Assembly (NCBI GenBank): GCA_018266435.1
Contig: JAFEAL010000005.1
Coordinates: 604,725 to 668,724 of the forward strand
Reading direction: 5' to 3'
DNA length: 64,000 bases
From: Bacteroidota bacterium
GTDB taxonomy: Bacteria > Bacteroidota > Bacteroidia > Cytophagales > Cyclobacteriaceae
The translations under genes and the position numbers were made by a program. Positions 1-64,000 of this stretch are shown piece by piece (within the stretch, counting starts at the first letter, position 1; every line of letters starts with the position of its first letter). The notes under the pieces are model-generated. The model had not been told where the DNA came from, made no database searches, and saw only the letters and a program-made list of their open reading frames with translations.

Positions 1-269
1 AGGTACGTGAGCGATTCGTTTACCATTACGCGTCTAATCCATCCTTCAAAACTTCCGTTTCCCTTAAATTGACTGAGACGCTCAAATATTTTTGTAAAAG
101 CCATCACCAGTACGTCTTCGGCTTCCATCCGGTCTTTTACATAGCGGCAACAAACGGCATACATTTTACCGGCATAGAGCCGGTAAAGCTGTTGCTGCGC
201 CTGGCGGTCGTGCCGCAGGCAGCCTTCAATCAATTCTGTTTCTTTTGCGCGGTAAATATGAAATCCCAT
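1..269 (-). CDS. RNA polymerase ECF sigma factor (5' part only)
   Basis: The gene runs off the left edge of the window, so only the first 89 or so residues are seen. They begin MGFHIYRAKETELIEGCLR and continue with a helix typical of sigma region 2: a Q-rich stretch followed by LYRLYAGKMYAVCCRY, then DRMEAEDVLVMAFTKIF and FEGWIRRVMVNE. This is the classic ECF (sigma-70 family, group 4) region 2.1-2.4 pattern, in which the last motif melts and reads the -10 element. Cytophagales carry many such factors, usually paired with an anti-sigma factor, which would lie outside the window. I chose the ATG at 269 because the sigma pattern starts right after it. The target regulon cannot be told. Confidence 0.8.
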   Translation of the reverse strand, partial: MGFHIYRAKETELIEGCLRHDRQAQQQLYRLYAGKMYAVCCRYVKDRMEAEDVLVMAFTKIFERLSQFKGNGSFEGWIRRVMVNESLTY

Positions 270-568
270 TTGAGCCTTTCGGCAGGGTAGATGCAAAGGT
301 AAGGCAAGAGGTTGCACGGGAAGTAGATTTTTTTATTGTCTGTCATTAGGTGTGCTACACTCGATGTGGTGGCATGACTACCCCAGAGAGTTTTTTCTTA
401 CCCTAATGCCAAAGTAAGGTTTTGCAGAAATAGACTTGCCTGCTTATTGTATTACTTAACACAATTTTGAGTTTAAATGCTCAAAAAGTTTGATCGTGTT
501 CACGAGTACACGAAATCAAAATTAGAAATAAGGTACTGTTTATAACTTTTGAAGAAGATACTCAATGA

Positions 569-833
569 GTTTGTCCTGCCGAAGGTTTATGTATTCAATA
601 CTCATATCAGGTATCCAATCAATCCGGCTACACTTCAGATGGTCAACAATATAATTTTGACTTAGCTCATGTCAGGAAAGATATTCATGATGCGGCAATT
701 AAAGCAGGATATGGTTGGGTAATTGGTCCTGAAATAAGTTGGGGTTCAAATACTTTAGCTGCAGAAAAACGATCGACTTGGTGTTACTAAATTTGAAGCG
801 CGAAAGATTAAGTCAAACTTTAATAAAAATCTT
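569..833 (+). pseudogene. Frameshifted remnant of an unrecognised gene
   Basis: A frame open from 569 to the stop at 788-790 has no start codon but reads like a real protein end, including the stretches YTSDGQQYNFDLAHVRKDIH and GYGWVIGPEISWGSNTLAAE. At the run of five A near 769-773 the frame is lost; one more A would join it to another coherent stretch, DRLGVTKFEARKIKSNFNKN, ending where the minus-strand gene at 813 begins. I therefore read it as the C-terminal debris of one gene with a one-base deletion. I do not recognise the family. It could also be a chance open frame. Positions 270-568 hold nothing else I can name. Confidence 0.4.
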
Positions 834-1922
834 TTGCTTGTACATCCCCCAAAGGATGACAAGAAAAAGCAAAACAAAAGTGAGGGCAAAAGCGAGCGAA
901 GCATTTTTTGGCTCAAGCCAGGAGGCATATACATTTTTATAGATAAAACCCCACACCGAAATTTTTTCTTCGCCTATTTTGGTTCTGATCAGCAACTTGG
1001 CAATGGCCCCGGATGCCACGAAAACAAAAATGGCATTTACCCCATAATAGACAAAAGGCATGGCCCACTTCTTAAACCCGAGCACATCAATGAGCCAATA
1101 GCAACAGGCAAATGCCTGCATCGCAATACCAGCCGTATAAAGTACGTAACTGCTCGTCCACAATGATTTGTTGATGGGGAAGAAGTGCCCCCAGGCCATA
1201 CCGGCTACTACCAATGAACAACCCATAAAAAACAACCAGGTGCTTCTGCGCTCAGGTTGTTCTATTGTAGAAAACAGTTGCCCGGTAAGCAGCCCGATTA
1301 TGCCCGTGGCGCAAGCCGGAATCGTACTCAAAATCCCTTCCGGATCCCATGTTTTAGATTGTGACCATAAATGACCATTGAGCAATAAGCGATCAAGCCA
1401 GGCCGCGAGATTAGTTTCAGGTTCAAGGTTGGCTGAGCCCCAGCCGGGCACAGGCACAAGAGTCATTAACAGAAAATAACTCACCAGAAAAAACGCGGCA
1501 ATTCTGATCTGAGCTAGCCACTTCGTTTTGAAATAAAGTATTGAACAAAAGAAAAACACTAAGCTGATTCGTTGCAACACTCCGGGGATTCGTAAATGCG
1601 ATAATCTTTCTAACGAAAAAACAGGGAACAATGCCAGCAAAATACCCAACCCAAAAATGATGGCTGTTCTTTTAGTAATCTTCAGAAATACCTTTTTGGT
1701 TAATCCTTCGCTTACTTTGCTTTGATAAGCAAAATGGATGGATAAGCCCACGATGAAAAGAAAGAACGGAAAAATTAAATCCGTGGGGGTGCAGCCATTC
1801 CATTTGGCGTGCTCCAGTGGAGAATAAATGGCATCCCAACTTCCCGGATTGTTAACCAAGATCATGGCGGCTACGGTCATGCCGCGAAAAGCATCGAGTG
1901 AAAGAAGGCGGGAGGATTTCAA
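813..1922 (-). CDS. NagX-like membrane acyltransferase (DUF5009/HGSNAT-type)
   Basis: A 369-residue multi-pass membrane protein. It opens with the family signature LDAFRG (residues 9-14) followed by MTVAAMILVNNPGSW and a PTDLIFPFFLFIVG segment, as in bacterial relatives of heparan-alpha-glucosaminide N-acetyltransferase (COG4299, often called NagX or DUF5009). About ten hydrophobic segments follow, and the length fits the family. In animals the family moves acetyl groups from acetyl-CoA across a membrane to terminal glucosamine; in bacteria the substrate is rarely proven, but amino-sugar salvage is the usual guess. Sixty bases separate it from the upstream PspC gene, so it may be the last gene of that operon, though a weak promoter in the gap cannot be excluded. 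Confidence 0.8.
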   Translation of the reverse strand: MKSSRLLSLDAFRGMTVAAMILVNNPGSWDAIYSPLEHAKWNGCTPTDLIFPFFLFIVGLSIHFAYQSKVSEGLTKKVFLKITKRTAIIFGLGILLALFPVFSLERLSHLRIPGVLQRISLVFFFCSILYFKTKWLAQIRIAAFFLVSYFLLMTLVPVPGWGSANLEPETNLAAWLDRLLLNGHLWSQSKTWDPEGILSTIPACATGIIGLLTGQLFSTIEQPERRSTWLFFMGCSLVVAGMAWGHFFPINKSLWTSSYVLYTAGIAMQAFACCYWLIDVLGFKKWAMPFVYYGVNAIFVFVASGAIAKLLIRTKIGEEKISVWGFIYKNVYASWLEPKNASLAFALTFVLLFLVILWGMYKQKIFIKV

Positions 1923-1983
1923 TTTTTTTCTTTTCCTGAAAGTAATACAATTCTATTCTCAGAAAAAGGCTTCGTTGATTAAA

Positions 1984-4347
1984 TCAATTTCTCTTAATCA
2001 CTTCCGGATTTCCCGGGTACTTTACCGAACCGGTTACATCAGTTTCAATCTCAATTCGTTCAGTGGCATTTACGCGCGCGCGTCCCAGTTCTTTGGCGGT
2101 GATTACGGCATGACGCACGTCATAGCCATTGGCTTTTAGTTGGGCTACTTTGTTTACCTCGGCTTCAAGAAAATCACCACGCCCATCTAACTCAAACACC
2201 ATCGGGCCGGATAACTCGAGTTGCAAGTTTCGGGCATCAATGTTGGCATCACACGTCATGGCACCGAGCAATGCTATTTCCATTTCATCCTCATTGAATC
2301 CCTGTAATTGAATTTTTCCGGCTCCTTTTATTTTTAGTTTGCTCAAGCTGGGCAATGTAATTTTGATTTTGGTGAGGTCATTACCTTCTATATTGTTTGT
2401 CCAAAATGGTTTGTTGCGTGCCTGATAATCAATTTCCAGCAAGTCACCTGATTTTTCCACACGGTATTTTTTTCGCTCTTCATCGCTTCCGGTAATTTCA
2501 ACGGAGTAAGCATCGCCCTGGCGGATAACCAAATTGAATACACCTTTGATGTCAACTTCACTAAAGTCTTTTAGTCCAAACTGATCGTTCAGTTCCAGAG
2601 TTTTGCTTTGGGTAGGCTGTGTACAATTTACGCACGTAAACCCGCTTTCTTTCATCACCCATGTTTTATCTAAGTTTGAATCGTGATAGCCGTAATAATC
2701 TTGCGGGTTGTTGTCGATTAACCGCCACATTTCTTCACTGATTACAAGTTGAGTGTTATACGGAATGTACAGATTCATTTCCAATCGTTGGGCATGAAAT
2801 TTTACATCCTTATTGAAGGTGATATTAGAGTCAAACGTAATGACACTGTCAGCTTGCTGAACTGTGTATGATACGGTTTGTGCATTTTCAATTGCCTTTT
2901 TATGCGTGAAGCCTTGTGCCAAAAACTTCTGCATCAATTTGATTTGTTTCCCTTCATAGCCCCTGATGGTTAAGCCTGTTACGTGATAATCGTCAAGCCC
3001 GGTTTCATTTACTTTCAGTACCATCGTTTTTCCATTCACATCAAATAATTTTTCTGTTTTGTACTCACCTTCTTCTTTGAACGACAAGATTATACGCGGA
3101 AGTGAGATGCTCAGTGTGAGTACGCTGACAAAAAATAATACGAACAGAATCCAACCGACTAACGGTTTGAACACTATTCGTTTGGCAATGATGCTGCTGC
3201 CAAGCAACTGAATGAAGATGGCCGGAACTAAAGCTGCAAAAAATACTGCCACCACTGTCCACACCGGGAAGGTGGCTTTGATGGCATCCATGGGCAAACC
3301 AAATCCACCTAAGTTCCATGACTCAGGGAATGACATTGAAGAAAAGATGCCGAACAAAATTCCAAAACTGAATAGAATCGCCAGAATACAGGTTATCCCG
3401 ATCAAAAGCACCACTACACCGGCCATTACGCGCATAATCTCTACAACTCCTTTCAACATTGGCCCGAGGATTTTGCCAAGAAAGCGTAACACTTCGGCCA
3501 ATGCACGGAAGGGAAACAAGATGATTTTAGCTAACGTGCTTTCCTCATCACTTTTTTCGTTTAAATTTTTCTTTACCGATGATTCAATATTTGATAGCGT
3601 AACCGGCTCGCCTTGCATTTCCATTTTTTCAGTAATGGTTTTAGCTTCAGGCAACGAGAACCAAAGGATGAGGTAGAGCAAAATGCCAAAACCTCCAAAG
3701 AATGAAACAATGACAAACAGGATACGTACCAGCACTACATCACCTCCAAAGTAAGCCGCGATGCCACCGGCCACACCTCCTAATACTTTTTTGTCGGGGT
3801 TGCGGTACATTTTTTTCACGCTGGGTTCGTCTTCCAGGGTTACGTCACCCGGCAGTACAATCCATAACAGTAGGTAAAACAAGATACCGCTGCCGTAAAA
3901 GAAAAAGAGCAGGCCAAAAATGATTCGTACCCAAACCGGGTCAATGCTGAAGTAGTGAGCTAAACCGGCACACACACCACCTAATACTTTTCTGCGTTGG
4001 TCGCGCACCAGTTTTTTATCTGCCGTTTGCGAAAAATTGGGTTGCTTTTCTTCTTTGGGTGCTCCGGCAAAATCGGTCTCTTCGGCTGCTTTGAAATCAT
4101 TAACATTGCCCATGGTAGTGATGAGGTGCTGTACATCTTCGGCAGTGATTACTTGTTTGCCTTCATTTAATTTGGCCAGGAAGATTTCAGCTATGCGGCT
4201 TTCAATGTCAGCCAATATTTCGTTACTGTCATCAAATGAACCAAAGTAGCGGTTGATGGAATCCAAATATTTACGCAACGATTCGTAGCCATCTTCTTCA
4301 ATGTGGAAGATGATACCGCTGATGTTGATGCTGAGTGTTTTTTTCAT
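1984..4347 (-). CDS. Double PspC-domain membrane protein with GIN (DUF2807) domain
   Basis: A 787-residue envelope protein. Residues 1-95 form a conserved cytoplasmic lead found on Bacteroidota PspC proteins. Two PspC domains follow (about 111-167 and 178-235), each with a charged start, a VLGGV(C/A)xG core and a transmembrane helix ending LLWIVLPG or ILWFSLPE. Further transmembrane segments lie at about 280-430. The C-terminal part, from about 600, has the repetitive short beta-strand pattern of the GIN/DUF2807 fold, a right-handed parallel helix exposed outside the inner membrane. PspC senses envelope stress in enteric bacteria; here the architecture suggests an envelope-stress sensor or scaffold. 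It lies 18 bases downstream of a padR gene and is almost surely under its control. The CxxC at CVNC just before the GIN domain is notable. Confidence 0.88.
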   Translation of the reverse strand: MKKTLSINISGIIFHIEEDGYESLRKYLDSINRYFGSFDDSNEILADIESRIAEIFLAKLNEGKQVITAEDVQHLITTMGNVNDFKAAEETDFAGAPKEEKQPNFSQTADKKLVRDQRRKVLGGVCAGLAHYFSIDPVWVRIIFGLLFFFYGSGILFYLLLWIVLPGDVTLEDEPSVKKMYRNPDKKVLGGVAGGIAAYFGGDVVLVRILFVIVSFFGGFGILLYLILWFSLPEAKTITEKMEMQGEPVTLSNIESSVKKNLNEKSDEESTLAKIILFPFRALAEVLRFLGKILGPMLKGVVEIMRVMAGVVVLLIGITCILAILFSFGILFGIFSSMSFPESWNLGGFGLPMDAIKATFPVWTVVAVFFAALVPAIFIQLLGSSIIAKRIVFKPLVGWILFVLFFVSVLTLSISLPRIILSFKEEGEYKTEKLFDVNGKTMVLKVNETGLDDYHVTGLTIRGYEGKQIKLMQKFLAQGFTHKKAIENAQTVSYTVQQADSVITFDSNITFNKDVKFHAQRLEMNLYIPYNTQLVISEEMWRLIDNNPQDYYGYHDSNLDKTWVMKESGFTCVNCTQPTQSKTLELNDQFGLKDFSEVDIKGVFNLVIRQGDAYSVEITGSDEERKKYRVEKSGDLLEIDYQARNKPFWTNNIEGNDLTKIKITLPSLSKLKIKGAGKIQLQGFNEDEMEIALLGAMTCDANIDARNLQLELSGPMVFELDGRGDFLEAEVNKVAQLKANGYDVRHAVITAKELGRARVNATERIEIETDVTGSVKYPGNPEVIKRN

Positions 4348-4365
4348 ATCAAGAGAGGAATGAGG

Positions 4366-4707
4366 TTATACAGTAACTGTTGTTTTTTTTCTGATCATTT
4401 CAGTAGAATGCACCAGGTCGTCCCACGTTTCGGTGAGGCCTTGCAAAAATTTTTCACCCACAGAAGTGAGCTTATAATATTTTCTGGGAGGGCCGGATTT
4501 AGACTCCACCCATTTGTACTCAAGCAGGCCCGAATTTTTTAACCGGGTGAGCAGTGGATACAGGGTACCTTCTACCACAATCATTTTGGCCGAGGTGAGT
4601 TCATCGAGCATGTCAGAAGCATATGTTTCGCCCCGGGCAATGATGTGCAGAATGCAGTATTCTAAAATTCCTTTCCGCATTTGCACCTGCGTGTTTTCAA
4701 GGTTCAT
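4366..4707 (-). CDS. PadR family transcriptional regulator
   Basis: A 113-residue winged-helix protein. The sequence MRKGILEYCILHIIARGETYASDML, read in pieces, followed by VVEGTLYPLLTRLKNSGLLEY and then a GPPRKYY wing, is the hallmark of PadR (PF03551). It dimerises through its C-terminal helix (residues 85-108) and normally represses its own operon until a ligand or stress releases it. It is the first gene of the operon with the PspC/GIN protein 18 bases downstream. A perfect inverted repeat 37 bases before its start codon fits an autoregulatory operator. The inducing signal cannot be read from sequence. Confidence 0.93.
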   Translation of the reverse strand: MNLENTQVQMRKGILEYCILHIIARGETYASDMLDELTSAKMIVVEGTLYPLLTRLKNSGLLEYKWVESKSGPPRKYYKLTSVGEKFLQGLTETWDDLVHSTEMIRKKTTVTV

Positions 4708-4743
4708 AAGTGGTGGTTAAGACTAATTATTTTCTTATACGGT

Positions 4744-4770
4744 AAAGTACTATGTATAGCCAAGTACTTT
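4744..4770. promoter_or_regulatory. Likely PadR operator (8-bp inverted repeat)
   Basis: AAAGTACT and AGTACTTT form perfect inverted arms around an 11-base centre, upstream of the padR start at 4707. PadR proteins bind dyads of this size, commonly with TACT/AGTA-type half-sites, and this gap holds no other gene, so binding by the adjacent PadR is a strong inference. The rest of the gap 4708-4824 is AT-rich and otherwise unremarkable. Confidence 0.65.
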
Positions 4771-4824
4771 GTGGGTATTTTCACGAATAAAATGTAATTC
4801 ATTGATTATCAGTATTATTATTTT

Positions 4825-6162
4825 TTAAAATTTCAATGTAAACACAGTCTTCACCTCGGGTTCTGATTCTACCGTGAGTGAGCCATTGTGCATTTGCATG
4901 ATCTGTCGTGAAAGTGCCAGACCAATGCCCGACCCTGTTTTTTTTGTGGTGAAGAAGGGCACAAAAATTCGATTGATCGCTTCGGGAATGATGCCGGGGC
5001 CATTGTCAATAACTTCAATAATTATATTAGTGCCATTGTATTTTCCGCTCAGTTCAATTTTTCCGTTTTCTGTTTGAGCCAGCGATTCCATGGCGTTCTT
5101 TAATAAATTGATCAGCACCTGTTCAATCATTTCGGCATCGGCCTGAATGGTCAGGTATTCTGAGTCACAGGAAGTACTGAATTGGATGGTTGTTTTTTTC
5201 AGTTCTTGCTTCATCAGTTGTGCGGTGTGGTCGATCAGTTTTTTGAGTAATACCGTTTTAATATTGGGCTGTGGCAGAGACGTGTACTCGCGATAGGCAT
5301 CAATGAATTTAATCAGTCCTTTGCTGCGGTTTTCTATAGTATTCAGTCCTTCCTTTAAATCTTCTGCGGCTTCGGTCTTTAGCTCGTAGGTATTTTCTTT
5401 TTTGATCATCTCATGGTCTAGTATTTCGCGCAGGGTAGAGGTGAGCGAAGAGATGGGTGTAATGGAGTTCATGATTTCATGGCGCAGCACGCGTGTTAAA
5501 TTTTGCCAAGCTTCCAGTTCTTGCCGCTGCAGTTCAGTTTGAATGTTTTGCAGGGTTACCAGTTTAATCAGGCTTCCGCGAATGCGCAATTCGGTGGCTT
5601 GTAATGTCAATAAAAAATCATTGGTTTTGTAAAGTGTACTTTTTCCGCTCTCCACTTCCATCAAGGCCAAATACAGTTTTTTATTTTTGGCCGAGAGGTC
5701 GTGGATGTTTTTTAAATGAGCTTCATCCATAAACCGCTTGGCATTGGCATTCATTAACTGCACATTGCCCTCGGCATCAAAAGAAATAATACCGGTGCGC
5801 ACTTGTTGCACAATGGTGTTGAGGTACTGCCAGTTTTCTTCTTTCTCTGACCGGGCTTTGCGAAAAGCTTCAAACACTTCATTGAAGGCTTCATTTAGAT
5901 CTTTGAAACTTTTGCCCAGCTTATTATCAGCCGTGAACCCGGAAACAAAATCAGAATACCGGACGGATTCCAGAAAACGTGTAAGCTTGCGGTTGGTTTG
6001 AGTAGTGAAGCGGTATAACTCAAATAACTGTATAATAAGTATAAAAAAGTTTAGCACGGCCGCAAACACCATGTTGGGATTTGAGAGCATGAAAACAAAA
6101 AGGGCCAGGGCGGCACCCAATAGTACAACCCGGATTAATATTCGTATGCGAAAGTCTTTCAT
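4825..6162 (-). CDS. Sensor histidine kinase (partner of NtrC-type regulator)
   Basis: A 445-residue inner-membrane kinase. Two transmembrane helices (about 8-27 and 31-50) have almost no periplasmic loop, so the signal is probably intramembrane or cytoplasmic. A linker (60-110), a PAS-like domain (about 112-205) and a HisKA-type dimerisation helix follow, with the phospho-acceptor in LRHEIMN (His228). The ATPase domain shows the N box (QVLINLLKNAMESL), G1 (DNGPGI) and G2 (GSGIGLALS). It lies 50 bases downstream of the response regulator gene and is surely co-transcribed. By position it should phosphorylate that regulator, which in turn would drive the divergent efflux genes through sigma-54. 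The architecture is NtrB/ZraS-like. Confidence 0.93.
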   Translation of the reverse strand: MKDFRIRILIRVVLLGAALALFVFMLSNPNMVFAAVLNFFILIIQLFELYRFTTQTNRKLTRFLESVRYSDFVSGFTADNKLGKSFKDLNEAFNEVFEAFRKARSEKEENWQYLNTIVQQVRTGIISFDAEGNVQLMNANAKRFMDEAHLKNIHDLSAKNKKLYLALMEVESGKSTLYKTNDFLLTLQATELRIRGSLIKLVTLQNIQTELQRQELEAWQNLTRVLRHEIMNSITPISSLTSTLREILDHEMIKKENTYELKTEAAEDLKEGLNTIENRSKGLIKFIDAYREYTSLPQPNIKTVLLKKLIDHTAQLMKQELKKTTIQFSTSCDSEYLTIQADAEMIEQVLINLLKNAMESLAQTENGKIELSGKYNGTNIIIEVIDNGPGIIPEAINRIFVPFFTTKKTGSGIGLALSRQIMQMHNGSLTVESEPEVKTVFTLKF

Positions 6163-6212
6163 GCTTACTCTATAATTTCTTTGTTCATAGCCGCTATTGA
6201 CGCATGGCTATT

Positions 6213-7598
6213 TTAAAGTCCATGTTTTTCTAATCTTCGGTATAATGAGGAGCGGGTTAGTCCCAGTTCGGTAGCAGCCTGCGTGATGTTGCCATTGTAT
6301 TTCTTTAATACTTTTCGAATCAGCAGCTTCTCTACCTCTTCAAGGTTGAATGCTTCCAGGCTGAGCCCTGCATCATTTTCTTTTGAAGCAGTAGCATTCA
6401 AATTAAAATCTTCCGGTTGTAAAACGGAGGTTGAACTCATGATCACCGCCCGCTCCAACGAATGTTGCAGTTCTCGAATGTTGCCCGGCCAGGTATGTTT
6501 GTTCATGCGGATAAGAGCGGCATCGCTGATCTTGGAAATATTTTTTCCATACCTGGTATTGTATATTTTTAAAAAATAGTGTGCAAGCAGTGGAATATCT
6601 TCCGGCCGTTCGCGCAAAGGCGGGATTTCAATCTCGATGGTGTTGATTCGGTACAGCAGGTCTTGTCTGAATTTATTTTCCTTTACCATCTCATAGAGCG
6701 GCAGATTGGTGGCACAGATCAGTCGGATATTTATAGATACCTCTTTGTTGGCACCTACCCGGCTCACTTTTCTGTTTTGCAAGGCGGTGAGCAGCTTGGC
6801 TTGCAGAGACATGGATAAATTTCCGATTTCATCCAGAAATAAAGTTCCGTTGTTGGCCAGTTCAAACCGGCCCATCCGGTCTTCTTTTGCATCAGTGAAG
6901 GCACCTTTTTTGTGGCCGAAGAGTTCACTTTCAAAAAGCGTTTCGGTTACTGAACCTAAATCAACGGCCACGAACGACTCATTTTTTCGTGGCGAATTCC
7001 GGTGGATAGCCCGTGCGATGAGTTCTTTTCCTGTTCCGTTTTCGCCTAAGATCAATACATTGGCATCTGTTTGGGCTACGCGTTCTACGGTTTGAAAAAT
7101 TTTCTGCATCGCCCGGCTCTGGCCGATGATGTCGCTGAATTTTTCGTTGAGGGCCTGATTGATTTCCTGGTTTTTTATTTTCAGGGTTTCTACTTCATCA
7201 CGTGTTTCACGCAGGCGCATAGACGAAAAAAGAGTGGCCAACAGTTTTTCGTTTTCCCACGGTTTTAGCACAAAATCAGTTGCACCTGCTTTGATAGCCT
7301 TTACTGCCATTTGCACATCGCCATACGCGGTGATTAAGACTACAACGGCCAATGGGTCAAGGTCTAGAATTTTCTGTAGCCAGTAATACCCCTCGCTGCC
7401 GCTACTCACGTCTTTGGTAAAATTCATATCAAGCAAAATCACATCGTAGTCCTCATGGGCCATCAGCGTGGGGATGCTCTCCGGGTTTTTTTCAACATCG
7501 ACTTGAGCAAAGTGTCGTTTTAAAAAAATCTTGGCCGCTTTTAATAGGTCCTCGTTGTCGTCAACGATTAATAGTTTTCCGTGTCTTTGTTCGTTCAT
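6213..7598 (-). CDS. Sigma-54-dependent response regulator, NtrC family
   Basis: A 461-residue activator with three clear parts. The receiver domain (about 7-125) has acidic residues D13/D14, the phospho-acceptor D57 in ILLDMNF, and the K112 of FVLKPW. The AAA+ domain (about 155-385) has Walker A GENGTGKE (185-192), the GAFTDA loop (232-237) that contacts sigma-54, and Walker B LFLDEIG. The Fis-type helix-turn-helix ends the protein (TQAATELGLTRSSLYRRLEK). Phosphorylation should drive oligomerisation on upstream sites and ATP-dependent opening of a sigma-54 promoter. The gene is divergent from a HlyD adaptor gene whose upstream region holds both a dyad and a -24/-12 element, and rpoN is also in this window. 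Confidence 0.95.
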   Translation of the reverse strand: MNEQRHGKLLIVDDNEDLLKAAKIFLKRHFAQVDVEKNPESIPTLMAHEDYDVILLDMNFTKDVSSGSEGYYWLQKILDLDPLAVVVLITAYGDVQMAVKAIKAGATDFVLKPWENEKLLATLFSSMRLRETRDEVETLKIKNQEINQALNEKFSDIIGQSRAMQKIFQTVERVAQTDANVLILGENGTGKELIARAIHRNSPRKNESFVAVDLGSVTETLFESELFGHKKGAFTDAKEDRMGRFELANNGTLFLDEIGNLSMSLQAKLLTALQNRKVSRVGANKEVSINIRLICATNLPLYEMVKENKFRQDLLYRINTIEIEIPPLRERPEDIPLLAHYFLKIYNTRYGKNISKISDAALIRMNKHTWPGNIRELQHSLERAVIMSSTSVLQPEDFNLNATASKENDAGLSLEAFNLEEVEKLLIRKVLKKYNGNITQAATELGLTRSSLYRRLEKHGL

Positions 7599-7762
7599 GC
7601 CTTTAATTTGAAAGTGAGATTATTTGAGAACAAGATTTGAATTGATGGATGAGTGAATTCCATTTTCAAATTTTCAATTCATTTCATCAATATTAATACC
7701 GCAGAAATTAAGGCCATTTCTGAACTAATTCCCTCACTTTACTCTTAAAATTATAAAAAATA

Positions 7763-7778
7763 TGTCCGCATGCGGACA
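7763..7778. promoter_or_regulatory. 16-bp perfect palindrome, candidate enhancer site for the NtrC-type regulator
   Basis: TGTCCGCATGCGGACA is fully self-complementary over 16 bases and is GC-rich in an AT-rich gap. It lies 72 bases upstream of the -24/-12 element at 7850, the usual distance for a bacterial enhancer-binding protein. Binding by the regulator encoded at 6213-7598 is inferred, not shown. Confidence 0.6.
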
Positions 7779-7849
7779 GATTCGTTCATATTTGAACTTT
7801 AAAGAAATAACTAAACCTGAAATAAAGCTTAAAACGCCAGTAAATGGAT

Positions 7850-7865
7850 TGGCACATAACTTGGC
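7850..7865 (+). promoter_or_regulatory. Sigma-54 (-24/-12) promoter upstream of the efflux genes
   Basis: TGGCACATAACTTGGC matches the sigma-54 consensus TGGCAC-N5-TTGC at the -24 block (TGGCAC) and at TTG of the -12 block, with one deviation (GG for GC). The spacing is exact. Transcription would begin near 7876, about 29 bases before the ATG at 7905. The rest of the 7599-7904 gap is AT-rich. Confidence 0.6.
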
Positions 7866-7904
7866 TACGGTTGAGCAACGAAAAATTAATCACGTATTGT
7901 ATTC

Positions 7905-9161
7905 ATGGACAAGAAAATTGAGAAGAGAAGATTTACGGTTAAGAAAGTGCTGATGTACTCAGGTGTTACGGCACTGGTTGTATTCATCGCCTATCAATTT
8001 ATTTTTGCCGATCGCAGGTCAAAACTAAAAACCGACAAAGATAAAATTACCATTGCCGAAGTGAAGAAGGGGTTGTTTAAAGAATACATACCACAAACCG
8101 GAACAGTTGAGCCGGCACGTACGGTTTACCTCGATGCTATTGAGGGGGGTAACATCAAAAGAATTTATAAAGAAAGCGGGGCCATGCTAAAGAAAGGCGA
8201 TGTGATTATGGACCTGAGCAACCTTAACCGAGAACTTTCGGTGCTTAGCCAGGAAGCCACGTTAAATGAAAGCATCAACCGTGCCCGCGATACCCGGTTA
8301 AACATCACTAAAAATGATTTAGATCAACGTCAACAACTGGCCCTGATTGATAACCAATTGGCCATTCTTGGCCCGCAGTATCAGCGTCAGAAAAAATTAT
8401 TTGAGAAAAAACTGATTGCCAGACAAGATTTTGAGAAAACAGAAGCTGATTATAAATACAATGTTGAGCGCAGGCGAATTACCTATGAGGTATATCGAAC
8501 AGACTCCATCAACCGCATAGAACAAATCAAAGATCTCAACACTTCACTTCAGCGAATGATGCTCAACCTCGATGGATTAGGAAAAATACTGGATAACCTG
8601 TCCATCAAGTCACCTATTGACGGGCAACTCACCACCACGGCACACTGGGAAATCGGCCAGGCTGTTAACACCGCACAGCGCGTGGGGCAAATTGATATTG
8701 TGGGCAGTTATAAAGTGCGTGTTCCCATTGATGAGTTGTACTTGCCCAAAATTTCAGTTGGGCTTCCCGCCTCAACCGAGTTTGATAACAAAACATATAA
8801 CCTCGAGATTAAATACATTTATCCCAACATAGTGAATGGCCGATTTGAAGTGGATATGGAATTTACCGGTGAAACCCCGCAGGGCATACGCAGAGGGCAA
8901 TCACTTCGGCTGAGGATTGAATTAGGCCAGCCTTCGCAGGAACTGTTACTGCCCATGGGCGGGTTCTACAAAGACACCGGAGGCAATTGGATATTTATCT
9001 TGGATGAAAGCGGAACCCGTGCCGTGAAAAAAGAAATTAAGTTAGGTCGCAAAATGGGCTCCGAGTATTTTGAGGTATTGGAAGGATTGAAACCCGGAGA
9101 CAAAGTGATCACATCATCGTATGAAAATTTTGGTGATAACGAAGTACTGATATTAAACTGA
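7905..9161 (+). CDS. HlyD/MacA-like periplasmic adaptor protein
   Basis: A 418-residue membrane fusion protein. A short basic N-terminus is followed by one membrane anchor (about 14-36). The first half of a lipoyl/barrel-sandwich domain comes next (TGTVEPARTVYLDA), then a long helical hairpin (about 105-210, rich in Q, R, L and N), the second lipoyl half (LSIKSPIDGQL), a beta-barrel, and a C-terminal membrane-proximal domain ending GDKVITSSYENF. This is the order expected of an ABC-type tripartite efflux adaptor that joins an inner-membrane transporter to a TolC-like duct. It heads the plus-strand genes of the sigma-54 efflux locus. No TolC gene belongs to this locus; the nearest, at 14787, sits in the RND operon. 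The substrate is unknown. Confidence 0.92.
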   Translation: MDKKIEKRRFTVKKVLMYSGVTALVVFIAYQFIFADRRSKLKTDKDKITIAEVKKGLFKEYIPQTGTVEPARTVYLDAIEGGNIKRIYKESGAMLKKGDVIMDLSNLNRELSVLSQEATLNESINRARDTRLNITKNDLDQRQQLALIDNQLAILGPQYQRQKKLFEKKLIARQDFEKTEADYKYNVERRRITYEVYRTDSINRIEQIKDLNTSLQRMMLNLDGLGKILDNLSIKSPIDGQLTTTAHWEIGQAVNTAQRVGQIDIVGSYKVRVPIDELYLPKISVGLPASTEFDNKTYNLEIKYIYPNIVNGRFEVDMEFTGETPQGIRRGQSLRLRIELGQPSQELLLPMGGFYKDTGGNWIFILDESGTRAVKKEIKLGRKMGSEYFEVLEGLKPGDKVITSSYENFGDNEVLILN

Positions 9162-9310
9162 AGTAACTAAAACATGAAATAGTTGAAACCTGAGGCAAAT
9201 TTTTTATGCAAGTGTGCAACTAAATGTAAACGCATACCGTCTTATAAATTGTTTTCAAAAATGTAACTAATCCAAATTAACCAAGTATTGATCATTAAAT
9301 CCCATAAACT

Positions 9311-10000
9311 ATGATACGATTAAAAAACCTTGAAAAAGTCTATACCACCGAAGAAGTAGAGACCACCGCACTCAACAGCATCAATCTTGAAATAAAAGAT
9401 GGCGAATTCGTAGCGATCATGGGGCCATCGGGTTGTGGTAAATCAACGCTGCTGAATATCCTCGGCTTGCTGGATAATCCTTCTGGTGGCGAATATTTTT
9501 TTGGCGAACATGAAGTATCAAAATATTCTGAGCGTCAGCGCGCCCAACTACGCAAAGGTTCGATCGGCTTCGTATTTCAGAGTTTCAACCTGATTGATGA
9601 ACTCACAGTATTCGAAAATGTTGAACTCCCCCTGCTCTACATGAAAGTGCCTTCAGACGAACGCAAGAAAAGAGTGGAAGAAGTACTGGAACGCATGAAC
9701 ATCATGCATCGCAGAAATCACTTTCCACAACAACTTTCGGGCGGACAACAACAACGTGTAGCGATCTCACGTGCCATCGTGGCCAAACCCAAAGTAATCC
9801 TAGCTGACGAGCCGACCGGAAACTTAGACTCGGCCAATGGCGAAGAAGTGATGAAACTGCTTTCGCAATTGAATGAAGAGGGTACCACCATTTTAATGGT
9901 AACGCACTCGCCTTACGATGCCAACTATGCTCACCGCATTGTCAATTTGTTTGATGGTAAGATTGTAACTGAAAATATCAAAGAACATTTTCACATCTGA
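9311..10000 (+). CDS. ABC transporter ATP-binding protein, MacB/LolD type
   Basis: A 229-residue cytoplasmic ATPase with Walker A GPSGCGKST (38-46), a Q-loop (VFQSFNLIDELTV), the signature LSGGQQQR, Walker B VILADEPTGNLDS and the H-loop VTHSP. The 'IGFVFQSFNL' and 'EPTGNLD' forms place it with the LolD/FtsE/MacB group, which powers FtsX-type permeases by mechanotransmission instead of moving substrate through a channel. It follows the adaptor by 149 bases and precedes the permease, from which a strong terminator separates it. Partnership with the permease at 10272 is inferred from family and position. Confidence 0.94.
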   Translation: MIRLKNLEKVYTTEEVETTALNSINLEIKDGEFVAIMGPSGCGKSTLLNILGLLDNPSGGEYFFGEHEVSKYSERQRAQLRKGSIGFVFQSFNLIDELTVFENVELPLLYMKVPSDERKKRVEEVLERMNIMHRRNHFPQQLSGGQQQRVAISRAIVAKPKVILADEPTGNLDSANGEEVMKLLSQLNEEGTTILMVTHSPYDANYAHRIVNLFDGKIVTENIKEHFHI

Positions 10001-10081
10001 TCAGAATAGAAAGCGTTATCGGATTGATAAATTTCTGTTGACACGCAAATTCATTATAATTTAGGTTTTAGGTTAAGGAGA

Positions 10082-10114
10082 CAAGCCCCGCCCTGATGCG
10101 GGGTTTGTTTTTTT
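10082..10114 (+). terminator. Rho-independent terminator between ATPase and permease genes
   Basis: CAAGCCCCGC and GCGGGGTTTG form a ten-pair stem (one G-U) around a six-base loop, followed by seven T. It ends the adaptor-ATPase transcript, so the permease downstream must rely on read-through or its own promoter. The stretch 10115-10271 holds no gene. Confidence 0.88.
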
Positions 10115-10271
10115 ACTGATATAAACTGAACACATAACTGTTCATAGACGCACACTGTTCGGTTGCCATGTTGTAAATGGTATAATAAATAGCGCATTTT
10201 TTTCGGCATATTTATTGGCATACCGATGCAACCTATGTAGTTGTTTAACGTCTTATCTGAAATTTAAACCC

Positions 10272-12677
10272 ATGCTGAAAAATTATTTCAACATCGCCAT
10301 CCGCAATATTCTGAAGAGAAAATTCTTCGCCTCGATTAATATCCTGGGGATGACCATAGGCACTACCGCATGCTTACTCATTGCCCTATACATTATTAAC
10401 GAATTCACGTATGATAAATTCCATAGAAATGCCGACCGTATTTACCAGGTTGATTTGCACGGAAAAATGGGAGGGCAAGACATACGTACAACTACTACTT
10501 GCGCACCTATGTCGGCTGCACTATTAACTGACATTCCTGAAGTGGAATCTTCTCTTCGTATTGATAATTTTGGCCGGTCTGCTTTTCGGAATGGAGATAA
10601 AATTTTTCTGGAAGAGAAAGTTTTTTATACCGATAGCAATTTCTTTCATTTTTTTTCATTCAAACTGATTTCAGGCAACCCCTCAACGGCACTGAAAGAC
10701 CCCAATTCAATTGTGCTTACCGAAAAGCTGACCAAAAAATATTTTGGTGATGAGAATCCACTGGAAAAAATCATAACAATTGGCAACGACAAAAAAACAT
10801 ATAAAGTGACGGGAGTGTCTGCCGATTGCCCGGGCAATTCTCATTTTATTTATAATGCCCTCATTTCCGCTTCTTCGGCTGAGCATTTAAAATCGACAGA
10901 GTGGCTCAACAACGGCTTGTACACCTATTTTATGTTGCGACCGGGCGTGCAGGTTTCATCAGTAGAGAGTAAGTTTGAAGGCCTGGTAGAGAAATACGTT
11001 GGCCCGGAGGTACAACGATTTATGGGTACCAGTTTGCAGGATCTTCGCAAAGCAGGCGGGGCATACGGATATTACACAACAAAAATTACCGATATTCATT
11101 TGCGTTCTACATCGCAAGGAGATCTTGAGCCGGGTGGAAGCATGATGTACATTTATTTTTTTGGAGGCATCGGTATTTTCATCATTGTCATCGCCTGTAT
11201 TAATTTCATGAATATGTCTACGGCACAGTCAGCCGGGCGAGCCAAAGAAGTAGGCTTGCGCAAAACACTGGGCTCGCTTCGCGGGCAAATGATCGCCCAG
11301 TTTCTTTCAGAGTCAATGTTATACAGCTTGACCGCAATCATTTTATCCCTGGGTTTGTGCTATTTGCTTTTGCCTTCATTCAACTCGCTTTCGGGCAAGG
11401 AACTGGCGTTTAAAAATTTACTTGATCCCATTTTTATAAGTGGAATACTTGTATTGCTGATTTTCGTTGGACTGATGGCCGGAAGCTATCCTGCTTTTTA
11501 CCTTACTTCGTTTAATACGGTAGAGGTGCTGAAAGGAAAGGTTCGCGCTGGGTTCAAGAGCAAAGGTATCCGCAGTGCGTTGGTAGTTTTTCAGTTTGCC
11601 ATCTCAATTTTCCTAATCATTTTCACCTCGGTGGTGTACAATCAAATTCAGTTCATGCAGGAAAAGCAGATGGGCATAGATAAAAAAAATGTGATGGTGA
11701 TTCATAACATGGATAAGTTAGGGTCGAACAAACAGGTATTTAAAAATACCTTGTCACAACTGGCGGGTATTTCAAAGCTGAGTTTTACCAACAATTATTT
11801 TCCCGGAGTAGATAATACCACCGTAGTACGGTCGGGGCATTCGGAGCAAGATCATATTTCAGGCATTTACTATGCCGATGCTGATCATCAGGAAGTATTG
11901 AAATTTGAAATGAAAGAAGGTCGTTATTTTTCGCGTGATTTTCCGGCCGACTCTACAGCCGTAGTCATCAATGAAGCAGCTGCCAAAGAATTTGGATTTG
12001 AAAAAGCGGAAGGCGAGGAGGTACTTTATAATAATGGTGATTCAGTATTTCATCATTACCATGTCATCGGCATAGTAAAAGATTTTAATTTTGAAACCTA
12101 CCGCGACAAGGTGAGACCCTTGGCTGTTTTTCTTACCAAGAGTTCAAGAAACCTGCTTGTACGTTACGAAGGTAACGCACAAGCAGCCGTAGAAAATGCT
12201 ACCAAACTTTGGAAACAATATGCCAACAGCGAACCGATTGAATATACATTCATGGATGAAAATTTCGACAAACTTTTCAGGGCCGAGCAACGCATGAGCA
12301 AAATCTTCAGTGTGTTTTCAGGTATGGCTATTTTTATTGCTTGCCTGGGGTTGTTTGCATTGGCAGCATTTACTGCAGAGCAACGTACCAAAGAAATTGG
12401 CATCCGCAAGGTGATGGGGGCCACGGTGTCATCATTATCAATGGGATTGGCCAAAGAATTTATTATTCTCGTAGTCATTGCATTTATTCCGGCAGCAGTT
12501 ATTGGGTGGTGGGTATCTTCACAGTGGCTGGGTGGCTTTGCGTACCGCACGGAAATCAACCCCATCATATTTATAGTGGCGGGTTTGGCAGCAGTGGCTA
12601 TTGCCTGGATTACCGTGGGCTATCAATCTGTCAAAGCAGCACGAGCTAATCCGGTAGATTCGCTTCGCTATGAATAG
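10272..12677 (+). CDS. ABC transporter permease with two FtsX domains (MacB-like)
   Basis: An 801-residue permease. The N-terminal MLKNYFNIAIRNILKRK followed by a transmembrane helix and a large MacB-type periplasmic domain (about 50-280) leads into three helices of a first FtsX domain (about 290-425; VGLRKTLGS motif). A second helix, a second periplasmic domain (about 460-670) and a second FtsX core (EIGIRKVMGATVSSL, then three helices) end the protein. This duplicated layout is the standard Bacteroidota form. The frame extends upstream to a TTG, but I chose the ATG at 10272 because homologues begin with exactly this motif. It should be driven by the ATPase at 9311 and work with the adaptor at 7905. 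Its substrate is unknown. Confidence 0.92.
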   Translation: MLKNYFNIAIRNILKRKFFASINILGMTIGTTACLLIALYIINEFTYDKFHRNADRIYQVDLHGKMGGQDIRTTTTCAPMSAALLTDIPEVESSLRIDNFGRSAFRNGDKIFLEEKVFYTDSNFFHFFSFKLISGNPSTALKDPNSIVLTEKLTKKYFGDENPLEKIITIGNDKKTYKVTGVSADCPGNSHFIYNALISASSAEHLKSTEWLNNGLYTYFMLRPGVQVSSVESKFEGLVEKYVGPEVQRFMGTSLQDLRKAGGAYGYYTTKITDIHLRSTSQGDLEPGGSMMYIYFFGGIGIFIIVIACINFMNMSTAQSAGRAKEVGLRKTLGSLRGQMIAQFLSESMLYSLTAIILSLGLCYLLLPSFNSLSGKELAFKNLLDPIFISGILVLLIFVGLMAGSYPAFYLTSFNTVEVLKGKVRAGFKSKGIRSALVVFQFAISIFLIIFTSVVYNQIQFMQEKQMGIDKKNVMVIHNMDKLGSNKQVFKNTLSQLAGISKLSFTNNYFPGVDNTTVVRSGHSEQDHISGIYYADADHQEVLKFEMKEGRYFSRDFPADSTAVVINEAAAKEFGFEKAEGEEVLYNNGDSVFHHYHVIGIVKDFNFETYRDKVRPLAVFLTKSSRNLLVRYEGNAQAAVENATKLWKQYANSEPIEYTFMDENFDKLFRAEQRMSKIFSVFSGMAIFIACLGLFALAAFTAEQRTKEIGIRKVMGATVSSLSMGLAKEFIILVVIAFIPAAVIGWWVSSQWLGGFAYRTEINPIIFIVAGLAAVAIAWITVGYQSVKAARANPVDSLRYE

Positions 12678-12712
12678 CTGCGCTGATTTATAAAAATCTC
12701 ACTCACAAAATG

Positions 12713-12746
12713 AAAGTCTTTCATTATCTTATAGACTTTATTTTTT
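12713..12746 (+). terminator. AT-rich terminator after the permease gene
   Basis: AAAGTCT and AGACTTT form a seven-pair stem around a 13-base loop, followed by A and six T. The stem is weak but well placed, 36 bases after the permease stop. Confidence 0.5.
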
Positions 12747-12749
12747 GCT

Positions 12750-13529
12750 ATGAGATTTTTTCTGCTTTTCATTGCGATTACTGCCTTCTTTGTCACAAAG
12801 GGTCAATCTTTTGATCCGGCTGTTTTTTCACAATTAAGATTCCGGTTTATCGGCCCGGATGGCAACCGCATGATTGCCGTAGCGGGCGAGCCGGGCAATC
12901 CCATGGTTTCGTATGCCGGTGCGGCTTCAGGCGGTGTATGGAAAACCGAAGACATGGGCATTTCCCGAAAACCCATTTTTGACGGCACGGAAGATTCTTC
13001 CATCGGGGCAATGGCTCTGGCACCATTCAACCTGAAACAACTTTGGGTAGGCACAGGCGAAACATTTTTGATCCGGCCTGCGCATGCTGTAGGCAATGGA
13101 GTTTACAAATCATCCGATGGAGGAAAAAATTGGAAATACCCGGGGCTTGAAAAAACATTTTGCATCAGCCGGGTAATCGTTCACCCAACTGACACCAATA
13201 CGGTTTATGTCGCTTCACAGGGTCATGCACACGGCCCTCAACCGGAGAGAGGTGTTTACAAAACAACCGATGGGGGCAAAACATGGGAGCTGATTTTTTT
13301 GTAAATGAAAACACAGGACGCTCAGATCTGGCAATGGATCCAAAAAATCCCGATGTACTTTTTGCGGCTATGTGGCAGGTAGAAATTAAAAAAAGTTGAA
13401 TATGAACAGCGGAGAAGCGGGCAGTGCTCTAAAGACGGTGGAAAAACCTGAGAACCTCTGCGCAGGGGATTAGAAAGCGGCCCGGCACACCCGGCAGGCA
13501 AAACCTCAGTGGATATAGAGAAAAAATAA
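12750..13529 (+). pseudogene. Decayed sortilin/BNR-repeat (VPS10-like) secreted protein gene
   Basis: The first 184 codons are intact: a signal peptide (MRFFLLFIAITAFFVTKGQ) and a beta-propeller start with LRFRFIGPDGNR, SGGVWKTEDMG, GVYKSSDGGKNW and GVYKTTDGGKTW. These are Asp-box (BNR) repeats of the large secreted propeller family that normally runs to about 1000 residues. The frame breaks at the T-run near 13295. One base earlier, reading resumes with VNENTGRSDLAMDPKNPDVL, then stops again at 13397. The next piece reads KDGGKT, then a TGA exactly where the repeat needs Trp, then GKTSVDIE to 13529. At least two frameshifts and one nonsense change plus loss of the 3' two thirds make this a pseudogene. 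The function in the living relatives is uncertain. Confidence 0.88.
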
Positions 13530-13555
13530 TTTATGATATAAACTCTGCTATTATT

Positions 13556-14533
13556 ATGCCCATGACTTCACTTTGGAAAAAAATTGTATCGTACACCGTT
13601 TTGCGTGACAAAACAAGCACTCTGCCCAAAGCACATTCTAATTATATTTTTGCTAAAGGATACCGCGAGTTTGTCATTTTGCTGAAGCGGTCAGTTAAAG
13701 ATGTGGTGCTGATCATGCTCGGCATTGTATCGGCTTCTTTTGGGTTAAAAGGATTTTTGCTGACCAATCATTTTATTGATGGCGGAGCCACGGGCATTTC
13801 ATTGCTGATCTCGGCCATCACTCATTTTCCTTTTTACATGTTGATTGTGCTGATCAATATTCCGTTTGTTGTGCTGGCCTATGCGGTGATGGGCAGGCAG
13901 TTTGCCATTAAGACAGCTTTGGCCATTTCGGGCTTGTCACTTTGTTTGGCTACCGTGTCGTTTCCCAATGTAACGGATGATAATTTTTTGGTAGCCTTGT
14001 TTGGAGGATTTTTTTTAGGTGCCGGTATTGGGTTAACGGTGCGTGGTGGAGCCGTGATTGACGGCACGGAGATGCTGGCTATATATTTGAGCCGTAAAAT
14101 GTCGGCCACGTTGGGTGATATTATTTTAGTAATCAACGTACTCATCTTCTCTGCGGCAGCTTATTTTTTGAGCGTGGAAATTGCCCTTTATTCCATGATC
14201 ACGTATTTGGCGGCATCCAAGACCTTGGATTTTATTGTGGAGGGCATTGAAGAATACATCGGAGTAACTATTGTTTCTACGCACAGCGAAGAGATACGCC
14301 ACATGATTGTGAATAAAATGAGCCGCGGAGTAACCGTTTACTCGGGCAAGCGCGGTTACGGCAAGCGTGGCGAATCGCAAGAAACCGATATTGTGTACAC
14401 GGTCATCACAAGGCTGGAGATTAATAAACTTACTACAGAAATTGAAAAAATTGCACCCGATGCCTTTGTGGTTATGCACAGTGTGCGGGATATAGTAGGC
14501 GGCATGATTAAAAAACGACCGCACAAGTATTGA
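13556..14533 (+). CDS. YitT family membrane protein (DUF161 plus DUF2179)
   Basis: A 325-residue inner-membrane protein. After about 40 polar residues come five or six transmembrane helices with the family features (FLLTNHFIDGGATGISLL, GxGIGLTVRGGAVIDGTEML), then a soluble C-terminal DUF2179 domain (about 240-320) with STHSEEIRHMIV and GKRGYGK. The length exceeds the usual 280-300 because of the N-terminal extension; a later start is possible. The family is widespread and poorly understood; a transport role is assumed from topology only. It stands alone between the pseudogene and the RND operon. Confidence 0.88.
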   Translation: MPMTSLWKKIVSYTVLRDKTSTLPKAHSNYIFAKGYREFVILLKRSVKDVVLIMLGIVSASFGLKGFLLTNHFIDGGATGISLLISAITHFPFYMLIVLINIPFVVLAYAVMGRQFAIKTALAISGLSLCLATVSFPNVTDDNFLVALFGGFFLGAGIGLTVRGGAVIDGTEMLAIYLSRKMSATLGDIILVINVLIFSAAAYFLSVEIALYSMITYLAASKTLDFIVEGIEEYIGVTIVSTHSEEIRHMIVNKMSRGVTVYSGKRGYGKRGESQETDIVYTVITRLEINKLTTEIEKIAPDAFVVMHSVRDIVGGMIKKRPHKY

Positions 14534-14696
14534 GAAAAAAATTTTCTCTCATCTCATCTCATCGGGTAGTTTTCATTGGCCGGGTAAGCAGACTCAAACA
14601 AAACCTAATCTAAAGGCCACCTGAAAGCAGGGTGCAGCAAAAATAAATTTTCTTTAAATACAGAATCGGGAAAATAAAAAAATGCATTTGAAGAGA

Positions 14697-14736
14697 GTGT
14701 CTGCCGGCATTTCTAAGACACTTATAATCCGTGTCT
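14697..14736. promoter_or_regulatory. Cluster of three GTGTCT/AGACAC half-sites before the RND operon
   Basis: GTGTCT at 14697, its reverse complement AGACAC at 14716 and GTGTCT again at 14731 lie within 40 bases, about 50 bases before the TolC start. Regularly placed half-sites upstream of an efflux operon suggest an operator. No regulator gene is adjacent, so the protein is unknown. The rest of 14534-14786 holds only a short A/T hairpin right after the yitT-like stop. Confidence 0.35.
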
Positions 14737-14786
14737 AATCGTATTCTAATGATCATTCCGTTGTATTGTATCAGAAAATACATGCT

Positions 14787-16208
14787 ATGTGTCCAAAAAT
14801 TATTCATGCGATGGCATTTGTTGCCGTCTATTTCATTTTTCTTCAAGCAGTTGGTCAGTCAGTTGATACACTGAAAAAAGTTGATATTCAAACTGCACTG
14901 ACCATTACGAAAGAAAATTATCCTGCCATTAAGCGCAAGAGAGCCGAGACCGAAGCTGCTAATTATGAATTGAAAGCAGCTAAAAATAATTTTTTACCAA
15001 ACTTTATAGTACAAGGCCAAGTTTTAAATTCTACTTCAAACAGTATTCGTGGTGCGTTCTATCCCAATGATGGTACAGCTCTTCCTGTATCGGCAGGCCT
15101 CAAAGTAAACGGAACTACCAATGATGCTACCTGGAACAGCGCTGCAACAGGATTGATCAATTGGAAGTTTTTCAATTTTGGAAAATTAAGAGCGGCAGTA
15201 GATGTTGCCAAAGCCGGAGCAGTTGCTGCCGAAGCCGATTATCAAAACGAACTTTTTCAACAACAAATTAAAGTAAGCGATGCTTATTTTCTTTCGCTAA
15301 TGGCAGACGATATGCTCAAAAGCCAGTCAGCCAACCTGGCACGCGTTAAAGCGTTGAGAGATGTAACTTCTGCTTATGCAAAATCAGGAATAAAACCCGG
15401 GGTGGATAGTTCATTAGTAAATGCTGAATACTCTAAAGCAACACTGCAGTTACTCGATGCCCAACGTATTGCTGCCGAGCAGTCTGTTTATTTAAAAGAA
15501 TTGATGGGATTAAAAAATGATAATAAAATAGAGCTGGATACAATTGTATATTATACAAAGCAACCTCAGACATTAGAGATGGCCAATGAGTATGCAAACA
15601 ACCCGAGGCTGATTTATTATAAAAGTATTGTAGATGTTAATCAGGCACAGATCAAAGCTATCAAATATAGCCAGTACCCTTCCATCTCTTTTATAGGAAG
15701 TGGCTGGGCGCGGGGTTCGGGAGTTGCTGACAAAACCCTGCCCGATGGTGGTTTTATATACAACAAGTCTTTTAGTGGTGGTGTGGGTTTTAGGGCCTAT
15801 AACTGGATGGTCGGGGTTACTACCGTATGGAACTTCACCAGTTTGTTCCAAACAGGCAATCAGGCACGTGCACAAAAACATGTTGCTACCATGGCGCAAG
15901 AGCGGTTTAACGAAGAAACATTGCACGTTGAGAGTGAGTTAGAGCGTGCAAGATTACGGTATAAAACAACACTAGAAGCTGCAAGACAAGCCCCGATTCA
16001 GTTGAAAGCAGCACAAGATGCTTACGCACAAGCCAAAGCCCGCTACGATGCCGGATTAAACTCCATATTGGAACTTACTCAGACCTTTGCTTTACTCAAT
16101 CGCGCAGAAGTAGATGCTGATTTTGCAAGGGGAAATGTGTGGCGTGCTTTGATTCAATATGCTGCGGCCACAGGCAGCCTGGATTCATTTACCAGTAACC
16201 TGAACTAA
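14787..16208 (+). CDS. TolC family outer-membrane efflux protein
   Basis: A 473-residue protein with an N-terminal signal peptide (IIHAMAFVAVYFIFLQAVGQ) and two repeated halves of OEP type: long amphipathic helices rich in Ala and Gln, beta-strand segments between them, and the typical end ILELTQTFALLNRAEVDADFARGNVWRALIQYAAATGSL (read here in separate parts). Three such protomers form a duct across outer membrane and periplasm. The frame opens at a TTG 21 bases earlier, but the ATG at 14787 puts the signal peptide at the right distance. It is first in the operon with the RND pump (37 bases on) and the adaptor. Confidence 0.92.
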   Translation: MCPKIIHAMAFVAVYFIFLQAVGQSVDTLKKVDIQTALTITKENYPAIKRKRAETEAANYELKAAKNNFLPNFIVQGQVLNSTSNSIRGAFYPNDGTALPVSAGLKVNGTTNDATWNSAATGLINWKFFNFGKLRAAVDVAKAGAVAAEADYQNELFQQQIKVSDAYFLSLMADDMLKSQSANLARVKALRDVTSAYAKSGIKPGVDSSLVNAEYSKATLQLLDAQRIAAEQSVYLKELMGLKNDNKIELDTIVYYTKQPQTLEMANEYANNPRLIYYKSIVDVNQAQIKAIKYSQYPSISFIGSGWARGSGVADKTLPDGGFIYNKSFSGGVGFRAYNWMVGVTTVWNFTSLFQTGNQARAQKHVATMAQERFNEETLHVESELERARLRYKTTLEAARQAPIQLKAAQDAYAQAKARYDAGLNSILELTQTFALLNRAEVDADFARGNVWRALIQYAAATGSLDSFTSNLN

Positions 16209-16245
16209 TATCAATGTCTTTAAAAAAAACTAAACATTATACTCA

Positions 16246-19200
16246 ATGATTTCAGCAGCCCTTCGCTATCCCATTTCGATCATTGTCATCATTTTGGGGA
16301 TTGTTGTCTTTTCCACCCTGGCATTATTCAAGATACCGGTAGATATTTTTCCCAAACTGAATTTGCCGGTTATCTACATTGCTCAACCGTATGGTGGTAT
16401 GTCGCCCAACCAAATGGAGGGCTTCATTGCCACACGCTACCAAAATCAATTGCTTTATGTTACTGGGATCAAAGACATTGAAGTAAAAAACATACAAGGT
16501 CTTTGCCTGGTTAAGTGTGTATTTTATGAAGATGTGAATATGGCTCAGGTATCGGGCGAGGTAGCCAACCAGGTGAACCGGGTAATGAACTACCTGCCTC
16601 CCGGCACGGTGCCACCCACGGTGCTGCGCTTCGATGTGTCTAGTTTGCCGGTAGGCGAGTTGGTGTTCAGCAGTAAAAAGGCCAGTTTGGATGAAATGCA
16701 AGACTTAGCCTCAACCTATATCCGCCCTGTGTTTTCCACAATCCCGGGAGCAGCTTCACCTCCTCCACTGGGTGGTAACGAGCGCACAATTGTGGTGAGG
16801 GTTGATCCCGGGTTGATGGTAGAGCACGAACTTACTCCCGATGAAATTGTACAAGCCGTAGTGGAGAATAACCAGATTTCTCCGGCCGGAAACGTGCGCA
16901 TTGGTAACTACACTTTAATGACCCCGAGTAATACAGTTGAAAGCAAGCCTGAAGATTTTCTGAATATTCCGTTACTAAAAAAATCTGGCCCCACTATTTT
17001 TTTACGTGATGTAGCCACCGTAGAAGATGCTGCTGACGTAACCGTAGGGTACGCCCTGGTCAATGGAAAACGCTCGGTTTATATTCCGTTGACAAAATCT
17101 GCCGAGGCTTCTACCATGAGTGTGGTGGACGCATTGAAAAAGAAATTGCCAGAAATGCGGGCGCTGCTTCCAGATTATGTCGATTTGAAATATGAATTTG
17201 ATCAGTCGGTATATGTTATTCAATCGGTAAAAAGTTTGGCTACAGAAGGTATTCTCGGTGCCTTGCTTACAGGGCTGATGATCTTTTTGTTTTTAGGAGA
17301 TATTCGCGGCTCTGCTATTGTGGTGATCAACATACCCATTGCCATCATGACGGCTGTACTATTGCTCAACCTCACAGGGCAAACGGTCAATATCATGACC
17401 TTGAGCGGTCTGGCATTGGCTGTGGGAATTTTAGTGGATGAAGCTACCGTTTCTATTGAAATTATTCACCAGCATTTGGAACGAGGAAAAACATTGGCCC
17501 GCGCAGTGATTGACGGGTCAGAAGAGATTTCATTTGCCAAACTGCTGATCTTGGTTTGTATTCTATCTGTTTTTGCGCCTGCATTCTTGATGAATGGTGT
17601 GCCCCGTGGTATGTTTTTACCACTCTCGTTAGCCGTGGGCTTTGCCATGATTGCCTCGTTTTTACAATCGCAGACTTTTGTGCCGATCATGGCTAACTGG
17701 TGGATGAAGTACCATCATCATGGGCAAGCAGGGCATACAAGTGAACTTATGGGAGAATTGGCCAACAGTTACGAGCTACTTGAAGAAAAAGAAGCCAAAG
17801 GATTTGAAAAATTTAAGCAGCGCTACCTTGCCATACTGGATAAAATTGGTCGTAATCGAAAAAAAGCAATTGCCATATATTTAATCGGGTGTTTCGGTTT
17901 GCTGGCTGGTGGCTACGCAATGATAGGAGAAGACCTGATGCCCCGAATTGAACACGGACATCAATTTCAGATGAGGTTGATTGGCCCCGAAGGTCTGCGT
18001 ATTGAGCGAACCGAGGAAGCCGTAATTGCAGCAGTAAATATTATTCAGGAAACAGTGGGCAAAGAAAATGTAGATATTACCTCCGCATTTGTAGGACAGA
18101 CCCCCTCAAGTTACGGATCCAGTGCGTTATATGTGTTTAACAGTGGGCCGCACGAAGCAGTACTCCAGGTAAATCTGACCGAAGATTTTAAAGTGTCTTC
18201 CCTGGATGAACTTAAAGAAAAACTTCGTCAAAAAATTAAAAAAGAATTGCCCGATACTAAAATATCGTATGAGCCAATCGAACTCACCGACAAAATAATG
18301 AGCCAGGGGGCAAATACCCCCATCGAAGTGTTGGTGCAGTCTAAGAACATTTCAGAAGCAGCAGGGTTTTCTTCTAAATTAGAAGGCGAGTTGAAAAAAA
18401 TTCCGTTTTTGAGGGATATCCGGATTAACCAGCCACTTAAATACCCGACACTGTCAATTAACATTGATCGTGAAAAGGCTGCTCAGTTTGGATTGACAGC
18501 AACCGAAGTGTCCAAATCACTGGTAACGGCTACTTCATCCAGCCGATTCACGGCAAAAAACCTTTGGCTCGATACCCGCAGAGCATTTGCTTACCAGGTG
18601 CAGGTGCAAGTGCCCGAGTATGAAATGAATTCAGTGAAAGACATTGAAAACATTCCGTTGGTAAAAGGACAGTTACGTCCGGTACTTTCAGATATTGCTT
18701 CGATTACCCCGATAAAAGTACCAGGTCAGTATGATCGCATTGGTCCGCGCAGGGTTGTAACAGTTTCGGCTAACATATACAAAACAGACTTGGGCAGGGC
18801 GGCCGCAGCTGTTCGGGAAGCCATAGTAAAAACAGGTGAACAACCGCGCGGTATGCTGGTGGAAGTACGCGGTATGGTGAAATTGCTGGAAGAGACATTG
18901 AGCGGTCTGCAATCCGGGTTGCTGCTGGCTATTGTTGTTATCTTCCTGTTGCTGACAGCCAACTTTCAATCGTTTAAAGTTTCGTTCGTAGCCTTAGTCA
19001 CCGTACCGGCTGTGCTGGCGGGGTCTGTTCTGTTTTTGTTGTTGACAGGGTGTACGCTAAACTTACAATCGTATATGGGCATCATCATGTCAGTGGGTGT
19101 GTCGGTATCCAATGCAGTATTATTAGTTACCAATGCCGAGGATCTGCGGCTGGAGTTGGGCAATGCTGAAAAGGCAGCCCGCATTGCCGGCTCGCAGCGG

Positions 19201-19461
19201 TTGCGCCCTATTTTAATGACTTCAATCGCTATGGTGGCGGGCATGTTGCCGATGGCCAGCGGATTGAGCGAAAGTGGTGAGCAGGCCGCCCCCTTGGGGC
19301 GTGCGGTAATTGGCGGGCTGGTGTCTTCCACTCTTGCCGCTCTGTTAATTTTGCCGGCTGTGTTTACTGCTATCCAGTCGAAGACCACTCTCAAATCAGT
19401 TTCATTAAATCCTGATGACCCGGCCAGCCAATACTATGACAAAGAAAAAGAACTCCACTAA
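16246..19461 (+). CDS. RND family efflux transporter permease (AcrB/CzcA superfamily)
   Basis: A 1071-residue inner-membrane pump with the classical twofold layout: one transmembrane helix, a large porter domain, a block of helices, then the same again. Helix 4 carries the proton-relay region GLALAVGILVDEATVSIE, and the end of helices 10-11 has MGIIMSVGVSVSNAVLLV and RLRPILMTSIAMVAGMLPMA. In AcrB helix 4 reads VxAIGLLVDDAIV with two Asp; here the pair is Asp-Glu, nearer some HME and Bacteroidota pumps. The 'GQTPSSYGSSALYVF' region is shared with Bacteroidota members annotated simply as RND permeases. Together with the neighbours at 14787 and 19479 it forms a complete tripartite pump; the substrate is not predictable. 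Confidence 0.95.
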   Translation: MISAALRYPISIIVIILGIVVFSTLALFKIPVDIFPKLNLPVIYIAQPYGGMSPNQMEGFIATRYQNQLLYVTGIKDIEVKNIQGLCLVKCVFYEDVNMAQVSGEVANQVNRVMNYLPPGTVPPTVLRFDVSSLPVGELVFSSKKASLDEMQDLASTYIRPVFSTIPGAASPPPLGGNERTIVVRVDPGLMVEHELTPDEIVQAVVENNQISPAGNVRIGNYTLMTPSNTVESKPEDFLNIPLLKKSGPTIFLRDVATVEDAADVTVGYALVNGKRSVYIPLTKSAEASTMSVVDALKKKLPEMRALLPDYVDLKYEFDQSVYVIQSVKSLATEGILGALLTGLMIFLFLGDIRGSAIVVINIPIAIMTAVLLLNLTGQTVNIMTLSGLALAVGILVDEATVSIEIIHQHLERGKTLARAVIDGSEEISFAKLLILVCILSVFAPAFLMNGVPRGMFLPLSLAVGFAMIASFLQSQTFVPIMANWWMKYHHHGQAGHTSELMGELANSYELLEEKEAKGFEKFKQRYLAILDKIGRNRKKAIAIYLIGCFGLLAGGYAMIGEDLMPRIEHGHQFQMRLIGPEGLRIERTEEAVIAAVNIIQETVGKENVDITSAFVGQTPSSYGSSALYVFNSGPHEAVLQVNLTEDFKVSSLDELKEKLRQKIKKELPDTKISYEPIELTDKIMSQGANTPIEVLVQSKNISEAAGFSSKLEGELKKIPFLRDIRINQPLKYPTLSINIDREKAAQFGLTATEVSKSLVTATSSSRFTAKNLWLDTRRAFAYQVQVQVPEYEMNSVKDIENIPLVKGQLRPVLSDIASITPIKVPGQYDRIGPRRVVTVSANIYKTDLGRAAAAVREAIVKTGEQPRGMLVEVRGMVKLLEETLSGLQSGLLLAIVVIFLLLTANFQSFKVSFVALVTVPAVLAGSVLFLLLTGCTLNLQSYMGIIMSVGVSVSNAVLLVTNAEDLRLELGNAEKAARIAGSQRLRPILMTSIAMVAGMLPMASGLSESGEQAAPLGRAVIGGLVSSTLAALLILPAVFTAIQSKTTLKSVSLNPDDPASQYYDKEKELH

Positions 19462-19478
19462 CTCCAGTGACTACAAGT

Positions 19479-20612
19479 ATGAAAAACAAAAAATATATGA
19501 AACACAAACTGATGATAACAGCAATGCTGGCTATGACCGGTATGCTCAACTTTTCTTGCAATAAATCGAAAGATATTGAAGGGAAAGGAAATGACGTGAC
19601 TTATCAAGCTTCGCTGGTTAAAAGAGCAGACGTAGAGTCGCAGCTTGTTTTGCCGGGCGAACTCGAAGGTTACTTTGAAACAGGCGTAATGGCTAAAGTA
19701 AACGGGTACATCAAAACCATGTATGTCGACATTGGCGACCGCGTGCATGAAGGGCAACTGCTCGCTGAGTTGGAAGCCCCTGAGTTGGTTAGCCAATTGG
19801 TTAATGCATATTCTGAGGCTCAGGCAAAAGAAGCTATTTTCTTGAATAGTAAAGGTAAATATGTGCGGCTGGTTCAAACCAATAAAACACCGGGCGCAGT
19901 ATCACCTTATGATATGGATTTGGCGAAAACAACCGTAATATCTGACAGTCTGGCCCATCGCGCCTCATTGGCAAAATACGGATCGGTAAAAGAATTAGTT
20001 AATTACCTGAAGATCACGGCACCTTTCGATGGGATCATCACCGAGCGGGCACTCGCTCCGGGTGCATTTGTTGGTCCTAACGAGCGGCTGGTGATGCCTA
20101 TTGTTAAATTAAAAAAAGAATCAATCTTGCGGTTGCACATACCAGTACCCGAAAAACAACTGGCTGAAATAAGTGTTGGCAAATCTGTGAAGTTCACTGT
20201 AAAAAGTTTTCCTGATGAAATATTTGAAGGGAAAGTTACCCGGCTAGCCAAGAACCTAAACATTGAAACCCGTGCCGAAATTGTGGAAATAGAAATTGAT
20301 AACCACGAGGGCAAGTTGTTTCCGGGTATGTATGCCACGGCAACTATTCCAATTAGCCGTAAAAATTCAATTATAGTACCCAGCACAGCCTTGGTTACTA
20401 ACATGGAAAGACGCTTTGTTATTAAAGTGGTAAACGGTAAGGTTACGTATGTAGATGTAGAAAAGGGCGAAGACTTGGGCGATAAAATTGAAATCTTCGG
20501 ACATTTGAATGAGGCTGATACTTTACTTAACGCAGCCACCGATGAAATCAGGAATAACTCACAGATTAAGGTCATTGTTGTGAACGATAATTTAGCTGAG
20601 AATAAAAAGTAG
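19479..20612 (+). CDS. RND efflux periplasmic adaptor lipoprotein
   Basis: A 377-residue adaptor. The signal peptide ends in a lipobox LNFSC with the lipidated Cys at 27. The lipoyl half-motifs (ETGVMAKVNGYIKTMYVDIG and ITAPFDGIITERAL), a short helical hairpin between them, a beta-barrel and a membrane-proximal domain follow in RND-adaptor order. The gene lies 17 bases after the pump's stop and is translated from the ATG at 19479; the GTG twelve bases earlier is less likely because it would lengthen the signal peptide's charged region. The downstream barrel gene follows within 35 bases. It bridges the pump at 16246 and the TolC-type duct at 14787. Confidence 0.93.
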   Translation: MKNKKYMKHKLMITAMLAMTGMLNFSCNKSKDIEGKGNDVTYQASLVKRADVESQLVLPGELEGYFETGVMAKVNGYIKTMYVDIGDRVHEGQLLAELEAPELVSQLVNAYSEAQAKEAIFLNSKGKYVRLVQTNKTPGAVSPYDMDLAKTTVISDSLAHRASLAKYGSVKELVNYLKITAPFDGIITERALAPGAFVGPNERLVMPIVKLKKESILRLHIPVPEKQLAEISVGKSVKFTVKSFPDEIFEGKVTRLAKNLNIETRAEIVEIEIDNHEGKLFPGMYATATIPISRKNSIIVPSTALVTNMERRFVIKVVNGKVTYVDVEKGEDLGDKIEIFGHLNEADTLLNAATDEIRNNSQIKVIVVNDNLAENKK

Positions 20613-20647
20613 CCAACTCTTTTGTTCATTTTTTTTTTAAAACCCTT

Positions 20648-21412
20648 ATGTTGAAAAGATTATTTTTTTTAGTAGCTATAGTTATACCCGCACTGAACCT
20701 TTACGCTCAAAAAATAGATTCAGTGCGTAAACAGGAGGCACCTAAAGAAGTAAAGAAAGATCGGTTTACGTTGCTCGTTTACACGCGTACTATCTCTGAT
20801 GCTCATAGTAAATTCCGTTTTGACCAGAACATTGTTCCTAACTTCAGGGTAACGCCCTGGTTGCGCATGGAGCTGGGTATCCGGCAAGGCGAGCAGACAA
20901 ATAATGGTGCTGCGTACAATCACTACAAGGTAGAACTGCAAAGCAAAACACTCTTTCAGCGACTGCGCTTAGTAACCCGGATGTCGCAAGATATTGTGAG
21001 GTATGGGTCGCCCACGTATACACGAACTAATTTTTTATTTATTGCTGAAACAAAGCACCCGATTTCAAGAAAATTTGATGCCGTGCTGAATATTGGGTAT
21101 ATGTTCTCGTATCAAAAAAATAATACACTACAAGCCGAACCGATTGCCGGGGGCTCAAACAACAACCACGGAATTTATAAGGTAGGCATCCGTTACAAGC
21201 TAAGGAAAGGATATTTGGAAGGAGTGTTGGGTACCTACGATGTATTTAATCCGTATGCGCTTCAACAACCCTTTGCACAAGTCTCCTGCGATTATGAATT
21301 GTTTAACGGAGGCACACTCTATTCCTATTTCCGGTATCAATACGATAAATCTATAGGAACTCCATTCAACGACTTTTTAGGTCTTGGTGTGAAATTCAGA
21401 ATACTGAAATGA
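20648..21412 (+). CDS. Putative outer-membrane beta-barrel protein in the RND operon
   Basis: A 254-residue protein with a signal peptide (LKRLFFLVAIVIPALNLYAQ), a short charged linker (residues 22-38) and then alternating amphipathic strands with aromatic ends, such as KFDAVLNIGYMFSYQ and LYSYFRYQYDKSIGTP, finishing in FLGLGVKFRILK. I do not recognise a named family; the size and strand pattern suggest a 10-12-strand barrel. It sits 35 bases after the adaptor gene and before the terminator, so it belongs to the efflux operon, but whether it takes part in efflux is unknown. Confidence 0.7.
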   Translation: MLKRLFFLVAIVIPALNLYAQKIDSVRKQEAPKEVKKDRFTLLVYTRTISDAHSKFRFDQNIVPNFRVTPWLRMELGIRQGEQTNNGAAYNHYKVELQSKTLFQRLRLVTRMSQDIVRYGSPTYTRTNFLFIAETKHPISRKFDAVLNIGYMFSYQKNNTLQAEPIAGGSNNNHGIYKVGIRYKLRKGYLEGVLGTYDVFNPYALQQPFAQVSCDYELFNGGTLYSYFRYQYDKSIGTPFNDFLGLGVKFRILK

Positions 21413-21430
21413 TGATTTTTGGGTAAACAC

Positions 21431-21472
21431 AGCCGGCTTTTTTGGCGCCAGTTGCCAGCCGGCTTGTTTTTG
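21431..21472 (+). terminator. Terminator of the RND efflux operon
   Basis: AGCCGGC and GCCGGCT form a seven-pair GC-rich stem, the loop holds a small GGCGCC palindrome, and TTGTTTTTG follows. It lies 19 bases after the barrel gene's stop. Between here and 21761 I see no gene. Confidence 0.8.
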
Positions 21473-21761
21473 TTTCCGAAATCAAGTGAGGGTTAATCAT
21501 AAGCGTCATAAGAAAATAGTATTTATTTGTCGGGCGTAATCAGAGCCGAATCAAGCCAGCCGGTTTAGGCTGAGGCGCACAGCGCCCGGGTGCAACAGCA
21601 ATAATGAAATTGTTTTTTGGTTGATATATTTTCAGTATTAACCCACCATTCCTTCTGCCGGAAACTGCAATGTAAGCATCTTATGTTCACCAAGTTTTTG
21701 TAATTTTAATACAATTTTAATCCGATAAAATAGAATTGATTTTAGGATAACACGGTCAGAA

Positions 21762-21769
21762 TAAGTTTG
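21762..21769 (+). promoter_or_regulatory. -7 box of the first porin gene
   Basis: TAAGTTTG matches the Bacteroidota -7 consensus TAnnTTTG and lies 17 bases before the ATG at 21787. The flanks (CAGAATAAGTTTGC) resemble those at the second porin (CAGAGTAGGTTTGC), as expected for a duplicated promoter. Confidence 0.55.
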
Positions 21770-21786
21770 CTGAAACAAATTGCTGG

Positions 21787-23166
21787 ATGCAAAAAAATTG
21801 GAATTTACCCAAGCAAGTATGGTTGATCTTTGTTGCTTTGACAGATTTCAGTTATTGTTTTGGGCAATTTCCTGAAAAACTAAAAAACGGGCTGCGTTAT
21901 GAGCTGGACAGCACCGGAAGGCACAGCATTACACTTAACATGACTGCACAGCTCTGGACACGCTACACCGAACATAATCCCGGCACGGTAGTGATGACTC
22001 AACCACAAAATAGCACCACCGATATAAGCATCAGGCGTATGCGTTTTATTTTAAGTGGCGCATTGACTGATCGCATAAATTTTTTTGTACAGTTTGGGCA
22101 AAACAACCTAAACTACCTCTCCGCACGAAAAGCCGGCAGTTTTTTTCACGATATAACAGCCGATTATGCAGTGATTAAAAAAAAATTATCGATTGGTGCA
22201 GGGCTGAACGGGTGGAATGGCCCTTCGCGCTTTTCAAATATGTCGGTTTCATCTACAGTTGCCCTAGACCCGCCCATCTTTCAGGAAGTAACTAACGACA
22301 CGTATGATCAGTTTGTACGAAAGTTGGGTGTATATGCCAAAGGAAAATTAGAAAAACTGGATTACCGGATTTCGGTAAGCAAGCCCTTTATTATCCAAAC
22401 CGCAGGCAATGCATCAGGCACAGAGCCGATAAATGGCTACTCATCGTTTTCCACATTGCCACCTCACTTAACTTACCAAGGATATCTTTCGTATCAATTT
22501 TTTGATCAGGAATCAAACTTTAGCCCGGCCATTGTGGGCTCATACCTTGGCAGCAAAAAGGTGTTTAATATTGGCGGTGGATTTTATTACCAGAAAAATG
22601 GCGTGTTTCATTATTCCAATGTAGTGGCAAGAGATACTGTAAAACAAAATATTGTCTTGCTTTCGCTGGATGCGTTTTACGATGCACCCTTGAACAGGCG
22701 AAAGGGAACGGCTATTAAAATTTACGGCTCGTTTTCACGGTATGATTACGGTTATAATTTTATCCGTGTGGCGGGTGCCAATAATCCGGCAACCGCCTCA
22801 GCCCACACATCAGCAAACTCAGACCCCAACCGTTATTTTACGCAATTCAATTATGGCAATGCTTACCCTTTTTTGGGTACAGGAAATATTGTCTACTGGC
22901 AAGTAGGGTATAAATTGAAAAATAAACTCTTGGGTGATCAGGGTACCTTACAGCCTTATGCCGATTTTCAATACGCCAACTATGACCGCCTGTCTAACCC
23001 CATGTTTGTTTATAATATTGGGATAAACTGGCTGATCCATGGGATTCAATCAAAGATTACCTTTAACTATAAAAACCGTCCCTACTTTATAGCCAACCCC
23101 AGTGGCACGATTACAGAAGACAGACGCCTTGGCGAGTGCGTACTTCAATACCAGGTGGCATTTTAG
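21787..23166 (+). CDS. Outer-membrane porin, tandem copy 1
   Basis: A 459-residue protein with an N-terminal signal segment ending near SYCFGQ and a barrel that resembles phosphate-selective porins (OprO/OprP-like). Landmarks are TDISIRRMRFILSGALTDR, NFFVQFGQNNLNYL and the end NRPYFIANPSG..., with the final aromatic residue Phe typical of outer-membrane insertion. Its neighbour at 23324 is a clear paralogue, alike along the whole length. The substrate is unknown; the phosphate label is by family only. The signal region is longer than in copy 2. A barrel of about 16-18 strands is likely. Confidence 0.85.
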   Translation: MQKNWNLPKQVWLIFVALTDFSYCFGQFPEKLKNGLRYELDSTGRHSITLNMTAQLWTRYTEHNPGTVVMTQPQNSTTDISIRRMRFILSGALTDRINFFVQFGQNNLNYLSARKAGSFFHDITADYAVIKKKLSIGAGLNGWNGPSRFSNMSVSSTVALDPPIFQEVTNDTYDQFVRKLGVYAKGKLEKLDYRISVSKPFIIQTAGNASGTEPINGYSSFSTLPPHLTYQGYLSYQFFDQESNFSPAIVGSYLGSKKVFNIGGGFYYQKNGVFHYSNVVARDTVKQNIVLLSLDAFYDAPLNRRKGTAIKIYGSFSRYDYGYNFIRVAGANNPATASAHTSANSDPNRYFTQFNYGNAYPFLGTGNIVYWQVGYKLKNKLLGDQGTLQPYADFQYANYDRLSNPMFVYNIGINWLIHGIQSKITFNYKNRPYFIANPSGTITEDRRLGECVLQYQVAF

Positions 23167-23299
23167 TTACAGACCACTCTCACTCCGGTAATACATCCGG
23201 CTATTTCTTTAGTAGCGCATCAAATTTTTAAGTTTTTTAAACTTTAATAAAATGTTAATCAGGTAATATTGACTTAACATTCGGGTAATAAGGCCAGAG

Positions 23300-23307
23300 T
23301 AGGTTTG
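23300..23307 (+). promoter_or_regulatory. -7 box of the second porin gene
   Basis: TAGGTTTG matches TAnnTTTG and lies 16 bases before the ATG at 23324, in flanks similar to those of the first porin. It implies that copy 2 has its own promoter and is not only read through from copy 1. Confidence 0.5.
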
Positions 23308-23323
23308 CAAGAAATTAAAGTCC

Positions 23324-24685
23324 ATGCAATTCTTGCCAATAAAAAAAGGTGCTTGGTTAGCCTTTATATCCATGGCAGGCTTTAGTTACTGTTTCGGTCA
23401 ATTTCCTGAAAAACTAAAAAACGGTTTGCGTTTTGATTTAGACTCTACCAAGAGGCATCATATTACCCTTAATATGACTGCACAACTCTGGATGAGAAAC
23501 ACCGATCAAAATCCGGGCACTACCGTAGAAGCACAAACCCAAGCTAACACCACTGACATAAGTATTAGGCGCATCCGGTTTGTATTAAGCGGTGCACTTA
23601 CCGATCGGGTGAATTTTTATGTTCAGTTCGGACAAAACAACCTGAACTACTTGTCGGCACGTAAGTCAGGATTTTTTTTCCATGACATTACTGTGGATTA
23701 TGCTGTTGCGAAAAAATACCTTTCGATAGGCGGGGGACTGAATGGATGGAATGGGCCCTCACGTTTTTCTAATGCGGCCGTTTCCAGCATCCTTGTGTTA
23801 GACCCGCCCGGCTTTCAGGAAGTGACCAACGATACCTACGATCAGTTTGTGCGCAGGCTGGGTGTGTATGCCAAAGGAAAAATAGGCAAGCTGGATTATC
23901 GTCTGTCGGTGGCCAAGCCGTTTGTCATTCAAACTACCTCCGGTTCGGGTGTTGAGCCAATCAGTACGAATGCATCATTTTCCACACTGCCCCCTAGTTT
24001 TGTTCATCAAGGGTATTTTTCATACCAATTTTTTGATCAGGAAAACAATGCCGGGCCCGCCATGACCGGATCTTATTTGGGCAAGAAAAAAATCTTTAAC
24101 ATAGGCGGAGGATTTTACTACCAACGGAATGCGATGTACCGTTTGGCAAACCACGATGTGGCCACTCAAGATACCGTAAAACAAGATATGAGATTGTTTG
24201 CCGTTGATATTTTTTATGAAGCACCCGTCAACGAAAAAAAAGGAACGGCTATTTCTTGGTATGCCAGTTTTTCCAACTACAATTATGGAAATAATTTTAT
24301 TCGGGTAGGAGGCCCAAACAATCCGGCCACAGGAACGAAATACACCTCTTCGTCATTTACAAGTGCCAACTATGGCAATGCGTTTCCCTACCTCGGCACA
24401 GGCACTGTAGGCTACATTCAGTCAGCTTATAAATTTAGAGATGGGTTGTTGGGCGACCAAGGCACCCTGCAGCCATACCTTGATTGCCAGTATGCACAGT
24501 ATGACAGGCTGAGTAACCCAATGTGCGTTTTTGATGTTGGTATCAACTGGCTGATGAATGGAAATAATTCTAAAATCACTTTGAACTATCAAAACCGTCC
24601 ATTCTTTGCGCCCACTACTACCGGAGACCTGGTGCAACAAGCAAGGTTGGCCGAGTGGGTGCTTCAATACCAGGTGGCGTTTTAG
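23324..24685 (+). CDS. Outer-membrane porin, tandem copy 2
   Basis: A 453-residue paralogue of the gene at 21787. Shared blocks include FPEKLKNGLR, ITLNMTAQLW, FGQNNLNYLSARK, NDTYDQFVR and the closing VLQYQVAF. Differences cluster in stretches that look like extracellular loops, for example residues 205-220 and around 330-345, where copy 1 has a longer HTSANSDPNRYF loop. This is what one expects if the pore is kept and surface loops diverge for selectivity or phage escape. Its stop codon abuts the stop of the convergent idi gene with no base between, so no terminator separates them. Confidence 0.85.
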   Translation: MQFLPIKKGAWLAFISMAGFSYCFGQFPEKLKNGLRFDLDSTKRHHITLNMTAQLWMRNTDQNPGTTVEAQTQANTTDISIRRIRFVLSGALTDRVNFYVQFGQNNLNYLSARKSGFFFHDITVDYAVAKKYLSIGGGLNGWNGPSRFSNAAVSSILVLDPPGFQEVTNDTYDQFVRRLGVYAKGKIGKLDYRLSVAKPFVIQTTSGSGVEPISTNASFSTLPPSFVHQGYFSYQFFDQENNAGPAMTGSYLGKKKIFNIGGGFYYQRNAMYRLANHDVATQDTVKQDMRLFAVDIFYEAPVNEKKGTAISWYASFSNYNYGNNFIRVGGPNNPATGTKYTSSSFTSANYGNAFPYLGTGTVGYIQSAYKFRDGLLGDQGTLQPYLDCQYAQYDRLSNPMCVFDVGINWLMNGNNSKITLNYQNRPFFAPTTTGDLVQQARLAEWVLQYQVAF

Positions 24686-25192
24686 TTACAGGTAGTCCTG
24701 CAAACGCTGCTCCATCATTTTTTTAAACCAAAAAGTAAATTCGTTAGGTTTTGTTTTGACCTGGTTTTTCAGCTCTTCCCAGTGCACCCACTTCCAGCCG
24801 GCTACCTCGTCAGAATTTATATTCGGTGTGCCTTCAAATTTTCCTACAAAAACATGGTCGAGTTCATGCTCGATTAAATTGTTCAGTTCCGCGCGGTAGA
24901 TGAACTTGTAGGCAAAATCAGTTTTCAGGTCAATGCCCATTTCCTGTTTCAGTTTTCGCTGGGTGGCTGTCTCCATCGTTTCGTGTGGCAACGGGTGGCT
25001 GCAGCAGGTATTGCTCCACAGCCCGGCACTGTGGTATTTTTCCAGCGACCGTTTTTGAATCAATACTTCGCCTTTTGAATTGAAAAGCAAAATTGAAAAT
25101 GCGCGGTGGAGCACTCCCTTCCGGTGAGCTTCTATTTTTTCCATCACGCCAATTTCGTTATCGGCTTCATCTACTAAAACTACCTGTTCCAT
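24686..25192 (-). CDS. idi: Isopentenyl-diphosphate delta-isomerase, type I
   Basis: A 168-residue cytosolic Nudix-fold enzyme that interconverts isopentenyl and dimethylallyl diphosphate, feeding quinone, carotenoid and undecaprenol synthesis. The catalytic Cys sits in WSNTCCSHP (residues 59-67), the Nudix-like helix in ETATQRKLKQEMGI, and the second metal/catalytic site in EHELDHVF. Length and motif order are those of bacterial type I enzymes. It is convergent with the porin, sharing a stop-to-stop boundary at 24685/24686, and divergent from the helicase at 25304 with a 111-base gap. Confidence 0.96.
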   Translation of the reverse strand: MEQVVLVDEADNEIGVMEKIEAHRKGVLHRAFSILLFNSKGEVLIQKRSLEKYHSAGLWSNTCCSHPLPHETMETATQRKLKQEMGIDLKTDFAYKFIYRAELNNLIEHELDHVFVGKFEGTPNINSDEVAGWKWVHWEELKNQVKTKPNEFTFWFKKMMEQRLQDYL

Positions 25193-25303
25193 CCACTAAG
25201 GGTAATGCTGTTGAGCAATTTAAAAGCCAAGATGGAATTTTTTTTCGGTAACTTGAAAGTGTACCGTTAAGTTTAAAACCATTTTTCTTTTTTCTTTGCA
25301 GCG

Positions 25304-27736
25304 ATGTATTCCACCGCCTTTCAAAAAGCCCTCGACTGGTTTTCCCAAAAGGGATGGAAGCCGTTCAGTTTTCAAACCGAAGCCTGGTATGCGTACTTAA
25401 ACGGAAAAAGCGGGCTGGTTAATGCGCCCACCGGAAGTGGCAAAACCTATTCATTGCTTGTTTCCATATTGCTGGAAGGAATTTTAACTAAAGAAAAGAA
25501 CACACTCCAATCCATTTGGATTGCACCCATCCGTGCACTTAGCAAAGAGATTGAACACTCAGCCATTGAAGCCGTTCAAGGATTGGAATCATTTTGGAAA
25601 GTAGGTGTGCGCACGGGCGACTCTTCGGTTAAACAAAAGCAACGGCAACTGGAGAAGCCGCCTGAGCTACTGATTACCACACCCGAGAGTTTACATTTGC
25701 TGCTCACTCAAAAAAACTATGACAAATATTTCAGCAGTTTAAAATCCATAGTTGTGGATGAGTGGCACGAACTCATTGGTTCTAAACGAGGAGTACTGGT
25801 AGAGCTTGCACTCTCGCGATTAAAGACCCTTTCGCCTAACCTGAAAATATGGGGCATTTCGGCCACCATCGGTAACATGCGACAATCGCTCCAGGTATTG
25901 CTCGGAAATAATTTTCAACTCAAAAATTTTACGACTGTAATATCTAAAACTGAAAAAAAGGTAGAGATAATTTCAGTACTGCCCGATGAAGTGCAGACGA
26001 TGCCCTGGGCCGGCCACGTGGGGATTGCTTTGTTGGAAAAAACCATTCCAATCATTTTAAACGGAAGAAGCACACTGATCTTTACTAACACACGATCCTT
26101 CGCTGAGATATGGTATCAAAAATTGCTCGACAAAGCGCCCGAACTTTCCGGGCAAATTGCCATGCACCATGGCTCAATCAGTGCTGAGTTGCGCAACTGG
26201 GTGGAAGACCAACTGCATGAAGGTAAACTGAAAGCGGTGGTTTGTACATCAAGTTTAGATCTTGGAGTTGATTTTCGCCCGGTGGAAACCATCATTCAGG
26301 TGGGTAGCCCCAAAGGAGTAGCACGGTTTCTTCAGCGGGCCGGGCGAAGCGGACATCAGCCCGATGCCGTAAGTAAAATTTATTTTTTGCCTACCAACAC
26401 ATTAGAACTCATCGAAGCGGCCGCCTTGCGCGATGCCATCGAAAAAAAAATTGTGGAAGACCGGGTTCCGTATTTGCGTTCGTTTGATGTATTGAGTCAG
26501 TACTTGATTACTCTGGCAGTCTCCGATGGATTTCGGCCCGATCAGATTTTGCAAGAGGTGAGGGGTACCAGCAGTTTTTCGTCCATTACCGATGACGAGT
26601 GGCTCTGGCTATTGAATTTTATTTCAACCGGTGGCCATGCGCTCACGGCTTATGATGAATACCGGAAAGTAACGGCCATGGAGGGATTATGGCGAGTAGA
26701 GAACAAGCGCATCGCTTACCGCCATCGTCTTTCCATCGGCACGATAGTGGGAGACAACTCACTGCTCATCAAGTTGCGAAGTAAATATTTAGGCTCAGTT
26801 GAAGAATACTTCATTTCAAGTTTGCACCCGGGCGATACGTTTTGGTTTGCCGGCCGAAGTTTGGAGTTAGTGCGTATCAAAGACATGGAAGCGCACGTTA
26901 AACTATCGAAAAAAAAATCGGGGCGTGTACCCTCCTGGCAAGGCGGCCGGATGCCGTTGTCATCACAGATGAGTGAGATGCTTCGTAATAAAATTGACGA
27001 AGCAGCCAATGAAAAAGAATGCGATGATGAAATGCGCTTTCTTCGGCCACTCATGAACTTGCAGCGTGAACTTTCACACCTACCGAAGCGAAATGAATTT
27101 TTGATCGAATATTTTCATACCGATGAGGGCTATCATGTGGTGATGTATCCATTTGAGGGAAGAAACGTGCACGAAGGTCTTGCAGCGCTGGTTGCCTACC
27201 GGCTGGCACAAATTAAACCGATTACGTTTTCACTCGCCATGAATGATTATGGGTTTGAACTGCTTTCCGATCAGGAAATTCCGATTTACGAAGCGGTTGA
27301 AACCGATGTGCTCAGCGAAGAAAATTTATCGAAAGAAATTCAGGCAAGTATTAACGCTACAGAAATGGCACGCAGGAAATTTCGCGACATCGCCACCATT
27401 GCCGGGTTGGTGTTCAAAGGATTTCCGGGTAAACCGATCAGAGAAAAACATTTGCAGTCATCGGCACAGTTGTTTTTTAATGTCTTTAACGAATACGATT
27501 CCACTAATTTACTTTTGCTGCAGGCTTACGAAGAAGTGATGGATTTTCAATTGGAAGAAACACGAATGCGTAAAGCACTGCAGCGCATCCATCAACAAAA
27601 AATTGTTATTAAGGAGCCTGTTCGCCCGACCCCCTTTGCCTTTCCCATAATGGTAGACCGGCTGAGTCGTGATAAACTCACCACCGAGTCAATGGAAGAC
27701 CGCATCATGAAAATGATGGTCCAGCACGAAAAATAA
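25304..27736 (+). CDS. Lhr-like DEXH helicase (ligase-associated DNA damage response type)
   Basis: An 810-residue superfamily 2 helicase. Walker A APTGSGKT (41-48), a DEWH box (VVDEWHEL, about 151), motif III (WGISATIG), motif V (TSSLDLGVDF) and motif VI (FLQRAGRSGH) are all intact; the C-terminal half (about 400-800) is the Lhr winged-helix and accessory region. This is the size and architecture of the bacterial helicase found beside an ATP-dependent DNA ligase, an exonuclease and the PdeM phosphoesterase. Those partners are not in this window: the next genes are a DUF2490 protein and a hydrolase. The promoter-like TTTCTTTG lies just before the ATG. A role in DNA repair is inferred from the family. 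Confidence 0.9.
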   Translation: MYSTAFQKALDWFSQKGWKPFSFQTEAWYAYLNGKSGLVNAPTGSGKTYSLLVSILLEGILTKEKNTLQSIWIAPIRALSKEIEHSAIEAVQGLESFWKVGVRTGDSSVKQKQRQLEKPPELLITTPESLHLLLTQKNYDKYFSSLKSIVVDEWHELIGSKRGVLVELALSRLKTLSPNLKIWGISATIGNMRQSLQVLLGNNFQLKNFTTVISKTEKKVEIISVLPDEVQTMPWAGHVGIALLEKTIPIILNGRSTLIFTNTRSFAEIWYQKLLDKAPELSGQIAMHHGSISAELRNWVEDQLHEGKLKAVVCTSSLDLGVDFRPVETIIQVGSPKGVARFLQRAGRSGHQPDAVSKIYFLPTNTLELIEAAALRDAIEKKIVEDRVPYLRSFDVLSQYLITLAVSDGFRPDQILQEVRGTSSFSSITDDEWLWLLNFISTGGHALTAYDEYRKVTAMEGLWRVENKRIAYRHRLSIGTIVGDNSLLIKLRSKYLGSVEEYFISSLHPGDTFWFAGRSLELVRIKDMEAHVKLSKKKSGRVPSWQGGRMPLSSQMSEMLRNKIDEAANEKECDDEMRFLRPLMNLQRELSHLPKRNEFLIEYFHTDEGYHVVMYPFEGRNVHEGLAALVAYRLAQIKPITFSLAMNDYGFELLSDQEIPIYEAVETDVLSEENLSKEIQASINATEMARRKFRDIATIAGLVFKGFPGKPIREKHLQSSAQLFFNVFNEYDSTNLLLLQAYEEVMDFQLEETRMRKALQRIHQQKIVIKEPVRPTPFAFPIMVDRLSRDKLTTESMEDRIMKMMVQHEK

Positions 27737-27804
27737 TACACACTCACCATTCATCTTTTTTATAGATCAATTTTAAAAGGAAAGTAATACTTTTGAGGTT
27801 TGTC

Positions 27805-28617
27805 ATGATCCACCACCGCTATTTCTTGTTTCTTCTTGCCCGAAGAACACCTGCTTTTGCCGCTATTATTATTTTATTGAGTAGCCTGTCGTCTGTGGCA
27901 CAAATTTCACCCCCCGGATTAGACGGAGCACGAAGTGTAAATTGGAATGCCATCGGGTTTACCCATCATTTTTCAAAAAAAATAAATTCATCGTTTTACT
28001 TCGGAGGGGAATACCAAAGTGATCCCACTACCGCGCAAATAAAAAAGCCTGGAATATTTGTACTTAACCAGGAAACGTATTGGAATTTTGCGAGCCGTTG
28101 GCAACTGGCATTTTGTGCCAGCTTCCGTAAAGAAGCGGTTTATCAGACTGCGGCACCTTATGATTTTGAAAACCCCGGATGGGCAAATGAAACAAGGTAT
28201 TATTTGCGTTTGTTTTACCGATACAAACGCGGGCGCTGGTCGTTTGCCCATTCATTCAGACCGGAGTACCGGGGATTTTATACCACTTCGTGGAATCAGT
28301 GGCCGGTCGTTCCCATACAATTGAGGTTCAGATTGAAACTGCAAACCACGTATGATTTAAAGTCGCATAATAATTCGCTGGTGGTAGCCAATGAGTGGCT
28401 GGAGGCTACCAATTATAATTCGTCTGTCATGCAGTGGGGCCAACTCACGTTTACCGAAGACCGGCTTTCCACGTACTTTCGTCATGCTTTTAAAAAACCC
28501 GATATGCTTTTTGATGCGGGCGTAATGCACCAGGTTTGGTTTGTTAACGGAGTGCATTACATTCCTTATCTGGCCTTTGATATTATTTTTCAAAACCCTT
28601 TCGGAAGAAAATCATGA
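27805..28617 (+). CDS. DUF2490 family outer-membrane protein
   Basis: A 270-residue protein with a signal peptide (FLFLLARRTPAFAAIIILLS..., cut near SVAQ) and a 12-strand-like barrel: SSFYFGGEYQSD, WQLAFCASFRKEAVY, RLFYRYKRGRWSFAHSFRPE and VPYLAFDIIFQ-type strands ending FGRKS. This is the DUF2490 pattern of Bacteroidota. The frame starts at a TTG twelve bases upstream; the ATG at 27805 is preferred. The stop overlaps the start of the next gene (ATGA), so the two are translationally coupled. The function of the family is unknown. Confidence 0.82.
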   Translation: MIHHRYFLFLLARRTPAFAAIIILLSSLSSVAQISPPGLDGARSVNWNAIGFTHHFSKKINSSFYFGGEYQSDPTTAQIKKPGIFVLNQETYWNFASRWQLAFCASFRKEAVYQTAAPYDFENPGWANETRYYLRLFYRYKRGRWSFAHSFRPEYRGFYTTSWNQWPVVPIQLRFRLKLQTTYDLKSHNNSLVVANEWLEATNYNSSVMQWGQLTFTEDRLSTYFRHAFKKPDMLFDAGVMHQVWFVNGVHYIPYLAFDIIFQNPFGRKS

Positions 28618-29606
28618 AACGAAAAATTATCTTCATCAGTTTTCCATTTTTAGTTTTGGTGGCCTTGTATTTTCTCGGCCCCGAACCCTCGCGCCCGGTG
28701 TTTGACGCAGCCATGCCGTCTGTTCCTCAACAACCGGCCGAACTGGAAAAATATGTAGCAACCCGTGAAAGCAAACACCAGCTCAAACCCGACAACGAAG
28801 CAAGGATTGTGTGGGCTGACAGTTCGAAGAATAAAACCAAGTATAGCGTAGTGTACCTTCACGGTTTTTCAGCCAGCGAAGAAGAAGGCAACCCGGTGCA
28901 TAGAGATTTCGCCAAAAAATTTGGATGCAATCTTTACCTGGCACGTTTGGCCGATCATGGAATTGATACAGTAGATCAACTGTTATACTTCACACCCGAT
29001 CGCTGGTGGCAAAGCAGCAAAGAAGCACTGGCCATTGGCAAAGCAATCGGTGAAAAGGTGATTGTGATGAGCACCTCTACAGGTGGTACAATGGCACTCA
29101 TGCTGGCGGCAGAATATCCGCAAGATGTTTTTGCGTTGATCAGCATGTCGCCAAATATTGCTATTAATGATCCCAACGCATGGCTGGCCAACAATCCGTG
29201 GGGCTTGCAGATAGCACGGTTAGTAATCGGAGGAAAGGAGCGGAGTTTTCCAAAAGATTCTGCCAAGGATAAATACTGGAATAATCCCTACCGGTTGGAG
29301 GCAGTGGTACAATTGGAAGAACTGCTCGAAGACAAAATGAACAGCGAAACATTCAGCAAAGTGAAATGCCCAAGTCTCACGCTCTATTATTATAAGAATG
29401 AAAAAGAACAAGACCCAACGGTGAAAGTGAGCGCCATGATTGAAATGAACAAACAACTTAGCACGCCCGATTCGCTGAAAGAAATGGTGGCGATACCAAA
29501 TGCCGGTGGACATGTATTGGGGTCGAGGATTGTATCAAAAGATATTCCTGCAGTGGAAATGGCGGCAGAGAAGTTTGCAAAAGAAAAATTAAAGATGCAG
29601 CAGTAA
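28614..29606 (+). CDS. Alpha/beta hydrolase, membrane-anchored or secreted
   Basis: A 330-residue hydrolase with an N-terminal hydrophobic helix (residues 4-22) serving as signal anchor. The core shows the oxyanion region VYLHGFSASEEE, a nucleophile elbow STSTGG (Ser155, with Ser in place of the usual first Gly), and a His in NAGGHVLGS. Carboxylesterase or lysophospholipase-like activity on the periplasmic side is a reasonable guess. It overlaps the DUF2490 gene by four bases, so both probably serve one process, perhaps lipid or envelope turnover, but no direct evidence exists. Confidence 0.85.
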   Translation: MKRKIIFISFPFLVLVALYFLGPEPSRPVFDAAMPSVPQQPAELEKYVATRESKHQLKPDNEARIVWADSSKNKTKYSVVYLHGFSASEEEGNPVHRDFAKKFGCNLYLARLADHGIDTVDQLLYFTPDRWWQSSKEALAIGKAIGEKVIVMSTSTGGTMALMLAAEYPQDVFALISMSPNIAINDPNAWLANNPWGLQIARLVIGGKERSFPKDSAKDKYWNNPYRLEAVVQLEELLEDKMNSETFSKVKCPSLTLYYYKNEKEQDPTVKVSAMIEMNKQLSTPDSLKEMVAIPNAGGHVLGSRIVSKDIPAVEMAAEKFAKEKLKMQQ

Positions 29607-29808
29607 GGGTAAAAGACTTAAAAATCAATTACCGGTTGGGCTATTCAAACCCAAGAAAATTTTTAGCAATTTTTTTGAAAGATTTACTCTATTCAATGCG
29701 GCTAGTAAAATGGTTATGCGTGGCGACAAAGATGTTTCTGCCGGGGTTTCTTTTGACCAGTTTTTTGAGTGCCCGGTTTCGGGCCATCAGGTAAGCTTAA
29801 TGAAATAA
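29605..29808 (+). other. Open stretch of unclear status between hydrolase and small-protein genes
   Basis: After the hydrolase stop, one forward frame stays open for 67 codons, ending in SFDQFFECPVSGHQVSLMK. There is no ATG in good position (the first is near 29711). The minus strand of 29689-29787 also has a 32-codon frame. Both could be remnants, or chance. A GCCCG-GTTT-CGGGC hairpin lies at 29771-29784. I claim no gene. Confidence 0.2.
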
Positions 29809-29818
29809 TAAAAAATAA

Positions 29819-29826
29819 TATCTTTG
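29819..29826 (+). promoter_or_regulatory. -7 box before the small protein gene
   Basis: TATCTTTG matches TAnnTTTG exactly, 17 bases before the ATG at 29844. No -33 element is evident. Confidence 0.5.
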
Positions 29827-29843
29827 TAGGCATATAAGAATCA

Positions 29844-30197
29844 ATGTCTTTACAAAAAGCCATAGTAGTAACAAAAGTTATCTTTTTAATTGCACTTATT
29901 GGTGTAGCCACTTTTTATGGTCAAAATTCTTTTGTAAAAAAAAGTATCGTCACCTCATTTTTAACTAAAGAAGGTTCGTGCAAAGGCAACACCGGGTCGC
30001 AGCCTATAAACGAAGAAGAAGTTAAACACGGGAATGCATCTGACCAGAGACAAAATAGTGACGAACGTGATTTGAATGATTTTTTTGCAACCTCCCTTTC
30101 TGCACAAAATACAAAAACTGATTTCACAGACTTATACCATCAATTTGGTTTTAAAGAAATTCATTTTGAGATAATTACACCTCCTCCAGAGGTTTGA
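29844..30197 (+). CDS. Small membrane-anchored protein of unknown function
   Basis: A 117-residue protein. Residues 7-25 form one hydrophobic helix after a Lys-rich start; the remainder is polar and acidic, with no recognised motif except a single Cys (SCKGNTGSQ), and it closes in a FEIITPPPEV tail. I do not recognise a family. It is probably a single-pass inner-membrane or secreted protein, likely real because it has an exact -7 box at the right distance. It precedes the SulP-carbonic anhydrase pair by 125 bases; no functional link can be claimed. Confidence 0.6.
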   Translation: MSLQKAIVVTKVIFLIALIGVATFYGQNSFVKKSIVTSFLTKEGSCKGNTGSQPINEEEVKHGNASDQRQNSDERDLNDFFATSLSAQNTKTDFTDLYHQFGFKEIHFEIITPPPEV

Positions 30198-30267
30198 ACC
30201 CTTTCGTTTCTCATCCTGACTCATAGGGTCACTTTTAATTTTTTTCATTATACAGACTGGGTGTGTG

Positions 30268-30283
30268 TAGTCGCCAACGACTA
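30268..30283. repeat. Short perfect hairpin upstream of the SulP gene
   Basis: TAGTCG-CCAA-CGACTA is a six-pair stem with a four-base loop, in the 125-base gap before the SulP transporter. It has no T-run, so it is not an ordinary terminator. Confidence 0.4.
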
Positions 30284-30322
30284 AGGCATTACCCATTATC
30301 ATTTTAACATTTAATTATCAAT

Positions 30323-31837
30323 ATGAATATAAAGTCATATTTAAGATATGATTTCCCAGCGGGAATTGTAGTCTTTTTGGTAGCGCTGCCTTTGTGTTTG
30401 GGTATTGCGTTGGCATCGGGCGTGCCGTTGTTTGCCGGAGTAATCAGTGGCATTATTGGCGGTATTGTTGTTGGTTTTTTAAGCGGTTCACCCTTGAGTG
30501 TTACAGGTCCGGCAGCCGGACTTGCTACAATTGTTTTAGCGGGTGTAAATGAGCTTGGTTTTGCTGCATTTTTGTGTGCAGTAGTCATGGCGGGTGGGAT
30601 GCAGATTTTAGCCGGCTATGCAAAGGCCGGAACATTGGGGCATTTTTTTCCATCGAGTGTGATTAAAGGCATGCTTGCGGGTATTGGTCTTATTCTTATT
30701 CTCAAGCAGTTGCCGCATGCAGTCGGCTATGATATGGACTTTGAAGGCGATGAAAATTTTTTGTATGCGGATGGTCAAAACACATTCAGCGATTTATTCA
30801 AAGCTTTGCACTACATAACTCCCGGGGCAGTTGTAATAAGTCTTCTATCGTTTTTTATATTGTCGGTATGGAATCATAATGTGTTGCAACGTTATAAATT
30901 TTTCAGAAAAATTCCCGCAGCATTAATCGTTGTGTTGATTGGAATTGTGCTCAACTTTATTTTTCAGCAAGCGTTTCCCTTCTTGGCTATTGAAGAAAAA
31001 CATTTGGTATCGGTACCGGTTCTTTCTTACGAAACATCGTGGCTGGAGTTTTTAACTTTTCCTGATTTTTCTCAGTTCTTCAATCAAAAAGTAATCCTTG
31101 CAGCATTTACCATTGCTGCGGTGGCAAGCCTTGAAACACTATTGAACATTGAGGCTACTGATAAACTCGACCAGTATCACCGGGTCACACCACTCGATCG
31201 CGAATTAAAAGCACAAGGTGTTGCCAATGTTCTTGCAGGATTGGTTGGAGGGTTGCCTGTTACTTCGGTAGTGGTGCGAAGTTCTGCCAACGTGCAAGCG
31301 GGCGGTCGCAGTAAAGCATCGGCCATTACACATGGCCTTATTTTGTTGTTGTCGGTGATGCTGATTCCGCAATTACTTCGGCTTATTCCGTTGTCGGCAT
31401 TGGCGAGTATTCTCATGGTTACAGGATATAAATTGTCCAAGCCCGTTTTGTTTAAAGAAATGTACCAAAACGGCCGGGCGCAGTTCATTCCTTTTGTTAT
31501 TACATTGGTTGCGATTGTGCTTACCAATCTTTTGCTTGGAGTGTTAGTTGGCCTGGTAGCTGCAATCTTCTTTATTTTAAAAACTAATTTTCAGCAAGCA
31601 TTCATTTTAGTAAATGACAACCGCCACTTTCTGCTCAAGTTCACTAAAGACGTTTCTTTTCTCCACAAATCAACCTTACGAAAATCATTTGAAAAAATTC
31701 CTGACGATGCCACGGTAACCATTGATGGTGCACAATCGCGCTTCATCGATCACGACATCCGTGAGATGATTAAAGATTATGTCGAAATATCCAAAACAAA
31801 AAATATCAGTGTGCAATTAAAATACTTAAGCTTATGA
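30323..31837 (+). CDS. SulP family anion transporter (probable bicarbonate or sulfate)
   Basis: A 504-residue inner-membrane transporter of the SLC26/SulP family. It opens with [27 protein letters not shown] in pieces, followed by the signature [14 protein letters not shown] and about 11 further helices; motif '[19 protein letters not shown]' is conserved. The C-terminus (about 430-504) is a reduced STAS-like domain ([17 protein letters not shown]). A carbonic anhydrase gene overlaps its stop by four bases, strongly suggesting the pair acts on inorganic carbon: BicA-type uptake with interconversion of CO2 and bicarbonate. Sulfate remains an alternative because substrate cannot be told from the sequence alone. 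Confidence 0.92.
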
Positions 31838-32484
31838 ACAATCGAGTCATTGAAGAATACAAACAACTATTGCTGCAAAACAAGGCGTGGGTAGAGCAGA
31901 AGACTTTAGAAGATGCTGATTTTTTTAAGAAACTATCGAAAATACAATCTCCTAAATTTTTGTGGATAGGTTGCTCTGACAGCCGCGTGCCTGCCAATGA
32001 AATTACAGGCACTAAGCCAGGCGAAGTATTTGTGCATCGAAATATTGCCAACATGGTGGTAAATACTGATATGAATTTGCTCAGTGTACTGGATTATGCC
32101 GTGAACGTGTTAACGGTAGAGCACGTTATCGTGTGCGGCCATTATGGATGCGGAGGGGTTCGTGCGGCTATGGGGCAGCAACAATATGGATTGATTGATA
32201 ATTGGATTCGGGATATTAAAGATGTGTACCGCACGCACTATGAGGAACTGGAGGCGATTGCCGATTTGACTGCCCGCGAAAATAGATTGGTTGAGCTTAA
32301 TGTAATCGAGCAAGTATATGATTTGAGTAAAACATCAATCATTCAAAGCGCGTGGAAAAAAAGGGGCGGTCCGTACATTCACGGTTGGGTGTATAACTTG
32401 GAAACCGGATTGATCAATGACCTCAACGTAACGTACCACAGTAACTCAGAGCTGCCTGCTTTTTATCGATTGATGATTGATTGA
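31834..32484 (+). CDS. can: Beta-class carbonic anhydrase
   Basis: A 216-residue enzyme for CO2 + H2O to bicarbonate + H+. The zinc ligands and dyad are visible: Cys47, Asp49, Arg51 in CSDSRVP, then His103 and Cys106 in CGHYGCGG. Length and spacing fit the beta class. Its ATG overlaps the stop of the SulP transporter (ATGA), so the two are translationally coupled. Cytosolic location is expected. Supply of bicarbonate to carboxylases or coupling to transport are both possible roles. Confidence 0.95.
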
Positions 32485-32560
32485 CCGAAATAATTTTTAT
32501 TTGTATTTCGTCTCCTGTGGATTTTACGATGTGTGGGCGGGTAACGAAACGATTGTTCAC

Positions 32561-32595
32561 TTTGCATCGTCCCCAAAAAAAGGAGACGATGCAAA
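32561..32595. repeat. Long hairpin between convergent genes (possible bidirectional terminator)
   Basis: TTTGCATCGTCCCC and GGAGACGATGCAAA form a 14-pair stem around seven A. One pair is C-A on the plus strand but G-U in the minus-strand RNA, so pairing is better there. It sits between the can stop and the convergent methyltransferase stop. No T tract follows directly, so the terminator role is tentative. Confidence 0.55.
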
Positions 32596-32618
32596 ACAAT
32601 AACAGTTCGCTTCTAACT

Positions 32619-33407
32619 TCAAACTCCCCGCTGCCTCAATACCTCAAACACTACCACAGCCGCAGCATTAGAAACATTCATGCTGTCAATTTTGCCGCGC
32701 ATGGGAATGATGATGTTGGCATCAGAATTTTTAGTCCAAGCTTCTGATAAACCTGTAGCTTCCGTGCCCATAACAATGGCCGTTGGCTGTGTAAAATCAA
32801 TTTGATGGTACGGCTTAGCCGATTGAAGCGATGTGCAAAAAATATGGATTTGATTTTTTTTCAGCCAATCAATAGTTTCTTCCGATGAGGCAGCCGCGAG
32901 TTGGTTGGTAAACACACAACCCACGCTTGAACGGATTACATTGGGGTTGTAAAAATCTGTTTGCAGATCGCAGATGATCACCGCATCTACGGCCGCTGCA
33001 TCGGCTGTGCGCAACATGGCACCCAGGTTGCCGGGTTTCTCCACGGACTCTAAAATCAACACAAGTGGATTTTTTTTTAGTTTGATTTCTGAAAGTAAAT
33101 GTGCTTTTTGCCCGGCCACGGCAATCAATCCGCCCGATCCTTCACGTACGGCAATTTTTTCAAATACTTCTGTTGAAACAGGAATGATGAGTTTGTCGTT
33201 TTTCAGTTTCTCCGGTAACTCATCAAATGAAATGATCTCGTCACAAAAAAAAATATTACCGATTTTATAACCGGCTTCAATGGCCCATTCAATCTCACGT
33301 TTTCCTTCAATGATAAAAAGTTTTTGTTTCCTGCGTTCGCGAGGTTTTTCCAGTGCCAACAGGCTTTTTATTTTTGGGTTTTGAAGGCTGGTGATTTTAA
33401 AATGCAT
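32619..33407 (-). CDS. SpoU/TrmH family RNA 2'-O-methyltransferase
   Basis: A 262-residue methyltransferase. It begins HFKITSLQNPKIKSLLALEKPRERR, read in parts, with the RNA-binding (L30e-like) N-domain to about 105. The knotted SPOUT catalytic domain follows: motif 1 VEKPGNLGAMLRTADAA, motif 2 PTAIVMGTEATGLSE and motif 3 MRGKIDSMNVSNAAAVVVFE. These bind S-adenosylmethionine; the substrate is probably rRNA (23S) 2'-OH. The open frame extends 28 codons further upstream, but the extension is low-complexity and the conserved start matches the ATG at 33407. It is convergent with can across the hairpin. Confidence 0.9.
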   Translation of the reverse strand: MHFKITSLQNPKIKSLLALEKPRERRKQKLFIIEGKREIEWAIEAGYKIGNIFFCDEIISFDELPEKLKNDKLIIPVSTEVFEKIAVREGSGGLIAVAGQKAHLLSEIKLKKNPLVLILESVEKPGNLGAMLRTADAAAVDAVIICDLQTDFYNPNVIRSSVGCVFTNQLAAASSEETIDWLKKNQIHIFCTSLQSAKPYHQIDFTQPTAIVMGTEATGLSEAWTKNSDANIIIPMRGKIDSMNVSNAAAVVVFEVLRQRGV

Positions 33408-33569
33408 GGCGCAAGATAACTGGAAACTTATTACCGGATGCTGAGAACTTGATACGGGTGGCAGAACAATTTGTAATCTGAAACTTGCCACTGGGTTGTC
33501 CCTCCTAAACCTGTGATTTTTTCACTAAAAATTATTCTTACCTTGCTTATTCAACAATAAACCTATTCT

Positions 33570-34397
33570 ATGAAAAGATTAATAATCATTCTGTTTTTAT
33601 CGGTTGCCTGGCAACTTAACGCACAAACTTTTGAAGGCACCATTAAATGGTCAATGAAAATGAATATTACTGATCCTGCCATGAAAGCCAAGATGGCAGA
33701 AGGTCAGCAAAAAATGCAAGACCCGGCCAACCAGGCCAAGATGAAAGAACTTCAGGAAAAAATGAAAGACCCACAGTTTAAGGCCATGATGGAAAACAAT
33801 CCGCAGATGAAAGCCATGATTGAAAAAATGGCACAAGGTGCATCGTCTGGTGATATGATGGGCAGCATGATGCCCAAAGGGATGACCGTTAGAATCAAAG
33901 GAGCAAACTCACTGACTACTACTGAAGGTGGAATGATGCCCGGAGATATACTTCATACGCCTGACAAATCTGTACTCATCGATCGGGAAAATAAAACGTA
34001 TAGCAACATGCCTTCGGGCAGCAGTTCTGACCAGACCGAAAGAACGAAACCAACCATTACCAAAACGTCTGAGACCGCTACCATCCTGGGGCATATTTGT
34101 TCAAAATATATAGTTACCCTTAATGAGCACGGTAAAACAATTACCTCTAATATCTGGACAACCACAGATTTTAAAGACATTGATATGAAAGCCTTTGCCC
34201 GGCAACGAATGGGTAAAGGTCAATCATTATTTTACGAAGGTGTAGAGGGAATGCCATTGAAGGTTGAGTCCATTGTGCCGCAGGGAAACATGATTATGGA
34301 AGTAGTTGACATCAAACGTGAGTCGCTTAGTTCTTCCTTGTTTACCATTCCCAGCGACTATAAAGAAACACAAGGTATGTTTGGAGGTGTGCGCTGA
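33570..34397 (+). CDS. DUF4412 family secreted protein with Met/Lys-rich helical insert
   Basis: A 275-residue exported protein with a signal peptide (IIILFLSVAWQLNAQ). The DUF4412 core (TFEGTIKWSM... and later LGHICSKYIVTL, SNIWTTTDF, VVDIKRESLSSSLFTIPSDY) is a periplasmic beta-rich lipocalin-like fold. Between its first strands, residues 30-82 hold a Met-rich insert with DPAMKAKM, DPANQAKM, DPQFKAMM and NPQMKAMI, four spaced DP/NP-x-M units reminiscent of STI1-like hydrophobic clamps. Stand-alone, followed by a strong terminator. Function unknown; holding hydrophobic partners is an inference from the insert only. Confidence 0.85.
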   Translation: MKRLIIILFLSVAWQLNAQTFEGTIKWSMKMNITDPAMKAKMAEGQQKMQDPANQAKMKELQEKMKDPQFKAMMENNPQMKAMIEKMAQGASSGDMMGSMMPKGMTVRIKGANSLTTTEGGMMPGDILHTPDKSVLIDRENKTYSNMPSGSSSDQTERTKPTITKTSETATILGHICSKYIVTLNEHGKTITSNIWTTTDFKDIDMKAFARQRMGKGQSLFYEGVEGMPLKVESIVPQGNMIMEVVDIKRESLSSSLFTIPSDYKETQGMFGGVR

Positions 34398-34404
34398 AAA
34401 AAAA

Positions 34405-34431
34405 AAAAACCGGTTATCGTACCGGTTTTTT
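34405..34431 (+). terminator. Terminator after the DUF4412 gene
   Basis: AAAACCGGT and ACCGGTTTT form a nine-pair stem with a six-base loop, followed by further T. The A-run before the stem lets it work on both strands. The 175 bases to 34606 hold no gene. Confidence 0.85.
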
Positions 34432-34606
34432 TATTTTTGCAGCAGCTATGAGCGTTTGGGCAATAACGTAACTGCCCACCACAGAGAGATCATTGCCCCA
34501 AGCATTGAAAATAGTTATCACCTGTAGAATTGTTTTTTTACCGTTTAACTACTGTTGGTAAGTTTCTATTAATTTATCGGTAACTTTTGTTATTCAATTT
34601 TTAGTT

Positions 34607-36625
34607 ATGAAGAAAATCACACACGTCTTATTTCTTTTATTACTTACAACAGCTTGTCAGCAAACTGCCGATAGGCATGCCCAACGCATTGTTGTAACAG
34701 GAATAGACTCATCCAAAAAACCAGGTGATGATTTTTTTACCTACGTCAATGGCATTTGGTACGACTCGGCACAGATACCGGCCAGCCAGGCAGGTGTAGG
34801 TTCATATTCTTTTCTAAATTTTCCACAGCGCATCCGGCTGCGCAGAATTTTGGATAGCGTTTCGGGTTCCAATAACCCAGTTGGAAGTATTGAACAAAAA
34901 GTAGGTGATTTTTATGCTTCGGGTATGGATACCGTTGCTATTAACAAACGCGGGTATGAACCCATCAAACCTATACTTGCCAGCATTGATGCCATAACTA
35001 ATGTGCCAGCATTATTACAGGTAGTGGCAGAAGAACAGAAAACAGGCGATGCATCCATCATCGGTTTCTATGTTGGCCCCGATGACAAAAAGAGCACTGT
35101 TAATATTGTACAATTTTTTCAGACCGGAATTGGTTTGCCTGAGCGGGAGTATTATTTCAAGACAGATTCTTCTACGCTCGGTATTCAGAAAGCCTATAAA
35201 AAATACCTCTCCACCTTGTTTGAATTAACCGGAAGCAATGCAGACGCAGCAAAGAAAAATGCTGCAATTACCTATGACATCGAAAAGCAGTTGGCAACTG
35301 CCCACCGAACTAATATTGAACTACGCGATGTAAAGGCTAATTACAATAAACGGACAGTTGCTGACCTTTCAAAAAAACACCCGGCTCTTGCTTGGAATAC
35401 GTTGCTCAGCAATTTAGGAATAAAGACAGATTCTGTTAATGTAGGACAACCTGCGTATTATGATCAACTAAATGTCATGCTGAAATCCATTTCCATCAAC
35501 GATTGGAAAACCTATTTGAAAGCTAATGCACTGACTAATTATGCCAATTTTTTAAGCCAACCTTTTGCCGATGCCTCCTTTGCTTATACTAAAATATTAA
35601 CAGGTCAGGCAGTAAAGAAGCCACGCACAGAAGAGATGACGCAGGTGGTTGACCGCTCGCTGGGCCAGGCCTTGGCACAGTTATATGTAAAAAAATATTT
35701 TCCGCAAGAAGCCAAGAAACGCATGGAAGGATTGGTTGATAACCTGCAAAAAGCTTTTGAAGAGCGCATCAATAAACTAGATTGGATGAGCCAGGCTACC
35801 AAAGATAAGGCGAAAGAAAAATTACACGCCTTCTCCCGGAAAATTGGTTACCCGGATAAATGGAGAGATTACTCAACGGTTGAAGTAAAAAGAGATACGT
35901 ATTTTGAAAACCGCCTGTCGGCCAATAAAAATGATTACCGCTACAGCCTTGCCAAAATAGATCAACCGGTTGACCGCACCGAATGGTTAACCACTCCACC
36001 CACCGTTACTGCTTACAATAATCCCCCGATGAATGAAATAGTTTTTCCTGCAGGAATTCTTCAGACTCCTTATTTCGATTTGTATGCCGATGATGCGCTC
36101 AACTACGGTGGCATTGGTATGGTAATCGGCCATGAAATAACTCATTCGTTTGATGATCAGGGAGCACAATATGACAAAGACGGTAACGTGAAAAACTGGT
36201 GGACAAAAGAAGATTACGAAAAGTTTAAAACCAGAACTCAACAGGTAATTGATCAATACAACGTATTTACCGTGCTCGATTCGTTACACATTAAAGGTGC
36301 ACTAACGGTGGGAGAAAACACAGCCGATATTGCAGGGGTAGCTATAGCCTACGATGCATTTAAACTAACTGAACAAGGAAAAGATACCACCAAGATAGAC
36401 GGCTTCACGCCCGATCAACGTTTCTTCATCTCGATTGCAAGGATATGGCGTGTAAAAACCAGAGAAGAATATATGCGAATGTATGTAAATACTAATCCAC
36501 ACTCACCAGCCAAATGGCGCGTAAACGGTCCCTTGATGAATTTTACTCCATTCTATAAAGCATTTAACGTACAACCCGAAGAAAGAATGTACAAACCGGA
36601 GAATGAGAGGATAGTGGTTTGGTAG
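34607..36625 (+). CDS. M13 family zinc metallopeptidase (neprilysin-like) lipoprotein
   Basis: A 672-residue extracytoplasmic peptidase. The signal peptide ends in a lipobox (LLTTACQQ, Cys17), so it is membrane-anchored. The catalytic site is clear: HEITH at 509-513 with the glutamate, and the third zinc ligand E570 in ENTADIAG (E570, D574). The N-terminal helical domain, QFFQTGIGLPEREYYF, and the C-terminal NPHSPAKWRVNGPLMNF block, which in the family ends in a Cys-containing tail but here ends VVW, agree with the family. These enzymes cut small peptides in the periplasm or outside. Length is normal. Confidence 0.95.
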   Translation: MKKITHVLFLLLLTTACQQTADRHAQRIVVTGIDSSKKPGDDFFTYVNGIWYDSAQIPASQAGVGSYSFLNFPQRIRLRRILDSVSGSNNPVGSIEQKVGDFYASGMDTVAINKRGYEPIKPILASIDAITNVPALLQVVAEEQKTGDASIIGFYVGPDDKKSTVNIVQFFQTGIGLPEREYYFKTDSSTLGIQKAYKKYLSTLFELTGSNADAAKKNAAITYDIEKQLATAHRTNIELRDVKANYNKRTVADLSKKHPALAWNTLLSNLGIKTDSVNVGQPAYYDQLNVMLKSISINDWKTYLKANALTNYANFLSQPFADASFAYTKILTGQAVKKPRTEEMTQVVDRSLGQALAQLYVKKYFPQEAKKRMEGLVDNLQKAFEERINKLDWMSQATKDKAKEKLHAFSRKIGYPDKWRDYSTVEVKRDTYFENRLSANKNDYRYSLAKIDQPVDRTEWLTTPPTVTAYNNPPMNEIVFPAGILQTPYFDLYADDALNYGGIGMVIGHEITHSFDDQGAQYDKDGNVKNWWTKEDYEKFKTRTQQVIDQYNVFTVLDSLHIKGALTVGENTADIAGVAIAYDAFKLTEQGKDTTKIDGFTPDQRFFISIARIWRVKTREEYMRMYVNTNPHSPAKWRVNGPLMNFTPFYKAFNVQPEERMYKPENERIVVW

Positions 36626-36650
36626 TATAAAACTTCTTGTAGCAGAACTG

Positions 36651-38099
36651 CTACTTCACACTGCCAATCGGGTTCTTATGTTTACGGTGGCCTTTCCCCA
36701 CCGGCTTCTCTTCGTAGTAGCCAAGAATTTTCATCATGCCATCGGCTGTTTGCTCAGGGGCAAATAATTCGGTAGAAATTTCTCCGTCATCGTTGCGGTC
36801 AATCAGCACATGCTTGGGTGCGGGGATCAGGCAATGCTGAATACCTCCGTATCCGCCCAGCGATTCCTGATAGGCGCCTGTATGAAAAAAGCCGAGGTAT
36901 AAATTCTCTTCATCATTGATCATGGGCAAAAACACTTCACCGGTGTGTGCTTCGCTGTTGTAGTAATCGTGGCTGTCGCATGTGAGGCCGCCAATATTCA
37001 CTTTGTGGTAAGGGTCGTCCCATTTATTTACAGGCAGCAAAATATATTTTTGATTCAATCCCCACACATCGGGCAAGTGTGTGATGAAGGAGCCGTCAAT
37101 CATGTACCAAAGCTCTTTGTCGTTTTGCAGTTTCTGATCAACTACTGAGTATAAAATTCCGCCACTTTCGGCTACGGTAAAACTTCCAAACTCGGTGAAG
37201 ATATTAGGCACGGGTACATTGTTCTTTTCACAAATCCATTTGATGTTTTCCACAATCTGCTCAATCATGTACTTGTAATCGTAATGAAACGTGAGTGATT
37301 GTTTTACCGGAAATCCGCCCCCGATATCGATGGAGTCAAGTGTGGGACATATTTTTTTTATCTCACAGTATTTAAAAATAAACCGGCTCAGTTCACTCCA
37401 GTAATAGGCCGTGTCTTTGATGCCTGTGTTGATGAAGAAATGCAACATTTTAAGTGAGGCCTTCGTGCTCGTTTGTATTTTTTCTTTATAGAGCGTGTTG
37501 ATATCGCCATAGCGGATGCCCAGGCGTGAAGTGTAAAACTCAAACTTAGGCTCCTCATCGGCTGCTACCCGGATGCCCACCTGATAGGGTTTGGTGGCAA
37601 ACTTTTCATAGTGGTCAATTTCACTCAGGTTATCCAAAATGGGGATACAGGTAAAGCCCTCATTAATCAATTCGGTGATGTATTCTTTGTACTTCGGCAT
37701 TTTAAAACCGTTGCACAGAATAAATGTATTCTTAGCTATTTTTCCCCGCTCAAATAACGTTCGTACAATAGGAATATCGAAGGACGATGAGGTCTCGATA
37801 TGAATATCGTTTTTCAATGCCTCCTCCAAAATAAAGTCGTAGTGCGAAGATTTTGTACAGTAGCAATACTTATAAGTGCCATTATACTTAAACCGCTCCA
37901 TGGCATTAGTAAAAGCCGTTTGAGCAAACCGTATATTTTCGCTGATGCGTGGCAAATAGGTAAAACGGAGCGGAGTGCCGTATTGTTTAATGATATCCAT
38001 CAGGGGCACGTCATTGAACAACAGTTCGTGATCACGCACTTTAAATTCTCGTTGTGGAAATTCAAAGGTCTGCTCTATCAGTTCACGGTAGCTTTTCAT
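36651..38099 (-). CDS. PLP-dependent arginine/ornithine decarboxylase (fold III)
   Basis: A 482-residue ornithine/arginine/diaminopimelate-type decarboxylase. The PLP lysine is K83 in YCTKSSHYDF, the phosphate-binding glycines are in IDIGGGFPV, and the catalytic Cys is in LTCDSHDYY (about residue 377). Bacteroidota use this fold III enzyme for arginine to agmatine on the way to putrescine and spermidine. It is divergent from an arginase-like gene across 242 bases, which suggests a common role in arginine/polyamine metabolism. Substrate choice (arginine, ornithine or lysine) cannot be settled by eye. Confidence 0.88.
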   Translation of the reverse strand: MKSYRELIEQTFEFPQREFKVRDHELLFNDVPLMDIIKQYGTPLRFTYLPRISENIRFAQTAFTNAMERFKYNGTYKYCYCTKSSHYDFILEEALKNDIHIETSSSFDIPIVRTLFERGKIAKNTFILCNGFKMPKYKEYITELINEGFTCIPILDNLSEIDHYEKFATKPYQVGIRVAADEEPKFEFYTSRLGIRYGDINTLYKEKIQTSTKASLKMLHFFINTGIKDTAYYWSELSRFIFKYCEIKKICPTLDSIDIGGGFPVKQSLTFHYDYKYMIEQIVENIKWICEKNNVPVPNIFTEFGSFTVAESGGILYSVVDQKLQNDKELWYMIDGSFITHLPDVWGLNQKYILLPVNKWDDPYHKVNIGGLTCDSHDYYNSEAHTGEVFLPMINDEENLYLGFFHTGAYQESLGGYGGIQHCLIPAPKHVLIDRNDDGEISTELFAPEQTADGMMKILGYYEEKPVGKGHRKHKNPIGSVK

Positions 38100-38192
38100 T
38101 TCTAATTCATTGATTACTTAATTCGCTGATTCGTAGGTTAATTCACCTTCGGATCGGTAAATTTAAAGGATGCAATATTCCGATAAAATTGC

Positions 38193-38200
38193 CATCTTTG
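38193..38200 (+). promoter_or_regulatory. Near-match -7 box in the decarboxylase/arginase divergent gap
   Basis: CATCTTTG differs at one base from TAnnTTTG, in the gap 38100-38341. It lies about 140 bases before the GTG at 38342, so a long leader would result. No other gene is visible in the gap. Confidence 0.25.
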
Positions 38201-38341
38201 CAATGGATTGACAGGTTATGACAAACCCCTTATCATTTCGGTTTTTCGCAGTAGCCCACGCACTGCCCGACTTCTAAGTAAGCCGTTTCTCTCCCCATTT
38301 TTTTAATTTTTTAGTCATAATTTTTAATTCAATAATAACTT

Positions 38342-39304
38342 GTGAAAGAGATCAAGATCATCGAGGTAAAGTCAGAAATCGGAGCCGGCACCCGGGGTGC
38401 AAGCCTGGGTGTGGAAGCTATGAAAATAGCCAGCCTCGATTTGAAATCAGACCTGTTTAGAAAATACGATTCGGTTGAAGTAGAGAACGTAAACGAATTG
38501 TTGTTTGACGGGGCTGAACATACCTATGCCAAATTTATAGACGGTGTACTGGTCATGGAAGAGCGTGTTTGCCTAGAGGTGTACGAACAGCTTTTTGATG
38601 ATTATTTCCCGTTGATTATGGCAGGTGATCATTCAACGGCTTACGGAACTATTGCCGGAATAAAAAAAGCATACCCTAAAAAACGTTTAGGGGTAATCTG
38701 GATCGATGCTCATGCTGATCTTCACACACCGTTTACCACCCCATCGGGCAATATGCACGGCATGCCGCTGGCTATGGCTTTTGGAATTGATAACCTGGAG
38801 AACAAAGTAAATGATCCGCGAGGAACTACACTTGAATACTGGGAGCAGATTAAAAATGTAGGCGTACCCGGGGCTAAGATTAACCCCGAAGACCTGGTGT
38901 ACATTGCTGTGCGCGATTTGGAAAAACCCGAAAACTACCTGATCAATAAATTTAATATCAATTTTATTGAAGTAGAAGAGGTGAAAAAGAAAGGCCCTGA
39001 AGATGCAGCTCACCGGGCCCTGAAGATGCTTGACCACTGTGACATTATTTATGTTTCGTTTGATGTAGATAGCATTGACAGCCGGTTTTCTACCGGCACA
39101 GGCACTCCCGTTCCCAATGGACTAACCGTGGAAGAAGCCAAAACACTGAATGCAGAACTGTGCAAAGATCCTAAAATCTGTGCTTACGAAATTGTGGAAG
39201 TAAACCCCACACTTGATACCGAAAACCGAATGGCCGAAAGTGCCTTCGAAATTCTGGAAGCCTCAGCCAAATCCATTGAAACAAGACCTGTATTAGCCGA
39301 ATAA
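38342..39304 (+). CDS. Ureohydrolase with arginase-type motif
   Basis: A 320-residue manganese enzyme. Metal ligands are visible: H97 in AGDHST, D122, H124, D126 in WIDAHADLHTP and D241, D243 in FDVDSID. The SGNMHG segment at 135-140 is the arginase signature that grips the alpha-amino and carboxyl groups; agmatinases lack it. The start is GTG, chosen because homologues begin with this EIKIIEVKSEIGAGTRGA region. The 3' end of the next gene's promoter lies close (next start 50 bases on). Located beside a decarboxylase, it may set arginine flow toward ornithine and urea in competition with polyamine synthesis. Confidence 0.9.
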   Translation: MKEIKIIEVKSEIGAGTRGASLGVEAMKIASLDLKSDLFRKYDSVEVENVNELLFDGAEHTYAKFIDGVLVMEERVCLEVYEQLFDDYFPLIMAGDHSTAYGTIAGIKKAYPKKRLGVIWIDAHADLHTPFTTPSGNMHGMPLAMAFGIDNLENKVNDPRGTTLEYWEQIKNVGVPGAKINPEDLVYIAVRDLEKPENYLINKFNINFIEVEEVKKKGPEDAAHRALKMLDHCDIIYVSFDVDSIDSRFSTGTGTPVPNGLTVEEAKTLNAELCKDPKICAYEIVEVNPTLDTENRMAESAFEILEASAKSIETRPVLAE

Positions 39305-39321
39305 TCATCTTGCTGATGATT
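39303..39321. repeat. Short hairpin after the arginase gene
   Basis: AATCATC-TTGCT-GATGATT is a seven-pair stem with a five-base loop starting at the last base of the stop codon region. No T-run follows. Confidence 0.35.
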
Positions 39322-39353
39322 GAATTATCTGTCATCTTTAGGCTTTCAGTAGC

Positions 39354-42191
39354 ATGACCTCTTTCCTTCAGGAACTGGCAGAAGAAATTTATCGGCTTGA
39401 GCCTAATCCCTCACAGGTAACTGTGATTTTTCCTAACCGCAGGGCAGCCATATACTTCAGAAAATACCTGGGTGAAATAATCAGCAAACCGATTTTTTCT
39501 CCACAGGTGCTCACGCTCGAAGATTTTATTGCCGGTTTTTCTGAGCTGAGAGTACCTGACAAATTAGAACTGGTACAACGACTTCATGTGTGTTACAAAG
39601 AACTGATGACCCCAGAGGCCGAAACCTTCGATCAGTTTTTTACATGGGGCGATATGCTGCTTCGCGATTTTGATGAAACTGATCGTTACCTGGTTGATGT
39701 CCGGCTGCTGTTTTCCGACCTGAGTCATTTCAAAGAACTGGATTCAACCCTCGACTATTTAACCGAAGAGCAAAAGAATTTTTTGAAAAATTTTTGGCAG
39801 GGGTTTGATGAAAACAGCTCAGTTAACAAAAAAAAATTTATAGAGGTGTGGCACAAGTTATACCCGCTCTACCAATTGTTTAATGAGAAATTATTGGCCG
39901 AAGGGTTAACCTACGAAGGAAGACTTCACCGGATCGTGGCTGAAGATTTGGCTAGCGAAAAAATAAAATTGCCTGACAAAAATAGAATCTGGTTTGCCGG
40001 ATTTAACGCCCTGACCCAAGCCGAAGAACAGATTATTTCACTATGTGTTGAAAAAATTAATGCCTCCATTCGTTGGGACAACGATCAGTATTACATGAAT
40101 GACAACCGGCAGGAAGCTGGCCTGTTTTTAAACCGTTATAAACTACATCCGGTTTTAGGTAAAACAATTCTGCCGTCAGCGCCTGGCAACTTTCAGTCAG
40201 GTAAAAATATTGAAATACTGAGTGCCACGCAGTCCATTGGCCAGGCAAAATTTTTAGCTCATGAGTTAGCAAAACACCTGAAAGAAGGTATGGATCCGGA
40301 AGAAACGCTGATCATTCTTTCCGATGAAAAAATGCTGATACCTGTGTTGCACAGCATCTCACCGGTAGTAAAAAACATCAATGTAAGCATGGGCTTTCCT
40401 TTTGTCAGTACACCGGTTTACAACCTGATTGAGCTACTGGTAGAGTTGCAGATCAGCCTGACAAAAGAAACTTACCACTTTGATAGTGTTCAGCGGATAT
40501 TGCTGCACCCTTATGTGAACATGATCGATGCACCTCGGGTACAGAGCCAACTGAGAACTATTCAAAAGTACAACTGGATTTCTGTTACCCAGAATTTTTT
40601 AACTGACGATGCTGGTAAATATGCCTTTATCTTTCAACCGGCTCAGAAAATAACTGAATACTTATTAAATGTTTTGAACAAACTCAGCAATTTTTTTGAA
40701 TTGTATGACGAGCTGGACAAAGAATATATTTTGAGAGGCATTCAACTGATAAACCGACTCGATGCAGTATGGGATAACGTTGAGCCCAACGGCCCTCAGC
40801 GCAGCAATCGTTTAAAATCATTTTTGAGTTTGTTCAGGCAATACGCCAAAAATGAAAAAATTCCATTTGCAGGCGAACCATTAAAAGGAATGCCGGTAAT
40901 GGGTGTGCTGGAAAGCCGCAACCTTGATTTTAAAAATGTTTTTATTGTATCAATGAATGAAGGTGTTTTTCCTTCTGCCGGCCGCAGGGCATCGTACATT
41001 CCCTTCAGCATTCGCAAAGCATACAACTTACCTACAGATGAACATCAGGGCACTATTTACGCTTACCTGTTTTACCGGGCAATACAGCGGGCGCAGAACG
41101 TTTTTCTTTTTTATAATTCTGAACCTGATGTGCTGGGCCAAGGAGAAATGAGCCGCTACCTGCAGCAACTGTTGTATGAAAGCAGATGGCCTATTCAGCA
41201 ACGTGTACTACACAACATAGCGCAGGCCCACCCGATTGAACCAATCACAATTGAAAAAACAGAAGAGGTGTTACGCTCCATTGCCCAACTCAACTCAGGA
41301 AACTCGAAGAGCAAAGGGTTTCACCCGTCTGCCTTAAATACATTTTTAGATTGCCGCTTGAAATTTTATTTTCAATATATAGAACGCATTCGAGAATTGG
41401 ATCAGGTGCAGGAAGAAATTGATCCGCGAGCATTGGGTAATCTGCTGCATCACGTACTTGAAAATTTTTACCTAAAGATTAAAAGCAAAAAACCACAAGG
41501 GCCGGTTGATGTTGATGATTTTTCCAGGCTGGAGGAACAAATCAATCAACTTACTGACGAATCATTACGGATGACATATCATGCAAATCCTGATGAAAAA
41601 ATGACTTATGAAGGCCAGCGGGTGATAGTACGCGAGGTGGTTAAAAAATTTGCTGTACAAATTCTTGAGCAAGACAAAAAATACACTCCCTTTTCTATTG
41701 TGGCTCTGGAAGAAAATCAATGGAGCTACTATCTTAAAATTAGTCACTCACCCGGCTTTGCAATAGTTGGCGGAACCGTTGACCGGGTAGATAGCAAACA
41801 AAACCACATACGTGTTATTGACTATAAAACAGGAAAAGATGAATTAAAATTTGATAGCATCGAATCACTTTTTGTTCCCGGTGAAAAAAGAAATAAGGCT
41901 GTATTTCAAATATTACTTTATTCCTTACTTTATAAAACAAATTCATCGGTAGTCAATCAAAAAATTATTCCCGGACTCATGAACCGTAAAAACCTGTTTG
42001 ATGATCAGTTTAATTTCGGGTTGATGATGGGAGGACAATTACTAGATGATATTATGCCTTTGCTTCCTGAGTTTGAAGAACGCTTGAAAACACTTTTGGA
42101 AAATATTTTTGACCCGGCTCAACCATTCACTCAAACCGATAATACTAAAATATGTAAACTGTGCACCTATCGTGAGATTTGTTACCGGTGA
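39354..42191 (+). CDS. AddB-like PD-(D/E)XK nuclease with iron-sulfur cluster
   Basis: A 945-residue protein of the AddB/RexB class. The N-terminal two thirds keep a helicase-like fold (VIFPNRRAAIYFRKYL and VFIVSMNEGVFPSAGRR). The C-terminal nuclease has GTVDRVDSKQNHIRVIDYKTGKD, holding the D and DxK catalytic residues. The iron-sulfur Cys set shows as LDCRLKFYFQY near residue 667 and CKLCTYREIC at the end. Such a protein pairs with an AddA helicase-nuclease for double-strand break resection, but no UvrD-type gene lies here: the neighbours are an arginase and a galactosidase. The start at 39354 comes 50 bases after arginase. Confidence 0.9.
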   Translation: MTSFLQELAEEIYRLEPNPSQVTVIFPNRRAAIYFRKYLGEIISKPIFSPQVLTLEDFIAGFSELRVPDKLELVQRLHVCYKELMTPEAETFDQFFTWGDMLLRDFDETDRYLVDVRLLFSDLSHFKELDSTLDYLTEEQKNFLKNFWQGFDENSSVNKKKFIEVWHKLYPLYQLFNEKLLAEGLTYEGRLHRIVAEDLASEKIKLPDKNRIWFAGFNALTQAEEQIISLCVEKINASIRWDNDQYYMNDNRQEAGLFLNRYKLHPVLGKTILPSAPGNFQSGKNIEILSATQSIGQAKFLAHELAKHLKEGMDPEETLIILSDEKMLIPVLHSISPVVKNINVSMGFPFVSTPVYNLIELLVELQISLTKETYHFDSVQRILLHPYVNMIDAPRVQSQLRTIQKYNWISVTQNFLTDDAGKYAFIFQPAQKITEYLLNVLNKLSNFFELYDELDKEYILRGIQLINRLDAVWDNVEPNGPQRSNRLKSFLSLFRQYAKNEKIPFAGEPLKGMPVMGVLESRNLDFKNVFIVSMNEGVFPSAGRRASYIPFSIRKAYNLPTDEHQGTIYAYLFYRAIQRAQNVFLFYNSEPDVLGQGEMSRYLQQLLYESRWPIQQRVLHNIAQAHPIEPITIEKTEEVLRSIAQLNSGNSKSKGFHPSALNTFLDCRLKFYFQYIERIRELDQVQEEIDPRALGNLLHHVLENFYLKIKSKKPQGPVDVDDFSRLEEQINQLTDESLRMTYHANPDEKMTYEGQRVIVREVVKKFAVQILEQDKKYTPFSIVALEENQWSYYLKISHSPGFAIVGGTVDRVDSKQNHIRVIDYKTGKDELKFDSIESLFVPGEKRNKAVFQILLYSLLYKTNSSVVNQKIIPGLMNRKNLFDDQFNFGLMMGGQLLDDIMPLLPEFEERLKTLLENIFDPAQPFTQTDNTKICKLCTYREICYR

Positions 42192-42318
42192 GTTGTGCAA
42201 TGGCTACAGGTGCTGCAGCCGTACTTTATTAGAGAAATCAGGCCTTAAAATTATTTGTTGAGATTTTAACAAAAATTTTACCCTTACTTTTTTAAAAAAC
42301 AATTTGCTCTTCAACACG

Positions 42319-42474
42319 ATGATATTTGTGAGTACTTCCGTTTTATTGTGTGGCTGTTTATGTTTAGACAAAGTAGATAGCAAAAGGGGTTACCACATAC
42401 GGCAATTTGCCACCAAGAATTATTGGATACAGGACTCGGTCCGCTTTCACAAAAAAGAACCTGCTATAATGTGA
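42319..42474 (+). CDS. Possible small Cys-rich lipoprotein-like ORF
   Basis: A 51-codon frame starting MIFVSTSVLLCGCLCLDKVD. Its first 16 residues are hydrophobic with three Cys, resembling a short signal peptide with a lipobox (LLCGC); the rest, KRGYHIRQFATKNYW, is polar and basic. It lies alone in the 381-base gap 42192-42572 between convergent genes. No relative is known to me, and it could be a gene remnant or chance. Confidence 0.3.
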   Translation: MIFVSTSVLLCGCLCLDKVDSKRGYHIRQFATKNYWIQDSVRFHKKEPAIM

Positions 42475-42572
42475 AGTAATTTCTACTTGTTTTCAAAATT
42501 GGGTTAATTCAGAAGTGAAAACTTAAAAAATTAAACACATTAAACTGTCAGATCAAGTCTTAACTATTTCAT

Positions 42573-43790
42573 TTAATTACTGAAACGATACACTTCGCAT
42601 TCATGTGCACGTAATGTGTAAGTTATCCTTGTTTTAATCTTCTGGGTTTTGTTTTGAAAGATTGCCTTTACCATTGTATAGGGTTTGAACACGTTTAAAT
42701 CTTTTCCTGTATTGAATGTGCCTGTTTTTGTTGTGCTACTTCTGTTTAAAATACAAAGGGCAATATTTCCATTGCTCAACTCTTTCTTTAGCACCTGTAG
42801 GCTGTCTTTTTTGTAAATAGTGATTGCCTGTTTGCCAAGTTTATCCTGATTAATAGCTATAAGATCTTTATTGGTTAATAGCTGTAATGACTGGGTAGCA
42901 ATGTTGCGCAGATCAGAATTTACAATTAAGGGTGAGGCCAGCATGCACCACAGGGCAAAATTTGATTTATACTCCTCTTCGGAGCAGCCTTTACCGCCAT
43001 TACCCGCATTGGAAGATGCCCCTTTTCCATACAAGCCCACCATCAGCATATCAGGGTCATTCCATCCGCATGGGCCGGCATATTGGGCAATGCCTTCCTG
43101 CTGATCAAACACTTCCATAATGCCGGTTAACTCTTTATTGTTCGATTGCCATACGTCACGCAAATCCCAAGTTGTGCGCCATAAATTGCCACCTGCGGCC
43201 TTGGCCCAGAGCCAGGGTTTGCGCTGCCCCCATTCACAAATACTATAAACAATGGGCCGGCCTGTTGACTTTAATGCATCACCCATTTTTTTGTAGCGTG
43301 TGAATGCCGTTGTTACATCTTCTGGTGCATTGCAGTAGTCATATTTTAGATAATCAATTCCCCATTCTGCAAATGTTTTTGCGTCTAACTCTTCAAACCC
43401 CAAACTTCCAGTAACACCACCGCAGGTAAATTGTGCGGCATCAGAATATATACCCAATTTTAAACCTTTTGAATGCACATAATCGGCTACTGCTTTTATG
43501 CCATTAGGGAAACGTATGGAATCTGCTACCAATCTATTTTTCTTGTCGCGTCCTTGTGTCCAGTGATCGTCAATGATGATGTACTCATATCCCGCATTTT
43601 TCATACCGTTAGCTACCATGGCTTCACTGATTTCACGAAGCAGTTTATCGCTTACTCGCTGCTCAAAAAAATTCCAGCTATTCCATCCCATTGGGGGAGT
43701 GGCGCACAACTGACTTATTTGATCCTGCGCATGTGCTGATGATATTGTAATGATAAAGAGCGATGTTGCTATTTTCTGACTTAGTTTCAT
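42573..43790 (-). CDS. Alpha-galactosidase, glycoside hydrolase family 27
   Basis: A 405-residue exported enzyme with signal peptide (IATSLFIITISSAHAQ). The GH27 fold starts at PPMGWNSWNFF. The nucleophile is D151 in YLKYDYC, the acid/base D209 in WRTTWDLRD, and the substrate loop includes SICEWGQ and WNDPDMLMVG. It releases terminal alpha-galactose from oligosaccharides. I chose the ATG at 43790 and not the upstream one because this puts the signal peptide first. It stands alone, without SusC/SusD, so it is not part of a PUL seen here. Family assignment is firm; the natural substrate is not. Confidence 0.95.
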   Translation of the reverse strand: MKLSQKIATSLFIITISSAHAQDQISQLCATPPMGWNSWNFFEQRVSDKLLREISEAMVANGMKNAGYEYIIIDDHWTQGRDKKNRLVADSIRFPNGIKAVADYVHSKGLKLGIYSDAAQFTCGGVTGSLGFEELDAKTFAEWGIDYLKYDYCNAPEDVTTAFTRYKKMGDALKSTGRPIVYSICEWGQRKPWLWAKAAGGNLWRTTWDLRDVWQSNNKELTGIMEVFDQQEGIAQYAGPCGWNDPDMLMVGLYGKGASSNAGNGGKGCSEEEYKSNFALWCMLASPLIVNSDLRNIATQSLQLLTNKDLIAINQDKLGKQAITIYKKDSLQVLKKELSNGNIALCILNRSSTTKTGTFNTGKDLNVFKPYTMVKAIFQNKTQKIKTRITYTLRAHECEVYRFSN

Positions 43791-43924
43791 ATTTAATACT
43801 AGTTTTTTTACTAATCGTAAATTTGGTGAGTGATTCAATGCGGTCAGTGATCACAATCTTTGCCTGATTTAATTCATTAATGTACTAAATATTATAAAAT
43901 GTTTTTTGCATTATTCAGATAGAA

Positions 43925-44071
43925 TCAGAAGAAGTTGTTACGATAACGCAGGCCGAGTTTCGCCTTGTACGCTGCGATCAGGGCGCTGGTAGATTTGTTC
44001 GTAATAATTTTATTAAAAGAAAAGGGCGAATACCCCATTGGGAAGAGAAGGTTTTTTCCATCGGTACCAAA
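43925..44071 (-). pseudogene. C-terminal remnant of an unrecognised gene
   Basis: On the minus strand, a frame closed by a TGA at 43925-43927 reads FGTDGKNLLFPMGYSPFSFN then ALIAAYKAKLGLRYRNNFF. It looks like the end of a protein, but a stop (TAA) lies directly upstream at 44072-44074 and there is no start. I therefore call it a remnant in the 504-base gap 43791-44294. Plus-strand frames here are poorer. The family is unknown. Confidence 0.4.
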
Positions 44072-44164
44072 TTATTTCTTGTTACAAATGTTTGATAAAT
44101 GTGCCACCGGAAACAAGCCAAATGATGACAGCAAACACGGAAATAAAGCTATTTATGAAAATAA

Positions 44165-44210
44165 AAAAGTCAGGAGGGTTTGCTGTTTTTTCTCCTGACT
44201 GTTTCTTTTT
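44165..44210 (-). terminator. Terminator downstream of the SDR gene, probably bidirectional
   Basis: GTCAGGAG (44169-44176) pairs perfectly with CTCCTGAC (44192-44199). Read on the minus strand the stem is followed by TTTTTTATTTT, so it fits the end of the SDR transcript (stop at 44295). On the plus strand a T-rich tract also follows. Confidence 0.75.
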
Positions 44211-44294
44211 GGTAAGGTATTGTGCGCCTTTTCAACACTTTTTTGCCGGTTAAAAAGTATTGATCAAGCCTTATTCGTTTTTATTTCACTGACT

Positions 44295-45017
44295 CTATGG
44301 ATTCATTTTTTCGTAAGTCGCCTTAATTACCTCTGGGGTAGCCTTTGCCATTATTTCACTAAAACCAAATGTCAGTTCATGTTTTTCCTCTTTCATTTGT
44401 TGGAATACTGAATTTATAAAATCCGAGACGGGTGGTTGCCCATCGTGCAGGCCTTTTCCGCCAAGGTCAGTGTTTAATGCGGGAGGTATCATTTCTATTA
44501 CTTCAATTTTCTTTGATTTTAACAAGTGCCTTAATGAATAGGTAAAAGAATGCAAGAATGATTTTGTTGCACAATAAACAGGAACTTTTGACAGCTGAAC
44601 AAATGCTAAACCTGATGTAACGTTGATGATGGTATCTAAGGACTTTAGATTGATAAATAATGATGTTAAGTGAACTGGTGCTATAACATTTATATTGATT
44701 TCACTAGTCGCTTTTGTGTAAAAATCATTATCTGAAAGATGCATCCAATGTTGAATGCCCGCATTATTGACAAGAACATTCAGGTCAGGATGGTTTTCAG
44801 CAATCCAATTGTAAAGCTCATTTCTTTCTGCTTCAATAGAAAGGTCACACACTTTAGTAATCACTGACGGAAACTTGTTCTTAACCTCGCGTAGAGCAGA
44901 CTCTCGTCTGCCACAAACTATTACTCTATTATTTTCCAGGATAAATCTTTCGGTAAGCCCTAATCCAATTCCGGTGGCCCCACCTGTAATTAAAATTGTA
45001 TTATTTGATAGTTTCAT
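44295..45017 (-). CDS. Short-chain dehydrogenase/reductase
   Basis: A 240-residue cytosolic SDR. Cofactor motif TGGATGIG (residues 11-18), NNAG at about 88-91, and the catalytic YxxxK in PVYCATKSFLHSF are intact; it has the catalytic Ser in NVTSG. The CGRRES after the second strand suggests NADP(H). It resembles the DltE-like subgroup of SDRs; the substrate is unknown. An exact -7 box lies 17 bases upstream of the ATG at 45017, so it is transcribed separately from the AraC gene that follows. Confidence 0.88.
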   Translation of the reverse strand: MKLSNNTILITGGATGIGLGLTERFILENNRVIVCGRRESALREVKNKFPSVITKVCDLSIEAERNELYNWIAENHPDLNVLVNNAGIQHWMHLSDNDFYTKATSEININVIAPVHLTSLFINLKSLDTIINVTSGLAFVQLSKVPVYCATKSFLHSFTYSLRHLLKSKKIEVIEMIPPALNTDLGGKGLHDGQPPVSDFINSVFQQMKEEKHELTFGFSEIMAKATPEVIKATYEKMNP

Positions 45018-45034
45018 ATTTTTTAATTTTAAGG

Positions 45035-45042
45035 CAAAGCTA
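45035..45042 (-). promoter_or_regulatory. -7 box of the SDR gene
   Basis: On the minus strand TAGCTTTG matches TAnnTTTG exactly, 17 bases before the ATG at 45017. Confidence 0.5.
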
Positions 45043-45083
45043 TTTCACCCGAATAGATTATTCATGGTGAGAAGTTCAGAGTT

Positions 45084-45437
45084 TCACTGTAGATGCCTTT
45101 CTCTAAATTGTTTGGGTGTCAGTTTTTCAAACCGTTTGAAAAACTTTGAAAAATTAGAAGGGTCAAATGTCAAGGTTTGAGCAATTTTAGATATTGAGGT
45201 ATTGGAAGTCAAGATTAATTCTTTGGCTACAGTCATCAGCCGTTCTTCATAAATATCACAAGGAGATTTTCCTAATACTTGCTGAATCGTATTGCTTAAA
45301 TGTGTGGGGTGAATAAAGAGTAGTTCAGCCAGATCTTGTATTTTAAAAATACTTTTTGCTTTGCCTTGTTTTAAGTCGGCCATGTGTTTATCCAACTCAA
45401 ACAGATATTTTTCAACAATTTCGTTTGGTCTTGTCAT
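45084..45437 (-). CDS. Short AraC-type regulator (DNA-binding domain only)
   Basis: A 117-residue protein that is nearly just the tandem helix-turn-helix of AraC: LAELLFIHPTHLSNTIQQVLG and SISKIAQTLTFDPSNFSKFFKR, then FEKLTPKQFRE. There is no ligand-binding domain; the N-terminal 25 residues could be a dimer helix. A GTG at 45464 would add nine residues; I favour the ATG because an inverted repeat occupies the upstream bases. It lies 66 bases upstream of the divergent-in-role SDR gene on the same strand, and may regulate it. Confidence 0.8.
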   Translation of the reverse strand: MTRPNEIVEKYLFELDKHMADLKQGKAKSIFKIQDLAELLFIHPTHLSNTIQQVLGKSPCDIYEERLMTVAKELILTSNTSISKIAQTLTFDPSNFSKFFKRFEKLTPKQFRERHLQ

Positions 45438-45442
45438 TTTTA

Positions 45443-45475
45443 AATCGGTGTGATAGGGTTTCACATTATCCGATT
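45443..45475. promoter_or_regulatory. Nested inverted repeats before the short araC gene
   Basis: TGTGA (45449) and TCACA (45461) flank a seven-base centre, and AATCGG/CCGATT form an outer pair at 45443 and 45470. They overlap the region between the GTG and ATG choices of the AraC gene, so they are candidates for an operator. The odd inner spacing is not ideal for a Crp site. Confidence 0.35.
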
Positions 45476-45527
45476 AAATATACACACATTTATCCCGCAC
45501 TTATAAAAAGATGACGGGCAAAAGACT

Positions 45528-46772
45528 TCAGTCAAACCGCTCCGGATCGAAAAGGTTTAAGCCCATCGATGTTTTTTCTTCATTGCAAATTTCGCTCACC
45601 AGTTTTCCGGTGGCAGGGGCGAGACTCAGCCCCATCATAGAATGGCCCGTGGCCACAACGAGGTTTTTTATTTTTTTGCTACGGCCAATGTAAGGCAGCC
45701 CATCGGGCGAACACGGACGCAGGCCGTGCCATACCTTCTCTGCTTGAGGCATTTCCACATTCATTTCAGGATAATAATTAGGAATGGAATCAACAATTCC
45801 CTTCACTCTCCTCATGTTGACCAAGTGATTGATACCGGTGATTTCCATGGTTCCGCCAAAGCGCAGCGAACGGCCCAAGGGGGTTACGGCTACGCGTGCT
45901 TCCAGAAAAATGGATGGAATGTGCACGTTCTTTTGTACATCAGGCAAGGTGAAACTGTATCCTTTGCCCGCTTGCATGGGCAGTGCCAGGTTTAATTTTT
46001 GGGCTACGGTTCCACTCCACGAGCCGGTAGCCAGCACCACTTGATCAAACGAAAAATGTTCTTGCCCACACACAACCGAATTAAGATGTTCGCGGGTTGC
46101 GACAAAGTCAGTAACCGGTTGACGGGTGATATATTTTATCCCGTGTGTTTTCAAATATTCTTTTATACCAACAAAAAGCTGTTGAGGTGTGAGGTGGGCA
46201 TCGCCCGGAAAATAAATTCCGCCCCGGCAATTTACTTTTACGTCAGGTTCGAGTTGCTGCACCTCACCTGACGATAAAATTTTTGCTACAATGCCCAGGT
46301 CATTGGCCATGGCGGCTGTTTCTGCTTCTTCGTGTTCTGCTTCTTTGGTTTGGTAGAGCATGAGCAAACCTCTCTCGTGGTAACCAAAATCAAAAGGGAG
46401 TTCGTTGGCCATTTGCTGATAAAAAAACTTGCTGAGCAGGTTTAACTCTTTCAGTGCAGGTGCCGATTGTGTTACGTGTTTGGTGTTTGCTTTTTTGAGG
46501 AACAACAAACCCCATTTGATCAAATCAAGGCTTAGGCGGGGTTTTACATAAAACGGACTGGATGAATTAAACATCCATTTTATTCCTTTAGCTACCATGC
46601 CGGGTGCCGCCAATGGAATGAAATGACTGGGCACAATCATGCCTGCGTTGCCTAGCGAGCAGCCATCAGTCAAATCACTTTGGTCAATGATGGTTACTTC
46701 ATGGCCTGATTTTTTTAAATAGTAGGCAGAACTTAATCCGATGATGCCGCCTCCGATGATTCCGATTTTCAT
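45528..46772 (-). CDS. FAD-dependent D-amino acid (cis-4-hydroxy-D-proline) dehydrogenase
   Basis: A 414-residue DadA-like flavoprotein with the dinucleotide motif GIIGGGIIGLSSAYYL at residues 3-18 and the acidic end IIDQ. The substrate domain contains LGRSLRFGGTMEITG and the C-terminal KNLVVATGHSMMGLSLAPATG motif. In the hydroxyproline pathway this enzyme oxidises cis-4-hydroxy-D-proline to pyrroline-4-hydroxy-2-carboxylate. That assignment rests on the operon: the epimerase gene ends 8 bases upstream. The ATG at 46772 was chosen over a TTG 12 bases upstream. It probably sits at the inner membrane face, passing electrons to quinone. Confidence 0.88.
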   Translation of the reverse strand: MKIGIIGGGIIGLSSAYYLKKSGHEVTIIDQSDLTDGCSLGNAGMIVPSHFIPLAAPGMVAKGIKWMFNSSSPFYVKPRLSLDLIKWGLLFLKKANTKHVTQSAPALKELNLLSKFFYQQMANELPFDFGYHERGLLMLYQTKEAEHEEAETAAMANDLGIVAKILSSGEVQQLEPDVKVNCRGGIYFPGDAHLTPQQLFVGIKEYLKTHGIKYITRQPVTDFVATREHLNSVVCGQEHFSFDQVVLATGSWSGTVAQKLNLALPMQAGKGYSFTLPDVQKNVHIPSIFLEARVAVTPLGRSLRFGGTMEITGINHLVNMRRVKGIVDSIPNYYPEMNVEMPQAEKVWHGLRPCSPDGLPYIGRSKKIKNLVVATGHSMMGLSLAPATGKLVSEICNEEKTSMGLNLFDPERFD

Positions 46773-46780
46773 AACCACTA

Positions 46781-47782
46781 TCAAATTACCTGAAACCCAT
46801 ATGCATACGGATCGTCTTCCGGATCAATTGTAATGGTATTGTACCCGTATACTTTGGCCCAACCTTCCACACTCGGAATAATGGCCGGCTTGCCGGCCAA
46901 CTCCGTTACCTCATCAATGCGCCCAATGAATTTTGATCCGATTATACTTTCGTGAATAAATGCTTCGCCCGGTTTTAGTTTACCCTGGGCAAACCACTGG
47001 GCCATGCGTGCAGAAGTGCCTGTGCCACAAGGTGAGCGGTCGATGGCTTTGTCTCCATAGAAAACAGCATTGCGTGCGGTTGAATTTGGATCGATGGTTT
47101 TGCCTGCCCACAAAATGTGGCTGCAGGAATTAATGGTGGGATTTTCCGGGTGCACAAACGTATGCTTTCGGTTAATATCTTTTCGCAATTCGCGGCTCCA
47201 ACTGATTAGCTGGTCGGCTGTATAATTTTCCAATCCTAAAAAATTTTTCTGCACGTCCACGATGGCATAAAAATTTCCACCATAGGCTACATCGAGTGTC
47301 AGCCCGCCCAGGGTGGGGCACTCCGCTTTAATGCTTTCGGCCGCGAGATAGGCTTTTACATTTTTGATTTTTACCGATTTCACTTTTTTGCCTTCTTGTT
47401 GGTATTCAATGCGCACCAACCCGGCAGGAACTTCCAGGTTAAGTATGCCTGGTTGTTTAGGAATTATCAGGCCTTCTTCAATAGCAATTGTTACTGTGCC
47501 AATGGTGCCGTGCCCGCACATGGGCAGGCATCCGCTGGTCTCAATAAACAACACGCCCATGTCGTTGGCCGGATCAGCGGGCGGGTACAAAATGCTTCCG
47601 CTCATCATGTCATGACCTCGTGGCTCAAACATCAATCCTTTCCGTATCCAATCGTATTCTTTCAGAAAGTGTTGGCGTTTTTCGCTCATGTTTTTTCCGG
47701 TGAGCAATGGCCCGCCACTGGCTACCAGTCTCACGGGGTTGCCGCAGGTGTGGGCATCGATGCAGAAAAATGTTTTTTTCAT
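46781..47782 (-). CDS. 4-hydroxyproline 2-epimerase
   Basis: A 333-residue member of the proline-racemase superfamily. Both acid/base cysteines are present: C89 in PMCGHGTIG and C252 in SPCGTGTSA, with the DGM-to-HTC start FCIDAHTCGNPVR. This Cys/Cys form is used by 4-hydroxyproline epimerases (trans-3-hydroxyproline dehydratases have Thr instead). It converts trans-4-hydroxy-L-proline to the cis-D isomer, the first step of the pathway encoded here. The start at 47782 follows the conserved N-terminus; 16 bases separate it from the aldehyde dehydrogenase stop. Confidence 0.93.
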   Translation of the reverse strand: MKKTFFCIDAHTCGNPVRLVASGGPLLTGKNMSEKRQHFLKEYDWIRKGLMFEPRGHDMMSGSILYPPADPANDMGVLFIETSGCLPMCGHGTIGTVTIAIEEGLIIPKQPGILNLEVPAGLVRIEYQQEGKKVKSVKIKNVKAYLAAESIKAECPTLGGLTLDVAYGGNFYAIVDVQKNFLGLENYTADQLISWSRELRKDINRKHTFVHPENPTINSCSHILWAGKTIDPNSTARNAVFYGDKAIDRSPCGTGTSARMAQWFAQGKLKPGEAFIHESIIGSKFIGRIDEVTELAGKPAIIPSVEGWAKVYGYNTITIDPEDDPYAYGFQVI

Positions 47783-47798
47783 TCGAACAATTTCCCGC

Positions 47799-49280
47799 TT
47801 ATTTTTTAGTCCATTCAAAATCCCTCATTCTCCAGATGTTCAACGGATTTTGTTCTTTTAGTTCATCGGGCAGCAGGGCATCCGGAAAATTTTGGAACGA
47901 GACCGGCCTGGCAAACCGTTTGATGGAATCGGGGCCGACAGCTGTAAATCGCGAGTCGGTAGTGGCAGGGTAGGGGCCGCCATGATTTTGTGAGGGCACA
48001 ACTTCTACACCGGTAGGCACTCCGTTGATGATTAACCGGCCGGCTTTTTCTTTCAACAGGTTCAATAAGTTTTGATGTTTTTTTACTTCCGGTTCTTCAC
48101 CGATGATGCTGGAAGTCAACTGTCCGTGCTGATGTACGGCAATGGAATTGAACTCGCTCACGTCTTCGCATTTTACGATTAATGAAAACGGCCCAAATAC
48201 TTCTTCGGCAAGTATCGGATTTTTCAAAAAATCTTTGGCCGCAACCGAAACTACCGTGGGTCGGCCTTGCATAGTGCTGCCTGCATCTGTGGCTTGGGCC
48301 TCAATAGTAATCCCCTTTTGAGCCAGCGATTCAGCCAACCGCTTGTGGTAGTTGTTGGCAATGCCCTGATGCAGCATCGTGCCGGCAGGAGTCTTTAAAA
48401 TTTCTTCGCTTAATTTTTTGATGTATTGTTTTAAGCCATCGTCATCCACGGCAATCATTAAACCGGGGTTTGTGCAAAATTGTCCAACACCTTGTGTGAT
48501 GGAACTGGCCAGCATCAATGCTGTTTTATCATAATTTCTGCCCAGCGATTCAGGAAGCAAATAGACCGGGTTGATGCTGCTCATCTCGGCAAAAACCGGG
48601 ATAGGCTCAGGGCGCTGATTAGCCAAATCAAAAAGGGCTTTGCCACCGGCCAACGACCCCGTAAAGCCAACGGCTTTGGTAAGCGGATGCTTCACCAGTG
48701 CTTGTCCTATTTCAAAACTTTTGCCGTGAAAGTGCTGGAAAATATTCTGCGGCATTTTTGTTTTTGAAATTGCTTTCTTAATAGCTTCTGCCACCAGTTC
48801 AGATGTTTCGGCATGAGCTGGATGAGCTTTTACAATCACCGGGCAACCGGCTGCTAATGCAGCGGCTGTGTCTCCGCCTGCTGTAGAGTAAGCCAGCGGA
48901 AAGTTGGCGGCACCAAATACAACTACCGGCCCGATTGGCACCAGCATTTTTCGCAAATCAGCCCGCGGTAGTGGAGTGCGGTTGGGCTGGGCTGAGTCAA
49001 TGCGTGCTTCCACCCACGAGCCTTCTTCTACCAATTGTGCAAACATGCGGCAATGTCCGGTAGTTCTTCCCCGCTCAGAAATAACCCGCGCTTCCGGCAG
49101 GTTGGTTTCTCTCATGGCAGTTTGTATCAGGGTGTTTCCCAAGGCTCCAATTTCATCGGCTATGGTTCGGAGAAATTCTCCTTTCTTTTTTCCGCCCAGG
49201 TTTTTGTACGAGAGATACGCGATGTGCGCTTCGCGAAGGGCAGCATCTATTTCCGGTAGTGTAGCATCTTTAAAATTCAT
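47799..49280 (-). CDS. Alpha-ketoglutaric semialdehyde dehydrogenase
   Basis: A 493-residue aldehyde dehydrogenase. The catalytic Cys is C269 in GVGQFCTNPG and the general base is E232 in VFAEMSSINP. The KAHPAHAETS motif replaces the standard KPSEQTPLT, which marks the 2,5-dioxovalerate branch. It oxidises alpha-ketoglutaric semialdehyde to 2-oxoglutarate, the last step of hydroxyproline breakdown, so carbon enters the TCA cycle. I chose the ATG at 49280; a start at 49316 would overlap the deaminase gene by 29 bases. The start is 7 bases from the deaminase stop. Cytosolic. Confidence 0.92.
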   Translation of the reverse strand: MNFKDATLPEIDAALREAHIAYLSYKNLGGKKKGEFLRTIADEIGALGNTLIQTAMRETNLPEARVISERGRTTGHCRMFAQLVEEGSWVEARIDSAQPNRTPLPRADLRKMLVPIGPVVVFGAANFPLAYSTAGGDTAAALAAGCPVIVKAHPAHAETSELVAEAIKKAISKTKMPQNIFQHFHGKSFEIGQALVKHPLTKAVGFTGSLAGGKALFDLANQRPEPIPVFAEMSSINPVYLLPESLGRNYDKTALMLASSITQGVGQFCTNPGLMIAVDDDGLKQYIKKLSEEILKTPAGTMLHQGIANNYHKRLAESLAQKGITIEAQATDAGSTMQGRPTVVSVAAKDFLKNPILAEEVFGPFSLIVKCEDVSEFNSIAVHQHGQLTSSIIGEEPEVKKHQNLLNLLKEKAGRLIINGVPTGVEVVPSQNHGGPYPATTDSRFTAVGPDSIKRFARPVSFQNFPDALLPDELKEQNPLNIWRMRDFEWTKK

Positions 49281-49287
49281 ACCTTCT

Positions 49288-50184
49288 TTACAATTTAGGC
49301 CGTAAATTAATTCCATGGCGAATGGTGTTCAACACCCGCTCGCGCTCTTCACCAATCAACGTAAGTCGGGGTGCCCGCACCCACTCTGTGCCGATTCCGG
49401 TTTCTTGCTCTGCGAGTTTAATGTACTGCACCAGTTTTGGGTGGATGTCAAGTTCGAGAAGCGGTAAAAACCAGCGATAGATTTTTAAGGCTTCCTCAAC
49501 TTTTCCTGCTTTGGTAAGCTGATAGATGGCTACAGTTTCTTTAGGGAAAGCACAAACTAATCCGGCCACCCAACCATCGGCACCGAGCACTAATTCTTCC
49601 AGGGCAAGGGTATCTACTCCACACAAAATTTTAAAGCGATCTCCAAAACGATTAATCATTCGCGTGACGTTGCTCACATCGCGCGTGGATTCTTTCACCG
49701 ACTGAATGTTTTTTATATCGGCCAGCTCAGCAAACATATCTAGGGTTACTTCTATTTTGTAATCCACCGGGTTATTATACACCATGATAGGCAGCGAAGA
49801 GGCACCGGCAATGGTTTTATAAAATTGTACCGTTTCACGGTGATCGGATTTGTAGCGCATGGGAGGCAACACCATCAGCCCCTGGGCACCGGCTTTTTCA
49901 GCTTCTTGTGCTAAGGTAGTGGCGTGGCGTGTGCTGCCCTCGGCAATTGTCATGATGACCGGTACTTTTCCGTTTACTTTTTCCAAAGCGAATTTTATCA
50001 AATCAACTTTCTCCTGATTCTCCAGGGTACTGGCTTCACCCAGCGATCCTCCGATGATGATGCCATTGACGCCTGCTTCAAGTTGGGCCTTTAGGTTTTT
50101 TTCAAACCCATGAAAATCAAGCTGATCGTTTTGAGTGAATTTAGTCGTGAGCGCAGGGAATACCCCTTTCCATTGAATACTCAT
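49288..50184 (-). CDS. Pyrroline-4-hydroxy-2-carboxylate deaminase (DHDPS family)
   Basis: A 298-residue (beta/alpha)8 lyase of the dihydrodipicolinate synthase family. Schiff-base Lys164 lies in SVKESTRD, Tyr136 in VYNNPVDY and the glycine turn GGSLGEASTL at 45-54. The change of the substrate-binding GTTGE segment to GSLGE is typical of deaminating members. Its position between an aldehyde dehydrogenase and a divergent AraC gene identifies it as the deaminase that opens the ring to alpha-ketoglutaric semialdehyde. It is the first gene of the four-gene operon, with an exact -7 box 13 bases upstream. Confidence 0.9.
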   Translation of the reverse strand: MSIQWKGVFPALTTKFTQNDQLDFHGFEKNLKAQLEAGVNGIIIGGSLGEASTLENQEKVDLIKFALEKVNGKVPVIMTIAEGSTRHATTLAQEAEKAGAQGLMVLPPMRYKSDHRETVQFYKTIAGASSLPIMVYNNPVDYKIEVTLDMFAELADIKNIQSVKESTRDVSNVTRMINRFGDRFKILCGVDTLALEELVLGADGWVAGLVCAFPKETVAIYQLTKAGKVEEALKIYRWFLPLLELDIHPKLVQYIKLAEQETGIGTEWVRAPRLTLIGEERERVLNTIRHGINLRPKL

Positions 50185-50196
50185 AATTTTTTTTTA

Positions 50197-50204
50197 CAAA
50201 GATA
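50197..50204 (-). promoter_or_regulatory. -7 box of the hydroxyproline operon
   Basis: On the minus strand TATCTTTG matches TAnnTTTG exactly, 13 bases before the ATG at 50184. An AraC activator gene lies divergently, so control through this gap is expected. Confidence 0.55.
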
Positions 50205-50275
50205 CCATGCCAGAGGTGCCGACTGTATCTTGAAAATATCCAATACTGATACTATTTTAACATCACACAAATTTT

Positions 50276-50283
50276 TAGATTTG
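50276..50283 (+). promoter_or_regulatory. -7 box immediately before the AraC gene
   Basis: TAGATTTG matches TAnnTTTG, but it ends only three bases before the ATG at 50287. Transcription would start at or just after the ATG, giving a leaderless message, or the start codon lies elsewhere. Confidence 0.35.
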
Positions 50284-50286
50284 ACC

Positions 50287-51138
50287 ATGAAAGTAGTTGC
50301 TTTCAAAGTGCCGCAGGTAAAGAAAGAAGCTTTCCGCCTTCAAATAGACCAAGGCAGGTATTTTTATGACCAGTTGCACCAGCACACGGAAACCCAACTT
50401 ATGCTGATTGAGGAGGGTGAGGGAACGTTGATTGCGGGCGATTATGTAGGCCGTTTTGGTCCTCATGATGTATTTGTGATTGGCAGCGGCCAGCCGCACG
50501 TATTCAGAAGCGACAAAGTTTATTTTCAGCCGAAGTCAAACTTAAAATCAAAAGCGATATCCATTTATTTTAACGAGGGATATTTGGGCGAACCTTTCTG
50601 GCAGCTGGAAGAAATAAAAAAAATAAAAAAATTTCTTTTGCGCAGCGCAAGAGGGTTTCAGTTTTTTGGTAAGCCCAAGGCTGAAATTATTCAGTTGGTT
50701 CATCACCTTAAGAATGCGGATGGAATTGACAAGTTGATTTTCTTTTTTTCATTGTTAAAAAAAATCAGCGAAGCGAGAGGTAGCAAGCCACTGGCGGTTG
50801 CAGCGTTGGGAGACTTTAAAAAAGAAGAAGGAGAACGCATGAACAATATTATAACGTTCACTTTTCGCGAAAGCCACCGCAACATTTACCTTAGCGAAGT
50901 GGCGGATGTAGCGAACCTTACCGTAGAAGCTTTTTGCAGATACTTTAAACAACATACGCAGAAAACGTACACTTCTTTTTTGAATGAAGTGAGAGTGAGT
51001 CATGCGTGCCGGCTGCTCATTGGTAAAGACCTGACTGTACGCGATGTTTGTGATCAGACCGGATTTAGCAATTTGGCGAATTTTAACCGTATTTTTAAAA
51101 GTATTACCGGTATGCAGCCATCTAAATACGCTCAGTAG
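50287..51138 (+). CDS. AraC family regulator of the hydroxyproline operon
   Basis: A 283-residue regulator with a cupin-like sensor domain (about 1-150; FYDQLHQHTETQLMLIEEGEG then GDYVGRFGPHDVFVIGSGQPH) and an AraC DNA-binding domain (about 185-283; NIYLSEVADVANLTVEAFCRY, then VRDVCDQTGFSNLANFNRIFK). It is divergent from the four-gene catabolic operon, the classic layout for a pathway-specific activator. The ligand would be hydroxyproline or a pathway intermediate, by inference. The frame runs far upstream, antisense to the deaminase gene; the ATG at 50287 is the first that leaves the promoter free. Confidence 0.88.
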   Translation: MKVVAFKVPQVKKEAFRLQIDQGRYFYDQLHQHTETQLMLIEEGEGTLIAGDYVGRFGPHDVFVIGSGQPHVFRSDKVYFQPKSNLKSKAISIYFNEGYLGEPFWQLEEIKKIKKFLLRSARGFQFFGKPKAEIIQLVHHLKNADGIDKLIFFFSLLKKISEARGSKPLAVAALGDFKKEEGERMNNIITFTFRESHRNIYLSEVADVANLTVEAFCRYFKQHTQKTYTSFLNEVRVSHACRLLIGKDLTVRDVCDQTGFSNLANFNRIFKSITGMQPSKYAQ

Positions 51139-51144
51139 TGGCAC

Positions 51145-51176
51145 TTGCCTTTCATTGGGGAATTTCTTAAACTTTG
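51145..51176 (+). promoter_or_regulatory. Candidate promoter of the DoxX gene
   Basis: TTG at 51145-51147 and AAACTTTG at 51169-51176 (one mismatch to TAnnTTTG) are separated by 21 bases, as in Bacteroidota promoters. The ATG follows 24 bases later. Confidence 0.35.
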
Positions 51177-51200
51177 TATCTACATTTTAATCCCCACACT

Positions 51201-51659
51201 ATGAATGTAATTACTAAAATAGAGGACTGGGGTAATTTACATCGCCCCGGCTGGCTTGACGTTTTCCGTATCGCCCTTGGTTGCTACATCACTTTCAAGG
51301 GGTTTAGTTTTCTGTACAACATTGAAAATTTGGAGATGAGTATTCAGGGCATGAACATGGCCTATACAGGGGCATCAATTGCTCACTACATCGTGTTTGC
51401 TCACGTGCTGTGCGGCCCACTCATTGCGTTGGGTTTGCTTACGCGCATCATGTGCCTGGTGCAGTTACCTATTTTGATAGGGGCAGTAATCTGGGTGAAT
51501 GCTCCGAAAGGATTTTTATCGTTGGGTAACCACATGGAACTGGAGGTTTCTATAGTGGTGTTGGTTGGTTTGGTCACCTTCATGGTTTTTGGAGCAGGAA
51601 AATTTTCTATTGACGAAAGACGCAGAAGAGAAAAAGCCATGAACAAAGCTGTTGGATAG
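51201..51659 (+). CDS. DoxX family membrane protein
   Basis: A 152-residue inner-membrane protein with four helices: GWLDVFRIALGCYITFKGFSF, IAHYIVFAHVLCGPLIALGLL, PILIGAVIWV and EVSIVVLVGLVTFMVFGAG, each flanked by polar loops. The ALGLLTR end of helix 2 and the HxxG-like motif FAHVLCG fit DoxX (PF07681). The family has been linked to thiosulfate-quinone chemistry and redox stress, but many members have no known role. It has its own promoter and a shared terminator with the RRM gene. Confidence 0.82.
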   Translation: MNVITKIEDWGNLHRPGWLDVFRIALGCYITFKGFSFLYNIENLEMSIQGMNMAYTGASIAHYIVFAHVLCGPLIALGLLTRIMCLVQLPILIGAVIWVNAPKGFLSLGNHMELEVSIVVLVGLVTFMVFGAGKFSIDERRRREKAMNKAVG

Positions 51660-51690
51660 CTGGGTAACGAGACGTATCGAAAGTAGCGTA

Positions 51691-51720
51691 GAGGCTGATG
51701 AAAAAAATCAGCCTCTTTAA
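51691..51720. terminator. Bidirectional terminator between doxX and RRM genes
   Basis: GAGGCTGA (51691-51698) pairs perfectly with TCAGCCTC (51708-51715), loop TGAAAAAAA, followed by TTTAATTTT. It works for the plus-strand DoxX gene; on the minus strand A-rich bases provide T. Confidence 0.85.
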
Positions 51721-51722
51721 TT

Positions 51723-52001
51723 TTACTGCGGATTTTCCTCAGGTTTGTGTTCTCCGGGAGCCTTGGGGTTAGCGGGCTTTACCACAATCACCCGGCCGTC
51801 CAGCTCGGTTTCATTTAGTGCGGCAATGGCTTTTTGGCCTTCTTCGTCATTGGGCATTTCCACAAAGCCAAATCCTTTAGATCGGCCGGTGTCACGGTCT
51901 TTTACAATCTTAGCAGAAGTAACCTGGCCGAACTTGGCAAAGGCGGCCTCTAAATCTTCACGTCTGGTTTTAAAATTCAATCGGGCAACAAAAATATTCA
52001 T
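51723..52001 (-). CDS. RNA recognition motif (RRM) protein
   Basis: A 92-residue single-RRM protein with RNP2 IFVARL (3-8) and RNP1 KGFGFVEM (42-49), and a disordered acidic tail (GEHKPEENPQ). Such small proteins (Rbp type) bind single-stranded RNA and respond to cold in bacteria. The ATG at 52001 is preferred over upstream frame extension because it starts the RNP2 strand. A seven-pair hairpin lies 24-44 bases upstream of the start. It stands alone. Confidence 0.92.
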   Translation of the reverse strand: MNIFVARLNFKTRREDLEAAFAKFGQVTSAKIVKDRDTGRSKGFGFVEMPNDEEGQKAIAALNETELDGRVIVVKPANPKAPGEHKPEENPQ

Positions 52002-52024
52002 AACACTAACAATTAAAATGATTC

Positions 52025-52045
52025 TTGAGTTTTTTACCAACTCAA
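52025..52045 (-). promoter_or_regulatory. Hairpin in the leader of the RRM gene
   Basis: TTGAGTT and AACTCAA form a seven-pair stem around a seven-base loop, 24 bases before the RRM start. It lacks a T-run on the minus strand. It may be an RNA element controlling the gene, perhaps by the RRM protein itself; speculative. Confidence 0.35.
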
Positions 52046-52103
52046 CCCGAATTTAGTAAAATAATTGATGAAGGGCAAAACGCAGATGTGGCTGATGATC
52101 GTA

Positions 52104-52712
52104 TTAAAACAATACAATCATTCCGCCATACCCAACCAGCAACCCGGCCAGGCAGCCTACCCAGGTTTCCTTCGGTGTATGAACATTCAGAATAAGCCGG
52201 GAAGAAATTACCACACCGGTCAGTACAATAACAACCGCAGTGGGTACAAGTAAGTTGGGTGAAAACTGAATCAACGGCAGCATAATGCCAACCCATCCGC
52301 ACATGGCTAAACTGTGAACACTCACTTTGATAAAAAAAGTAAGAACCGTTGAGGCAGCCACCAACAGGGTGATAAGGACCATAAGTTTGTTGAAGTGACT
52401 ATGAAAGGGCAACCGATAAAAAAATAATACTGAAACCAGTACATATATTCCACAAATAAAAACGAATGGATAAATGCGTTCTTTCTGTGAGTGCATTTGA
52501 AACGAACCGATACTGCCCCATTTTTTTAAGAATAACAGATTGATTACCGGTATGACAAAGGTAAAGCCAAAAACAAAAGTGGTTACCACTAAAAGTTGAC
52601 GGGGCTGAATCATCAACATTGATGGAAAAAATATTCCGAACATCAGTACCAGATAGGTAGCTAACAGCAATGGATGAAAAATAAATGAAACGATTTTGGC
52701 AGCTGTTTTCAC
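52104..52712 (-). CDS. PAP2-like integral membrane protein
   Basis: A 202-residue protein with six hydrophobic helices. The region KVSVHSLAMCGW and, further on, SSRLILNVHTPKETWVGCLAG resemble the PAP2 motifs PSGHS and SRxxxxxHxxxDVxxG, with the last Asp replaced by Glu-Thr and SGH weakened to SVH. So the fold is likely kept but phosphatase activity is uncertain. The GTG at 52712 follows the rpoN stop by one base (52714 is the last base of that stop), so the two are coupled. A role in undecaprenyl or lipid phosphate handling is only suggested by the fold. Confidence 0.7.
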   Translation of the reverse strand: MKTAAKIVSFIFHPLLLATYLVLMFGIFFPSMLMIQPRQLLVVTTFVFGFTFVIPVINLLFLKKWGSIGSFQMHSQKERIYPFVFICGIYVLVSVLFFYRLPFHSHFNKLMVLITLLVAASTVLTFFIKVSVHSLAMCGWVGIMLPLIQFSPNLLVPTAVVIVLTGVVISSRLILNVHTPKETWVGCLAGLLVGYGGMIVLF

Positions 52713-52713
52713 A

Positions 52714-54189
52714 TTACATCTCTTTTCGTAACCGGGCAACGGGTATGTTCAGTTGTTCGCGGTATTTGGCTACCGTTCGTCTGGCGATATTGTACCCTTT
52801 TTCATTGAGAAGTTCTTCCAGCTTGTCATCAGAGTAGGGCTTGCTCTTATCTTCCTGGCTGATAAAATCTTTGATGATCTGTTTCACTTCGCGGCTGCTG
52901 GCCTCTTCGCCCGAGTCGGTACTGATTCCCTCTGAGAAGAAATACTTCAGGGGAAAAGTGCCAAAATCGGTTTGCACAGTTTTGCTGCTGGCTACCCGGC
53001 TCACGGTTGAAATATCCATGCCGATCATGCCCGCAATATCTTTCAAGATCATCGGCTTCAGTTTGGTTTCATCTCCATCCAGAAAATAATCGTATTGAAA
53101 CTCTACAATGGCGCGCATGGTTCTGAGTAAGGTTTGCTGCCGTTGCTTAATGGCATCAATAAACCAGCGCGCGGCATCGAGTTTTTGTTTGACAAATGAA
53201 ACAGCTTCTTTCAGTTTTTTGTCCTTTTTATTGCTCTTGTCATACGCCTGAAACATTTCATTGTAGCTGCGGCTCACGCGCAGTTCAGGAGCATTGCGTG
53301 AGTTGAGGGCTACCTCAATTTTGCCGTTGTTGTTAGCAAGAAGAAAATCAGGAACGACATATTGATTTTTAGCCATGCCGCTGGTTATTTCGCCTCCGGG
53401 TTTGGGGTTGAGACGCACAATCAGTTCAATGGCATCTTTGATGTAGTCCTCATCATCCAGATCGAGTTTCTTTAAAATTTTAGGGTAGTGCTTCTTTGTA
53501 AATTCTTCGTAGCACTCGCTGATGATGCGCTTGGCAACGATCACATCCACATCTTGCCCATCGTCCAGGCGGTCTAACTGCAGCAGCAAACATTCTTGCA
53601 AGTTGCGTGCAGCAATACCGGCCGGGTCAAACGACTGTATTTTTTTCAGGATGCTTTCAACTTCTCCGAAAGTTGTTTCAATGCCTTGCGAAAAAGCCAG
53701 GTCGTTTACAATAGATTCCAGTTCTCTCCGCACATACCCATCGCCTTCAATGCTCCCGATCAGTTGCTTGCCAATGGCTAACTGCCGGTCGTCCAGCCCG
53801 AGAAAACCAAGCTGAGTTGTTAACGTTTCGTGTAAGGAAGAAGCGGTAGCAATGGGCATCTCCCGGTCTTCCTCATCTTCTCCGTCTTCACTATGGGTTT
53901 TGTAACTGCTGTAGTCATCATCGCGGAGGTAGTCTTTGATGTCAATCTCATCATGGGCATCGGTTGTTTCAGGCTCTTGTCCGTCTTCATCTGCGGCATC
54001 ATTGGCTTCAGCCTCTTGTTCGGGTTCGCGTTCTTCTTCTTCACCTTCTTCAAGTGTAGGGTTTAGTTCGAGTTCTTCCTCAATGCGGCTTTCCAACTCA
54101 GCGGTAGGCACCTGCAGCAGTTTAATAAACTGAATCTGCTGGGGAGACAGCTTTTGTTGCAGCGATTGGGTAAGGTTAAGTTTTTGCAT
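52714..54189 (-). CDS. rpoN: RNA polymerase sigma-54 factor
   Basis: A 491-residue sigma-54. Region I is Q/L-rich (LTQSLQQKLSPQQIQFIKLLQ), region II is strongly acidic (about 50-110), region III binds core and DNA, and the end carries the RpoN box ARRTVAKYRE before the C-terminus, reading the -24 element. The start at 54189 fits the conserved MQKLNLTQ. The enhancer-binding regulator and kinase at 4825-7598 in this window are plausible partners. An exact -7 box lies just upstream, so rpoN is itself transcribed from a normal promoter. Confidence 0.97.
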   Translation of the reverse strand: MQKLNLTQSLQQKLSPQQIQFIKLLQVPTAELESRIEEELELNPTLEEGEEEEREPEQEAEANDAADEDGQEPETTDAHDEIDIKDYLRDDDYSSYKTHSEDGEDEEDREMPIATASSLHETLTTQLGFLGLDDRQLAIGKQLIGSIEGDGYVRRELESIVNDLAFSQGIETTFGEVESILKKIQSFDPAGIAARNLQECLLLQLDRLDDGQDVDVIVAKRIISECYEEFTKKHYPKILKKLDLDDEDYIKDAIELIVRLNPKPGGEITSGMAKNQYVVPDFLLANNNGKIEVALNSRNAPELRVSRSYNEMFQAYDKSNKKDKKLKEAVSFVKQKLDAARWFIDAIKQRQQTLLRTMRAIVEFQYDYFLDGDETKLKPMILKDIAGMIGMDISTVSRVASSKTVQTDFGTFPLKYFFSEGISTDSGEEASSREVKQIIKDFISQEDKSKPYSDDKLEELLNEKGYNIARRTVAKYREQLNIPVARLRKEM

Positions 54190-54201
54190 GGTGTATCCGT
54201 G

Positions 54202-54209
54202 CAAATTTA
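54202..54209 (-). promoter_or_regulatory. -7 box of rpoN
   Basis: On the minus strand TAAATTTG matches TAnnTTTG, 12 bases before the ATG at 54189. Confidence 0.45.
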
Positions 54210-54300
54210 GAAATTGATTTGAAGATTGTCAGAATTGAGAATTTGAAAATTTTAAGGTATAATAATCGATTAATTAGAACATCGGGTTTTGAATTTCGAT

Positions 54301-54308
54301 TAGATTTG
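54301..54308 (+). promoter_or_regulatory. -7 box of asnS
   Basis: TAGATTTG matches TAnnTTTG, 14 bases before the ATG at 54323. It overlaps a GTG at 54308, which argues for the ATG as start. Confidence 0.5.
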
Positions 54309-54322
54309 TGCCTCAAAATTTT

Positions 54323-55756
54323 ATGAAACGAACCAAAATCAAAGACCTGCTTCATTCCCAACCCACCGGGCAGCTTGTAAAAGTGCAGGGCTGGGTGCGC
54401 ACTTTTAGAAACAACCAGTTCATTGCAATCAATGATGGTTCAGCTATACACACCATTCAGGCGGTGGCTGAGCTTAATAGTTTGGATGAAGCTACATTGA
54501 AGCGGATCACAACAGGCGCGTGCATTTCGGTAGAAGGAGAATTGATCCCTTCTCCGGCCAAAGGACAAACGGTGGAAGTGAAAGTAAAGTCACTTCAAAT
54601 TTTGGGCGATAGCGATGCAGAAAAATTTCCATTACAACCCAAGAGGCATTCGTTGGAATTTTTGCGCGAGATTGCTCACTTGCGTGCCCGAACCAATACG
54701 TTTGGAGCCGTGATGCGCGTGCGCCATGCCATGGCCTATGCAGTGCATAAATTTTTTAACGACCGGGGTTTTTTCTACATCCACACACCTGTGATCACCG
54801 GATCTGATGCCGAGGGAGCTGGCGCAATGTTTAAAGTCACTACGCTTGATATAAATAAACCTCCGCGCGATGAGCACGGACACATAGATCATCAACAAGA
54901 TTTTTTTGGAAAAGAAACCAACCTGACCGTTTCAGGACAATTGGAAGGTGAAACCTACGCGCTTGCGTTGGGAGAAATTTATACGTTTGGGCCAACGTTT
55001 CGTGCCGAAAACTCCAACACTACGCGCCACCTGGCCGAGTTTTGGATGATTGAACCGGAGATGGCTTTTTACGACATCCACGACAATATGCAACTGGCCA
55101 CCGACATGCTTCAGTATCTGGCAAAGTATGCTTTAGACAACTGTGCCGATGATCTTGAGTTTCTCAATAAACGCGCGCAAGAGGAAGAAGCCGCTAAAGC
55201 ACAAGAGCAGCGAAGCGAACTGGGATTGATTGACCGGCTGAAGTTTGTGGTGGAAAATGATTTTCAAAAACTGAGCTATACCGAAGCAATCGATATTTTG
55301 AAACACTCCAACCCCAACAAAAAGAAAAAATTTCAGTACCTCGTGGAAGAGTGGGGCGTGGATTTGCAAAGTGAACATGAGCGCTACCTGGTAGAGAAGC
55401 ATTTTAAGAAACCGGTCATCTTGTACAATTATCCGAAAGGCATTAAAGCATTTTATATGCGGCAGAATGAAGACGGAAAAACGGTTGCTGCCATGGATGT
55501 ACTTTTTCCCGGTATCGGAGAAATTATTGGCGGCTCACAGCGTGAAGAACGGTATGAAAACCTGGTGGCGCGTGTGCGCGAACTGGGCTTGCCCGAAAAA
55601 GAATTGTGGTGGTACCTCGATTTACGAAAATTCGGCTCGGCTCCGCACAGCGGATTTGGGTTGGGCTTTGAGCGGTTGATTCAGTTTGTTACCGGTATGA
55701 CCAATATCCGAGATGTGATTCCGTTTCCTCGGTTTCCGGGAAGTGCTGAGTTTTGA
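54323..55756 (+). CDS. asnS: Asparagine--tRNA ligase
   Basis: A 477-residue class IIb synthetase that charges tRNA-Asn. The N-terminal OB fold has [20 protein letters not shown]; class II motifs appear as motif 1 [17 protein letters not shown], motif 2 [20 protein letters not shown] and motif 3 [12 protein letters not shown]. Length is as in Bacteroidota AsnRS, including an insert of about 70 residues (305-375) with a charged helix. The ATG at 54323 is preferred over the GTG upstream (see promoter). Essential, cytosolic. Stands alone. Confidence 0.98.
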
Positions 55757-55844
55757 TGTGTTGATACCACCCATGACAAAATATCCCCGTTGATTCCTGA
55801 TTCCAAAAAAATATCCAATCTTATTTTTATTATTGGGTAATAAT

Positions 55845-56390
55845 ATGGAAACCATCGAACTCTCCGGCATCATTGGCATGATTGCCATCGCCTGCTTAGC
55901 AGCAAACTTCATTGTAGGATTTTTTATTTGGAGCAATACCCAGATTAAGTTGCCTTACCGGCTAACGTTTCTTGGCCTTCATAAACTCACTGGCTACTCT
56001 GCGGCCATTGCTATACTTATTCATGTGTTGCTGATTCCGCTGGATCCTAAATCTGAATTTTCGTGGAGCGATTTGCTTTTGCCGCTGTGGACGAAGCATC
56101 AGCCGTATGCTAATGCCTTTGGTGCACTGGCCTTGTACCTTACGGCCCTTGTGGTGATCAGCTCATATTATAAAGAAAAAATCAAACTGCGCACCTGGCG
56201 TACGTTACATTATACTTCTTACTTTGCAGCTGTTCCGTTAATCATCCACAGTGTCTGGACTGACCCCAAACTGGAAGATCGGCCCATCGATTGGTTTGAT
56301 GCCGAAAAAATCTTTGTGTTGCTGTGCTGTGTGGTCATTATTGGGTTTACTTTTTACCGGTTTACAGTTTACACCAAGCGATCCCGATAG
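55845..56390 (+). CDS. Ferric reductase-like/b-type heme membrane protein
   Basis: A 181-residue protein with five or six helices. Histidines on the helix pair LHKLTGYSAAIAILIHVLL and RTLHYTSYFAAVPLIIHSVW are spaced as heme ligands of the ferric reductase-like transmembrane domain (PF01794; YedZ/Nox-like). Electron transfer across the inner membrane is probable; the partner is unknown. The ATG at 55845 is chosen over the TTG twelve bases upstream. It is 31 bases from the M28 peptidase start and may be co-transcribed. Confidence 0.8.
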   Translation: METIELSGIIGMIAIACLAANFIVGFFIWSNTQIKLPYRLTFLGLHKLTGYSAAIAILIHVLLIPLDPKSEFSWSDLLLPLWTKHQPYANAFGALALYLTALVVISSYYKEKIKLRTWRTLHYTSYFAAVPLIIHSVWTDPKLEDRPIDWFDAEKIFVLLCCVVIIGFTFYRFTVYTKRSR

Positions 56391-56421
56391 TTTCTTTTAT
56401 TTTTGTGGAAATTTTAAAAAT

Positions 56422-57633
56422 ATGAAAATAGTAATCCATCTATTGTTTTTGTTGGCTGGTGTTTCAGCATTTGCCCAGATTGAAGAAGCCAAACTCAGGC
56501 AACACATTAAAACCTTGTCGGCCGATTCGCTCAATGGTCGCGGCACCGGAAGTGAAGGTGAGAAAATGGCCGCTTCTTATATCATCTCCCAATTCAAAAA
56601 AATAAAACTTCAACCTAAAGGTGAATCCAATGGTTTTTTTCAGGCTTTCCCTTTTAAAGGAGGCATGCATGGCACCGGCACAGAAGGTACCGGTCATAAC
56701 ATTATTGGGTACATCGATAACGAAGCCAGTTATACGGTCATCATCGGGGCACATTATGATCACCTGGGGCTGGGCGAAAACGGAAATTCACTGGATGCTA
56801 ATCCACAAGGTAAAATCCACAACGGGGCCGATGACAATGCTTCAGGCACAGCCGGTTTGATTGAACTAGCCCGTTACTTTCAAAAAAATAAAAAGAAAGA
56901 AAAATACAACTTCCTGTTCATCTCATTCAGTGGTGAAGAACTGGGTTTGTTTGGCTCTAAATATTTTACTGAACATCCCACTATTGATTTGCAGAAAGTT
57001 AATTACATGATCAACCTCGATATGGTGGGCAGGCTCGATCCGGCTACCAAAGCTTTGGCTGTAAGCGGAACGGGTACCAGTAATGTGTGGGAGACTGAAT
57101 TAAAAAAAATAACGACCGAATTAAAAATCAAAACTGATTCGGCCGGCATCGGCCCGTCAGACCACTCGTCTTTTTACCTGAAAAACATACCGGTGTTGCA
57201 TTTCTTCACCGGTGCGCACAGCGATTACCACAAGCCTTCAGATGATTGGCAAAAGATCAACTATTCCGGTGAGAAACGGGTGCTTGAACTGATCATTAAA
57301 CTAATTGAAGATTTAGACGGAACTCCCCGGCTTGCGTTTTTACCAACTAAAAATAAATCATTGAGTTCATCGAGGTCATTTAAAGTTACCATGGGCATTA
57401 TGCCGAGCTACACCTCATCGGAAGAAGGATTGACCGTGGATGGTGTAACCGATGGCAAGCCGGCACAAAAGGCAGGCATCCAGGCGGGTGATGTAATAGT
57501 GCAAATGGGTGAACTCACCATAAAAGATATTCAAGCCTACATGGATGCACTCGGTAAATTTCAAAAAGGTCAAACCATTCCTGTGAAAGTGAAAAGAAAA
57601 GGCGAGTTACTTACCCTTACGGTTAGCTTTTAG
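56422..57633 (+). CDS. M28 family zinc aminopeptidase with C-terminal PDZ domain
   Basis: A 403-residue exported enzyme. After a signal peptide (VIHLLFLLAGVSAFAQ) comes the M28 catalytic core: IIGAHYDHLG (first zinc His), GADDNASGTAG (bridging Asp), SFSGEELGLFGS (Glu base and ligand), INLDMVGRL and HSDYHKPSDD (last His). From about 315 a PDZ domain follows (GIMPSYTSSEEGLTVDGVTDGKPAQKAG, read in parts; GDVIVQMGELTI). It trims peptides in periplasm; PDZ may direct substrates. The start at 56422 puts the signal peptide first. Confidence 0.95.
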   Translation: MKIVIHLLFLLAGVSAFAQIEEAKLRQHIKTLSADSLNGRGTGSEGEKMAASYIISQFKKIKLQPKGESNGFFQAFPFKGGMHGTGTEGTGHNIIGYIDNEASYTVIIGAHYDHLGLGENGNSLDANPQGKIHNGADDNASGTAGLIELARYFQKNKKKEKYNFLFISFSGEELGLFGSKYFTEHPTIDLQKVNYMINLDMVGRLDPATKALAVSGTGTSNVWETELKKITTELKIKTDSAGIGPSDHSSFYLKNIPVLHFFTGAHSDYHKPSDDWQKINYSGEKRVLELIIKLIEDLDGTPRLAFLPTKNKSLSSSRSFKVTMGIMPSYTSSEEGLTVDGVTDGKPAQKAGIQAGDVIVQMGELTIKDIQAYMDALGKFQKGQTIPVKVKRKGELLTLTVSF

Positions 57634-57664
57634 TTTTTGGTACAGACCTTGCTAAGCAACGGCC

Positions 57665-59221
57665 ATGGTGCGCTCCGTTTTCATTTCTTTCGCTTTTTTG
57701 GCAACAGTCGTTTCATATGCCCAGCAACGGGTGAAGCTTACCCACGCAGACAGCCTGAAGGGCAGCATTCGGGAGGGGAAACGTTTTGACCGCCTGATCG
57801 GCAATGTTTCGTTTATTCAAAACACCACACATATTTATTGTGACTCGGCTCATTTTTTTCGTTCTGAAAATAAACTGGATGCCTTTGGTCATGTACACAT
57901 CGTGGATGACTCAGTGGATATCACCTCCCTTCGGCTGCACTACGATGGAGCAACCAAAATTGCCAACCTCAGGCAGAATGTCGTATTTGAAAAATTAAAA
58001 ATTGCAAAACTCTACACAGACTTTCTTGATTATTACCGGATAAAAAACGAAGCTCGTTATTTTAACGGAGGCAAGCTGGTGGATACTACCAACACATTGA
58101 CCAGTGTGAAAGGTTACTATGAAGTAAATTCGAATATAGCCTCATTCAAAAAAGAAGTAGTAGGTGTTAACCCCGATTATACACTCACGTCTGACACGCT
58201 TCAATACAACTCCAAAACCAAAATTGTTTACTTCCGCGATTTTACCACGCTTAAAGACTCAGAAGGAAAAGTAGCATACTATCAAAATGGCGAGTACGAC
58301 ACACGCAAGAAAAAATCATTTTTACAATACGGTGAAATGGAGTCACCCTCGTACAAGATCAAGGCCGATGTTTATCACATAGACGACAAACGTAAGTTTT
58401 ACAAAGCTATTGGGCATGTGGCGATGACCTCGAAAGCCGAAAATATGATTGTGTATGGCGATGAAGGTTTTTACGATAAGAAAAACGGAATATCAAAAGT
58501 GTGGAACAATGCCTATGTTACCAAAGTAACTGACGAAGGCGATACTCTTTTTCTTTCAGCCGATACGCTTGTTTCAATTGAAAGTACTATTCCAAAAAAG
58601 AAAAGACTGCTGGCCTATCATCATGTAAAAATTTTTAAGAATGATATGCAGGGCGTGGCCGATTCGCTGGCCTATGTCAGTGCCGACTCAACATTATATT
58701 TTTATCACGACCCGGTTTTGTGGAATGGCGAAAACCAAATGACGGCTGATTCCATTAACATGCTGCTAAAAAATAAGAAAATTGACCGCATTTATATGAT
58801 TGGCAATTCATTTGTGGTTTCTACTGACTCACTCAAAAATTATAACCAGATCAAGGGCAGGCGAATGACTTCTTATTTTAAGGGTAAGCAGATTCACTAT
58901 GTTGTGGTGCAAGGCAATGGCGAAAGCATTTACCATGCTCTGGAAGAAAAAGAAATTAAAAAAGATAGTCTCCTGATTAAGATTACTTATCTAACAGGAA
59001 TGAACAAGCTCATTTGCAGCAACATGCGCATAGATTTTAAAAAAGGAAAAGTAAATGACATTCGGTTTTATGTAAAGCCCGATGCTTCTTTTTTCCCTCC
59101 ACATGAAATCAAAGAGAAAGAACGGAAACTGAAGGGCTTTACGTGGCGCATTAAGCAGAAGCCCAGAAAAGAAGATGTAGAAAAGAAGCGCTTGCCTGTA
59201 ATCAAAGGGAAGCCCGGATGA
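57665..59221 (+). CDS. OstA/LptA-like protein of lipopolysaccharide transport
   Basis: A 518-residue exported protein (signal VRSVFISFAFLATVVSYAQ) made of repeated short strands in LptA/OstA fashion: LIGNVSFIQNTTHIYCDSA, FGHVHIVDDSVDI, YKAIGHVAMTSKAENMIVYG. Bacteroidota carry this long form, thought to bridge lipopolysaccharide across the periplasm to LptD. The C-terminus is Lys/Arg-rich (KRLPVIKGKPG). It begins 31 bases after the M28 gene. The gap to the next gene (59222-59315) is empty. Confidence 0.9.
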   Translation: MVRSVFISFAFLATVVSYAQQRVKLTHADSLKGSIREGKRFDRLIGNVSFIQNTTHIYCDSAHFFRSENKLDAFGHVHIVDDSVDITSLRLHYDGATKIANLRQNVVFEKLKIAKLYTDFLDYYRIKNEARYFNGGKLVDTTNTLTSVKGYYEVNSNIASFKKEVVGVNPDYTLTSDTLQYNSKTKIVYFRDFTTLKDSEGKVAYYQNGEYDTRKKKSFLQYGEMESPSYKIKADVYHIDDKRKFYKAIGHVAMTSKAENMIVYGDEGFYDKKNGISKVWNNAYVTKVTDEGDTLFLSADTLVSIESTIPKKKRLLAYHHVKIFKNDMQGVADSLAYVSADSTLYFYHDPVLWNGENQMTADSINMLLKNKKIDRIYMIGNSFVVSTDSLKNYNQIKGRRMTSYFKGKQIHYVVVQGNGESIYHALEEKEIKKDSLLIKITYLTGMNKLICSNMRIDFKKGKVNDIRFYVKPDASFFPPHEIKEKERKLKGFTWRIKQKPRKEDVEKKRLPVIKGKPG

Positions 59222-59315
59222 CTTGCTTTCCTAAATTAATGGGCGAGAAGTGAAGCAAAATCACACGCAAGTATTTACGAGATAAAGGTTGAAATATTTT
59301 TTGTTTGTTCTTTTT

Positions 59316-60029
59316 TCACCTCAATTTTTTCAACACTTCTTCTTTGCTGATATACCCCGAATTACTCCAGGCAAGCGTTTTGTTTTTGTAGAGGTGCAAT
59401 ACCGGAATGGCGTCAATGTTTAGTTCTTTGCAAAGTTGCAGGTTGTCATCGGTATTGATGCGCACTACTTCCAGTTGACCGGCCATGTCGCGGGCAATTT
59501 CTTTGAGGTAGGGTTCCATTTTTTTACACGGGCCACACCACTCGGCATAGAAATCTACCAAAACCATTTTATCAGAGTGAATGAGGGCATTGAATTGTGC
59601 TGGGGTCATACCGGCCTGTTTGGTACGGTTGGTGGTGGTTTCAGGCAAGTTGGCGGCTCTCCATTTCATCATCCCGCCCTGCATTTCATACACTTCCTTA
59701 AACCCCTCAGAGCGCATCTGGTCAGCAGTGGCAGCACTTCTTCCACCGCTCAGGCAGTAAACAAAAACAGGTTTGGTTTTATCCAGTTTTGAAATTTCAG
59801 TTTGAAAACGAGATCCGTTCCAGTCTATGTTCTTTGCGTTTTGCAAATGCCCGGTAGAAAATTCTTGCGGTGTGCGCACATCAATAACTGGTGCTTCCGG
59901 CAGTTGCTTAATTTTTTCTGCAAATTCTTTTGCTGTCAAGTTGAAGGTTGAGTTTTGCGACTGAACGTTACCGCAACCGCTGAGAAATGTTACCCCAACT
60001 ACACTTAACAATAGAAAATACCTGGTCAT
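59316..60029 (-). CDS. Rhodanese-thioredoxin fusion lipoprotein
   Basis: A 237-residue lipoprotein (lipobox LSGC, Cys19). Residues 28-128 form a rhodanese domain with active Cys92 in YCLSGGRSAA, and residues 138-237 form a thioredoxin with WCGPCKK (Cys165, Cys168) and cis-Pro in AIPVLHLY. Persulfide formed on Cys92 could be passed to or reduced by the thioredoxin cysteines within one periplasmic protein. It is the last gene of the nine-gene operon starting at 62567, three bases after the free thioredoxin gene. Confidence 0.93.
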   Translation of the reverse strand: MTRYFLLLSVVGVTFLSGCGNVQSQNSTFNLTAKEFAEKIKQLPEAPVIDVRTPQEFSTGHLQNAKNIDWNGSRFQTEISKLDKTKPVFVYCLSGGRSAATADQMRSEGFKEVYEMQGGMMKWRAANLPETTTNRTKQAGMTPAQFNALIHSDKMVLVDFYAEWCGPCKKMEPYLKEIARDMAGQLEVVRINTDDNLQLCKELNIDAIPVLHLYKNKTLAWSNSGYISKEEVLKKLR

Positions 60030-60032
60030 GGG

Positions 60033-60347
60033 TTATTGGTGTTGATGAATGATTTGTTCTAAATAGCTGGCGTGTACTACACCTGACTGTCTCCATTTTA
60101 TTTCTTTATTTTTAAAAAGAATAAGTGTAGGTACTCCCTGAATGTGGTAAGCAGAAGCTACCAGCGGGTTTTTGTCAACGTCAATTTTTAAAATGGTAGC
60201 GTTGTCGCCAACTTTGCTTTTTAATTCATCCAGAATAGGTTTCATCATTTTACAAGGCCCACACCACTCAGCCGAAAAATCAACCAGCACGGGCTTGTCT
60301 TGAGCGATGATTTCTGAAAATGTTTTTGGTTTTTCTGTACTCTCCAC
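60033..60347 (-). CDS. Thioredoxin
   Basis: A 104-residue cytosolic thioredoxin with WCGPCKM (Cys29, Cys32), the buried Asp in KIDVDKN and the cis-Pro loop GVPTLILF. It reduces disulfides and persulfides. It lies one base after the Cys-rich membrane protein's stop, deep in the sulfur/redox operon, so it likely serves the neighbouring rhodaneses instead of being the housekeeping copy. Confidence 0.93.
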
Positions 60348-60348
60348 G

Positions 60349-60603
60349 TTAGTTTGATTTGGTTTCTTCGGGTTTTATTTCTTCAGGTTGCAAGGATTGC
60401 TCTTGAGCAGGTGTAGAGCACGTATTGCCAAAACAGTTTCCGGCAGCACAGCCAAAAGCAAACACGCCCATGGATGCAAAATAACCGCCCAGTATAACTC
60501 CGCCCCATTCGTGCTGCATGACTGATTGAACGATGATTGCTCCCCCCAACAAGACGTAAATTACCCGTTGAAAATTCCAACCAGTTATAACTCGTTGTTT
60601 CAT
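60349..60603 (-). CDS. Small Cys-rich membrane protein of the redox operon
   Basis: An 84-residue protein with two hydrophobic helices (about 12-27 and 34-52) and three cysteines at the membrane edge (C52, C57, C62 in [13 protein letters not shown]), then an acidic tail rich in Glu and Pro. The helical hairpin resembles YgaP/DUF2892-like sulfur-transfer membrane anchors, but the family match is weak. The spaced cysteines could carry persulfide or metal. One base separates it from Dps upstream and from thioredoxin downstream. Confidence 0.75.
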
Positions 60604-60604
60604 A

Positions 60605-61078
60605 TTAGTTGTTCAGGTAAGAAGAATACATCCATACTAATTTTTCCTGCTCGCGTATGTAATCGCTCATCAGTGCGTTGGTGCCTTCGTCTTGGGCATC
60701 GGCCGAAATTTCGAGCAGGTTTCTTTGTTTGATAAGAAGTGTTTGCAGAGAATCCAAAACGAGTTGAACGGCTTGCTGTGCCTGTGAAATATTTTTTCCG
60801 CTTTTGATGGAGGATACACTCAGGTAACTTTCAAACGTGTGTAGCGGGGCAACCCCCAGCGTAAGGATACGCTCGGCCACTTCATCTACTTTTAGCAGAA
60901 GATTGGTGTAGAGTTCTTCAAATTTCAGATGCAGTTCAAAAAATTTTTCTCCTTTTATGTTCCAATGTAACCCACGGGTATTTTGGTAAAAGAGCATGTA
61001 GTCTGCCAGTAAGTCATTTAGTTGTGCAGCCAGGTTTTCACTTTTCTTTTTATCTAGCCCGATGGAGTTCATAGTCAT
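60605..61078 (-). CDS. dps: Dps family ferritin-like DNA-binding protein
   Basis: A 157-residue four-helix protein that oxidises iron with peroxide and stores it in a 12-mer shell. The ferroxidase residues are visible in LHWNIKGEKFFELHLKFEELY and DEVAERI, and the conserved end is DEGTNALMSDYIREQEKLVWM. It has no long basic tail, so DNA binding may be weak. Its place among rhodanese and thioredoxin genes fits peroxide or iron stress linked to sulfur redox. Operon gaps are 13 bases before and one after. Confidence 0.93.
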   Translation of the reverse strand: MTMNSIGLDKKKSENLAAQLNDLLADYMLFYQNTRGLHWNIKGEKFFELHLKFEELYTNLLLKVDEVAERILTLGVAPLHTFESYLSVSSIKSGKNISQAQQAVQLVLDSLQTLLIKQRNLLEISADAQDEGTNALMSDYIREQEKLVWMYSSYLNN

Positions 61079-61091
61079 TTATTTTTATGAA

Positions 61092-61406
61092 TTAAGAAAT
61101 TTTGTTTTGCAGACTCATCCATCCTCCGCCATTGTAAACCTCGGCATACCCATTGGATTTTAGAATACTTTTTGCCGAAGCGCTGCGCATACCGGAAGCA
61201 CAACAGGTAATGACCGGCTTGTCTTTTCTGATTCTTGAAAGACTGTCTGAAAGACTCTGCAACGGTATGTTTACCGAGCCTTTGATGTGCCCGCCCTGAA
61301 ATTCTCCTTTGGTGCGCACATCAATGATTTGTGCACCGTTTTTAGTTAGTTCTTTAAAATCAGCTTTTGGGCCAAGGCCCAGTATATTTTTAATCAGTTG
61401 TACCAT
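61092..61406 (-). CDS. Rhodanese-like sulfurtransferase (single domain)
   Basis: A 104-residue single-domain rhodanese. Active loop CCASGMRS places the catalytic Cys at 69; DVRTKGEFQGGHIKGSVNIP is the family start. It can accept sulfane sulfur and pass it on. The extended N-terminus (residues 1-18, hydrophobic MVQLIKNILGLG) may attach it to a membrane or partner. It lies between Dps and the second rhodanese. Confidence 0.93.
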   Translation of the reverse strand: MVQLIKNILGLGPKADFKELTKNGAQIIDVRTKGEFQGGHIKGSVNIPLQSLSDSLSRIRKDKPVITCCASGMRSASAKSILKSNGYAEVYNGGGWMSLQNKIS

Positions 61407-61414
61407 TTTTAAAA

Positions 61415-61675
61415 TCAGTTTTCACTCATCGAATAATTTACATCAAACCAACTGCCACCGTTTTCGCAATCAATGCCCAGGTTGCGAAGATAGTAAGCGG
61501 CTTGGCCGCTGCGGTTTCCGCTGGCACAACACAACACAATGGGCTGTATCATTTTTTTAATTTCATCCACACGCATAGGTAGTTCGTTTAGCGGAATATT
61601 GATGCTGCCGGCTATACTTCCGCCCATAAACTCTGCCGGGGTGCGCACATCTATTACTGTTTTATTTTTTTTCAT
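61415..61675 (-). CDS. Rhodanese-like sulfurtransferase (single domain, short)
   Basis: An 86-residue, minimal rhodanese beginning IDVRTPAEFMGGSIAGSINIPL with active loop CCASGNRSG (catalytic Cys50). It is the closest relative of the next rhodanese in the operon but lacks its N-terminal segment. Its first 14 coding bases overlap the end of the DUF6132 gene, which implies translational coupling. Two tandem, distinct rhodaneses suggest separate donors or acceptors. Confidence 0.92.
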   Translation of the reverse strand: MKKNKTVIDVRTPAEFMGGSIAGSINIPLNELPMRVDEIKKMIQPIVLCCASGNRSGQAAYYLRNLGIDCENGGSWFDVNYSMSEN

Positions 61676-61886
61676 TTTCAGACGTTATATTTTTTGTGGT
61701 TTCTTTTTTAAAACTAGGGAATAGCAGGGCTCCAATCAAAGCTCCGTAGGCCGTGCTGTTCAACGGGCGCGAAGTAATGGGGCATGTGCCACGGGTACAG
61801 CCAACAAAATGATAGTAGGTGTAGCCGGCAATTCCACCAATTATTATTCCAAGTAGTGTGAGTTTATATTTTAATAAGTAATGCAT
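61662..61886 (-). CDS. DUF6132 family small membrane protein
   Basis: A 74-residue protein with two helices (LLGIIIGGIAGYTYYHFVG; YGALIGALLFPSF) and a CTRGTCPITSRP loop with two cysteines between. This is the DUF6132 pattern, repeatedly found near rhodaneses. The CxxxxCP loop could carry sulfur. Start and OsmC stop share one base (TGATG), so the genes are coupled. Confidence 0.85.
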   Translation of the reverse strand: MHYLLKYKLTLLGIIIGGIAGYTYYHFVGCTRGTCPITSRPLNSTAYGALIGALLFPSFKKETTKNITSENEKK

Positions 61887-62347
61887 CAGGCAGGCTGTGC
61901 TACAGCTTGTGTTTGGTTATTGAAAATTTCTTTTTCGTTGTAAATTATTTGCCAGGTAACAGGCATGATTTTTTTGAGCATATGGCTAACTCCGCAGATT
62001 TTTTCCTGCGAGGTCATTACGGCATCAAAAGCGGCTTGCTCGTCTTCAATATTCCCTTTCATTTCATAGATGATATTGGCCGACACATACTCAATGGGTT
62101 GTTGTTTGCTGATTTCTCCGCTTACTTTTAAGTTCAGGTCGGTCAGTTGTTTGCCTTGTTTGCGAAGCAGGGCGATTACATCCATGCCCGTGCACCCCGA
62201 GAGCGCAGTGAGAACAAATGGCTTAGGGATGGATCCGCGATCTTCGCCACCTACTCGCTCGGGGGCATCCATGACTACCGTATGACCATTGACCAGTGCG
62301 TTGAATTGCATTTTGCCCATCCACTGAGCTTCTATTTCGTGTTTCAT
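61886..62347 (-). CDS. OsmC family peroxide/persulfide-reactive protein
   Basis: A 153-residue OsmC/Ohr-like dimer protein with the two reactive cysteines C52 (SGCTGMDVI) and C118 (EKICGVSHML), as in the OsmC subgroup. These reduce organic hydroperoxides and have been tied to persulfides in some bacteria. The frame extends upstream by 15 codons, but the ATG at 62347 fits the conserved HEIEAQWMGKMQF. It is second in the operon, 10 bases after DUF2892. Confidence 0.9.
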   Translation of the reverse strand: MKHEIEAQWMGKMQFNALVNGHTVVMDAPERVGGEDRGSIPKPFVLTALSGCTGMDVIALLRKQGKQLTDLNLKVSGEISKQQPIEYVSANIIYEMKGNIEDEQAAFDAVMTSQEKICGVSHMLKKIMPVTWQIIYNEKEIFNNQTQAVAQPA

Positions 62348-62357
62348 CTTTTTAATT

Positions 62358-62567
62358 TTATTGTTGAGATTTATTTTTTGTAGTAATACCAAAAGGCAAG
62401 TAGAGCGGACAAAAACTGATGAAACTAGTGACCACTAAAACGATGGACAGAATGGCCAGAATAGCCGCAGTTGTGCCCGTGATTTGATTGGTGAAATAAA
62501 GAACCGCAATGATAACTGCCGCGAGCAATCGTATTACCCGGTCGGCCGAACCCATATTTTTTTTCAT
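62358..62567 (-). CDS. DUF2892 family membrane protein (YgaP transmembrane type)
   Basis: A 69-residue protein beginning MKKNMGSADRVIRLLAAV, followed by two helices (about 11-29 and 33-54) and a CPLYLPFGI end. This is the DUF2892 fold that is fused to rhodanese in E. coli YgaP, where it anchors a sulfur transferase to the membrane. Here it is a separate first gene of the operon, next to two separate rhodaneses. A near -7 box and a Crp-type site lie directly upstream. Confidence 0.88.
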   Translation of the reverse strand: MKKNMGSADRVIRLLAAVIIAVLYFTNQITGTTAAILAILSIVLVVTSFISFCPLYLPFGITTKNKSQQ

Positions 62568-62593
62568 ACCTGATCTTTTTAGTTTTTGTAAGG

Positions 62594-62601
62594 CAAAGAT
62601 C
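62594..62601 (-). promoter_or_regulatory. -7 box of the sulfur/redox operon
   Basis: On the minus strand GATCTTTG differs at one base from TAnnTTTG, 26 bases before the DUF2892 start. Transcription should begin near 62590. Confidence 0.45.
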
Positions 62602-62622
62602 AATAGGAAAAAAATACAGGAG

Positions 62623-62638
62623 AGTGACTTTGGTCACA
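62623..62638. promoter_or_regulatory. Crp/Fnr-type operator upstream of the sulfur/redox operon
   Basis: On the minus strand TGTGACCAAAGTCACT, with perfect GTGAC/GTCAC arms, resembles the TGTGA-N6-TCACA site of Crp. Its centre is about 40-41 bases from the predicted start, the class II activator position. It overlaps the last codons of the Crp/Fnr gene itself. Confidence 0.6.
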
Positions 62639-63263
62639 ATTCCCTCAGTAATTTGATTTGATTGCGGTAGAGCAGCACTTTTTTGTCATTTTCAAGTTTT
62701 TTCAGCAACCGCGAAATCACTTCTCTTGATGAGGCCATTTCGTTGGCAATTTCTTCATGCGAAAGATTGATGAGCGAAGACCCGGTGGCTTTGGATTTTT
62801 CTTTGAGGTAATGCACCAGGCGTTCATCCAGTTTTTGAAAGGCTAATTGGTCAATGGCATTTAACAACTCGTTAAAGCGGCTACGAATGGTGCGCATCAC
62901 AAAACTTTTCCAGGTAGGAAATTTAGCAATCCATTCGTCCATGTTCCCAATGGGAATGGCCAAAAATTCAACCTCACTTTCGGCAGTTGCTTTTACTTCA
63001 CTGGGGTATTGCTGCATGCAGCAGGTAAAGGTCATGGCGCAGCTTTCGTTGGCATGCACATAGTATAGCAACAGCTCTTTGCCGGCCTGATCCACCCGGG
63101 TTATCTTCAGGATTCCTTTCAATAAAAGCGGAATTATTCTTACGGTTTGTCCAATGTCGAGTAGTACATCGCCTTCTTTTACTGAAACAATTTTTGCTTT
63201 AGATTCAATTTCACGCAGCAACTCTGGTTCAAAAATAGTTTTGAATTTTTCGGTGATATTCAT
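62634..63263 (-). CDS. Crp/Fnr family regulator with cysteine cluster
   Basis: A 209-residue regulator: cyclic-nucleotide-like beta barrel (about 25-120), dimer helix (120-145) and winged helix with recognition helix SREVISRLL. R180, E181 and R185 match the E. coli Crp residues that read TGTGA. Three cysteines (C75, C81, C82 in ESCAMTFTCCMQQ) stand in the barrel where a ligand would sit, and could sense thiol oxidation, persulfide or a metal/Fe-S cluster. It has no Fnr-type N-terminal Cys set. It lies 66 bases upstream of the sulfur/redox operon, and a matching site lies at its own end. Confidence 0.9.
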   Translation of the reverse strand: MNITEKFKTIFEPELLREIESKAKIVSVKEGDVLLDIGQTVRIIPLLLKGILKITRVDQAGKELLLYYVHANESCAMTFTCCMQQYPSEVKATAESEVEFLAIPIGNMDEWIAKFPTWKSFVMRTIRSRFNELLNAIDQLAFQKLDERLVHYLKEKSKATGSSLINLSHEEIANEMASSREVISRLLKKLENDKKVLLYRNQIKLLREL

Positions 63264-63289
63264 GTTGTGAAGGTAGCAAAAGAGTTGGT

Positions 63290-63309
63290 AGTGCTTGGGT
63301 AAAAGCACT
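63290..63309. promoter_or_regulatory. Inverted repeat upstream of the Crp/Fnr gene
   Basis: AGTGCTT and AAGCACT, a perfect seven-base dyad with a six-base centre, lie 27-46 bases before the regulator start. It differs from the TGTGA site. It could be an operator, or a weak hairpin at the end of the ferredoxin transcript. Confidence 0.35.
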
Positions 63310-63364
63310 GGTTAAAAAAATTTTCGCCAGCAGGCAATCGTATTTCGTGCAAACGGGCAACCGA

Positions 63365-63586
63365 TTAGTTTACTTTAATTACCCTAACCGGGCAGGCTCG
63401 CGCAGTGATGACTGATTCTTCATGATCTTTTTGGCTGATTTCAAGAATGAATATATTTTTTTTCAGAAAGGCTTTCAGCAGGGTAGCCTTGCCGTCTTTT
63501 TTTGACATGCGCCAAAATTCAGGCTGTAGTTCATGGCAAACTCCGCAACCGATGCATTTATTACGGTAGTGAATGAGCTTAGGCAT
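63365..63586 (-). CDS. Ferredoxin, single 4Fe-4S type
   Basis: A 73-residue protein with C11, C14, C17 in CIGCGVC and the fourth ligand C64 in ACPVRVI. So a single [4Fe-4S] cluster is expected. The start at 63586 overlaps the end of the U32 gene by eight bases (ATGCCTAA), so translation is coupled; the ferredoxin probably feeds electrons to or otherwise serves that U32 enzyme. Confidence 0.92.
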   Translation of the reverse strand: MPKLIHYRNKCIGCGVCHELQPEFWRMSKKDGKATLLKAFLKKNIFILEISQKDHEESVITARACPVRVIKVN

Positions 63587-64000
63587 TGTGGGAAGCAATC
63601 AGTTTGTAAAGCTTATCAGTACCCGCGGTTTTATGATCAAAAGGAAAGGTAATCCGGTCGCCCCGGTGTGCTTCGCTGGCAGGGTTTCCATTTACATGAA
63701 GTTCGCAAAGTGTAAACTGTTGTGCACCAAAATTTTTTCCCAGTATCAGAATTTTGTCACCAAGTTTTACGTTGCCTGTTTCCATTTCAAATTCGGCAAT
63801 CTTTCTTTTTGAAAAGAAGTTAGTGCTTTTGCCGAGATAGACTTTTTTCTCTGTAGCAGCCGAGCCCGGGTTTCTGGTCCACTCGCCCAGTTTTCTTCCC
63901 AGGTAGTACCCTTCCCAAAAGCCCCGGTTGTAGACCGTTTCAAGGCGGGTGATCCAGTAGTTGATTTTTGTTTCGTCATAATTCCCACATTTAATGGCAT
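63579..64000 (-). CDS. U32 family peptidase/hydroxylase (C-terminal part)
   Basis: The last 139 or so residues of a U32 protein; the rest lies beyond the right edge. The reading frame without ATG from the edge gives KCGNYDETKINYWITRLETV, then YNRGFWEGYYLGRKLGEW and TEKKVYLGK before the C-terminal beta domain KLGDKILILG. This matches the C-terminal portion of U32 proteins such as TrhP and YhbU/YhbV, which hydroxylate tRNA or ubiquinone with Fe-S help. A coupled ferredoxin supports an Fe-S redox role over peptidase activity. The overlapping frame at 63767-64000 that starts with an ATG is a shadow. Confidence 0.85.
   Translation of the reverse strand, partial: AIKCGNYDETKINYWITRLETVYNRGFWEGYYLGRKLGEWTRNPGSAATEKKVYLGKSTNFFSKRKIAEFEMETGNVKLGDKILILGKNFGAQQFTLCELHVNGNPASEAHRGDRITFPFDHKTAGTDKLYKLIASHNA

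Follow-up and report, generated by a model that had tools for sequence, protein, structure and literature searches.

A predicted sulfane-sulfur operon behind a three-cysteine Crp/Fnr-type regulator in a Bacteroidota genome

Sulfane-sulfur regulators known to us are of the ArsR, CsoR, sigma-54-activator, OxyR and similar types. OxyR itself is a LysR-type protein, and sulfide oxidation sets comprising SQR (sulfide:quinone reductase), PDO (persulfide dioxygenase) and rhodanese are also found under CstR or FisR. According to the available part of PMC9774250, such sets occur under SqrR/BigR, homologues of which have been reported in Bacteroides too; in E. coli ygaVP, a YgaP-type transmembrane (TM) domain and a rhodanese are encoded next to the ArsR-type repressor YgaV, a cysteine regulator responsive to sulfide. 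The E. coli OxyR system removes sulfane sulfur reductively under a cysteine activator, with thioredoxin 2 and glutaredoxin 1 reducing it to sulfide (PMC6831875, available part); it is not known to include a rhodanese or YgaP-type operon.

The locus examined here lies in a 64,000-nucleotide stretch (the window) of a Bacteroidota bacterium of the family Cyclobacteriaceae, and consists of nine genes behind a Crp/Fnr-type gene (Table 1). Its likeness to ygaVP is partial: separate genes encode the TM protein (PF11127) and the rhodaneses (PF00581), the operon also contains OsmC, thioredoxins and additional Cys membrane proteins, and the regulator is of the Crp/Fnr type and is placed as an activator. 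The original prediction of a ‘split and enlarged YgaP system’ thus fits in some parts, namely the TM domain and the rhodanese, and fails for the regulator, whose family is not that of YgaV. With the SQR–PDO sets, the link is that the corresponding operator in relatives stands before PDO-like, rhodanese, TauE and SQR-like genes; the differences are that the regulators belong to another superfamily, and that the operon in the window contains neither PDO nor SQR. With the OxyR system, it would share thioredoxin-type reductive removal of sulfane sulfur. A search of the openly licensed PMC literature found no description of the regulator or the gene set, which is weak evidence of absence.

The operon and its regulator

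The nine genes are tightly packed, as had been claimed; successive gaps are 10, -1, -14, 8, 13, 1, 1 and 3 bases, hence at most 13, and 66 bases separate the end of the regulator gene from the first operon gene. All ten open reading frames are present, and Pfam/NCBIfam profile matches agree with the families originally named. The active motifs of three rhodanese-domain and two thioredoxin-domain proteins can be read in the translations, as can two OsmC cysteines, while the Cys-rich small protein has no Pfam or NCBIfam match. That four of the proteins are membrane-bound is likely: a simple hydropathy scan gives two peaks each for the YgaP-like and Cys-rich proteins and one for the lipoprotein, but none for the DUF6132 protein at the cut-off used.

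Table 1. Features of the locus, with positions in the window and the basis of each assignment
Feature	Position	Strand	Basis
Crp/Fnr-type regulator, triad C75 / C81-C82, recognition helix SREVISR (E-type)	62634..63263	-	Pfam cNMP_binding + HTH_Crp_2
Predicted operator GTGACCAAAGTCAC, overlapping the regulator stop codon, centre at predicted -41.5	62624..62637	-	Kept in relatives
Predicted -7 box GATCTTTG, TTTG 26 bases past the operator; predicted start near 62589	62594..62601	-	Spacing; box position from PMC9723704 (available part)
YgaP-like TM protein (PF11127, DUF2892), conserved CPLY/CPIY	62358..62567	-	PF11127 E 1.4e-21; alignment
OsmC-family protein	61886..62347	-	PF02566 E 4.2e-11
DUF6132 protein, conserved GC-x4-C	61662..61886	-	PF19628 E 6.3e-7; alignment
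Rhodanese 1, single-domain, active loop CASGNR	61415..61675	-	PF00581 E 1.3e-12
Rhodanese 2, single-domain, active loop CASGMR	61092..61406	-	PF00581 E 5.6e-19
Dps-type ferritin	60605..61078	-	PF00210 E 2.4e-24
Cys-rich small membrane protein, three cysteines near second hydrophobic stretch	60349..60603	-	Hydropathy; 20 relatives aligned
Thioredoxin, WCGPC, GTG start	60033..60347	-	PF00085 E 2.4e-28; TIGR01068 above cut-off
Lipoprotein, rhodanese (CLSGGR) and thioredoxin (WCGPC) domains, lipobox LSGC	59316..60029	-	PF00581 + PF00085

The regulator belongs to the Crp/Fnr superfamily (PF00027, PF13545 and PF00325 above cut-offs), and shares domains, fold and helix-turn-helix with CRP, FNR, NtcA and the Eubacterium rectale protein in PDB 3dv8; its AlphaFold model (pLDDT 89.2) matches the folds of CRP, NtcA and 3dv8. 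It scores 39.1 bits against the NCBIfam CRP model, the cut-off of which is 266. The cysteines noted originally number exactly three and, unlike in its Crp/Fnr relatives, are placed in the sensor helix, with the C-x5-CC triad occupying both ends of this predicted helix. 3dv8, 24% identical over the fold alignment, has the C-x5-C in common with the regulator and lacks the third cysteine. FNR has four cluster cysteines; with three in total, the regulator does not fit an FNR-type [4Fe-4S] oxygen sensor. We infer that the triad senses sulfane sulfur.

Homologues of the regulator were found in 154 of the 395 Bacteroidota genomes searched, and an alignment of 110 has the triad in 104; among the six without the intact motif, one is a truncated sequence and two come from the same genus as the window's genome. 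Four loci (L112, L116, L117, L118) were excluded as apparent duplicates of L045, L080, L078 and L083, whereas both members of the near-identical regulator pairs L061/L062 and L087/L089 were retained. In viral contigs scanned for the regulator, 17 stretches fitted a pattern, none coding a relative.

The predicted operator and the genes behind it

The 66-base interval that separates the regulator from the operon contains the palindrome GTGAC-N4-GTCAC, with TTTG exactly 26 bases downstream. TTTG is the Bacteroidota -7 motif, and the -7 box in Flavobacterium occupies -12 to -5 (PMC9723704, available part); this spacing would centre the palindrome at -41.5, the position typical of class II activators. 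The predicted arrangement, an operator at this position before a sigma-A -7 box, is that of a class II Crp/Fnr-dependent promoter. An identical site is present in genome G323. Across 81 loci, the operator pattern gave 160 site-orientations (80 palindromes), against 14, 12 and 4 with permuted patterns; TTTG lies at offset 26 in 50 of the 160, and the remaining offsets have 0–9 each. In the window's genome the bare palindrome is not enriched (9 vs 32 for the reversed control), and exact match with exact spacing occurs at two sites, before the nine-gene operon and before a DUF302 gene.

In the neighbourhood of homologous regulators, this site recurs with its spacing ahead of PDO-like, TauE, YeeE, SulP, SQR-like, CoA-disulfide-reductase-rhodanese and methyltransferase genes. 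Where a sulfur-module gene lies directly behind the regulator, a site matching at least 9/10 positions is found in 38 of 43 loci, and TTTG at 25–27 in 30. By reading, sulfur-module genes were assigned downstream of 47 of 70 sites; the other 23 precede other or unassigned genes, for example six that look TolC-like by eye. In 33/110 loci no scored sulfur gene occurs within 9 kb on the same strand as the regulator, some of which is explained by contig ends. The recurrence of a site with the same spacing before sulfide/persulfide genes points to a little-known bacterial sulfur-sensor family.

The half-site varies with a residue of the recognition helix. Regulators with E have 22 GTGAC (G) and 10 GTAAC (A) half-sites, those with V have 3 G and 101 A; five of the 110 (L096, L102, L144, L145, L150) received no E/V call. 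Fisher's test ignores relatedness, and its p of 8.9e-15 is discounted because the tree (on which loci with a tie between G and A were given no operator call) contains four residue changes and three operator changes that form only two independent pairs (sign test p 0.5). The pairing was accordingly rejected as strong independent proof. In the E-type genome G323, none of seven GTAAC palindromes has the spacing, yet a GTGAC site lies beside its regulator; in the V-type genome G404, five of seven palindromes genome-wide have it, and these precede SQR-like, two PDO-like, SulP and ResA/TlpA-like genes.

Recurrence of the gene set and sulfur oxidation genes

Conservation of gene order beyond close relatives had been set beforehand as one of two points on which the idea of a coherent system would stand or fall; the set does occur outside close relatives, and one relative has eight of the nine genes beside PDO-like and TauE genes. 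In loci L032, L037, L046 and L047, the set has a PDO-like gene next to it or within it. None of the nine families is found in 51/110 loci, some of this again being explained by contig ends.

The original statement that PDO, SQR and an exporter are lacking holds for the operon, but not genome-wide, since a PDO-like gene is present on another contig and the genome has four TauE-family matches; one query for an SQR-like gene gave no match in this genome, in a search without positive control. These genes, and the PDO-like genes beside or within the set in relatives, weaken the view that thioredoxins reduce sulfane sulfur and that it is not oxidised. Control of the genome's own PDO-like and TauE genes by the same operator was considered and rejected, as their five surrounding regions contain no full-quality site; the sole match of at least 9/10 with TTTG at 25–27 is a 9/10 site with spacing 25, inside an unassigned stretch of L142.

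Interpretation and alternatives

The locus is probably a defence module for sulfane sulfur (persulfide/polysulfide) controlled by a class II activator from the Crp/Fnr superfamily. That it forms a coherent module under its adjacent regulator, as predicted, is supported by the recurrence of the gene set and by the conserved operator tied to sulfide/persulfide genes. Sulfane sulfur would modify or cross-link the C-x5-CC triad and thereby render the regulator dimer active; the active dimer would then bind GTRAC-N4-GTYAC centred at -41.5, replace the -33 element and activate the promoter, a step that comparative genomics supports. The protein families suggest a possible division of work: the rhodaneses may accept sulfane sulfur, which thioredoxin, both as the cytoplasmic protein and as a domain in the lipoprotein, may then reduce to sulfide; the small membrane proteins with cysteines may relay or move sulfur; and OsmC and Dps may limit peroxide and iron damage. 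Because the same regulator family and operator precede PDO-like, SQR-like, TauE, YeeE and SulP genes in relatives, the operon in the window would be one arm of a common regulon, the one for transfer and reduction.

It is unlikely that the operon serves general thiol or oxidative stress, with the regulator cysteines sensing peroxide or disulfide stress and the sulfur genes co-induced. Such a role would suit OsmC, Dps and the two thioredoxin domains, peroxiredoxin-type genes occur in 8/110 loci, and OxyR, a single cysteine regulator, senses both H2O2 and sulfane sulfur (PMC6831875, available part). The operator, however, mainly fronts PDO-like, TauE, YeeE, SulP, SQR-like and rhodanese genes; a peroxiredoxin lies directly behind 1/70 sites, and Dps is found in 2/110 loci, the window included, which also weakens its original standing as part of the system. 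Ownership of the operator by another Crp/Fnr-type regulator (for oxygen or NO, for example), the three-cysteine neighbour being incidental, is very improbable. The palindrome with its flanks does resemble the generic CRP site, TGTGA-N6-TCACA, and the loci were picked by regulator, so that proximity is partly built into the sample; but in many loci the site adjoins the regulator's stop codon, the half-site type tracks the helix residue of the three-cysteine protein, and the difference between G323 and G404 follows the same line. Least probable of all is that the operon traffics sulfur not for defence but for biosynthesis (Fe–S clusters, cofactors, tRNA thiolation). Rhodaneses and thioredoxins have biosynthetic roles as well, and the rhodaneses here have weak similarity to the NCBIfam MoeB, MnmH and TrhO models, every score falling far short of the cut-off; against this, the Pfam domains of the operon's reading frames include no cysteine desulfurase or cofactor gene, and the genes found with the operator are those of oxidation and transport.

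For the phylum as a whole, the chances are roughly even for a broader version of the sulfane-sulfur reading: a Crp/Fnr family in which the cyclic-nucleotide region has become a three-cysteine sulfane-sulfur switch, and which would be a main sulfide/persulfide activator in many Bacteroidota, a counterpart of SqrR, CstR and FisR with an E/GTGAC, V/GTAAC code at -41.5. In some lineages this family would drive a module for transfer and reduction, made up of rhodaneses, thioredoxins and small Cys membrane proteins of three families, instead of oxidation or alongside it. If this is true, the readable operator of a Crp/Fnr-type sulfur activator would make Bacteroidota sulfide/persulfide regulons predictable from sequence, and DUF302, DUF6132, the YgaP-like TM family and the unnamed Cys membrane family would be tied to one pathway. 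In its pairing of helix residue and half-site, the system looks like a naturally occurring form of the specificity switches known from classic CRP genetics.

An OstA-like gene occurs without the adjacent operon in four genomes of the same genus, and the regulators in three of these are 38–41% identical to that of the window, compared with 84% in a Chitinophagales MAG. Taken together, this suggests that the operon may have been exchanged between lineages.

The operon and its regulator

Ten ORFs run from 63263 to 59316 on the minus strand, namely the regulator and nine genes separated by gaps of −14 to +13 bases. In order, these encode a YgaP-like transmembrane protein (YgaP-TM), OsmC, DUF6132, two rhodaneses, Dps, a small cysteine-rich membrane protein (Cys-membrane), a thioredoxin and a rhodanese-thioredoxin lipoprotein. 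Family-typical motifs are found in the operon proteins, and the enzymes belong to known types. The downstream neighbour, read as an OstA-like gene, has the opposite direction; upstream of the regulator, on its strand, lie a ferredoxin-like and a peptidase U32 gene. The original prediction of a nine-gene operon behind a cysteine-bearing Crp/Fnr regulator is correct as an observation.

Features of the operon and its promoter (window positions)
Feature	Position	Strand	Remark
Regulator	63263–62634	minus	first of the nine genes begins after 66 bases
Cys-rich small membrane protein	60349–60603	minus	no Pfam/NCBIfam family
Putative operator GTGACCAAAGTCAC	62637–62624	minus	spans the regulator's stop codon
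Predicted −7 box GATCTTTG	operon promoter		first base deviates from TAnnTTTG
Predicted transcription start of operon	~62589		

The regulator combines a cNMP-binding-type domain with a Crp HTH and has three cysteines in all, C75, C81 and C82. A genome-contig scan matched at least 588 stretches, 578 of these relatives; the 110 loci compared here (L numbers) are the best 80 of at least 578 relatives plus thirty further loci, the window's included. C-x5-CC is kept in 104 of the 110 aligned homologues; L115 is truncated, and L049, L085, L143, L145 and L150 are without one or both residues of the CC pair. An AlphaFold model (32 rows, mean pLDDT 89.2) predicts a helix at residues 76–84, so that C75 would sit just N-terminal of it and C81/C82 close to its end; its position is that of the helix which binds phosphate in cNMP domains. 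Among solved structures the best sequence relative is 3dv8, which has C-x5-C as well but lacks the third cysteine. It is a Crp/Fnr-type protein of Eubacterium rectale, and since this species lies outside Bacteroidota, cysteine-bearing relatives may extend beyond one phylum.

At E ≤ 1e-30, a single-protein search of 291 genomes from the order finds homologues in 150, and a profile search of 395 from the phylum finds them in 154, each set being sampled evenly from larger groups. The openly licensed literature, incompletely covered, yielded no published description of regulator and operator; as far as this search shows, the pair is undescribed so far.

Operator, promoter geometry and recognition helix

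Exact matches to GTGAC-N4-GTCAC number two in the window's 3.48 Mb genome, and GTRAC-N4-GTYAC is often found at the equivalent position in relatives. Across 81 loci (1,256,592 bases) the latter gives 160 site-orientations (80 palindromes). Three permuted versions of the pattern give 14, 12 and 4, and versions with the arms set 3, 5 or 6 bases apart give 6, 0 and 2. For 50 of the 160, a TTTG, the Bacteroidota −7 motif, is found downstream at a distance of exactly 26 bases; each other offset from 0 to 49 gives 0–9. The sigma-A boxes TAnnTTTG of Flavobacterium are placed at −12 to −5 in PMC9723704. Together with the spacing of 26, this puts the operator centre at a predicted −41.5. CRP and FNR occupy this position at class II promoters. 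In 43 loci the gene immediately after the regulator belongs to the sulfur module; 38 of these have a site of at least 9/10, with TTTG at 25–27 in 30 and at 26 in 25. The five scored without a site are L033, L127 (8/10), L088, L103 and L144; in L033 the ORF was begun too early, and a full site is present.

Changes of Glu181 in CRP alter the preference at one base pair. Specific base contacts of CRP are listed for Arg180, Glu181 and Arg185 (PMC12531629). The Glu181-equivalent residue is E in 34 homologues, V in 71 and uncalled in five (n=110). Half-sites of exact sites are 22 G/10 A for E-type regulators (16 sites) and 3 G/101 A for V-type (52 sites); a first subset gave 16 G/6 A and 3 G/101 A. 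By locus (n=52), 44 are V/A and seven E/G, the one exception being L032 (E with A). The tree shows 4 residue changes, 3 operator changes and 2 independent pairs (p 0.5); within these pairs the half-site moved in the matching direction in an average of 1.8 and in the opposite direction in none. These data support the pairing of regulator and operator, short of independent proof. Comparative genomics supports reading the operator as this regulator's own site, from which it would work as a class II activator.

Genes behind the operator and around the regulator

Sites with TTTG at 25–27 number 70 (62 at 26), in 53 of 111 loci. By a reading of the site list, sulfur-module genes follow 47 of them: PDO-like (persulfide dioxygenase) 14, TauE 10 (preceded by a YgaP-TM gene in L037), OsmC operons 5, Cys-membrane 5, SulP 3, and YgaP-TM, YeeE part and TPMT-type methyltransferase 2 each, with one Cys-membrane/DUF6132 operon, CoA-disulfide-reductase-rhodanese, rhodanese and DUF6132/rhodanese operon. 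This regulon evidence is new since the original prediction and supports its sulfur reading. The remaining 23 sites precede TolC-like (6) and DUF983-like (2) genes, both assigned by eye, FA_hydroxylase-like genes (2), a 126-residue protein (2), the regulator itself (2), a peroxiredoxin (1) and a DUF302 gene (1); seven are unassigned or apparent ORF-choice artefacts.

TolC-type outer-membrane-like genes follow spacing-26 sites in L056, L066, L070, L072, L094 and L104, and in 11 of 110 loci RND-type genes are close to the regulator; an efflux system may therefore belong to the regulon. Operator sites in L081 and L107 are followed by fatty-acid-hydroxylase-like genes, and in L178 such a gene lies opposite a site; no sulfur link is obvious.

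The palindrome was also scanned genome-wide in three genomes. The window's genome has 9, versus 32 for the reversed control, with TTTG at 26 in two, namely at this operon and a DUF302 gene. The latter site (L159, C5 near 65790) is the genome's only other palindrome of exact geometry; a CMD-family gene follows the DUF302 gene. DUF302 genes are also near the regulator in L078 (9/10 site, spacing 28) and L124 (full site between the two genes, TTTG at 26 on the regulator's side). In the V-type genome G404 (control 7), five of seven GTAAC palindromes have TTTG at 26; the genes behind these five are SQR-like (sulfide:quinone reductase), PDO-like (two), SulP and ResA/TlpA-like. The SQR-like protein scores 235.8 bits against the type III SQR model (cut-off 525). 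In the E-type genome G323 (control 18), none of seven GTAAC palindromes has TTTG at 26; the site after its regulator has letters identical to the window's, with TTTG at 26.

The count of operon families took in genes up to 9 kb away and on the same strand as the regulator; variant families of OsmC, Cys-membrane and YgaP-TM scored like the window's. The window has 9/9, L032 8, L031 7, and L035 and L145 6 each; at least five are present in 14 of 110 loci, at least four in 25 and none in 51, and these counts are lower bounds because some contigs end early. L032 reads TauE, PDO-like, Tll0287-like, regulator, YgaP-TM, OsmC, DUF6132, two rhodaneses, Cys-membrane, thioredoxin, rhodanese-thioredoxin; a PDO-like gene also lies inside a similar set in L037, L046 and L047. 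Over the 110 loci, Rhd2-type rhodanese is found in 42, PDO-like in 35, YgaP-TM in 30, thioredoxin in 29, TauE in 23, Cys-membrane variants with conserved cysteines in 22, YeeE parts in 20 and 19, DUF6132 in 19, OsmC in 16 and Dps in 2. The Cys-membrane protein may deserve a named family of its own. Of the 110 loci, 77 contain one or more scored sulfur genes (61/80 contig-scan, 16/30 further). "PDO-like" denotes a metallo-beta-lactamase domain plus rhodanese domains; the match to the NCBIfam bifunctional sulfur transferase/dioxygenase falls far under cut-off.

The L055 and L080 MAGs, labelled Streptomyces griseus and Bifidobacterium breve, are probably misnamed; their regulators share 53% and 49% identity with the window's and are found together with OprD-type or YeeE genes, like Bacteroidota loci.

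Proposed chemistry and the window's genus

Sulfane sulfur would be the signal to the regulator, with the C75/C81/C82 triad as putative sensor, and the operon thioredoxins may reduce sulfane sulfur to sulfide. Such chemistry exists in other systems: E. coli thioredoxin 2 and glutaredoxin 1 are described as converting sulfane sulfur to sulfide (PMC6831875), and SqrR as forming a tetrasulfide bond with glutathione persulfide (PMC9774250). The proposal that sulfur is reduced instead of oxidised is weakened by a PDO-like gene (other contig, 51% identical to L064's) and four TauE-family matches elsewhere in the window's genome. Neither the PDO-like nor the TauE regions contain a full-quality site. 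In this genome Sulf_transp has no match (the control found it in 6/14 genomes), nor has one SQR-like query, run without a positive control.

The window's genome has one regulator match. This protein and its counterpart in a Chitinophagales MAG share 84% identity, which suggests exchange between lineages. A diverged version is present in three same-genus genomes, whose regulators are 38–41% identical to the window's. In two of these loci, L143 and L145, the CC pair is absent and OsmC is of a different type, which offers a natural test of which cysteines matter. Both regulators retain the first cysteine, carry GG where the pair would be, and still precede a YgaP-TM/DUF6132/rhodanese set; in L145 the operator is full, with TTTG at 26.
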